Origin: a virus
DNA: 31,207 bases
Direction: 5' to 3' (one strand)
IMG/VR virus record: IMGVR_UViG_3300048839_000217
Coordinates: 1-31,207 of that record
In this document: positions 1 to 31,207 of the stretch, piece by piece
How the letters are laid out: every line of letters begins with the position of its first letter
Position numbering within the stretch: the stretch's first letter is position 1
Notes under the pieces: generated by a model
The model's input: only the letters and a program-made list of their open reading frames with translations
Told to the model about the DNA's origin: nothing
The model's database searches: none
Made by a program: the position numbers and the translations under genes

Positions 1-7
1 TACTAAA

Positions 8-304
8 ATGTTCAACAACAAACGCATCAAAAAGTTAGAAGGACTTACAAAACTTCATTCCCGACTCCACGATACTATTTTCAACGACTCGCACGAACAT
101 GGAGAGAATATTGACAGAATTTTTACCATTTTATCAAATATTATCCTAGTTTTGGAGAATTTTGAAACTAAGCTAAATAGTGGTATAAAAAAACCTTATA
201 AAATCAATTCTAAGAAGAGTTTAGATAAAAAAGGTATCAATATAGCCAAGAGATGTAAAAACTCAAATAAGAGTGGTTTAAATGGTAAATTTGATATACT
301 GTAG
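8..304 (+). CDS. Hypothetical protein, 98 aa, basic C-terminus
   Basis: I do not recognise this protein. The first 55 residues look helical, with a short hydrophobic stretch (ILSNIILVLENF, about residues 42-53). The rest is rich in Lys, Asn and Ser and probably disordered. The ATG follows a TAA stop only two bases upstream, so an unseen gene to the left is probably in the same operon. No Shine-Dalgarno sequence precedes it. It may be a small early protein that binds nucleic acid through its basic tail, but only the charge supports that. Confidence 0.55.
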   Translation: MFNNKRIKKLEGLTKLHSRLHDTIFNDSHEHGENIDRIFTILSNIILVLENFETKLNSGIKKPYKINSKKSLDKKGINIAKRCKNSNKSGLNGKFDIL

Positions 305-341
305 TTTTCAACAGTGAATACTGTATATTTTTACAATAATT

Positions 342-575
342 ATGACAACAATATGTTTTACAGAAGATTGGGAAGAAGAATTTGATAAGTATTTCGGTAA
401 AGATTCACAACGAGGCAAAACAATACCTGCATTTGATGAAAAGAATGTGAAAGACTTCATCAATGACTATCTTTCAAAAAAGCAAGAAGAATTAGAAAGA
501 GAGATGTGTAAATGGAATGAAAGAATGATAGAAAATAATTATGACAACACAAGACATCGTAACAGATTGGTATGA
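342..575 (+). CDS. Hypothetical protein, 77 aa, charged and helical
   Basis: This is an unrecognised small soluble protein. Residues 1-20 are acidic (EDWEEEFDKYF), and residues 45-65 are predicted helical and highly charged. It lies 37 bases after the previous gene; the gap contains two copies of ATACTGTA (295-302 and 319-326) and a TATATT box (324-329) without a convincing -35. A 14-codon frame overlaps its stop as ATGA (572-616); it is too short to call a gene. The gene closes the left plus-strand operon before the structured RNA promoter. Confidence 0.6.
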   Translation: MTTICFTEDWEEEFDKYFGKDSQRGKTIPAFDEKNVKDFINDYLSKKQEELEREMCKWNERMIENNYDNTRHRNRLV

Positions 576-645
576 ATGCTTATGTTGCAGACTATTATGG
601 TAGTATGGAAGATTAGTTTTGTCAAGTTAAAATAAATAATAAGGT

Positions 646-674
646 TTGATAATTAGAAAACAAAAGAGTATATT
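646..674 (+). promoter_or_regulatory. Sigma70-like promoter of the structured RNA
   Basis: TTGATA at 646-651, a 17-bp spacer, then TATATT at 669-674. Positions 668-679 (GTATATTTAGGT) are identical to 27581-27592 in the early-operon promoter, and GAA follows one base later in both. The expected transcription start is near 681, exactly where the first tRNA-like acceptor stem begins, so little or no leader would need to be removed. Confidence 0.7.
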
Positions 675-681
675 TAGGTAG

Positions 682-820
682 AAGGTGGTGGCGAAATAGG
701 TAGCCGCTAATACTATATACGGAACAGTCGACTATGGTATATAGACAGATTGCGAACCAGTTGTGATTTATCAGTACATCATGAACGCAATCATGTAGGG
801 TGCAAATCCTTACCCACCTT
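682..820 (+). ncRNA. tRNA-like module A (class II-like, unusual)
   Basis: A 7-bp acceptor-like stem (682-688 with 814-820) is followed by a D-arm, GCG-AAATAGGTAGC-CGC at 691-707, that strongly resembles the D-arm of tRNA-Leu, including the GG pair. The T-arm has a 6-bp stem (795-800/808-813) and the 7-nt loop TGCAAAT; a canonical tRNA has a 5-bp stem and T at the second loop position. The anticodon position instead carries an 8-bp hairpin with a 16-nt loop (713-744), then a long 7-bp arm (748-792) where a variable arm would be. No CCA is encoded. I cannot assign an anticodon, so I treat it as tRNA-like rather than as a working tRNA. Confidence 0.4.
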
Positions 821-828
821 TTAAACCC

Positions 829-913
829 GCATATCTCTCGAAAGGGATATATGCCGTCTCAATGGAGTTCGCTCCCTTTCCGTACTGGCTAGCACAGATC
901 GGATAATAGAGAC
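829..913 (+). ncRNA. Linker hairpins between the tRNA-like modules
   Basis: ATATCTC (831-837) pairs with GGGATAT (844-850) around a 6-nt loop. GTCTC (856-860) pairs with GAGAC (909-913) and encloses GGAG-TTCG-CTCC (864-875), a very stable UUCG tetraloop, and a second stem CCG/CGG (880-882/900-902) with CTG/CAG (885-887/895-897) above it. The arrangement is a three-way junction. It shows that the structure is not limited to the two tRNA-like ends. Confidence 0.5.
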
Positions 914-918
914 AAACC

Positions 919-987
919 GTAAGTGTCGAGGTGACTAGCTATCCTCTCAGCGTATGGTAGTAGATAGGTGCAACTCCTATCGCTTAC
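919..987 (+). ncRNA. tRNA-like module B (about 69 nt)
   Basis: A 6-bp acceptor-like stem (919-924 with 982-987) encloses possible small arms GTC-GAGGT-GAC (925-935) and CTATC/GGTAG (939-943/956-960, 12-nt loop). It ends in a T-arm of 6 bp (963-968/976-981) with loop TGCAACT. The loop and 6-bp stem repeat the departure seen in module A. The anticodon-position loop is too long to give an anticodon, and no CCA is encoded. Confidence 0.4.
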
Positions 988-1001
988 TTCATAAAGAAAC
1001 T

Positions 1002-1038
1002 AAAAAAGCCACTTCCTTAATCGGTTGTGGCTCTTTTT
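1002..1038. terminator. Bidirectional terminator between converging units
   Basis: AGCCAC (1007-1012) and GTGGCT (1027-1032) form a stem around a 14-nt loop. It is flanked by an A-run (1002-1007) on one side and a T-run (1033-1038) on the other, so it can end both the plus-strand structured RNA and the minus-strand late operon, whose last gene stops at 1043. Confidence 0.8.
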
Positions 1039-1042
1039 AATC

Positions 1043-1393
1043 TTAGAAATATCCTAAGATACGCTTGTTTGTTTTCTGTAATGTTCTAATTGTGTATGTA
1101 CATCTTCTATAATTAGCTTCCGTGAAGTATACTTCATCTTCACTTGAGCCGATTACTATACCTGCGTGCCCAAAGTAACCTTCAGAAGTCAATATAACAT
1201 CTCCTACTTTAGGTTCTCGTTTCTCTGCTATTCTACGTTTAGAGGTCTTAGAAGTCAGCCCGTAAGGTAGATCTTCTCGGATTGTTCTTGCGTATAAAAC
1301 ACAGTTACAAGGATTGGATACAACAGGATTGACGTTCGTGTTCTGGGTACTCGCTACGAATAGCAAGGTCATAACACTACTTACAATACCCAT
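1043..1393 (-). CDS. CHAP-family endolysin with N-terminal signal or anchor
   Basis: This is a 116-residue cell-wall hydrolase of the CHAP amidase/endopeptidase type (NlpC/P60-like superfamily). Residues 1-17 form a hydrophobic export signal or anchor. The catalytic domain then carries NCVLYAR with Cys31, PKVGDVIL around 61-68, GHAGIV with His76, and an acidic or polar third residue in TEAN (91-94). It is short for an endolysin and has no separate wall-binding domain. It is the last gene of the late operon, directly before the terminator and next to a papain-like peptidase, a normal place for lysis. The signal sequence suggests export by the host rather than strict dependence on a holin. Family call is strong; the bond cleaved is not known. 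Confidence 0.8.
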   Translation of the reverse strand: MGIVSSVMTLLFVASTQNTNVNPVVSNPCNCVLYARTIREDLPYGLTSKTSKRRIAEKREPKVGDVILTSEGYFGHAGIVIGSSEDEVYFTEANYRRCTYTIRTLQKTNKRILGYF

Positions 1394-1434
1394 TTGTCAA
1401 ATTAAGAAGTAAACCTATAATTTTAAAGAACAAA

Positions 1435-2280
1435 TTATAAACTGAAATTTCTGATAATTACTGCTAGTCTTTCTTTACTTAATCCTTTTCCTGTGTATGA
1501 CTTAATGATACCGGCACGATATAGCATAAGTTCTATAATCTCTGGTTTTACTATCTCTTTAGGATTACCCCATTGAGTAGCAATACCTTTATCTTTACAA
1601 AACTGTACTGCATCTATAGCCCATTCTGATATTACATTATTATTAAAGCTATCAGGTACAAAGAAGTATGCCTCATTAAAGAATATCCCATTCCTAACAG
1701 CTTGTATAATATCTAAAACCTTATAAATATTACAAGCCCTTACTCCATTATAGTTATCTATAACAATACCATTGTTAATAGTAATACAATGACCATAGGT
1801 GGTAGCACCTACGTTTTTTACCATGTCTAATTCACAATCTCCTTCAAAGAAAGCGTCATTATTATAGTTTCTATTACCTCTATAAGCTGTTACTAATCTA
1901 TAACCTAAGTCTTGTGCTTTAGTGCTTTGTTCTGAATCTAATAAAACACGATAGTATTTTACCTTGTCAGTCTTCTTATTGTTCCACCAATCAGCAACAC
2001 ATTTAACTCCTAAATTGACATACCATCCCCACTCTGAACTAAATCCTCTTTCCTTAGCCATAGCTAGTATCTCTTTTCTATCTTCTAATGTGAATGTATA
2101 TCCTGTTTGAGTTGAGAGTGCTGTCATTGCACCATGTAAGGTACAACTCATACCATCAATCTCGTCTTGATTGTACGCTATACCTGTAAAGACTAATGCT
2201 TTTGGCGGTGTATAATCTGTACCAACAACATAATCATTAGCAGAAACCTGCTCTGATATTACTCCATAGAATTTGTCCAT
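1435..2280 (-). CDS. Papain-like cysteine peptidase with SLH-like C-terminus
   Basis: Residues 40-200 look like a papain-type (C1-like) fold. Cys46 lies at the start of a helix (GMSCTLHGAM), His164 in YGHCITINN, and Asp175/Asn176 in a following strand (VIDNYNG), in the normal C-H-N/D order. Residues 218-256 (WAIDAVQFCKDKGI through MLYRAGI) resemble one S-layer-homology repeat, a module known to bind cell-wall polymers. The gene lies between the ejection protein and the CHAP endolysin. Plausible roles are a second lysis or wall-degrading enzyme, or a peptidase carried in the virion. No signal peptide is visible. The catalytic assignment comes from residue order only. Confidence 0.6.
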   Translation of the reverse strand: MDKFYGVISEQVSANDYVVGTDYTPPKALVFTGIAYNQDEIDGMSCTLHGAMTALSTQTGYTFTLEDRKEILAMAKERGFSSEWGWYVNLGVKCVADWWNNKKTDKVKYYRVLLDSEQSTKAQDLGYRLVTAYRGNRNYNNDAFFEGDCELDMVKNVGATTYGHCITINNGIVIDNYNGVRACNIYKVLDIIQAVRNGIFFNEAYFFVPDSFNNNVISEWAIDAVQFCKDKGIATQWGNPKEIVKPEIIELMLYRAGIIKSYTGKGLSKERLAVIIRNFSL

Positions 2281-2310
2281 ACTTATTTATTAAGAATTAA
2301 AACCTATTTT

Positions 2311-4899
2311 TTATAATTTTTTTTGCATTGTTGTAAGTCCATCTCCAGTAGACTTTTTATACCCCATTTTATCAAAAAATTCTGGATTCACAACAACTTG
2401 AGCCTTTATTTGTTTCCCGCCTCTTTGTTTAACCATACTCTCCACCTCATCAAGAAAAGTTTTACCCAATCCTTTACCTCTCAAGCTTTCGTCTATTGAA
2501 ATAGAGTGTAATACGCCACGTCTATCATCACCAACTCCTTTCATCAAAAATTCAGCACTCCCAATATTTTTTCCATCCTTATCAACAAGTTTAACAAATC
2601 CACCATTTTCTGTAGAACTATATCCATAATAAGGTTTTTCTTTTATTTCGTAACCAAAGTCTTTTAAAGACTGACCAGAGGCTTTGGCTTTTGAGATAGA
2701 GGAAGATAGATCGTCTACGGATTTTGTAGCCTTATTTAAAAGTGTTCCTTCTTGTAATCCAGCTGTACCTTTTGGTATTTTACCTCCAATTGGTGTTTGA
2801 GGTTTTTTTGTACCTTGTAGACTGAGAGGAAGTGTGTCTTGTAATTGTGGTAATGTTTCTTTAATTTGTTTGATTGCATTATTTGCTACTGTTTTTTCTG
2901 TTCCGCTTAATTTACCAGCTTCTGTTTCGACTCTTGACAACCAATCACCAGCTATAGATCGTATACTTCTACCAGTTTTAACACTTGCTCTCCAAAGTGA
3001 ATAGATAGCAGATCCTATTGCAACCCCAACTGGTATAATAGCTCCAGTTAATGGAATGAGTGCAGTTGTACCAACTACGGTAGTTAGTGTTGGTATTGAT
3101 CGTAATTTTTGTATAGCAGTAGATATACCTGATAATTTTGCAACATTATACATATCAACTTTTGTACTCATTCTATCAAGCACCTCAGATAATTTTGTAT
3201 AGTCTTGTAAAAATTGTTTATATCCAACACCTGAAGCGTTTAATTCAATTAAGTCGTTTATTGTGTTCCTAGACTCTTTTAAACCTTTGTTAAATGCACT
3301 CGCTTTATCAGTACTAAATACTTCTGGTCTTTGTGTTTCAACCCATTTGTCAAAAGCTGTCCTAGCTTTCCAAGCACCTTGTACATCAGCATTCCATTTT
3401 CCATCTTTTATACCTTTGTCAAAAATTCTTATATACTCAGATGACATTGCATCATATATTTTAGAAGCATCACCTGTGATTGTTGAAAAAATACCATTTT
3501 CTTCTAATGCGTTTTTTGATAGATTAAATTGTGTCTTAATAGTATCAGTAGTTAATGCCTGACCACTTGATTGTAAATTCTTATCAACCTGCTTTGCCAA
3601 TTCGGTTTTCTTATTTTTTATTTTTATACCATTTGTTCTTAATTTTTCTCCTTTAAAAAATCCTTCATCAATATCTGGGACAAGTTTATTTAGTTTACTA
3701 GCTAATTGTTTTTCATAGTTTGTTATTTTTGCCTTACCTTTAATAAGTCCATCAACACCTTGTTCAGAAAATGCCTCTTTTAATACTCCTGGAGTTTGTT
3801 TCTCTTGGATCAACCGTTCTGCTATTTTTTGTTTAGTTGATTGATCTTGTTTTTTAAGAAATTCACCTGTTTTTTGTAAGCCAACTTTTGTTGCTTCAAG
3901 ACCTTTTTCTGCGTAAGGTATTACTTTCTCGACAGCTTTACCTCCATATTCTACTGCTTTACTAACACCTTTACCAACAGTTTTAGCAACTGGCTCAGAT
4001 ACTTTTTTGCCATATTTTAATGCTAATAAGTTCCCAAATTCTTGAAATCCTTGCGTAATAACCTTACCTTGTTCAGACTCTTTATCAATGCCCATTACTT
4101 CCATAAACTTATCCCCTGCGAATTGTGAGCCTTCACTTAACTTTTCTAATGGTGCTTGTATTGGTTTTTCTATTGTATCAGGTAGTGCTTGCATAGTAGC
4201 AGATACTGGGCTAAAATACGCTTGTAGTCCACCACCTATCATATCAAATACACCAGACACTCCTTTATATAATCTTTCTTCGTCATTTGGAGTAGTTATT
4301 TTTTGGGATACAATCTCTTCTCCTGGTATAATAGAGGTAATTCCGTTTTGTGTTGTTTGATATGGTGTTCGTACTTCCTCTATTTGTTCTGTTGGTGATA
4401 TAGCTTCACGAACCTTTTCAGAACCACTAACAACTCTTTTACCACCTTCGTATAAACCATCCCATAAATTACCCAATACATCAGAGTCTTTAATATCTTT
4501 TAATGATGAATTTTTAAGAAAATCTGGTAAATTATCAAGATCAGATTGTAATTGTTCTGGTAGTAATGATTTTTGATATTGTGTAAGTTGACTAAATGGC
4601 GTAGTATGTAACTCTTCTGCCTCTTTACGTTGTATAGACTGTTGGTTTTCTTCTTGTGTTGGAGAAACAGCTTTACGGATAGGATCAACTATTGGCTTTA
4701 ATGTTTGAGATGTTTTAGAAAAAGCACTTTCTGCCATTTGTACCATTGGGATTTTTCTCGCATAATCAACAACCTGTTTACCTAAATCTAGTGTTTTTGC
4801 TGATTTATACTCTTGTAATTTTTTAACAGCCTCTACTTTATCGACACCTTGAGATTTATACTCTCGTAGTATTTGTTTATCTTCGTCTGATAATATCAT
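2311..4899 (-). CDS. Internal virion/ejection protein with C-terminal GNAT domain
   Basis: This 862-residue protein is largely helical and charged, with long amphipathic stretches between about residues 300 and 590. A strongly hydrophobic Gly-rich segment (about 604-633) could cross a membrane. The last ~105 residues (757-862) form a GNAT acetyltransferase-like domain with the acetyl-CoA loop RGKGLG (807-812) and the terminal FFDKMGYKK segment. Length, position after the other large virion protein and the membrane segment fit podovirus internal proteins ejected into the host to help DNA entry. A fused acetyltransferase suggests it modifies a host target on entry; that is inference. The GNAT call is good, the ejection role moderate. 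Confidence 0.6.
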   Translation of the reverse strand: MILSDEDKQILREYKSQGVDKVEAVKKLQEYKSAKTLDLGKQVVDYARKIPMVQMAESAFSKTSQTLKPIVDPIRKAVSPTQEENQQSIQRKEAEELHTTPFSQLTQYQKSLLPEQLQSDLDNLPDFLKNSSLKDIKDSDVLGNLWDGLYEGGKRVVSGSEKVREAISPTEQIEEVRTPYQTTQNGITSIIPGEEIVSQKITTPNDEERLYKGVSGVFDMIGGGLQAYFSPVSATMQALPDTIEKPIQAPLEKLSEGSQFAGDKFMEVMGIDKESEQGKVITQGFQEFGNLLALKYGKKVSEPVAKTVGKGVSKAVEYGGKAVEKVIPYAEKGLEATKVGLQKTGEFLKKQDQSTKQKIAERLIQEKQTPGVLKEAFSEQGVDGLIKGKAKITNYEKQLASKLNKLVPDIDEGFFKGEKLRTNGIKIKNKKTELAKQVDKNLQSSGQALTTDTIKTQFNLSKNALEENGIFSTITGDASKIYDAMSSEYIRIFDKGIKDGKWNADVQGAWKARTAFDKWVETQRPEVFSTDKASAFNKGLKESRNTINDLIELNASGVGYKQFLQDYTKLSEVLDRMSTKVDMYNVAKLSGISTAIQKLRSIPTLTTVVGTTALIPLTGAIIPVGVAIGSAIYSLWRASVKTGRSIRSIAGDWLSRVETEAGKLSGTEKTVANNAIKQIKETLPQLQDTLPLSLQGTKKPQTPIGGKIPKGTAGLQEGTLLNKATKSVDDLSSSISKAKASGQSLKDFGYEIKEKPYYGYSSTENGGFVKLVDKDGKNIGSAEFLMKGVGDDRRGVLHSISIDESLRGKGLGKTFLDEVESMVKQRGGKQIKAQVVVNPEFFDKMGYKKSTGDGLTTMQKKL

Positions 4900-4913
4900 A
4901 TATTAAATTAAAA

Positions 4914-7388
4914 TTATAAACTATCCCAGTCATCGTCAGAAATAATATCTGTATTATTATAATAATCACGTTGTTTTTTTACGAAATCTAACATTTTTGT
5001 TGGATTATTAATAACATCATTATAAGACAATCCGTTTTCTTGCATATATTCTGGCATACCATACGGTTTTGTCTTAATAATACCATTTTCATATTTAATC
5101 TTATCAGTAGTATATCTACCTAATTGGTCATCTAATTTTTTTAATTCATAACTATTGACCATAGATGCCTCTAATCCTCTTTTTTCCAGCTTATCTTTTG
5201 CTTGTATCATATCTTCATATCGCTTTCTATTAAGAATATCTCTCATTTGTTGTGCATAATTTTTAATTTGTGTTCTTTGTTCACTTGTTAATTTTGCACC
5301 AGTAGTAAAGTTTTCAGTTATCATACCTAAGTTTTCTAAATACCCTCTTGCATTTACAACTGCTTGTACCTCACTTTCCCTTGCTACTGAGTTCGGATCA
5401 GTATTTTTTAAGAACCCAACTATTAACGCCAAATCATTTATTGGTCCAGTTAAATTTGAGTTTAAAATTGTTTTAATGTATTTATCTTGTTCATTATAAT
5501 TTTTATTTGCTGTTTGAATTTCTTTTGTATAGAAATCTATAACATTCTTATCGTCTGATGTGTGCATTGATGTACCCATTAACTTTTTTGCCTCTAATGG
5601 ATTTTTTGCTCTACCACTTAGTATATGCTCTTTCATAGAATCGTAAAGAGAATTTTTTAAATCCTTATCGCCACTAACACTTGACACAATAGCTTTTAAT
5701 TCTCCATCCATCACTGGATCAATCGTTGGCTTTTTAATCCCTTTGTTTGGGTCGAAATAACCAGTAATAAGATTAAACTCTTTTGAACCAGCCTTAATTG
5801 TTTCTCTTCTAAACTGTTCAGTATTGTTTCTGTTCATGTCAGATATTTGTATTGACGTAACATTTCCTGCGTTATCAATGTTTACTTTTTCTACTATACC
5901 TACATGTCCATTCTTTCCAATTGGCATATAAAACGCACTTCCAACAGTTGGTACATCACTATTTAATAATCTTTCTTTACTTTCTTTACTATCACCAAAT
6001 CTTTTGGTTGTTAGTCCTAGTACATCATTATCATAAGCTCCACATTGTCTTCTATTTTTTGGAACATCTTCAGTTTTTGTAACAGATACCTCTAAAGCTC
6101 CATCTTTTGAAACAAAATCATATTTACCATCTGTTCGTGGTATTTGTTCTGTTCCGTCGTCTTCTTTGACCATAGTCTCCCCTGTTTCTGGATCAAATGT
6201 ATATATTTTACCGTCGTCTAACTTCCATTCATAATTTTTCTTTCCTCCTGCTAATCCCATTAAACTTTGTATACCAGCAGTATATTGATCTTGTGTAATA
6301 ATACCATTATTAAGCATATTACCTAATGTTTCAATCCTTGCTTGATATTCAAATGGTTTTTCTACCCCTATTTGATCTGTTTCTTTCTTCATCCTATCTA
6401 ACTGTGCTTGTGCATAATCAATAGCTATTGTATCTTTTTTACGGATTGCTTCTTGAAGATCTTTTGCTACAGAACTTCTCGCGATAAAATAACTTTCTGG
6501 TATGGTGGAGTCTGGAAATGAATTGATTACACTAGAAATTTGTTGAGATGTTGCTGTTGAAAGAAATTCATCTGATAAAATGCCTGATAAACTCGTATTA
6601 GCCTTAGATACTAAATCTAATGCTCCTTTTTTGGCATCTAATTCTGCATCTTGAGCAGCTTTTTCTGCGTTTATTTTTGCAATTCTTACCTCTTCTATTT
6701 GTGTATCTATATCTTGTACAGCACTCATAGCTCCAGAGTCAATTTTTCGTTGTCGTTCTTTTTGCAAGGCTTCTATTCTTCGATCTTGTATACGGACATT
6801 TTCTATAGCTGATTGAATAGCACGGTTCTGTGTTTCAGAAAATCTACTTGATATTTGACCTTTAGTAGAAGCTGTTGCTCCTTCCGGAGATTGAGCATAC
6901 TGACTTTGCACAGCAGAAATTGACTTCTCTGTTCGAGCAGCCATATCACTAAGCTGTTGGTTTCGTATTTTTCGTTCCATTTCTGTCAATTCGTCTTCTT
7001 CTTTTGATTGCTTATTGGCGAGTGCTATGTCTTCGGCAAGTCGTTCTTGTTGAGTAAGCCCTGCTAGTCTGATTGACTCTTCACTTGCACCAGCTCTTCG
7101 TAAGATGTCTTGTTGGCGTTGTGCTGCTGTCATATCAGCAAAAGAAGTAGTATTTGTAGGACTTATAGAGTCTGCTAGTCGTTGGTCTTTAGCTTCTCGT
7201 GAATAGTAATCTCCTGTTTTAGGCGTAGTGGAACTCGCAGGTATAATATTAGTCTGAGTTGCTTGTGTACCAACAGGTTTCGTTAACGGATCTCCTGCGT
7301 ACGAGTCTTGAGAAACTGGTAAATCTCCTTCTCTTACGAGTTTACCATTTATCTTGACTAGTCTATTAGGATTTGTTTTTTCAACCAT
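4914..7388 (-). CDS. Large virion protein with internal CHAP hydrolase domain
   Basis: This 824-residue protein begins with a polar, low-complexity region (1-110), followed by long coiled-coil-like helices (about 110-250, rich in Gln, Lys and Glu). A CHAP peptidase domain lies at about 445-550: RRQCGAYDND with the nucleophile Cys near 452, a GSAFYMP strand, GHVGIV with the His near 495, and SDMNRN as third-residue region. The C-terminal 270 residues are helical. A muralytic domain buried in a long helical virion protein is typical of internal virion proteins that open the cell wall during DNA ejection. It lies 15 bases from the ejection protein gene downstream and 18 bases after the fibre gene. 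CHAP assignment is firm; its place in the particle is inferred. Confidence 0.65.
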   Translation of the reverse strand: MVEKTNPNRLVKINGKLVREGDLPVSQDSYAGDPLTKPVGTQATQTNIIPASSTTPKTGDYYSREAKDQRLADSISPTNTTSFADMTAAQRQQDILRRAGASEESIRLAGLTQQERLAEDIALANKQSKEEDELTEMERKIRNQQLSDMAARTEKSISAVQSQYAQSPEGATASTKGQISSRFSETQNRAIQSAIENVRIQDRRIEALQKERQRKIDSGAMSAVQDIDTQIEEVRIAKINAEKAAQDAELDAKKGALDLVSKANTSLSGILSDEFLSTATSQQISSVINSFPDSTIPESYFIARSSVAKDLQEAIRKKDTIAIDYAQAQLDRMKKETDQIGVEKPFEYQARIETLGNMLNNGIITQDQYTAGIQSLMGLAGGKKNYEWKLDDGKIYTFDPETGETMVKEDDGTEQIPRTDGKYDFVSKDGALEVSVTKTEDVPKNRRQCGAYDNDVLGLTTKRFGDSKESKERLLNSDVPTVGSAFYMPIGKNGHVGIVEKVNIDNAGNVTSIQISDMNRNNTEQFRRETIKAGSKEFNLITGYFDPNKGIKKPTIDPVMDGELKAIVSSVSGDKDLKNSLYDSMKEHILSGRAKNPLEAKKLMGTSMHTSDDKNVIDFYTKEIQTANKNYNEQDKYIKTILNSNLTGPINDLALIVGFLKNTDPNSVARESEVQAVVNARGYLENLGMITENFTTGAKLTSEQRTQIKNYAQQMRDILNRKRYEDMIQAKDKLEKRGLEASMVNSYELKKLDDQLGRYTTDKIKYENGIIKTKPYGMPEYMQENGLSYNDVINNPTKMLDFVKKQRDYYNNTDIISDDDWDSL

Positions 7389-7405
7389 ATTATTATGTTA
7401 AGTAA

Positions 7406-8881
7406 TTAGTCTGTTACAACGGTAGTTTCTGTTGTAGTTGTTAGATCATAGTAAAGTCGGAAGTTTTTCGCATATGCAGTATTAGGAGATGCAGTTTGTT
7501 CTTTTATAAAAAGATATATTCTATCACCATTTTTAACAGAAAAATCTTCTGAAAATGTTACATATGTTGTACTATTGGTTGATCGTTCTGTACCAACATC
7601 AACACCATTGATATAAACCCTACCATACGCATTATAAGATGATCCACCATTTTTTAAATCGAATTTTATGCGAATTGAACTTAATCCAGCCTGTATATTA
7701 TCAATCAATATATCTTTAACACCTACATATGAATTTGATGTTGTACTTCTCTCTGTATCAGCACTTTGTTTGAGTGTATCCGAAGCTACAGCTTTAATTG
7801 TTGTATGTGTATGTAAAATTGTAGATCCGCCATCCGTTAAATCTGTTTGTGTTGCTACACTCATCTGACTAGCAGGTGGATTAAGCATTTTAAATACGTC
7901 ATCTGTAGCATCATACTGAACCTGTACAATCATTCCAGCTTCAATATCGCCAGTTTCGGTGTCTTGATCGTCAAACTTTTTGATTGCTTTTGCTCCTAGA
8001 GTGTTTACATTGAGCGTACAAGCTCCTGTATTAGCTGTGTTTGCTTTAAACGTTAGTGTTCTTCCTTCTAGTGCAGCAAGGTTTGCAGGTACTTGATCTA
8101 ACGTAATTACATAAGTATCATTTGCTTGGGAGTCAGCAGCATAAAGTTTCTGTAACGAGTATTGAGGAATTTTTTGTGTGTTATCGTCTATGATCTTAAC
8201 ACTTGAACCTCCGTTATCCTTAAAATAAAGTGAATTTGAATCACTTGTATTTTGATAAAGCTCTCCATTGTTAGCGTCAGCAGGTGCAGCAGTACGAGTT
8301 GTTACGTTTGCAGGTGCAGCAGTATCAACACGAACCCACGTTGTACCGTCGTTTGAGTATTCGGCATACCCTGCTATGTTTCTTCGGATTAAACCTTTTT
8401 TTCCTACGTTATCCTTAACTGAAAATGTCATTGTAGAAGCTGTTTCATCTCCGATCACGAGTTCTGTACCACCACTTGCTATATCTCCAAAAGCCCACGA
8501 CATAAGTTGTAAAACGTGGAATTGACTAATAACTCCGATCACTTGACTCCCACTAGGGAGGTCAATATCATAATCAACATCAACAGCACTAGCGTCTATT
8601 CCTGATCTCTTTAATCCTCGTACAACGTTAGTAGCATTGTAGGCATCTGTGAACCCACTTGCAGGCACATAGACAACTAAAATTTTCTTGTCGGTTGTTC
8701 GTTGGATAGCGAGATAGATTGCTTTCGTCACTGCTGTAGCGTCATCTCCTTGATAGATTGGACTATCGAATTTAAGATTTGTTGACCCTGCGGCACTTGG
8801 CTCAGCTAATCGAATAATCGGCGTATCTGGTGTGCCTATTTGCATAAGCTCAATGTCTTGTAATTTTGTAATGTCTGCCAT
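7406..8881 (-). CDS. Tail fibre-like virion protein
   Basis: A 491-residue, beta-rich, Thr/Ser/Asn-rich protein. Residues 1-145 form a distinct N-terminal domain. About 195-235 is a short linker typical of fibre proteins (GELYQNTSDSNSLYFKD). About 255-335 matches the kind of beta domain often found in tail fibres (YVITLDQVPANLAAL, then TGACTLNVNTLGAKAI and VQVQYDATDDVFKML). The last ~130 residues look like a beta-sandwich. It follows the nozzle gene, so it may attach at the tail tip and contact the cell. Family membership is by composition and motif memory only. Confidence 0.5.
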   Translation of the reverse strand: MADITKLQDIELMQIGTPDTPIIRLAEPSAAGSTNLKFDSPIYQGDDATAVTKAIYLAIQRTTDKKILVVYVPASGFTDAYNATNVVRGLKRSGIDASAVDVDYDIDLPSGSQVIGVISQFHVLQLMSWAFGDIASGGTELVIGDETASTMTFSVKDNVGKKGLIRRNIAGYAEYSNDGTTWVRVDTAAPANVTTRTAAPADANNGELYQNTSDSNSLYFKDNGGSSVKIIDDNTQKIPQYSLQKLYAADSQANDTYVITLDQVPANLAALEGRTLTFKANTANTGACTLNVNTLGAKAIKKFDDQDTETGDIEAGMIVQVQYDATDDVFKMLNPPASQMSVATQTDLTDGGSTILHTHTTIKAVASDTLKQSADTERSTTSNSYVGVKDILIDNIQAGLSSIRIKFDLKNGGSSYNAYGRVYINGVDVGTERSTNSTTYVTFSEDFSVKNGDRIYLFIKEQTASPNTAYAKNFRLYYDLTTTTETTVVTD

Positions 8882-8912
8882 AATTTTAGGTTAAAAATTT
8901 TATACGAAAATT

Positions 8913-10715
8913 TTAGGTTAATAAATTAGAACGTTGTCTGCGTTGTTCAACGGTGTCTATTGACACAAAAGATATAATATGTGGTGAAGTGTCTATTCCT
9001 TGTATTTTTAAGATATAAAGCATATATCCATAAGCCTTCTTAGAGTCGCCATAAGCTGTTGTCCAAAGAAGACCGTTGTTTTCTGGTGTGGAAACATACC
9101 CACTTGTTCCGTATCCACTTGAACCATATCCACTCATCAGTACACTTCCGCCGTTATTCAGTAATTCGTAGCTTACTACGTCTTCTTCACTTCCTCCACC
9201 TTCAGGGATAGCATCAAAGTTTATATTTATAGGTTGATTAGAAGTTAAAAATGCTCCAATATCAACCCGTACAAGGTCTTTTAATGAGTCGAGTGATCCT
9301 ACATTCATTGGTTGTTTGTACTTATACTCTACTGGACTTCCATCATCATCATAGATATTATCAGGGAATAATTCAATAATCTTAGGAGAATTTGAGGAAA
9401 TACCATAGACTTTATCGCCACTCTTGACGAAACGTGCTATAGATAGTCCTGTAATCATTCCCCACGATACTTTTTTATTCAAAGTTCTTGTATCAAACCA
9501 ATAGATTATATTGTTTTTATCGGAGTCGTATGCTGTAGTAGTGAGAAGTATATTATATCTCTCCAAATAAACCCTATCTGAATTTGTATTATTTATGAGT
9601 GAAAAATCTCCAAAAGAAGAAGTTAGGTTTATAAGTCTTCCATCTCTTTGAAGTAAGTATTCTCCATTCTCGTTTCCAAAGTGTATTCCGAAAGGAGTAG
9701 TATTTGCTCCTCGTTCTCCACCTGCATTAATAGGATCAAAGAATGTTTGTAAATCTTGCGACATTGTTCCTCCTATATCTGATACAGTTCGTAAAAATGA
9801 AGCGTAGCCGTCTTTATAGAAGATTACTATCTGTGCAGGAGATGATTTGTCTGATTGATCGAAGATAGCTATATCTGTAAGCTCACCAGCTTTTCCATAA
9901 TCCAATAAAAACCCTTTTGTTGCATCTGCTAATTGTGTCCAGCTATCAAAATATGGTGCTACTGTATCCTCATCAGAAGCAATAGCTCTCCAAGGTGCTG
10001 ATAGACTACCTTTTACGATATTCCCAGCAATTAAACGCTTCTCGTAAATAGCGAGTCGTGTACAATAAGGAGAGCCGCTTATTTCTTCTGTTACCCATTT
10101 CACTACTCCGTTTGCGACTGCTGCACCTGTTGCAGAGTCGGTGATAGCTTCGTTGTTTTGAAATGTACCACTTATATTGTCAAGTGTTAATGTTCCTGTA
10201 GCTCCAGCGTCAGCGTCATAGACTATCAAAGCCGTTGCTCCACTCGTTCCGCCTGTTAAAATCTGTCCGACTGCGAAGTTTGCTGATTGTCCATCATAAT
10301 CTAAAGCTAAGTATGTTCTGTAAATTTTATTCCCTGTTCCGTTACAAGAATAAGCATACGCACCATATCGTACAATATCTTCTAAATTAGTTATAAAATC
10401 TGTTTTAATTGACGTTATAGAGCCTGTTGACTTGTTTATGGATGCAAGTACCGTTCCGTACCCAAAGATGATATAATCGGCATTAAAATCAAGAATTATA
10501 AGCCCTGGTAAGTTAGATGTAACTTGCCCTAATGTTTTTGATCCTTTTCGTTTTTCTATCTTTCCTTGTTCTCTAATAAGGTAGTTTACAATCTCTGTAG
10601 CTTGATTAGTGTTTAAGAGTTGTTGAAGTGTAGCATTATTCTGACCTTCAATAGCCCCAAGTGTTATCTTTTTAGATTTTGCAATGTTGACTGGTTTTTG
10701 GATAGCGTAAGGCAT
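8913..10715 (-). CDS. Tail nozzle / stabilisation-like protein with inserted module
   Basis: The 600-residue protein starts with a pattern common to podovirus nozzle proteins: an N-terminal segment ending in an Arg/Lys-rich stretch (REQGKIEKRKGSKTLG, 48-63), then beta-propeller-like strands (ILDFNADYIIFGYG and similar). Residues about 136-205 are a discrete insert (GGTSGAT core) that recurs in two other virion proteins of this genome. The C-terminal part contains Gly/Ser/Tyr repeats (GYGSSGYGTSGY, near 540-551). It lies directly after the adaptor gene and a tiny 44-residue gene, the normal adaptor-nozzle order. The nozzle call rests on order, size and fold pattern; another tail structural role is possible. 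Confidence 0.55.
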   Translation of the reverse strand: MPYAIQKPVNIAKSKKITLGAIEGQNNATLQQLLNTNQATEIVNYLIREQGKIEKRKGSKTLGQVTSNLPGLIILDFNADYIIFGYGTVLASINKSTGSITSIKTDFITNLEDIVRYGAYAYSCNGTGNKIYRTYLALDYDGQSANFAVGQILTGGTSGATALIVYDADAGATGTLTLDNISGTFQNNEAITDSATGAAVANGVVKWVTEEISGSPYCTRLAIYEKRLIAGNIVKGSLSAPWRAIASDEDTVAPYFDSWTQLADATKGFLLDYGKAGELTDIAIFDQSDKSSPAQIVIFYKDGYASFLRTVSDIGGTMSQDLQTFFDPINAGGERGANTTPFGIHFGNENGEYLLQRDGRLINLTSSFGDFSLINNTNSDRVYLERYNILLTTTAYDSDKNNIIYWFDTRTLNKKVSWGMITGLSIARFVKSGDKVYGISSNSPKIIELFPDNIYDDDGSPVEYKYKQPMNVGSLDSLKDLVRVDIGAFLTSNQPININFDAIPEGGGSEEDVVSYELLNNGGSVLMSGYGSSGYGTSGYVSTPENNGLLWTTAYGDSKKAYGYMLYILKIQGIDTSPHIISFVSIDTVEQRRQRSNLLT

Positions 10716-10716
10716 A

Positions 10717-10851
10717 TTATCGTTTCGTTAGTTTATTTTTAATTGACTGCCTAGTAAATAAATGGTTTATTACTTCTTGTCGTTCTGATACCTTATTTAC
10801 TTTTTTACGTTTTGTAACGTATGTTTTAATTATTTCTCGTAATTTTCTCAT
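10717..10851 (-). CDS. Small basic protein, 44 aa
   Basis: This short frame is tightly packed. Its ATG overlaps the adaptor stop as ATGA (10848-10851), and its TAA lies one base before the nozzle ATG, so it fills the gap exactly. The product is very basic (MRKLREIIKTYVTKRKK and a C-terminal NKLTKR) and helical. Function is unknown. It could be a small virion component or a DNA-binding peptide. The perfect packing between two genes is the main reason to believe it is real. Confidence 0.6.
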   Translation of the reverse strand: MRKLREIIKTYVTKRKKVNKVSERQEVINHLFTRQSIKNKLTKR

Positions 10852-11951
10852 AGATAGTTTTTATAGCGTGTAGTTGGTGTTTTATAATACATGTCAGACA
10901 TATTTTGTATCCTCATAACTCGTGGAGATTTCTTGATAGTGTTTAGCATATCGTTGAGTGCGTTTAAGTATCGTTGAGATGCTAAAATCTCTCCATTTTG
11001 GTCTTGTCTCCATTGTTGCCAATACACTTCTATTGCGTGTTGTACAAATTCCTTGTATCGTACTGGTATAATAGTGCTTTCTGCTGTTGATGTAACCTCA
11101 CTAAGACCAGGGATATATCGTAAAACATATACTTCAGATGTGGTAGGTGTTGGTGTAAGATTGATATTTGAAGCATCTAACCAATATCCTTTTGTACTAC
11201 TTCCGAAATCTGTTTCACTTAATTTTTGATCGTAGAAATCAAAGGAAGATACTGTTCCGTTAGATGTAGCAGATCCTCCTAATGATCCTGTTAGTGTTTC
11301 GTTATCCTGGAATGATCCTGAAACGTTTATCATTGTTATCGTACCAGCTAGACCGTAATCAGTGATATATGCTATAGTACCAGTTGCTCCTGATGTACCG
11401 CCTGTTACTGTTTCTCCTATAGTGAAATTAGCTGTTGTATTGTCGTAGTTTAATGCTCCATAGGTTCCACTTCCTGATTGTGTGAAATATAAACCACCTA
11501 CTTGATTATATTGATAGCTGTTAGGTAGAGAATAAGCAGATGTAAAATCTATTGTTTTTACGATATGTGTTTGGAGATAGTCATTTGGATTGATCGATAC
11601 AAACTTTGGATATAAGAATTGTTCTAAAAAATTTATCCATTGAAAAAACTCTGTATCTCCAGCACCTCCTAGGTTACCTTTATAGACAGTGAAAATATCT
11701 TTAATATCGTCAACATCCATTCCGTCTTGAAGGATAACTGGCGCAGATGTCCAATAGTCAACGTGTATACTGGCACCTAATGGCGGTGCAAAATTAAGTG
11801 TCAATACACTTCCAAGTCGTGTATATCCTTGTGTGTATGCAATATCACTGACAAATATGTCGTCTATTTGATATACGTCATTTGCTAGTGTGAAAACCTT
11901 GTTTGATCCGTCTACTACACCTGTTGGTACTTCTTTCGGTATAAATGCCAT
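10848..11951 (-). CDS. Head-tail adaptor-like protein with beta domain and inserted module
   Basis: Residues 1-68 form a small beta domain (VDGSNKVFTLAND, then a strand-turn-strand ending HVDYW) common in phage structural proteins. Residues 80-135 and 285-367 are helical (FFQWINFLEQFLYPKF; EFVQHAIEVYWQQWRQDQNG), like helical-bundle head-tail adaptors. Between them, at about 168-234, sits the same GGTSGAT module found in the nozzle and the 219-residue protein. The position just before the nozzle gene supports a ring under the portal. The unusual parts are the added beta domain and the insert, probably exposed on the outside. Role inferred; no single diagnostic motif. Confidence 0.5.
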   Translation of the reverse strand: MAFIPKEVPTGVVDGSNKVFTLANDVYQIDDIFVSDIAYTQGYTRLGSVLTLNFAPPLGASIHVDYWTSAPVILQDGMDVDDIKDIFTVYKGNLGGAGDTEFFQWINFLEQFLYPKFVSINPNDYLQTHIVKTIDFTSAYSLPNSYQYNQVGGLYFTQSGSGTYGALNYDNTTANFTIGETVTGGTSGATGTIAYITDYGLAGTITMINVSGSFQDNETLTGSLGGSATSNGTVSSFDFYDQKLSETDFGSSTKGYWLDASNINLTPTPTTSEVYVLRYIPGLSEVTSTAESTIIPVRYKEFVQHAIEVYWQQWRQDQNGEILASQRYLNALNDMLNTIKKSPRVMRIQNMSDMYYKTPTTRYKNYL

Positions 11952-11952
11952 G

Positions 11953-12159
11953 TTATTTTATAATTAACGTAAGTAAAGCTCCTATTACTGATAAGCAAAT
12001 TATTGATATAAATCCTATCATTGCGTTCTCCACCCATATAGGAGCAAACTTGCTCTCGAGTTTGTCGAACTTGGCAATAAGAAGATCTACTTTGCATTCA
12101 ATATTCTTGTTTTGTTCTTCCATACGAGCAATTTTAATGAGTGTAGATTCTTTTTCCAT
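11953..12159 (-). CDS. XhlA-like coiled-coil membrane protein (holin accessory)
   Basis: A 68-residue protein with a coiled coil (about 1-40: ARMEEQNKNIECKVDLLIAKFDKLESK) followed by one membrane span (about 47-67). This is the layout of haemolysin XhlA-type proteins, small membrane proteins that work with holins in some phages. It ends two bases before the adaptor ATG and follows the spike gene. It is about 10 kb from the endolysin, so if it helps lysis it is not in a classic cassette. It could also be a membrane-bound virion or superinfection protein. Confidence 0.5.
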   Translation of the reverse strand: MEKESTLIKIARMEEQNKNIECKVDLLIAKFDKLESKFAPIWVENAMIGFISIICLSVIGALLTLIIK

Positions 12160-12179
12160 GAAGTAAGATAGTAAATAAA

Positions 12180-15100
12180 TTATTTAACACCGATTTGTCG
12201 GCTACCGATAGTATCAATTTGATAGTGGAAATCTATTTCTAACAATAAAGGTAATTGTCCACTTGCAGTACCAGCCCAAGTGTCGTCTGTTCCTGTATCT
12301 GTTCGTTTAATGTTACATATAAGCATAGATGATATTCCTTGACCTGTTCCAGAGATTACTATGTCAGGTGTCATTTGATGTTTCCAGTCTGTACCATCAC
12401 AAGCGTCTGATAAATCAAGTGTTGTCATTGTACCGAAATTACTGTTCAATGATGCCCAAGTATAGTCTAATTTCCAACCAACCGTAGCTCCATTCTCCTC
12501 ATTACCTCTTGTACCTGGTGTCCAATGTATATGAGCGTAAATATCTGTTCCTGGTTTATATCCATGTGGTAATTGAATTGTAAATGAAGCTATATCATTT
12601 TTAGCGAACTCATAAAGATATGTTGTTGTTCCACTTCCTCCTGGTTGTACTGCTACTATGTTAGGATCAGATATACCAGGACGATCAAACGAACCTGGTA
12701 CAACTCTCATATCATCCCATACCGTTTCTTGTAATTCGAGTGTTTTATCTGTTCCACAAGCTATCTTTAGGTCACTTGGTGCAATGTCGTTTGTTGTTAT
12801 ATATCCATTTGTTCCGTCGTAATAGAGACTCATATCTTTACCAGCTCCGAACAATAGTTTATTAGAGTCAGCTGTTGTCATTAGCACATCACCCCTTAGT
12901 ATTGTTTCTATTACACTGCTGTTCCCCAATACTACTTGATTACTCTTAGTTGAAAATGCAGTATTACCTAAAACTATAGTGTTACCAACATTCATAACCT
13001 GACCATTTGCTTCTAATGCACATTGATACCCAATAAATATATTTTTTGAACCAGTAAAATTATTACTCTGATTAAGCATTGTTTGGTATCCCATTGCGAT
13101 ATTACCTGTACCAGTAATAGATACTGTATTAGTATATCCACAATGACCACCAACAAATACTGAGCCAGTACCTGTACATCTTGAACCTGAAAAATCTCCT
13201 ACATGGATAGTATTACTAGATGTTGAATTACCACCACTCTCTACACCAACACATATCTTATCAGCACCACTAGCGTTTCTACCAGAAGCAGACCCTATAA
13301 ATGTTTGTCTACCACTTGTTGAATTAGCAGACCCTGACCTATAACCAATATAAGTATTTTCACCACCTACACCACCCAAAATAGAATTACCAGCTTCAAA
13401 CCCTAATGTTGTTAATTGAGAGTCTATATTCATTGCCGTCTGACCTTCTACTGTTATATATCTTGTTGTCGTATTGACTTTATAATATGCCTCATTGGTA
13501 GATGATGGTAGACTTGCATCAGGTGTACTATCTAAATATGTAGTATCTGTATTATTATTTATGTCTATCAACTTAGCCATCAAGTAAGAAAAATCATCAA
13601 CCCTACATCTATAAATTCTTCTGCCAGTAACTCTATGGTCTGTTGATACTGGCAACGTTAATAATATTTGTTGGTTACCTGCTGTTGTATTTATTGCTGC
13701 ACTTATTTTAGGAGTAGACTCTCCTAATGCTGTTAAATAACTAACTCTATAATAATATCTGCCAACCTCTAGCCCTGCACCTGCTTGTATAGCACCTGTT
13801 ACAGATGCAGGAGCAGAAACTCTTTTTATATCTATTCCTATATCAGTCCTAATCATATCAGTTACGCCTGTGCCAATAATAGTAAATTTATAATCAGGAG
13901 TCGTTGTTCCTATTCCTACTCTATTATTAGTAGCATCTACAAAAAGTGTATTAGTGTCTACAGTTAAGTTATTTGTTACCGCTACTGCAGGAAACGTAAA
14001 TGTTCCGACTGTTGTCTGTGGTGTTGTTTGGTCGAGCTTGAGTCCTGTAGAGTCAGAAAGATAATTAGTACCTCCATTTATTGTACACCCATAATAGGAA
14101 ACTATATTCCATTTTCCGTTAGTAAACAACAATTCAACTGTATCTCCAACGTCATTAAACACAATAGAGGTATACCCATTCACACTAGAAGGTGTGAGTG
14201 TTGCATCTCCTCCGTCTGTTATCATTGTTATTGTTTTACACATTCCTTCTTGTGCTATAGCTAATGTATTTGTAGTGCTACCAGATGTTGTATCTATTAA
14301 TGATTTACTGGCAAACGGATTTAATGCACCATTAGCAGAAATTGTTTCAGTATAATTTATAATGCCATCTGTAAGGAAGTTTGTAGTAGTTGCAGAGAAT
14401 ACAACTGTTTTAGCATCTTTTACAGTATTTCTTAAAAATGTACCTGTATTAACATTTCCTGTCCATTCAATAGATTTAGGAGAATCTGTATCAATATAGT
14501 TGTCGTTCACAAAAACATCTTCTGAACTTAAACTTCTAATCCATAAGCCACGATCATTACCACCATATAACTTATTACCTCTAAATGTAAAATTTGTTCC
14601 TCTATATAAATTAACTAAAGATCCAGCAGCAGAAGTTGTAGAATTTCTAAATGTATTATTTTCTATTGTCCATCCTATTGGATATTCCATTACCAATGCA
14701 CTTTGTGAAATACCACCTCCATCAAAAACACAATTTCTAATAGAGCAATCTTGTACAATACCGCCATCTGAATCTAGCCAAAATGGATAGCCAGTATATA
14801 TAGATGTTGTTATATCTCCACCTTCTAAATGAAAATTTGTAAGTGTACCTAATGGATTAACAGCCACATTAACACCAGAACCAGAGTATACTAAATCTGT
14901 TAATTTAATTATTGGATTTATAATACTAACATTCTCAACTACCTTACCAGCATCTGCTTGAACAATAATACCATGCTTTGTTGCATTCAATATTATTGGA
15001 TTTATAATTTTAAGGTTTGTTATATCGTAATCGAACTTCATACCCTCCCTACCAATAGTTTTTACCTGTGTACCATTGACAAACAAATTATTATATACTA

Positions 15101-15932
15101 TATTATTACCACCTTGTACCCTAAATCCATTACCATAAGTGTCTTGTGTGTAACAATGTTCTAAATATACATTATCACAACCTACGGTAAATATACCTTG
15201 TCCAACATTATTTGCATATCTACCAGCTTCATATACTCTACATCTTATATAACTTAAAAAACTACTGTTTTGTGCTTTAAATGATGTTCCAAGAGTGTTA
15301 TATGCACTACAATCCTTAACCATAACATTATTACAACTTCTTGGATAAAAGAAAGTACCACCTTGATAACTATTTGGTGTGAAGTTTTCAGCATTACCAT
15401 AAAAAGATATATCTTCTACAGACATATCGTGATCTTGATCGTCAAATACTGTTTCTGTATAATTCTCTATTGATATTCCTAGAGGATAATTTTTATCTAT
15501 ATAATCTATTTTAAAAATAGTATTCTCAATACCATCTCCAACAAGACGACATTTTGATTTTAATACTATAGATATATTAAATAAATTACCTTCTTCTTCG
15601 TAATCAACATCTGCGTATTGTATGCCTAGATTATATGTACCTTTTTTTACTCTTATTATACCACCACCTAATGAGGATACATAATCAATAGCTTCTTGTA
15701 TCTGTACTTGATCGTCTACTCCATCACACACATAGTCAGCATCACTTGTTCCTACTGTTACTGTTGTTTTGTATTGAAAATTATCGTTAATATCATCAAA
15801 CTCAAATTCTGTTTCTGATTTTACTTTCATAAACTTTCCAACATTACTTGGAAACGTTGAAAGAGAAGGTATTGCGTCTAATTTACCACCATCTACTAAT
15901 ACATCATTTACAACTGTTCTTGGATATGTCAT
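12180..15932 (-). CDS. Large multi-domain tail spike, beta-helix plus beta-roll
   Basis: The 1250-residue protein has a clear domain order. Residues 1-55 are a likely particle-binding segment. From about 60 comes a pectate-lyase-type right-handed beta-helix (opening ADYVCDGVDDQVQIQEAID, then repeated short strands with Asn ladders to about 520). Around 670-690 is a GVDATNNRVGIG-like linker (seen as VDATNNRVGIGTTTP). About 705-830 looks like a beta-sandwich (RYYYRVSYLTALGEST ... RRIYRCRVDD). About 850-1000 carries YadA-head-like beta-roll repeats (YIGYRSGS, FIGSASGR, FVGGHCGY, FIGYQCAL). The last ~180 residues are a separate domain (QLPHGYKPGTDIYAHIHW). This fits a trimeric spike that binds and perhaps degrades surface polysaccharide. 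Catalytic residues cannot be picked out by eye. Confidence 0.7.
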   Translation of the reverse strand: MTYPRTVVNDVLVDGGKLDAIPSLSTFPSNVGKFMKVKSETEFEFDDINDNFQYKTTVTVGTSDADYVCDGVDDQVQIQEAIDYVSSLGGGIIRVKKGTYNLGIQYADVDYEEEGNLFNISIVLKSKCRLVGDGIENTIFKIDYIDKNYPLGISIENYTETVFDDQDHDMSVEDISFYGNAENFTPNSYQGGTFFYPRSCNNVMVKDCSAYNTLGTSFKAQNSSFLSYIRCRVYEAGRYANNVGQGIFTVGCDNVYLEHCYTQDTYGNGFRVQGGNNIVYNNLFVNGTQVKTIGREGMKFDYDITNLKIINPIILNATKHGIIVQADAGKVVENVSIINPIIKLTDLVYSGSGVNVAVNPLGTLTNFHLEGGDITTSIYTGYPFWLDSDGGIVQDCSIRNCVFDGGGISQSALVMEYPIGWTIENNTFRNSTTSAAGSLVNLYRGTNFTFRGNKLYGGNDRGLWIRSLSSEDVFVNDNYIDTDSPKSIEWTGNVNTGTFLRNTVKDAKTVVFSATTTNFLTDGIINYTETISANGALNPFASKSLIDTTSGSTTNTLAIAQEGMCKTITMITDGGDATLTPSSVNGYTSIVFNDVGDTVELLFTNGKWNIVSYYGCTINGGTNYLSDSTGLKLDQTTPQTTVGTFTFPAVAVTNNLTVDTNTLFVDATNNRVGIGTTTPDYKFTIIGTGVTDMIRTDIGIDIKRVSAPASVTGAIQAGAGLEVGRYYYRVSYLTALGESTPKISAAINTTAGNQQILLTLPVSTDHRVTGRRIYRCRVDDFSYLMAKLIDINNNTDTTYLDSTPDASLPSSTNEAYYKVNTTTRYITVEGQTAMNIDSQLTTLGFEAGNSILGGVGGENTYIGYRSGSANSTSGRQTFIGSASGRNASGADKICVGVESGGNSTSSNTIHVGDFSGSRCTGTGSVFVGGHCGYTNTVSITGTGNIAMGYQTMLNQSNNFTGSKNIFIGYQCALEANGQVMNVGNTIVLGNTAFSTKSNQVVLGNSSVIETILRGDVLMTTADSNKLLFGAGKDMSLYYDGTNGYITTNDIAPSDLKIACGTDKTLELQETVWDDMRVVPGSFDRPGISDPNIVAVQPGGSGTTTYLYEFAKNDIASFTIQLPHGYKPGTDIYAHIHWTPGTRGNEENGATVGWKLDYTWASLNSNFGTMTTLDLSDACDGTDWKHQMTPDIVISGTGQGISSMLICNIKRTDTGTDDTWAGTASGQLPLLLEIDFHYQIDTIGSRQIGVK

Positions 15933-15956
15933 AATTAAAATTATACAAATGCTATA

Positions 15957-16799
15957 TTAGTTTAATGCTACCCAACCTCCACCAGAGTAGATATATAATT
16001 TATTGTTTGTAGAATCTGCTACAACAGCAACCTTTCCAGTATAAGCTGTTGGAGTTCCTGTTGGTTGACCTGCACAAGAAGGAACATAGAGGAATCCATC
16101 TGTTGCATTGGTTGCAATAGCTGCTTGACTTCCACAAATAACATTATTTAAATTCGTTACTGTGAATCTTTCTGCTGCTGCTGCACCACTAGCTAACCAT
16201 ACAGAGAAGTCTGCTGAACCTGTAGAAGCGTGATGAGATACATTTTTAAAAGCTAAAAACCCAGTATTCATATTACCAGCATTAATGTTCATCAGCGAAG
16301 CATAATTTCCTACCACTGTAGAAGTATTTTTTATTTGAAAAAATGATGTTGGAGATGTTGTGGTTGTACTCGAAAATTGTGTTCTAATTTTGCCCAAATT
16401 ATTAGTAAAAAGCCCTGCTGATGTTAGAGTCAATATAGTTGTCGTACTATATTTAGTTGTTAGAATTGCAACGTTGCTGGTTGTGCTTGGTATGCTTTGT
16501 ACTGTCCAATTTCCTTTCGCTTCTGCACTTCCTGTCCACTGAGAACTCTCTAATGACAAAATACCTGAACTCTTTTGTGTGTTATAAGCATCTGCATTAG
16601 CACCAATCTGTGCTAATTTGAGTTGTTGGTTTGTGGTATCTACATTGATAACTGGTGTTGTACCATCTGCTTTCATTATTTGGATCGCCGTGGTAGAGTC
16701 TGAAGGTGGTTTAATGAGAGGTGTTTTGAGTGAAGACGTTACTACTAGATCAGCAACCTCATCATCAACATTTTTATATTTATACGTTGAGAAAGACAT
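15957..16799 (-). CDS. Accessory virion / fibre-type protein, 280 aa
   Basis: A Thr/Ser/Asn/Ala-rich beta protein. Its N-terminal part has VINVDTTNQQLKLAQIGA, a linker type seen in fibre proteins. The last 50 residues (GFLYVPSCAGQPTGTP, then KVAVVADSTNNKLYIYSGG and a Trp) form a small C-terminal domain that I recall from many environmental phage structural proteins. It lies between the 219-residue module protein and the spike, each gap under 30 bases. The likely role is a short fibre or a spike-associated protein. No enzymatic signature is visible. Confidence 0.5.
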   Translation of the reverse strand: MSFSTYKYKNVDDEVADLVVTSSLKTPLIKPPSDSTTAIQIMKADGTTPVINVDTTNQQLKLAQIGANADAYNTQKSSGILSLESSQWTGSAEAKGNWTVQSIPSTTSNVAILTTKYSTTTILTLTSAGLFTNNLGKIRTQFSSTTTTSPTSFFQIKNTSTVVGNYASLMNINAGNMNTGFLAFKNVSHHASTGSADFSVWLASGAAAAERFTVTNLNNVICGSQAAIATNATDGFLYVPSCAGQPTGTPTAYTGKVAVVADSTNNKLYIYSGGGWVALN

Positions 16800-16817
16800 A
16801 AAATTTATGTTAAAAAA

Positions 16818-17477
16818 CTAAGCTGTTGTGCCTATATTCACAATAATTCCAAGTAAAGAACCGTCAACAGTACCTGTACCTTTTGAACTAATACGAATAT
16901 ATCTATCTTTAATAGGAATTGCGATTCTACCTCGTCCTGAGGCTGATAATTGATGTACCACAGCAGTTACTGCTAAATTACCACTTGAATAATTCTCTAC
17001 AACCTCTTGATACCAACAAGTATCAGCTGTATTTGATGTCAATGGACTCATTGCACCATTTACTACAGCAACTCCAGTAGAAGAATCTGTCAAAGCCTCA
17101 TTATCAATAAAATATTGTCCTGTTGGTCCAGGAATAACACTCTTTACTATAAGAGTACCAGTTGCACCAGCGTCTGTATCTGATACGATAACAGCTTTAG
17201 CACGACTTGTACCACCTGTTACTGTCAAACCTGCTGTAAAGTTAGCGCTTTGTCCATCATAAGCGATAGAATAATACAATTCATTCGCAAATTCTACTTT
17301 AATTTCAGCAGAAGTAAGTGATCCGATCGTAAAATCATACAAAAGAACCAATTGATCATTATTTGTCGTTGTTATAATGTTTGGTTCTGTTGTGTTGCGT
17401 CCGATAATTGTTCCAGCAACATAGGCATCTGTTAATATCGCAGGTGATCGTACAGCAATTGTGTGAAAATCTTGCAT
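16818..17477 (-). CDS. Virion protein carrying the repeated GGTSGAT-type module
   Basis: A 219-residue beta-rich protein. Residues about 72-143 are the third copy of the module also inserted in the nozzle and adaptor; this copy has GGTSRAK at the core, closely followed by DAGATGTL and DNEALTDSSTGVAVVNG. The flanking parts (1-70 and 145-219) resemble a small capsid or tail decoration protein, with an IRISSKGTGTVDGSLLGIIV C-terminal strand pair. It sits in the run of accessory virion genes between capsid and spike. Its exact place on the particle is not visible. Confidence 0.5.
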   Translation of the reverse strand: MQDFHTIAVRSPAILTDAYVAGTIIGRNTTEPNIITTTNNDQLVLLYDFTIGSLTSAEIKVEFANELYYSIAYDGQSANFTAGLTVTGGTSRAKAVIVSDTDAGATGTLIVKSVIPGPTGQYFIDNEALTDSSTGVAVVNGAMSPLTSNTADTCWYQEVVENYSSGNLAVTAVVHQLSASGRGRIAIPIKDRYIRISSKGTGTVDGSLLGIIVNIGTTA

Positions 17478-17499
17478 ACAAAATAAATAAATAGGTAAA

Positions 17500-17889
17500 T
17501 TATATATCTTTAGATTTTAATTTTTCTAATTTCTTTTGTTGTTTTTGTATTTCTCTCTCAACTAATATTATTTCTGCTTTATGCCAAGGAACATACTTTC
17601 CATCAATAACAGCAAAAGGTTCTCCTTCTAAATATATAGGAACAATTTGTTCAATAACTCTAATATTCAAAGCTTGTTGTCTCTCAACTTCTGCTAATCG
17701 CTCTTCCTCTGATTTGGTAGTCCAGTCGATTTCTTCTGTTTTAACTGGTTTTGTAAGTTCTACAACATTAGTTTCTTCTTTAATTTCTACGTTGTTTAGT
17801 TTTTCTTGTAATGTTTCCTCTTTCCAACCATTAAAAGGATTTTTACCGAATTTTACCTTATAAGCATCTCGTAGTTCTTGTAATGTCAT
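17500..17889 (-). CDS. Small protein with HeH/SAP-like N-terminus, 129 aa
   Basis: Residues 1-32 (LQELRDAYKVKFGKNPFNGW then KEETLQEKL) look like a helix-extension-helix (HeH/LEM/SAP-type) motif, a small fold found in phage head-associated proteins and in some DNA-binding proteins. The middle is charged, a PWHKAEIILVEREIQ segment follows, and the C-terminus is a Lys/Gln-rich helix. It lies between the beta-helix protein and the accessory virion proteins. It may be a minor capsid or vertex component. The motif call is by eye. Confidence 0.5.
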   Translation of the reverse strand: MTLQELRDAYKVKFGKNPFNGWKEETLQEKLNNVEIKEETNVVELTKPVKTEEIDWTTKSEEERLAEVERQQALNIRVIEQIVPIYLEGEPFAVIDGKYVPWHKAEIILVEREIQKQQKKLEKLKSKDI

Positions 17890-17918
17890 ATAATATTGTT
17901 AAATAAATACTCATTATG

Positions 17919-17938
17919 AAGGATGTCGAAACATCCTC
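17919..17938 (-). promoter_or_regulatory. Intergenic UUCG hairpin
   Basis: On the minus strand GGATGT-TTCG-ACATCC (17921-17936) forms a 6-bp stem closed by a stable UUCG tetraloop. It lies between the stop of the beta-helix gene and the start of the 129-residue gene. There is no T-run, so it is more likely an mRNA processing or stability element than a terminator. Confidence 0.55.
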
Positions 17939-17951
17939 CATGTATGAAAAC

Positions 17952-18926
17952 TTATGCAACGTCAGTAGCCTTAGCAACTCCCATATCAACAACTGTTGTT
18001 GAATAATGAGAGAGTAGTAATACGTTTGAATCATCTGCTGTTGTCCAGTCAGCTGGTCCAAATACTCCACTTCCTAATACCCATACTTTACCATTCATGT
18101 TTGCTGTAGAAATAGCACCTGTTTGAACTGCAGCACTTGTGATACCTTGTGCAGAACCAACTGTACAATTCTTAAACATAACAAAACGATCAACGTATGA
18201 ACATGCAATAACTTTTGCGTCTGTATTAGATTGGTATGTGTTAAATATACAATCTTCAAATATATTTCTTGTAGCGTTAGAAGATGCTGTACCAGTAATA
18301 CCAACTTCAATTTTGTTTGTTGAACGTATAACTGTATCTAACCCAATATAACAGTGTTGAAAAATATTTTCACTTCCTGAAACAGTAAGAGATCGTGCGT
18401 TAGCATCATCCATTGATGTATCACCCATTCCAGAAATTTGACAATTCACAAAACTATTTCGTTGTCCAGAAACAACCATTGCTCTACTTGCAGTACTTGT
18501 ACAAGAAGCTACGCCGTAGAATACTTCTATGTTTGCAATATAACAGTTGTCAGCAGAAACAGTAAAAAGATCGTTAATATTCTTTACAGTAGACAAACAG
18601 GCAATTCTTGATCGTTGACCAATCATAGAACCAGAGTTTACACCAATAAGATGTACTCCGTCTTTTGCCCAATCAAGAGCAACTGATTGATAATCTGTCG
18701 TAGAAGATGCTGTGTTTCCTTCAGCAAAGAAATAAACAATATCATTCTGATTCGCTGTTGCAGCTAACTGAGCTTTAACTAACGTTTTGAATGCAGATTC
18801 TGGAGATTTACCGTCGTTTCCGTCGTTTCCAGAATATGGTTTGACATAGTACACATTTCCTTGTGTAACAGCATTAGCTCCAAGGAACACATTTGCTTGT
18901 ACGATGTCGAAATTTGTAACTCCCAT
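17952..18926 (-). CDS. Beta-helix virion protein next to the capsid gene
   Basis: A 324-residue protein with a pectate-lyase-like beta-helix pattern. It opens with VYYVKPYSGNDGNDGKSPES then AFKTL (about 25-50), the characteristic start of parallel beta-helix repeats, and goes on with short strands and Asn/Ser turns (NSFVNCQISG, NIFQHCYIG, NIFEDCIFN, VMFKNCTVG). No N-terminal adhesin anchor is seen. The gene follows the major capsid gene after a hairpin-bearing gap. That position suggests a capsid-associated fibre or decoration protein rather than a tail spike. No active-site residues can be assigned. Confidence 0.6.
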   Translation of the reverse strand: MGVTNFDIVQANVFLGANAVTQGNVYYVKPYSGNDGNDGKSPESAFKTLVKAQLAATANQNDIVYFFAEGNTASSTTDYQSVALDWAKDGVHLIGVNSGSMIGQRSRIACLSTVKNINDLFTVSADNCYIANIEVFYGVASCTSTASRAMVVSGQRNSFVNCQISGMGDTSMDDANARSLTVSGSENIFQHCYIGLDTVIRSTNKIEVGITGTASSNATRNIFEDCIFNTYQSNTDAKVIACSYVDRFVMFKNCTVGSAQGITSAAVQTGAISTANMNGKVWVLGSGVFGPADWTTADDSNVLLLSHYSTTVVDMGVAKATDVA

Positions 18927-18963
18927 AATAATTAAGGTTAATATCTAGTAATATATTGGGCTA

Positions 18964-19014
18964 TGGGCGGACTTAACCGCCCACAACCTTCCTCTTACCC
19001 CTTACAGTAAGGTC
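18964..19014 (-). promoter_or_regulatory. Two hairpins after the major capsid gene
   Basis: TGGGCGG (18964-18970) pairs with CCGCCCA (18977-18983) around ACTTAA, and CCTTA pairs with TAAGG in CCTTACAGTAAGG nearby (about 19000-19012). Both lie in the 109-base gap between the major capsid gene and the beta-helix gene. The GC-rich stem stands out in an AT-rich genome but has no T-run. It may shield the abundant capsid mRNA from 3' exonucleases or cause partial termination. Confidence 0.6.
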
Positions 19015-19035
19015 AAAATACTAGATCAAATAAAA

Positions 19036-20055
19036 CTAAGAAGCGTAAGCAGATAAATCTCCTTTACTTCCCCATACTCCTCGGAAATCAACGTTACCAA
19101 CAATCCATCGAGCAGAAATGTCTGTTACGACATTCTTGTTCTTTTGATCAATCCAAGGTGCTTCAACAGCCAAAGATCGGCGTGTTACGAATCTCAAAGG
19201 AGATTTCATAGCATCAACCAAGAACCAAGCTGTATCACTTCCACCATTTTGAGCGTTCAACCATTTGGAAGAAATAACAGTAACAACACCTCCGTAGTAT
19301 ACGTTCATGTCGTTATTTGCTGTTCCGCTTCGTTTGTCGCTTCCTGTAATAATACAAGCTAATTTCTCTAAAGAATCAGGAACAATCAAGATAACAGAAC
19401 CAGAACCAATTGACATTGGGAGTCCTTTGTCATCTAATTGTCGTCTAAGAGCTTGTCGAGCAACTTCAAGGTTTGTTTCAGTCAAAGCAATACTTGTTGT
19501 ACTGGCATTTGATTGAGTTGTTGTAGAAGTTGTAGAAGCCTTAATTGGATGTACAGTAGAACACATAGGAACACCGTCTCCGTAGAACGTCAAATATGCT
19601 GGTAAGGATGCCTGAGCAGTAAAAGCATAATTGAAGATAGAAAAAGCATGTTTGTTCATTGTTTGTTTTCCACCTACCATAAGATCAAAAGCTTCTTCCA
19701 ATTTTGCATCCATTAAACGATCTTCTCGTTCTCTTCGTGTAACTGTTAATCGTTTTGTAAATTCAGGATACTGGAAAATTGTTTGATATCCAGCGACTCG
19801 ATTGTCTTCTTTGTAGTCTTCACCTTCGTTTGTAAGTTCCAATAATCCAACACCTGTCTTGGAAACAGCAACGTCTTGTGCGTTGTTTGATACCTTCTCC
19901 TTAAAAAGAGATGTATATGTATTTTTTTCAACACCTAATGCAGAAGGCATAGCCAGTGCATAGGCTTCATCAGCTTGATTCTGGACTTCCATAAGAGAGG
20001 CATAAAAGCCTTTCAAAAATCGGTCGCCTAGTGTAGCTGTAGTTTCAATAGCCAT
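19036..20055 (-). CDS. Major capsid protein
   Basis: A 339-residue protein with the size and composition of an HK97-fold major capsid protein. A helical, charged N-arm (FLKGFYASLMEVQNQADEAY) leads into a beta-rich body with TKRLTVTRRERED near 98-110, VILIVPDSLEKLA near 224-236 and a C-terminal SLAVEAPWIDQKN segment, followed by DISARWIVGNVDFRGVWGS. It follows scaffold and decoration genes and precedes the beta-helix protein. No scaffold-protease domain is fused to it. The ATG has an A-rich leader without a Shine-Dalgarno sequence. Assignment rests on order, length and fold pattern. Confidence 0.75.
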   Translation of the reverse strand: MAIETTATLGDRFLKGFYASLMEVQNQADEAYALAMPSALGVEKNTYTSLFKEKVSNNAQDVAVSKTGVGLLELTNEGEDYKEDNRVAGYQTIFQYPEFTKRLTVTRREREDRLMDAKLEEAFDLMVGGKQTMNKHAFSIFNYAFTAQASLPAYLTFYGDGVPMCSTVHPIKASTTSTTTQSNASTTSIALTETNLEVARQALRRQLDDKGLPMSIGSGSVILIVPDSLEKLACIITGSDKRSGTANNDMNVYYGGVVTVISSKWLNAQNGGSDTAWFLVDAMKSPLRFVTRRSLAVEAPWIDQKNKNVVTDISARWIVGNVDFRGVWGSKGDLSAYAS

Positions 20056-20091
20056 ATTTTTTTAATAATGTATATAAAATTTGTTCTCTAG

Positions 20092-20640
20092 TTATGGACT
20101 AGAAGGATCTGTTTCACTCAAAGCAATAGAAACAATCAAACGTGTACTATCTTCAGGATCTAATCCATAGGAATATAAGTTAGCGTCTGTTGCAGCTGTT
20201 CTTGTAGCTGTAGTTTCTAAAACTTGTCCGTATTCAGCACCAGCAGAGTTAATGTCAATTCTACATCCTCGTAAGTTAGAAGCATTGGTTGTTCCCAATG
20301 TACCACTAACAGAGATAGAATATTTTGAACTTTTGCTTGTATCTACCCAAGCCCAATAGGTTTGAGTTGTTGTGTTTGTTGCAGCTGTCGTAACAGTTGT
20401 AACAGAAGGAGATTTTGCAGTTCCTGCGGTTGTACGACCTGTTTCCAGAGGTTGTCCATTTTTGTCGCAAAAACCTACGATAAATCCGAGAGCTATTGCA
20501 CCAGCAGCAGACACGTTTCCGTATCCGTATGTTGCTGTTTCAACGAGATCTCCGATTTCTAAGGTCAAAGAGTTATACAACAAGACTTTTTCAAGTACTT
20601 GATGTGTACCATCTTTACTGCCTTTGTAAATTGCAGCCAT
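20092..20640 (-). CDS. Putative head decoration protein
   Basis: A 182-residue, Thr/Ala/Ser/Gly-rich beta protein between the scaffold and major capsid genes, the usual place for a capsid cement or decoration protein. The opening (VLLYNSLTLEIGDLVETATY, then AAGAIALGFIVGFCDKNG) resembles small beta-barrel decoration proteins, and the middle Thr-rich stretch (about 70-95) may be a surface loop. No signal peptide or enzyme motif is seen. A minor capsid protein is the alternative. Confidence 0.6.
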   Translation of the reverse strand: MAAIYKGSKDGTHQVLEKVLLYNSLTLEIGDLVETATYGYGNVSAAGAIALGFIVGFCDKNGQPLETGRTTAGTAKSPSVTTVTTAATNTTTQTYWAWVDTSKSSKYSISVSGTLGTTNASNLRGCRIDINSAGAEYGQVLETTATRTAATDANLYSYGLDPEDSTRLIVSIALSETDPSSP

Positions 20641-20651
20641 AGTTTAAAAAA

Positions 20652-21341
20652 TTAGAAATTAAGTAATCCTGCCTTTTTGTGTTTTAAGTAAGTTTCTTTT
20701 GTGAGAGATAATCCTGTGGCTTGAGCGGCTTCAATAGCTTTCAAGTCCTCATCTGTCAATTCAGGTTCAACCATTAGTCCACCAACCTTATGAACTCGTT
20801 GTCCATGTTCTTGTTCAATACGTGCACGTTCAGTTGGAGTAAATAAATCGTAAACCTTCTTAACTCGTGAGAAAGCCTGTTCAGTTGTTTTACCGAGCGA
20901 AATTTGCTCGTAAAATTCCTGTCTAGCTTCTTTTTGGAACTCTGGTTCTAATTGTTCCACCAATCCATCAAGTTTGAGTTCAAGTTTCAATTTCTCGACT
21001 ATTTTGTCTTCCTGAGGTATAACCTCTTTTTTGACTGATAATCCAGCTAATCTTTCTCGAACAATCTCTCTTAGTTTTAGGTCTTTGATCTCATCAATTG
21101 ACTGTTCGCCTGTGGCTACTTTAGTCAATGCCGACTTAATCATACCTTGATAAACACGTTCCTTGTGTTCTGTGATCTCACGCTCTTCACGCTCTTGATC
21201 TGTTTCTTGCTTTTCCTCTTCTTTTTCAGAAGTTTCGGTGTCGTGTTCATCTTTGTCCACGACCTCATCGTTAGTAGTATCAGACTCCAGTTCGTCTATG
21301 ACGACATCATCTTGATCGCTAACTTGTTGATTGTTAGACAT
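20652..21341 (-). CDS. Scaffolding protein
   Basis: A 229-residue, highly charged, largely helical protein with a very acidic N-terminus (residues 1-55, rich in Asp, Glu and Gln) and a C-terminal helix-turn segment (DEDLKAIEAAQATGLS, then YLKHKKAGLL). An acidic disordered N-terminus and a short basic C-terminal domain upstream of the capsid gene is the standard layout of phage scaffolds, whose C-terminus binds the coat protein during head assembly. No protease motif is visible, so it probably leaves the head whole or is cut by another enzyme. Confidence 0.7.
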   Translation of the reverse strand: MSNNQQVSDQDDVVIDELESDTTNDEVVDKDEHDTETSEKEEEKQETDQEREEREITEHKERVYQGMIKSALTKVATGEQSIDEIKDLKLREIVRERLAGLSVKKEVIPQEDKIVEKLKLELKLDGLVEQLEPEFQKEARQEFYEQISLGKTTEQAFSRVKKVYDLFTPTERARIEQEHGQRVHKVGGLMVEPELTDEDLKAIEAAQATGLSLTKETYLKHKKAGLLNF

Positions 21342-21376
21342 ACCAATAATTTAGAAAATAAATCCTACTTAATAGC

Positions 21377-21408
21377 AGGGTAGAGGGAATGACCCCTCGT
21401 CTCTACCA
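21377..21408 (-). promoter_or_regulatory. Intergenic hairpin before the scaffold gene
   Basis: GGTAGAG (21379-21385) pairs with CTCTACC (21401-21407), with GGG/CCC pairing inside. It lies in the 67-base gap between the 115-residue gene and the scaffold gene, with no T-run. It may mark a processing point that separates packaging genes from the highly expressed head genes. Confidence 0.5.
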
Positions 21409-21756
21409 TTAAACAATCTTACTTCGTGATAGTTTATCTCTTCGATCTAGTTCTATTTTTATTTTTTTGTTCTCTTCTCGTGTCTTATTATCGTATTCAT
21501 TTTCACATGATGTCATTAGTTTACGAAATTCGTCTAGTCCTAGTCGGTATCCTTTTTCTTCAACCTTATCTATCCCTATCTCAATCCTCTTGAATAGTAA
21601 GATACTAAGAATATTCATATATTCCTCTTTATTTGTTTTCCACCAAATAGCCCATTTATCAACTTGATTGTTTGTGATTTGACTGTTATATGATAATCTG
21701 TTGAAACGATTATCTAAATAGGTTCTTAGCCGTTGTATTAAGTCCTTGAACTGCAT
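21409..21756 (-). CDS. Hypothetical protein, 115 aa, overlapping portal 3' end
   Basis: A charged, helical protein (RLRTYLDNRFNRLSYNSQ; NKEEYMNILSILLFKRIE; a very basic/acidic C-terminal 40 residues). Its ATG lies 47 bases inside the portal gene in another frame, and it ends just before the hairpin at 21379. The overlap is longer than most in this operon, but the next Met is far inside, so I keep this start. It could be a head-assembly chaperone or minor head protein; there is no recognisable domain. Confidence 0.55.
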   Translation of the reverse strand: MQFKDLIQRLRTYLDNRFNRLSYNSQITNNQVDKWAIWWKTNKEEYMNILSILLFKRIEIGIDKVEEKGYRLGLDEFRKLMTSCENEYDNKTREENKKIKIELDRRDKLSRSKIV

Positions 21757-23578
21757 TTTGTGATTGGTTATCCATAGGAGGTAAATTCTTCACTTCTGTT
21801 GGTTTCTCCAGGTCTTGTGCGTAGACATCTTGACCTAACAGAGATAGTATTTGTTTCTGAATATTAGCTCCTGCTGGTGTACCCACACCAAACTCAAGAG
21901 CTGTTTGTAATAATCGTAGTTGGTAGGTTGTATCGTTCCAGGCAGAGTAATCTGCTTGTACATATATACCTTTCTTTTTAATGTATTCAGCTACTTCTCC
22001 AGCTGTTACATATTCTATCTTACCTTCTTTGTTTCCTTCTTCTCCTTGTTCGTACATATACTTCTTAACTTCTTCCTCTGTAGTACCTTGTTGCATCATT
22101 TGAACTGCTTGATTTTGAACATTCTCTGGAGCTTCTAGTAATTTAACTGTTGCGTTGGTTGCAACTGGAGCTTTATTTGTTTTTGAAATATAATCCTGTA
22201 CAAATTGTACAATCACTCTTCGTAAGAATGCTGCTGAACCTGCATTTATCCTTATAACGTGGTTAATCAGTCTGTTTTTATTTTTTTCAAGAGCTAACGT
22301 AGTTGTTGCTGTTTGTGATGCTGGATAGTCTACGTCTTGTAGAAGTATTCCACCTTGTCTTATTTGTTGAAGGTCGTCGTTTAACATTCTCTCAAACTCA
22401 TTAGAGAGTTGTGCTGTTCTTAAATCGCCTTGCTTTATTTCTTCACCTTGTGATAGCTGGATATAAGAATCATCTCCTTCTGCCTTCACTTGTCGTGATA
22501 ATGATAATTGGTTTAAGAAATTCTCGTATCTATCATCTGACATTTGCACGAACTTATCAGGATTCACATTCCCTTCTGCATATTGATGCGCCATGTTTCT
22601 ACGTCTAACATCATTTCTAGCTATTTTTGCGAATTTATGGTATAACCCTTTTCCGTATAGTTTCCCCATTACAGGGTAGAATTTTAATAATTCAAACGGA
22701 AGATAATTAACTCCATCAAGTTTGAAAGGATAATCAGGTAGATTAGGATCATTATTATCGTATTGTTCTACTATTGTAGCGTTTGATCCAACTATCACAC
22801 GGAATATTCCTTTATCAATATTATAATAGTATCCTCGTTGAGTTAGATATTGTTCTGTATCGTTATCTTTTGTGTCTACTTGTTGTAAGTAAGATGTAAC
22901 TGTTGTGAGTGGTAACTTACCATAATTGAACTTCTTTCCTGTTAGAGAGCGTATTTTACTGTTCTTCTTATCGGGATACATTGCTTTAATCTCGTAGTAT
23001 GGATCTTCGAACACTACCATAGCTTCTCTTGCAAGAGCTTCTCCATTATAATCTCGAATACGAGTTACGTTTACTGGTAAGAATGTTTGTGAAAGTCTTG
23101 TTGATTGGAATTGAATAGGTATTCCTTTCTTAATCTGTGCGTCACTAGCTTTCCCCCACCAAAGTATCAAATTACCCAATAAAGACCAACTTAATGCTCC
23201 TTTATCATCATCTCTAATTTCTGAGTATAATCCGCTTTCGTTTTCAATGTAGGTGATGTAGTCCTTAACAATTTGTCTATGTACTGCGTCTGAATCAGGT
23301 ATTTTAAGAATATAGTCAGCTAACTTCAATTCATCTATCTTATTTTGTACAATATCCTGTAGAAGAGATGGGTTGTATTTTTGAACCTTATCATCTTCAG
23401 GATTAAAACAATCTTCATACATCTGTTCGCCGTCTAGCCAGTCATCTATCTCTTGATTGATTACTGTTTGAGCCGAGGAAACAAATGTAGAAATATGTTT
23501 AAAAAGCTCATCATCTGTATCATTTACTCCGTCTTGTGTTGGTGTTTTGACGAATTTATCGTCATTCTTGTTCATCAT
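21710..23578 (-). CDS. Portal protein
   Basis: A 622-residue, acidic, mixed alpha/beta protein directly after the large terminase gene (stop and start overlap as ATGA at 23575-23578) and ahead of the scaffold and capsid genes. The size and order match the long portal type of podoviruses such as the P22 and T7 groups. Features seen include an N-terminal helical region, a central beta-rich part with many Tyr and Asp residues, and a C-terminal helical segment (YADYSAWNDTT-like, then TYQLRLLQTALEFGV) typical of the stem and barrel. It forms the dodecameric DNA channel at the head vertex. There is no short diagnostic motif. Confidence 0.75.
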   Translation of the reverse strand: MMNKNDDKFVKTPTQDGVNDTDDELFKHISTFVSSAQTVINQEIDDWLDGEQMYEDCFNPEDDKVQKYNPSLLQDIVQNKIDELKLADYILKIPDSDAVHRQIVKDYITYIENESGLYSEIRDDDKGALSWSLLGNLILWWGKASDAQIKKGIPIQFQSTRLSQTFLPVNVTRIRDYNGEALAREAMVVFEDPYYEIKAMYPDKKNSKIRSLTGKKFNYGKLPLTTVTSYLQQVDTKDNDTEQYLTQRGYYYNIDKGIFRVIVGSNATIVEQYDNNDPNLPDYPFKLDGVNYLPFELLKFYPVMGKLYGKGLYHKFAKIARNDVRRRNMAHQYAEGNVNPDKFVQMSDDRYENFLNQLSLSRQVKAEGDDSYIQLSQGEEIKQGDLRTAQLSNEFERMLNDDLQQIRQGGILLQDVDYPASQTATTTLALEKNKNRLINHVIRINAGSAAFLRRVIVQFVQDYISKTNKAPVATNATVKLLEAPENVQNQAVQMMQQGTTEEEVKKYMYEQGEEGNKEGKIEYVTAGEVAEYIKKKGIYVQADYSAWNDTTYQLRLLQTALEFGVGTPAGANIQKQILSLLGQDVYAQDLEKPTEVKNLPPMDNQSQNAVQGLNTTAKNLFR

Positions 23579-24816
23579 ATTCTTGTAAAAGTAGGTATAT
23601 TATGTTTTTTAGATATTTTTAATTCTTCTAGTCTTCTGGACAATGCTTTGACTGCTCCATCTCCTGTAGACTGCTGAAAAGATAGTTTATATCTCACTGC
23701 GTCCATAAGATGATCTCGTTGTCCTATAGCTGGTATATTCAATGTTCTTCCATTTTTATCTGTTTGCCAGAGATAAGAAAGATATTCATAATTAAGGTTT
23801 GTGCTTCTCTTAGTAATACTGATTTTTTGATCCTGTACGAACTGTATTCCTTGTCGTATACTATCTGGTCCTTTTTGACAAGGAAGAATATTCAATCCAT
23901 AACCTCTTATCTCATCAATACTCTTAGGTTCGGCACTATCAGCTATTATAATTGCTCGTGGTAGTGCTAGAAATGTATCAGCTATCTGTTTATTACTCAT
24001 TCCTTTAAGGTAGCAAATCTCATCAAAGATATATCCTCCATTATATCGGTATACAGCAACAATCGCCGTCGGATCATTCGTATATCCAAAATCTAATCCA
24101 TACCCTTCTAAACGAGCTTCGTGTGGTATATCCTCAATGACATTCCAATCCCTATAAATTCTACATTCTGTTCCACTTGGTTCACCTAGCCATTTATATC
24201 GATAAAGTGAAGGTCTTCGCATTCTATCATCTTCTATTTCTTGTCTTACGCTCTCTGGCATCATGCCATACTTGATAGCTATATCGTAGTTTACATTGAT
24301 AATAAGTGTGTTCGGTCTTCCATCTACAACTAATCTCTGGTGTACTGGGTCATCTTCTCGTAATCTATTGTATGTATATATTATTTGACTACCTGGCTTA
24401 CGAACAGTCGGTGTCAAAATTTCTAAACTTTCACTACTAACTGTTTGAGCTTCTTCTACCCATGCAATATCTATTCCTTCGATAGACTTTATGCTTTGTT
24501 CGTTTCTGTGCAACCCCTTAAAAATAAAATCAGATCCATTGATGCTACTAATAATTGCATTGTCAGTAACAACAAACTCACTCATACCATACTGATTGAT
24601 AAGATCAGCCAATAATTGATATGATGAGTCGGCTATAGAGTTTTGAAACTCTCTAAAACAAGCAACCCTGGTTTTTTGTTGTCTAGCTCTTATAAGAAGA
24701 ACTCTTGCTACTGTATGAGATTTTAATGAAAACCTACCACCATATACAGCAGCCTCTCTCCAATCAGAATCAAACAATCGTTTGTACTCGACCGGGATTT
24801 CAATTATGTTTGCCAT
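23575..24816 (-). CDS. Terminase large subunit (ATPase and nuclease)
   Basis: The DNA-packaging motor, of the Terminase_3 (PBSX-like) type. Numbered from the in-frame TTG at 24819: a Walker A-like loop YGGRFSLKSH (26-35); Walker B IDIAWVEEA (116-124), with Glu122 the probable catalytic Glu; and a C-terminal RNase H-like nuclease with Asp243 (GLDFG), Asp294 (IIADSAEP) and Asp373 (DHLMDAVRY). I prefer the ATG at 24816 to that TTG. It overlaps the small-subunit gene by 17 bases, which suggests translational coupling. Motif set and neighbours make the call secure. Confidence 0.93.
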   Translation of the reverse strand: MANIIEIPVEYKRLFDSDWREAAVYGGRFSLKSHTVARVLLIRARQQKTRVACFREFQNSIADSSYQLLADLINQYGMSEFVVTDNAIISSINGSDFIFKGLHRNEQSIKSIEGIDIAWVEEAQTVSSESLEILTPTVRKPGSQIIYTYNRLREDDPVHQRLVVDGRPNTLIINVNYDIAIKYGMMPESVRQEIEDDRMRRPSLYRYKWLGEPSGTECRIYRDWNVIEDIPHEARLEGYGLDFGYTNDPTAIVAVYRYNGGYIFDEICYLKGMSNKQIADTFLALPRAIIIADSAEPKSIDEIRGYGLNILPCQKGPDSIRQGIQFVQDQKISITKRSTNLNYEYLSYLWQTDKNGRTLNIPAIGQRDHLMDAVRYKLSFQQSTGDGAVKALSRRLEELKISKKHNIPTFTRI

Positions 24817-25168
24817 CAATAAATTTTACTAAAATTGGTTCTGGTGTTTTAAGATTGATCTCTTGCTCGGTCTTCTCACTATATCCATGTTTACTCAACA
24901 AGAGCTTTGTAATGTTCGAGTTCCAAGTTCCAAGAAGCCCTTCATTCTGCAACATTTGAGCCCTTAGATTTTGTAACATCCTAGTGATTTCGGAAAATTC
25001 TTTTTTTTTGGTATCTTTAAGCCATTCGTATATTGTGTCTGTATTAATACTCATATAAAGAGCATACCCTTCCATAGTAGGTACAATAAATTTACCAATC
25101 TTTCCTCCATTAGCATATATATCGTAGTATTCTTTTGCTTTCCGTAATATTCCTTCTCCGTATACCAT
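24800..25168 (-). CDS. Terminase small subunit
   Basis: A 122-residue protein resembling gp3-type DNA-packaging proteins. It has an N-terminal helical DNA-binding part (PTMEGYALYMSINTDTIYEW, about 30-49), the FSEITRMLQNLRAQML helix, and a C-terminal LLGTWNSNITKLLLSKHGYSEK-like segment (given in two parts: LLGTWNSNITKLLL, SKHGYSEK). It would recognise the packaging site and recruit the large subunit. The ATG follows an A/T-rich leader, and the gene overlaps the large subunit. Confidence 0.8.
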   Translation of the reverse strand: MVYGEGILRKAKEYYDIYANGGKIGKFIVPTMEGYALYMSINTDTIYEWLKDTKKKEFSEITRMLQNLRAQMLQNEGLLGTWNSNITKLLLSKHGYSEKTEQEINLKTPEPILVKFIDGKHN

Positions 25169-25193
25169 AATAATAATTAAAAATAAGGTAGTA

Positions 25194-25256
25194 GACTAAA
25201 ACCTACTGCCCTAATATCTCATATAGAATCTCATTACTGCCTACCTAAGTAAGCAG
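25194..25256 (-). promoter_or_regulatory. Paired intergenic hairpins before the small terminase
   Basis: GGTAGTAG pairs with CTACTGCC (about 25193-25216), and ACTGC pairs with GCAGT (about 25234-25255, with TAC/GTA above). They lie in the 99-base gap between the 36-residue gene and the terminase small subunit. No T-run follows, so they look like mRNA processing or stability elements. Confidence 0.5.
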
Positions 25257-25267
25257 TGTATGAACCT

Positions 25268-25378
25268 CTATTTATTAACTTTCTTCTTTTTCGTTTCTAT
25301 TGCATAATATACTTTCTCTCCTTTTTTCTTTCCGTATTCTTTTTTTAAATTCTTCATCATTTTCTGTTTTACTGGCAT
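25268..25378 (-). CDS. Small basic protein, 36 aa
   Basis: A tiny Lys-rich protein (MPVKQKMMKNLKKEYGKKKG, then VYYAIETKKKK). Very similar short basic frames occur beside terminase genes in many environmental phages, so I regard it as real despite its length. Its ATG lies one base after the stop of the 150-residue gene. Function is unknown; the strong positive charge suggests contact with DNA or RNA. Confidence 0.65.
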   Translation of the reverse strand: MPVKQKMMKNLKKEYGKKKGEKVYYAIETKKKKVNK

Positions 25379-25379
25379 A

Positions 25380-25832
25380 CTATTTTGTGTAAAGTTCGTA
25401 AAGGTCTCCATTGACTTCATGACTTTCATTAAATATTGCTACAGAATATACTTTCTTCAATAGCGATACCGTCTTGTCGCTTAACTCAATATTATGTTTA
25501 TCTTTTCGGAATTTTGTAATTAATTCTTCATCATCATCTAACTCTTGCATTGCAGCAGAACGAATTTGATGATCAATTAATCCTTGTGTTGTTTCTGGTA
25601 CATCTTTTTTTTCTTGTTTTGATTTCTTATCTTCAACAATCTTCTCTAATTTCTCTTTATATAATTTATCGTAATCTTCAATTGGTGTTTTGGTGTTCTT
25701 CACAAACCAATTATAGGCTGATAATTCCTCTCCATTGTACGACCTCTTTACTGGTCTACCATCTGGTTCACGATCTCCAGTGAACATGAGAGTGTTACGG
25801 GTAACTAACATTTGCTCAACAGTAAGTTCCAT
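25380..25832 (-). CDS. Hypothetical protein, 150 aa, upstream of terminase
   Basis: A charged, helical protein. The N-terminus (VEQMLVTRNTLMFTGD) and the central Lys/Glu-rich segment (70-85) are notable. The C-terminal third (LSDKTVSLLKKVYSVAIF) may form a small helical domain. I do not recognise the family. Position in front of the terminase genes is typical for head or packaging accessory proteins. It begins 25 bases after the holin-like gene. Confidence 0.6.
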   Translation of the reverse strand: MELTVEQMLVTRNTLMFTGDREPDGRPVKRSYNGEELSAYNWFVKNTKTPIEDYDKLYKEKLEKIVEDKKSKQEKKDVPETTQGLIDHQIRSAAMQELDDDEELITKFRKDKHNIELSDKTVSLLKKVYSVAIFNESHEVNGDLYELYTK

Positions 25833-25857
25833 TTTATATGGGATTATATAATAAAAA

Positions 25858-26085
25858 CTATTCTACGTCAATAAAGAACTTCTTAATATTATCTTTTCCT
25901 AGTAATGAAGCATTGACAACATTTGCACCTCCTGCCAAAATCACTAAAAAAGAGTTCAAATACACTCCCCAATCATTCGTTATCCAACTTTGAGATTGTG
26001 CAAAACTGATAGTAAGAGCTAATAATGCCACAATGGTTGACTTCTTTCCGTTTATCTTTGTTAATATGTATTCAATAATGTTCAT
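25858..26085 (-). CDS. Holin-like small membrane protein
   Basis: A 75-residue protein: a short basic N-terminus containing KINGKKS, then two hydrophobic stretches (about 17-32 and 42-62) separated by a polar turn (SQSWITNDWG), and a charged C-terminus. The NGKKT/S-plus-two-span pattern is common among small phage holins. It is the first protein gene after the tRNA, and is 24 kb from the endolysin. Holin activity is inferred from topology only. Confidence 0.55.
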   Translation of the reverse strand: MNIIEYILTKINGKKSTIVALLALTISFAQSQSWITNDWGVYLNSFLVILAGGANVVNASLLGKDNIKKFFIDVE

Positions 26086-26108
26086 AACTTGTTTATAAGT
26101 AAATAAAA

Positions 26109-26183
26109 TGGGTCTGGAGGTTGGATTCGAACCAACGACCTACTGCTTATGAGACAGTCGAGCTACCACTGCTCTACCCCAGA
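26109..26183 (-). tRNA. tRNA with CAU anticodon (Met-type), CCA encoded
   Basis: A complete cloverleaf on the minus strand: 7-bp acceptor stem (26177-26183 with 26113-26119, one G-U pair), 4-bp D-stem GAGC/GCTC with a 7-nt loop, 5-bp anticodon stem with loop CTCATAA (anticodon CAU), 5-nt variable loop and a T-arm GTTGG/CCAAC with loop TTCGAAT. The last three bases encode CCA. The discriminator base is C, unusual for Met tRNAs, which normally have A. CAU can belong to Met, initiator Met or lysidine-modified Ile; the D-loop and lack of initiator features favour elongator-like or Ile2. It lies in front of the late operon. Confidence 0.92.
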
Positions 26184-26254
26184 TAAAAATTCACTTGGTT
26201 AGTATTACTACCCACCTTGTTTAAATTTCTCGTTTATTTGCGTTTTAAGAAACT

Positions 26255-26283
26255 TTTATATCGTTTGGCTATGTTTATACCAA
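26255..26283 (-). promoter_or_regulatory. Candidate promoter for tRNA and late operon
   Basis: On the minus strand TTGGTA (26278-26283), a 17-bp spacer and TATAAA (26255-26260). The -35 is weak and the -10 is good. It lies about 70 bases upstream of the tRNA. A short AT-rich hairpin with a T-run overlaps its upstream edge (AAGAG/CTCTT, 26285-26302), perhaps a weak terminator of the gene before it. Confidence 0.45.
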
Positions 26284-26324
26284 AAAGAGATAAAAACCTC
26301 TTAGAAGTTAATTGTGTGCTAAAT

Positions 26325-26480
26325 TTAGGTAAAGTAAGAGTCTAATAGAATAGAGAGTTGTTCTAGTAATTGTTCTTTGTTCGTTTTTCGTGTTGTTCCT
26401 AGTTTTTCTTGGTTGCGAAAAATCTGTGCGATAAGCTCTTTACTCTTATTCTCCTGTGTTATTGAGATCTCAAGTATCAT
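26325..26480 (-). CDS. Hypothetical protein, 51 aa
   Basis: A small charged helical protein (MILEISITQENKSKELIAQI). I start it at the ATG at 26480, preceded by TATATT, rather than at the upstream ATG at 26513, whose extra residues (MILQCCTLFYI) look like read-through of leader sequence. It would be the first product after the 63-bp element at 26553-26615. No function can be assigned. Confidence 0.45.
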   Translation of the reverse strand: MILEISITQENKSKELIAQIFRNQEKLGTTRKTNKEQLLEQLSILLDSYFT

Positions 26481-26552
26481 AATATAGAAGAGGGTGCAAC
26501 ATTGAAGGATCATAATCCCATGTCAGAGTACTATCTCGATTGTATATACACC

Positions 26553-26615
26553 CTCATATATATTAAGATGATTTTGAGCAAAAAAGTTAAGTCGATTTTT
26601 TATTTTCGATTGACA
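26553..26615 (-). repeat. 63-bp repeat copy 1, late-promoter-like
   Basis: Aligned without gaps to 27374-27436, with 53 of 63 positions identical. On the minus strand it holds an A-rich upstream block (AAATAAAAAATC), TTAACT (26585-26590), a 19-bp spacer, and TAATAT (26560-26565), in the correct orientation for the small gene at 26480 and the late operon. The plus strand ends in TTGACA, but no good -10 follows in that direction. I read it as a minus-strand promoter region with activator contacts. Confidence 0.65.
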
Positions 26616-26683
26616 AATTTATATTTTATGTTATTTGTCCTTTTATCTTTTAAGTATAAAATGGCTTATAGTAAAGGAAATAT

Positions 26684-27091
26684 TTATTTATGCTTCAAAA
26701 CATACTCATTGTATACACCTGCTTTGTTCATATCTCGGCATATCCATAGAAGTTCAATATTTTTCATTTCAATTAGTCTTTTTGCTTCTTCTAGGAGTTC
26801 ATTAAGATCTGGTCGTGCTTTTGATTTACCATTTTTACACCAATAAATAGTATTCATCGAGTCGGTATAGATCAAACTATGAGGTTCTGCTAGTCTTACA
26901 CAGTTCAAAACAGCTAATAATTCAGTTTCATTGTTGGTCATTCCTTTTTTTAGAACGTCTTTAGAAAAAAAATGTACTTTTTGTTTATTTTCAAAATCGT
27001 CAAATTCTTCTTCTTCACTCCAGATTGTATATCCACCTCCTATATCTGAAGGATTACTTCCTAACATATAACCATCAACGTGATATAACAT
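26684..27091 (-). CDS. rnhA-like: RNase HI-like protein
   Basis: A 135-residue protein of the RNase H fold, which cuts the RNA strand of RNA-DNA hybrids. Asp6 (YHVDG), Glu57 in TNNETELLAVLNCV and Asp77 in LIYTDSMNTIYW match the first three catalytic acids. The usual C-terminal N-x-A-D appears here as MNKAG (121-125), so the fourth acid is not in its normal place. It is transcribed on the minus strand, apart from the plus-strand replication genes, behind 63-bp element copy 2 and a long structured leader. A role in primer removal or ribonucleotide clearance is likely; a non-catalytic role cannot be excluded. Confidence 0.8.
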   Translation of the reverse strand: MLYHVDGYMLGSNPSDIGGGYTIWSEEEEFDDFENKQKVHFFSKDVLKKGMTNNETELLAVLNCVRLAEPHSLIYTDSMNTIYWCKNGKSKARPDLNELLEEAKRLIEMKNIELLWICRDMNKAGVYNEYVLKHK

Positions 27092-27103
27092 AGAACAGTA
27101 ATA

Positions 27104-27373
27104 ATATATAAAACTATATCACTAGGAAGAGATAGATTGCAGGCACATTCCCCCCCTACCCCCCACAGGATATTGTTTTCTTCTTTATGAGAGTTACTGG
27201 CAGAAGAATATCTATACTCGACTTTTCTCAATCGAGGTTGTGGGGAAGACTACATACACCTTAATCACTGAGGCGTCGATGAGTCGCAGATAGACGATCC
27301 CCCGTAGCAATGAAGCTACCCACTTGATCCCCTACGGTCTACCTGGCAGGGGAGTGTCCTAAGAGTTTTACCT
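27104..27373 (-). ncRNA. Structured leader or small RNA upstream of RNase H
   Basis: About 270 non-coding bases between the 63-bp element copy 2 and the RNase H gene. Visible stems include GTAGC/GCTAC (27304-27308/27315-27319), CCCCT/AGGGG (27329-27333/27348-27352), CTCGA/TCGAG (27217-27221/27232-27236) and CCTTA/TGAGG (27259-27263/27269-27273). CTGGCAG occurs twice (27197-27203, 27343-27349). Near the gene end there are C runs of 7 and 6 (27150-27156, 27159-27164), which are G runs on the minus RNA. It is far more GC-rich and structured than the neighbouring spacers. It may be a riboregulatory leader or a separate RNA; minus orientation is inferred from the promoter-like element. Confidence 0.4.
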
Positions 27374-27436
27374 CTCATATATATTAAGACGAGTTTGAAG
27401 GAAAAAGTTAAGTTGATTTTTTATTTCTCCTTGACA
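27374..27436 (-). repeat. 63-bp repeat copy 2, late-promoter-like
   Basis: The second copy of the element at 26553-26615, without gaps and with 10 differences. Minus-strand TTAACT (27406-27411) and TAATAT (27381-27386) are kept with the same 19-bp spacer. It faces the structured leader and RNase H gene. That two copies each stand in front of minus-strand transcription units, while no copy is seen before plus-strand genes, supports the promoter reading. Confidence 0.65.
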
Positions 27437-27558
27437 GAATCACAGAATTATTGTGTTGGATTTACACTTATTAGCACCAGAAAGCCAAATCACAAAAAAC
27501 AATAAAAAGATATTATACAACATTTTAATATTCTTGCTTATGAAATGGAGTAAAAATA
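27437..27558. other. Non-coding gap between divergent promoters
   Basis: About 120 bases of AT-rich sequence between the minus-strand element (27374-27436) and the early plus-strand promoter. The only pattern is a weak inverted repeat CACA...TGTG (27441-27455). It could hold a regulator site. No gene or strong structure is visible. Confidence 0.4.
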
Positions 27559-27587
27559 TTGACAATCCTATTTTGATTCTGTATATT
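27559..27587 (+). promoter_or_regulatory. Strong sigma70-like early promoter
   Basis: Perfect TTGACA (27559-27564), a 17-bp spacer, TATATT (27582-27587). The -10 region and downstream bases (GTATATTTAGGT, 27581-27592) are identical to those of the structured-RNA promoter at 668-679. It drives the plus-strand early operon. It also partly fits the Bacteroidota pattern (TTG, then TA-nn-TTT). Confidence 0.8.
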
Positions 27588-27598
27588 TAGGTCGAACC

Positions 27599-27611
27599 TA
27601 CTTCTTAACCC
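27599..27611 (+). promoter_or_regulatory. Shared leader element, copy 1
   Basis: TACTTCTTAACCC lies 8 bases before the first ATG of the early operon. The identical 13 bases recur at 28693-28705, 7 bases before the ATG at 28713. The leaders lack a Shine-Dalgarno sequence, so this may be a translation-initiation or early-transcript element. Confidence 0.5.
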
Positions 27612-27619
27612 TCTACTTT

Positions 27620-27766
27620 ATGATGACAATCGAACAACGCTATCCTGAATTTTTCAACTCTCCACAACAAAAGGAAGTGGAAAACAGAGTAAAGAAGGCA
27701 TTTTCTCACATAAGACAAAAAAATTACTTTAATAAAAATATTAAAAATGGCAAAATTAAGGCATAA
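27620..27766 (+). CDS. Small early protein, 48 aa
   Basis: The first gene after the early promoter. A polar, basic, helical peptide (MMTIEQRYPEFFNSPQQKEV; C-terminal NKNIKNGKIKA). There are two in-frame ATGs (27620, 27623); the first is placed 33 bases after the -10. It overlaps the next gene by 20 bases. Small basic first-expressed proteins of phages often inhibit or redirect host functions, but nothing here shows which. Confidence 0.55.
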   Translation: MMTIEQRYPEFFNSPQQKEVENRVKKAFSHIRQKNYFNKNIKNGKIKA

Positions 27767-27956
27767 CATCAATTCGTATTATACAGATATCGAAATAAAT
27801 AAAAAGAAAATGTGTCCTAGATCTGAATACTATCGACTCTTGGCAAAAGATAAAGTTACAAAAGAAGAAGCCGACAAAATAACACAATTCAGAGCAAGTG
27901 CAAATCAAATAATGTCCTGTATGGAATCTCTTAATTCTTTTACCCCTTTTATATGA
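27747..27956 (+). CDS. Hypothetical early protein, 69 aa
   Basis: A basic helical protein (KKKMCPRSEYYRLLAKDKVT, then KEEADKITQFRA). The pattern of a short basic N-terminus and two predicted helices could be a small nucleic-acid-binding protein, but I recognise no family. Its start lies inside the previous gene, and its stop overlaps the next ATG (ATGA at 27953-27956). Confidence 0.55.
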   Translation: MAKLRHNINSYYTDIEINKKKMCPRSEYYRLLAKDKVTKEEADKITQFRASANQIMSCMESLNSFTPFI

Positions 27957-28036
27957 AAAAACTAATTGAAGCTCTCGAAGATAACATTATGCTCATTATG
28001 TTGATCGCTATAATATTTTATCTCTTAAGCCTATAA
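27953..28036 (+). CDS. Membrane peptide, 27 aa
   Basis: A short acidic N-terminus (MKKLIEALEDN) is followed by a single hydrophobic span (IMLIMLIAIIFYLLSL). The ATGA overlap with the previous gene and the one-base gap to the sigma factor make translation likely. Single-span phage micropeptides can block membrane processes or superinfection; function unknown. Confidence 0.5.
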   Translation: MKKLIEALEDNIMLIMLIAIIFYLLSL

Positions 28037-28037
28037 G

Positions 28038-28532
28038 ATGGAAGACAAAATGGAAGAACAATTAAAGAAAATAGATCCTTATATCCAAAAGATGGCATGG
28101 AAGTATGCTCGTTATGGTGGGGATGTCAATGATCTCTTACAAGCAGGTCGAGAGAGTGCTATAATGGGAATTAAGAAATATAAAGAAGGTACAGCTGATT
28201 TGCGAACATACCTGTACCAATGGATAAACGGTGCAATGATTAAGGAACTCAAGCAGACAAAAAATATAGAATACACCGACGATATTGAAATATCTGACGA
28301 AGGTGCAGAAGCAGAAGACCTAAAAACAAACGTCAGTTATGGGAACGTCAGTAGACTTCTTCAAATGATACCACCGATCCAAAGCAGAATCCTAATACGA
28401 GTATGTGGAATAGATTGTGAGCCAGTATCTATCAAAGAAGCAGGTAAGGAATATGGACTATCTTATCATGCTACACAATACCACCTCAAAAAAGCTAAAA
28501 AGAACCTTAGATCATTACTACTTGGAATATGA
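28038..28532 (+). CDS. Phage sigma-70 family sigma factor
   Basis: A 164-residue protein with the two core parts of a group-IV-like sigma factor. Region 2 is at about 10-75 (IQKMAWKYARYGGDVNDLLQ; GIKKYKEGTADLRTYLYQWI), and region 4 at about 105-160 (SRLLQMIPPIQSRILI; VSIKEAGKEYGLSYHATQYH helix-turn-helix, then LKKAKKNLRSLL). Region 3 is absent. It would direct RNA polymerase to phage promoters; the 63-bp elements are the natural candidates, which is inference. It is embedded in the early operon, with its stop overlapping the next ATG by 3 bases. Family assignment is firm. Confidence 0.88.
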   Translation: MEDKMEEQLKKIDPYIQKMAWKYARYGGDVNDLLQAGRESAIMGIKKYKEGTADLRTYLYQWINGAMIKELKQTKNIEYTDDIEISDEGAEAEDLKTNVSYGNVSRLLQMIPPIQSRILIRVCGIDCEPVSIKEAGKEYGLSYHATQYHLKKAKKNLRSLLLGI

Positions 28533-28702
28533 AACTACAATGTGTACAATGTTTCCGAGAGATATTCGGAACAAGAACAAAGAAATTCTGTTCAACAGCT
28601 TGTGCAAGTTCTTACAACAGAAAAAAGAATGTGTCAACTAAAAAAACAAACAAAGTATTGACTTCTAATTTATTTCCTATATACTTGAATCATACTTCTT
28701 AA
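28529..28702 (+). CDS. Zinc-ribbon protein, 57 aa
   Basis: Cys5, Cys8, Cys21 and Cys25 (CVQC, 12 residues, CSTAC) form a likely treble-clef/zinc-ribbon site, with a basic linker after it. Similar mini-proteins in phages bind nucleic acids. The ATG overlaps the sigma stop. The last ~15 codons overlap the promoter at 28658 and the leader element, and TAA of this gene lies inside that element, so the C-terminus may be free to drift. Confidence 0.6.
   Translation: MKLQCVQCFREIFGTRTKKFCSTACASSYNRKKNVSTKKTNKVLTSNLFPIYLNHTS
28658..28685 (+). promoter_or_regulatory. Internal early promoter
   Basis: TTGACT (28658-28663), 16-bp spacer, TATACT (28680-28685). It lies inside the end of the zinc-ribbon gene. 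The leader that follows holds the second TACTTCTTAACCC element. It would add transcription for the genes from 28713 on. Confidence 0.7.
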
Positions 28703-28705
28703 CCC
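28693..28705 (+). promoter_or_regulatory. Shared leader element, copy 2
   Basis: TACTTCTTAACCC, identical to 27599-27611, 8 bases after the -10 and 7 bases before the ATG at 28713. It also contains the stop codon of the preceding zinc-ribbon gene. Confidence 0.5.
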
Positions 28706-28712
28706 AATTTAT

Positions 28713-28946
28713 ATGGAAAAACGAGAAATGCTCGATCAAAGTATTGAACTACTTAGACTAGCAGTCTACGCCATACAAAAAGAACACAAAAATTACGACC
28801 TCTTTTTACGAAATGCAGGAACACTCATAAGAGAGTATAATCTCCTTGAAGGTAAAGGTTGTGAGAGATGTGGAGATGATGTGATTGAAGATGAAGCATT
28901 CTGCGAAGATTGCAAACAAGAAGCTAAAGAATTTAACCAACAATAA
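28713..28946 (+). CDS. Helical protein with C-terminal zinc ribbon, 77 aa
   Basis: Residues 1-45 are helical (SIELLRLAVYAIQKEHKNY); residues 50-67 hold a rubredoxin/zinc-ribbon pattern, CERC then 10 residues then CEDC. The C-terminus is acidic and polar. Function unknown; it could bind RNA polymerase or a replication protein. It is the first gene after the internal promoter. Confidence 0.65.
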   Translation: MEKREMLDQSIELLRLAVYAIQKEHKNYDLFLRNAGTLIREYNLLEGKGCERCGDDVIEDEAFCEDCKQEAKEFNQQ

Positions 28947-28947
28947 T

Positions 28948-29076
28948 ATGTTTTCATTTATAATATTTATTTATTGTCTACTGGTTATCTTTATTTGGGA
29001 TGAAGTAGAAGTTAGTGATCAAAAAAGCTATATCACATTCGCAATTATCTTATATATTTTATCTTTGATATTCTAA
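28948..29076 (+). CDS. Two-span membrane peptide, 42 aa
   Basis: Residues 1-18 (FSFIIFIYCLLVIFIW) and 28-42 (YITFAIILYILSLIF) are hydrophobic, joined by a charged hairpin (DEVEVSDQKS). The start at 28948 lies one base after the stop of the previous gene. The stop overlaps the exonuclease ATG (TAATG). A small membrane protein, perhaps for superinfection exclusion or host takeover; function not shown. Confidence 0.55.
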   Translation: MFSFIIFIYCLLVIFIWDEVEVSDQKSYITFAIILYILSLIF

Positions 29077-29816
29077 TGACAACAAAACTATACAACGGAG
29101 AAATTGAGTTAGAGTTCAACGAAGCTAAACATCACTATACAGTTAATGGAGAAACAATAGACGGTGTTACTTCCATACTTGGAGTGATTAGTAAACCTGC
29201 TCTTGTTCCTTGGGCTGTTAAAGAAATGGCAAACAATCTAACCGAGAAGATGATCGTCGGGAAGGCTTACGACGAGATAGAGAAAAAGGAACTAATTGCA
29301 GAGGCAAAGAAGATTTATAAATCTAAAACTGACAAGGCTGCTGATATAGGAACAATAGTCCATCAATGGTGCGAGGATTATATTGCAGGTAAAAATCCAG
29401 AGATGCCAGTCAATGAACAAATACGAAAGTCAGTAGAAGCATTTAAAGAATTTGTTACAAAGAACAAAGTAGAATTTAAACTATCGGAACGTAAGATATA
29501 TTCTAAGAAGTATGGATATGCTGGTACACTTGACTTTACAGCTGTTATTGACGGAAAGAAGTATATCGGAGATTTTAAAACATCATCAGCTGTCTATAAT
29601 GAATACTTCCTACAATTAGCAGCCTACAAATATGCACTTGAGGAGGAATATCCAGAACTCAAGATTGACAAGTGTATGATTGTACGACTCGGAAAGGATG
29701 GAGAACTAGAAGTCGTAGAAGGAAACGACTCTGACAAGAACTTTGAAGCATTTCTCGGAGCTTTGAATTTATATCGCAGACTTAAAGAAATGAAATTTCA
29801 AACTTATGAAAAATAA
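29076..29816 (+). CDS. PD-(D/E)XK exonuclease (RecB/Cas4-like)
   Basis: A 246-residue nuclease of the PD-(D/E)XK superfamily. The motif order is His96 (IVHQWCE), a central strand-turn with Asp153 (YAGTLDF), Asp166 and Lys168 in IGDFKTSS, and Gln180 in FLQLAAYKYAL. This set is typical of RecB-like and lambda/Cas4-like exonucleases that work in recombination or end processing. It stands with an SSB-like gene and other small genes, a recombination/replication cluster. The N-terminal 60 residues look like an added helical part. Catalytic motif set is clear. Confidence 0.88.
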   Translation: MTTKLYNGEIELEFNEAKHHYTVNGETIDGVTSILGVISKPALVPWAVKEMANNLTEKMIVGKAYDEIEKKELIAEAKKIYKSKTDKAADIGTIVHQWCEDYIAGKNPEMPVNEQIRKSVEAFKEFVTKNKVEFKLSERKIYSKKYGYAGTLDFTAVIDGKKYIGDFKTSSAVYNEYFLQLAAYKYALEEEYPELKIDKCMIVRLGKDGELEVVEGNDSDKNFEAFLGALNLYRRLKEMKFQTYEK

Positions 29817-29967
29817 AGACTATCAAAGTATTATTGATACAGCCGACGAGATTATGATACTATCTCAAGAGTCTATGGACGAACCAGAGAAGAAGGAAGA
29901 AAATATGAAACTATTAAAAAAACATATATTATCTCTTAAAAAATTACTATGGAAAAGAAAAATTTAG
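29806..29967 (+). CDS. Small acidic/basic protein, 53 aa
   Basis: A helical peptide, acidic in the middle (SQESMDEPEKKEEN) and basic at the end (KKHILSLKKLLWKRKI). It overlaps the exonuclease end by 11 bases and the next gene by 19, so it fills the gap. The C-terminal basic amphipathic helix may bind DNA or a membrane. Function unknown. Confidence 0.5.
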   Translation: MKNKDYQSIIDTADEIMILSQESMDEPEKKEENMKLLKKHILSLKKLLWKRKI

Positions 29968-30374
29968 TTGACGTGTTGGATTTTGGAACACACACACTCA
30001 AAGTCAGACCACAACGAGAGTGGGATAAGGAGAACAGAGTGTGGTTAGAAGGAACACATAAATCTGGAACAGGAAAAGCGGGTAAATGGTGGATGTATTG
30101 TACTAATATCGAAGGAGAATGGATCACAGTATTCGCTAACATTAAGAATAAACATTTATTTGATAGTGGGGAAGTCGTAGTTGATATTGTAAAAAGATTT
30201 GATCCACAAACAGGTGAACAGATTAAAAAGTATTTCTTCAACGATAAAAGCGGAAGACCTACAAAAGCACCAAATAAAGAAGCTATCAATGATGAAGTCG
30301 ATAAAGACATTGAAAACCTAAGAAGCAAATCAACATACGAACCACCTATTAGTGTGGAGGACGTACCATTTTGA
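29949..30374 (+). CDS. ssb-like: SSB-like single-stranded-DNA-binding protein
   Basis: A 141-residue beta-rich protein with an OB-fold-like run (TLKVRPQREWDKE; KWWMYCTNIEG; WITVFANIKNKHLF; VVVDIVKRFDPQTG; KKYFFND), followed by a flexible linker and an acidic tip ending EDVPF. That tip is the canonical partner-docking end of bacterial SSB (DDIPF type), so it probably coats single-stranded DNA and recruits replication or recombination proteins. It is next to the exonuclease. The body is not an obvious classic SSB; the call depends on the tip and strand order. Confidence 0.65.
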   Translation: MEKKNLVDVLDFGTHTLKVRPQREWDKENRVWLEGTHKSGTGKAGKWWMYCTNIEGEWITVFANIKNKHLFDSGEVVVDIVKRFDPQTGEQIKKYFFNDKSGRPTKAPNKEAINDEVDKDIENLRSKSTYEPPISVEDVPF

Positions 30375-30375
30375 T

Positions 30376-30412
30376 CCATAACATGACAATTTTGTCCTTT
30401 TACTGAAATATT
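30376..30412 (+). promoter_or_regulatory. Short leader with inverted repeat
   Basis: GACAA-TT-TTGTC (near 30385-30396) is a small perfect inverted repeat in the gap before the gene at 30413. It could be an operator or a short hairpin. The gap has no strong promoter boxes. Confidence 0.35.
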
Positions 30413-30763
30413 ATGAACAATGATAAACTAATCGACCTCGAACAAGAAATGCTCAAAACAATAGATGTTCTTGAAAAAGGAAAAGACTACCTAGCAGATG
30501 CAATTTCTAGCTTTGAGAACCTCGACGAAACAAAGAAGGCTATCTTAGCAGAAGAATATAATAAACTCGATAAAACATTATCAGCTAAAGATCGTGAAAT
30601 GTTAGCTCTCGGAAGCGAAGTATACAAAAATCATCTTGCTATGCTTACTTCTGCCAATGCAGAGAAGATTAGAGTCAAGCTCAAGTATGATATTCTTATG
30701 GCAAAGCTAGATGTACTACGCTCTATTTATTCAGGAGAAAAATCTCGTAATTACATACAATGA
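30413..30763 (+). CDS. Helical protein of the recombination cluster, 116 aa
   Basis: An almost wholly helical, charged protein (LEQEMLKTIDVLEKGKDYLA; NKLDKTLSAKDREMLALGSE; LKYDILMAKLDVLRSIYSGE). The C-terminal signature LRSIYSGEKSRNY resembles small proteins seen beside phage single-strand annealing or SSB genes. It is probably an accessory factor of that module. Its stop overlaps the next ATG (ATGA at 30760-30763). Confidence 0.6.
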   Translation: MNNDKLIDLEQEMLKTIDVLEKGKDYLADAISSFENLDETKKAILAEEYNKLDKTLSAKDREMLALGSEVYKNHLAMLTSANAEKIRVKLKYDILMAKLDVLRSIYSGEKSRNYIQ

Positions 30764-30951
30764 ATATCTTAGAACTTCTACCACACATAAGAGCAATCCA
30801 AGAAAGCTACGGTATCACGAATTCTGATACATTCAACCAACTACCAAATGGAGACTATCGAGGAGTAAAAACTGATAAAATAATACCAAAAAAAGAATAC
30901 CAAGCAATGTGTAATGCTATAAATACTTTATTTCGTAAATATCTTAACTAA
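30760..30951 (+). CDS. Hypothetical protein, 63 aa
   Basis: A small protein with a helical start (MNILELLPHIRAIQESYG), a central turn (TFNQLPNGDYRGVKTD) and a helical, basic end. I do not recognise it. Co-translated with the previous gene by ATGA overlap. The next gene begins 5 bases after its stop. Confidence 0.55.
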   Translation: MNILELLPHIRAIQESYGITNSDTFNQLPNGDYRGVKTDKIIPKKEYQAMCNAINTLFRKYLN

Positions 30952-30956
30952 CTTTT

Positions 30957-31207
30957 ATGTATCTCGAATATATTAAACAGTTCCACAATAATAATAAGAA
31001 TGAGATATATTTTGTGAATAATCAACTTAAAAAGTGGTTATTAGATAATCCTGAAAATCAAACAGAAATTGAGCATATATTAGATTTTCTGTATTCAACT
31101 AAAAAATCATATTCAAATATAGGGTATACAACTATACGCGATAAAGCTGAAAAATGGAATAAAAAATTACAATCAGTGTCTGTAAAAGATGATGAAATAG
31201 AAGGAGT
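30957..31207 (+). CDS. Partial unknown protein, cut by the window edge
   Basis: An open frame of 83 complete codons runs off the right end (MYLEYIKQFHNNNKNEIYFV at the start). It is rich in Lys, Asn, Tyr and Ile, and has a helical part with YTTIRDKAEKWNKKLQ. It might be the start of a larger replication or PcfJ-type protein; this is a guess. The leader contains TATCTTAAC just before the ATG. Confidence 0.55.
   Translation, partial: MYLEYIKQFHNNNKNEIYFVNNQLKKWLLDNPENQTEIEHILDFLYSTKKSYSNIGYTTIRDKAEKWNKKLQSVSVKDDEIEG

What the first reader, a model, noticed from the sequence alone, without database searches (positions are those of the whole stretch)
646..1038. Promoter-to-terminator structured RNA with two tRNA-like modules
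A sigma70-like promoter (646-674) predicts a start at about 681. A terminator (1002-1038) closes a ~360-nt transcript with no frame. It contains at least nine stems, two of them acceptor-like and two T-arm-like. Module A has a Leu-type D-arm but no readable anticodon; module B is smaller. This is not a known phage RNA class that I can recognise (it is much smaller than GOLLD or ROOL). It could be a tRNA mimic, a decoy for tRNA-handling enzymes, or a new regulatory RNA.
Basis: partly seen in the sequence, partly recalled or inferred. Interest (0 to 1): 0.75.

Follow-up and report, generated by a model that had tools for sequence, protein, structure and literature searches.

The report
Widespread anticodon-less tRNA-like phage RNA
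This phage carries a small RNA gene shaped like a transfer RNA but lacking the part that reads the genetic code, and it belongs to a large, apparently undescribed family found in hundreds of phages and some plasmids, usually beside the genes that start virus assembly.

Summary
Module A (682-820) belongs to a large family, absent from Rfam 15, of tRNA-like RNAs in phages, prophages and enterococcal pheromone plasmids. The family has a 7-bp acceptor stem, a tRNA-Leu-type D-arm (TGGCGGAATAGGTAGACGC), a hypervariable insert where the anticodon and variable arms should be, an invariant U48, a 6-bp T-stem and the T-loop UGCAAAU. I found at least 272 non-redundant members. Acceptor and T-stem pairs covary strongly (MI 0.8-1.7 bits; shuffles at most 0.1). 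A covariance model built without the window finds module A at 57 bits, E=2e-14. Members lack a standard anticodon arm, rarely encode CCA, have no fixed discriminator base, and carry a 13-bp acceptor/T stack with G55, so they are not translation adaptors. They typically lie between the late transcription activator (ArpU/RinA/sigma) and HNH/terminase genes, or in tRNA clusters. Module B (919-987) is a reduced tRNA-like of lower confidence; similar ones follow some other members. The terminator is sound; the promoter is no better than chance. I propose a free-standing late RNA that engages a host tRNA-elbow-binding factor. That function is inferred, not shown.

The parts
646..674 (+). sigma70-like promoter string (TTGATA-17-TATATT)
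   Evidence: 10 of 12 matches, but such sites are no more frequent than in shuffles; weak
682..820 (+). module A: tRNA-like element, member of the phage family described here
   Evidence: covariance model R1 (window not in its training set): 57.2 bits, E=2e-14
682..688 (+). acceptor stem 5' strand AAGGTGG, pairs with 814-820 CCACCTT (7 bp)
   Evidence: alignment; same helix covaries across 212 members
689..707 (+). Leu-type D-arm TGGCGAAATAGGTAGCCGC (U8, A14, A15, G18 G19)
   Evidence: sequence; matches the family consensus TGGCGGAATAGGTAGACGC
708..747 (+). anticodon-position segment: 8-bp hairpin CTATATAC/GTATATAG with an enlarged loop instead of an anticodon arm
   Evidence: constrained fold; sequence not conserved in the family
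748..792 (+). long variable arm, closing helix GATTGCG/CGCAATC flush with the U48 segment
   Evidence: 7-bp helix; a helix flush at this point is enriched in the family (35% against 3.5% in shuffles)
793..813 (+). AU(48) + T-arm: 6-bp stem GTAGGG/CCTTAC, loop UGCAAAU (G55)
   Evidence: family T-loop
814..820 (+). acceptor stem 3' strand CCACCTT; no CCA follows
   Evidence: sequence; CCA encoded in 3 of 244 family members
829..854 (+). spacer hairpin GCATATC..GAAA..GATATATGC
   Evidence: fold only; no comparative support
856..913 (+). spacer three-way junction closed by GTCTC/GAGAC
   Evidence: fold only
919..987 (+). module B: reduced tRNA-like (7-bp acceptor GTAAGTG/CGCTTAC, small D-like hairpin 928-946, no anticodon stem, T-arm 964-980 with loop UGCAACU)
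   Evidence: model R1 13.2 bits, E=0.083; weak RF00233 match 13.3 bits
1001..1039 (+). intrinsic terminator, GCCAC stem with U-tract
   Evidence: fold -15.3 kcal/mol

Best explanation
Shown: module A is one member of a large family of mobile-element RNAs that keep the acceptor stem, D-arm and T-arm (the elbow half) of a tRNA-Leu, while the anticodon arm is replaced by a hypervariable insert. They are therefore not translation adaptors. It folds into a tRNA-like elbow and works by engaging a host factor that reads the elbow, the most likely candidates being the tRNA processing machinery (RNase P/RNase Z) or LeuRS. It would either occupy that factor as a mimic or use it for its own maturation, while the variable insert gives each phage its own payload. 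The 13-bp acceptor/T stack, as in tRNA-Sec, and G55 in place of U/pseudouridine 55 would keep it out of the EF-Tu/decoding cycle. Module B is probably a second, more reduced tRNA-like of the same transcript.
For: Family and covariation. In an unbiased set fetched by primary motif only, 52 of 57 have at least 6 of 7 acceptor pairs. Among short-insert members, again with no pairing requested, 57 of 79 match occurrences have 7 of 7. Window membership E=2e-14. tRNA-Leu ancestry: genuine tRNA-Leu genes score 35-44 bits with the same model against 50 or more for most members, and the D-arm equals the tRNA-Leu D-arm. Not an adaptor: ARAGORN finds none of the short-insert members; discriminator A109/T81/G30/C24 and CCA in 3 of 244. 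Elbow residues A14, A15, U48, G18 and G19 are at or near 100%. In phage phiFL2A the insert is almost absent while D- and T-arm and acceptor remain. Free-standing here: terminator at 1001-1039 and convergent genes beyond it. Late position elsewhere: late activators upstream, terminase/HNH downstream. Elbow-binding host factors include RNase P, RNase Z, LeuRS and the CCA-adding enzyme (PMC4810234).
Against: No transcript or binding partner is shown. LeuRS charging needs A73 (general knowledge), which is not conserved. The missing CCA and the pairing of position -1 with 73 in 49% (unbiased set) to 69% of members argue against ordinary tRNA end maturation. In many phages the element heads the late operon, which also fits a cis-acting leader.
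Confidence: 0.42

Rival explanations
1. Cis-acting leader element: the tRNA-like fold sits in the leader of long late or conjugation operons and controls read-through, RNA processing or stability of the downstream message, like put antitermination RNAs or RNase P-cleaved leaders.
For: Recurrent position between the late activator (phrog_36/248, sigma) and terminase/HNH; a terminator often lies between element and next gene. On pTEF1 it lies in the sea1-asa1 gap next to a PrgU (DUF5406) gene, and the corresponding prgA-prgB 5' UTR of pCF10 is implicated in post-transcriptional control (PMC8265641).
Against: In the window nothing on the + strand follows the terminator: the next genes are convergent. 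In large phages the element lies inside tRNA clusters, and some genomes hold 2-4 copies.
Confidence: 0.27
2. tRNA scaffold: acceptor, D- and T-arm only stabilise and display the hypervariable insert, which is the working part (for example an antisense or protein-binding RNA).
For: Insert hypervariable in sequence and length (36-149 nt, median 75) on a near-invariant scaffold; a closing helix flush with U48; several copies with different inserts in one phage.
Against: The window insert has no antisense match to its own phage above shuffles (11 nt against mean 11.0); phiFL2A has almost no insert.
Confidence: 0.2
3. Decayed or pseudo-tRNA-Leu genes without function, or tRNA genes with an unrecognised anticodon arm.
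For: tRNA-Leu ancestry; some members lie in tRNA arrays.
Against: Hundreds of diverged members keep compensatory pairs, U48 and the derived G55 and 13-bp stack; no standard anticodon arm even in short members. Decay would not do this.
Confidence: 0.03
4. The fold is a chance structure.
For: None.
Against: z = -3.8, E=2e-14, family covariation.
Confidence: 0.01

Closest known systems
Bacterial tRNA-Leu (RF00005)
   Same: 7-bp acceptor, D-arm TGGCGGAAT.GGTAGACGC, A15-U48, G18G19, 7-nt T-loop, long variable arm
   Different: No anticodon arm, 6-bp T-stem (13-bp stack), G55, no fixed discriminator, no CCA, insert 36-149 nt; below the Rfam threshold
Tymovirus/Pomovirus tRNA-like 3' UTR element (RF00233)
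   Same: Viral tRNA mimic; T-arm GGUGCAACUCC is identical to module B and one base from module A
   Different: RNA virus 3' end with pseudoknotted acceptor; Rfam match only 13.3 bits
tmRNA (RF00023)
   Same: tRNA-like domain without anticodon stem, D-loop and T-arm, long insert
   Different: No tag reading frame, no Ala acceptor G-U pair, no SmpB-type ring of pseudoknots; not matched
YrlA bacterial Y RNA
   Same: Non-coding RNA with a tRNA-like module (from memory)
   Different: No Rfam match; no Ro60/Rsr context seen
Listeria sRNA rliG (RF02415)
   Same: Occupies the same late-regulator-to-terminase gap in Listeria phages; its 5' hairpin precedes the tRNA-like element in vB_LmoS_188
   Different: rliG itself, as in A118, lacks the tRNA-like element
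Non-ribosomal tRNA-Gly of staphylococci
   Same: T-loop GUGC instead of GTPsiC (from memory)
   Different: Those retain anticodon arms and donate glycine to peptidoglycan
GOLLD/ROOL phage RNAs
   Same: Large non-coding phage RNAs often near tRNAs
   Different: Much larger; no match

Membership tests
tRNA (RF00005) / tRNA-Leu gene | cloverleaf with 5-bp anticodon stem and 7-nt anticodon loop | tested here: not met
   ARAGORN and Rfam negative; 8-bp hairpin with enlarged loop in its place
tRNA (RF00005) / tRNA-Leu gene | Leu-type D-arm and elbow residues | tested here: met
   TGGCGAAATAGGTAGCCGC, U48
tRNA (RF00005) / tRNA-Leu gene | A73 and CCA end | tested here: inconclusive
   Family discriminator mixed; CCA encoded in 3 of 244; post-transcriptional CCA addition not testable here
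RF00233 Tymo_tRNA-like | covariance model score at least 40 bits | tested here: not met
   13.3 bits on module B
tmRNA RF00023 | tRNA-like domain plus tag reading frame | tested here: not met
   No Rfam or ARAGORN match in the window
GOLLD / ROOL / any Rfam 15 family | match at gathering score | tested here: not met
   Only tRNA-Met at 26112-26183
New family described here (phage anticodon-less tRNA-Leu-like RNA) | 7-bp acceptor, Leu D-arm, insert, U48, 6-bp T-stem, loop UGCAANU | tested here: met
   Module A E=2e-14
New family described here (phage anticodon-less tRNA-Leu-like RNA) | same, for module B | tested here: inconclusive
   13.2 bits, E=0.083; no Leu D-arm; T-loop UGCAACU
New family described here (phage anticodon-less tRNA-Leu-like RNA) | position between late activator and terminase (frequent in the family, not universal) | tested here: not met
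   In the window it lies between two small + strand ORFs and the convergent CHAP gene; terminase is at 23575-24819
New family described here (phage anticodon-less tRNA-Leu-like RNA) | expressed as an RNA | not testable with these tools
   No transcriptome; the Listeria rliG sRNA comes from the same gap

The most novel reading that the evidence does not exclude
Double-stranded DNA phages and conjugative plasmids of Bacillota, and phages of some other hosts, share a previously undescribed family of tRNA-Leu-derived, anticodon-less RNAs. They act outside decoding, in trans, on a host tRNA-elbow-binding factor during late infection or conjugation.
Probability: 0.4. Interest if true: 0.9.

Novelty: new variant of a known kind. 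Interest (0 to 1): 0.8.

Why it matters
tRNA mimicry is best known from plant RNA viruses. Here a tRNA-Leu-derived, non-decoding RNA recurs in well-studied DNA phages (SPbeta group, SBSphiJ, Listeria B054/P70 groups, Enterococcus phiFL, Brochothrix BL3) and in the pheromone plasmid pTEF1, yet standard annotation misses it. It gives a defined target for asking why phages keep the tRNA elbow without the anticodon, what fills the long unexplained gap between late activator and terminase, and possibly what the PrgU family of PUA-fold proteins recognises. The family can be genome-mined at once with the motif given, and tested in laboratory B. subtilis phages.

Tried and rejected
Rfam at gathering and at E up to 10, and ARAGORN: no hit. 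DNA similarity of 500-1200 to phages: none. Relatives through the 281-aa neighbour protein: none. Relatives through terminase: 42 loci, but none carries the element, so covariation had to be measured on unrelated phages. A common pseudoknot between the anticodon-position segment and the variable arm interior: not general; enriched 2-3 fold only for inserts under 80 nt, so not claimed for the window. An antisense target in the phage's own genome: none above shuffles. Conservation in ordinary bacterial chromosomes: rejected. The motif occurs in 2 of 398 Bacillota, 2 of 296 Bacteroidota and 2 of 299 Pseudomonadota genomes, one of each being the seed genome and the others chance-like sequences. 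Module A plus module B as an obligatory pair: rejected; tRNA-likes or true tRNAs lie downstream in 30 and upstream in 23 of 211 loci. Aminoacylation by LeuRS as the shared function: disfavoured by the mixed discriminator. Literature searches for a described phage tRNA-like family found none, but only open-licence papers are held.

Full report
Observation. Window 646-1042 lies between two small + strand ORFs (8-304, 342-575) and a convergent CHAP-domain gene (1043-1393, -). The RNA strand 680-1040 folds at -106.5 kcal/mol against -88.2 +/- 4.9 for shuffles (z = -3.8). The terminator is sound. The promoter string is no more frequent than in shuffles, so the start site is a guess. Rfam 15 and ARAGORN find only a tRNA-Met at 26109-26183.

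Anatomy of module A (682-820): acceptor AAGGTGG/CCACCTT; U8 G9; D-arm GCG-AAATAGGTAGC-CGC; a 40-nt segment with an 8-bp hairpin where the anticodon arm should be; a 45-nt variable arm closed by GATTGCG/CGCAATC; A-U48; a 6-bp T-stem GTAGGG/CCTTAC with loop UGCAAAU; no CCA. Module B (919-987): acceptor GTAAGTG/CGCTTAC, a small hairpin GAGG/CCTC in the D position, no anticodon stem, T-arm ATAGG-UGCAACU-CCTAT.

The family. A pattern made only of part of the D-loop and the T-arm loop (GGTAGNNGC ... GGTGCAAATCC) was scanned through IMG/VR. Although no pairing and no 5' half of the D-arm was asked for, the hits carry TGGCGGAATA before GGTAG and complementary acceptor strands. In the set fetched from GTDB genomes by primary motif alone, 52 of 57 non-redundant elements have at least 6 of 7 acceptor pairs and 98-100% of T-stem pairs. 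Of 79 short-insert match occurrences, 57 have 7 of 7 and 11 have 6 of 7. Merged, there are 272 non-redundant inserts, a lower bound.

Covariation. On 212 non-redundant elements, acceptor pairs 1-6 each use all four Watson-Crick types, with mutual information 0.98-1.67 bits against at most 0.10 in shuffles. T-stem pairs 49-51 behave likewise (0.81-1.11 bits). The extra pair 48-66 is paired in 99.5% (GC 184, AU 15, CG 5). These 212 were filtered for pairing, so the unbiased figures above matter more than the percentages; the mutual information is not created by the filter alone, because four pair types are used. The count of structure pairs on 34 insert-trimmed members gives a covariation score of 0.85 against 0.21 shuffled and at most 0.14 for slid partners; helix 3 there was chosen for pairing and does not count as evidence. 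Independently, a helix flush with the A-U48 segment occurs in 35% of inserts (score 6 or more) against 3.5% of shuffled inserts.

Membership of the window. A covariance model from those 34 members, without the window, finds 682-820 at 57.2 bits (E=2e-14) and module B at 13.2 bits (E=0.083). Genuine tRNA-Leu genes score 35-44 bits, most family members 50-71. Module A is therefore a firm member derived from the tRNA-Leu lineage, and module B is a tRNA-like of uncertain kinship. The family model was built from stitched sequences (inserts trimmed), so E-values are rough, but the margin is large.

What it is not. Short members have no standard anticodon arm and ARAGORN calls none of them. The discriminator is mixed and CCA is encoded in 3 of 244. 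The T-stem is 6 bp (13-bp stack, as in tRNA-Sec) and position 55 is G. By general knowledge these features disfavour EF-Tu/decoding use. In phiFL2A the insert has nearly vanished while the elbow half stays, which points to the elbow half as the essential part.

Distribution and context. INPHARED: 214 phage records match a 30-nt T-arm probe at a permissive E limit of 10 (Listeria 70, Bacillus 45, Enterococcus 37, Rhodobacter 22, Leuconostoc 13); of the 16 regions I read closely, A118 lacks the element, P70 (L310) is degenerate, and D6E carries the canonical loop TTCGAAT. PLSDB: 137 records, 134 of them Enterococcus, among them pTEF1. Random bacterial genomes hold it rarely. Of 73 upstream neighbour ORFs, 16 match phrog_36 and 11 phrog_248 (late transcription regulators) and several match sigma factors; downstream neighbours are mostly HNH endonucleases and terminase subunits. 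This is the gap that in Listeria phages also yields the sRNA rliG. In larger phages the elements lie in tRNA arrays with skipping-rope and cow-rumen-4 RNAs nearby. Further reduced tRNA-likes that ARAGORN does not call occur next to several members, which makes the window's A + B arrangement recurrent but not obligatory.

Mechanism. Shown: a conserved acceptor/D/T half with no decoding half, on mobile elements. Inferred: engagement of a host elbow-binding factor. The elbow is read by RNase P, RNase Z, LeuRS, the CCA-adding enzyme and the ribosome, and the TYMV tRNA-like element keeps a near-identical elbow while diverging elsewhere (PMC4810234). The Leu-type core favours LeuRS or a general processing enzyme, but the lack of a fixed A73 argues against charging. 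In the window the unit ends in a terminator before convergent genes, so a cis effect on late genes is unlikely here; elsewhere the late-operon leader position keeps a cis role open. On pTEF1 the element is about 280 nt upstream of a PrgU-family gene (PF17400), a PUA-fold RNA-binding protein that acts through intergenic RNA (PMC8265641). This is a lead for a cognate protein in that branch only.

Limits. No expression data; close relatives of this phage lack the element; novelty is judged against Rfam 15 and open-licence papers only.

Noticed in passing
L379:3934-4642 (pTEF1): The tRNA-like element lies in the sea1/prgA-asa1/prgB gap, followed by a second reduced tRNA-like and a PrgU-family (DUF5406, PUA fold) gene; PrgU's RNA target is unresolved in the literature.
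   Followed up: partly
L299:2748-3029: In Listeria phage vB_LmoS_188 the conserved 5' hairpin of sRNA rliG directly precedes the tRNA-like element; in A118 the element is absent.
   Followed up: partly
L297:2905-4026 and L298:3030-3320: SPbeta-type and BSP38-type phages share further conserved non-coding segments downstream of the element (AATAATGCCCTT..TTATTATGCGG; TTCGG..CACTTA..GATGCGTCT), suggesting a longer RNA of about 1 kb.
   Followed up: no
L315:1858-2029 (phage D6E): Family member with the canonical T-loop TTCGAAT instead of TGCAAAT.
   Followed up: no
L202, L227, L267, L348: Four of 212 inserts contain a complete extra T-arm with a TTCRANY loop (0.05 expected), as if a second T-arm were nested in the insert.
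   Followed up: partly
L088:1716-1801 and L178:637-725: Phage tRNA arrays with tRNA-Pyl (CUA) calls by ARAGORN together with family members.
   Followed up: no
window 26109-26183: Ordinary phage tRNA-Met (CAT).
   Followed up: no
window 2311-4899: 862-aa virion-like protein with a C-terminal GNAT acetyltransferase domain.
   Followed up: no
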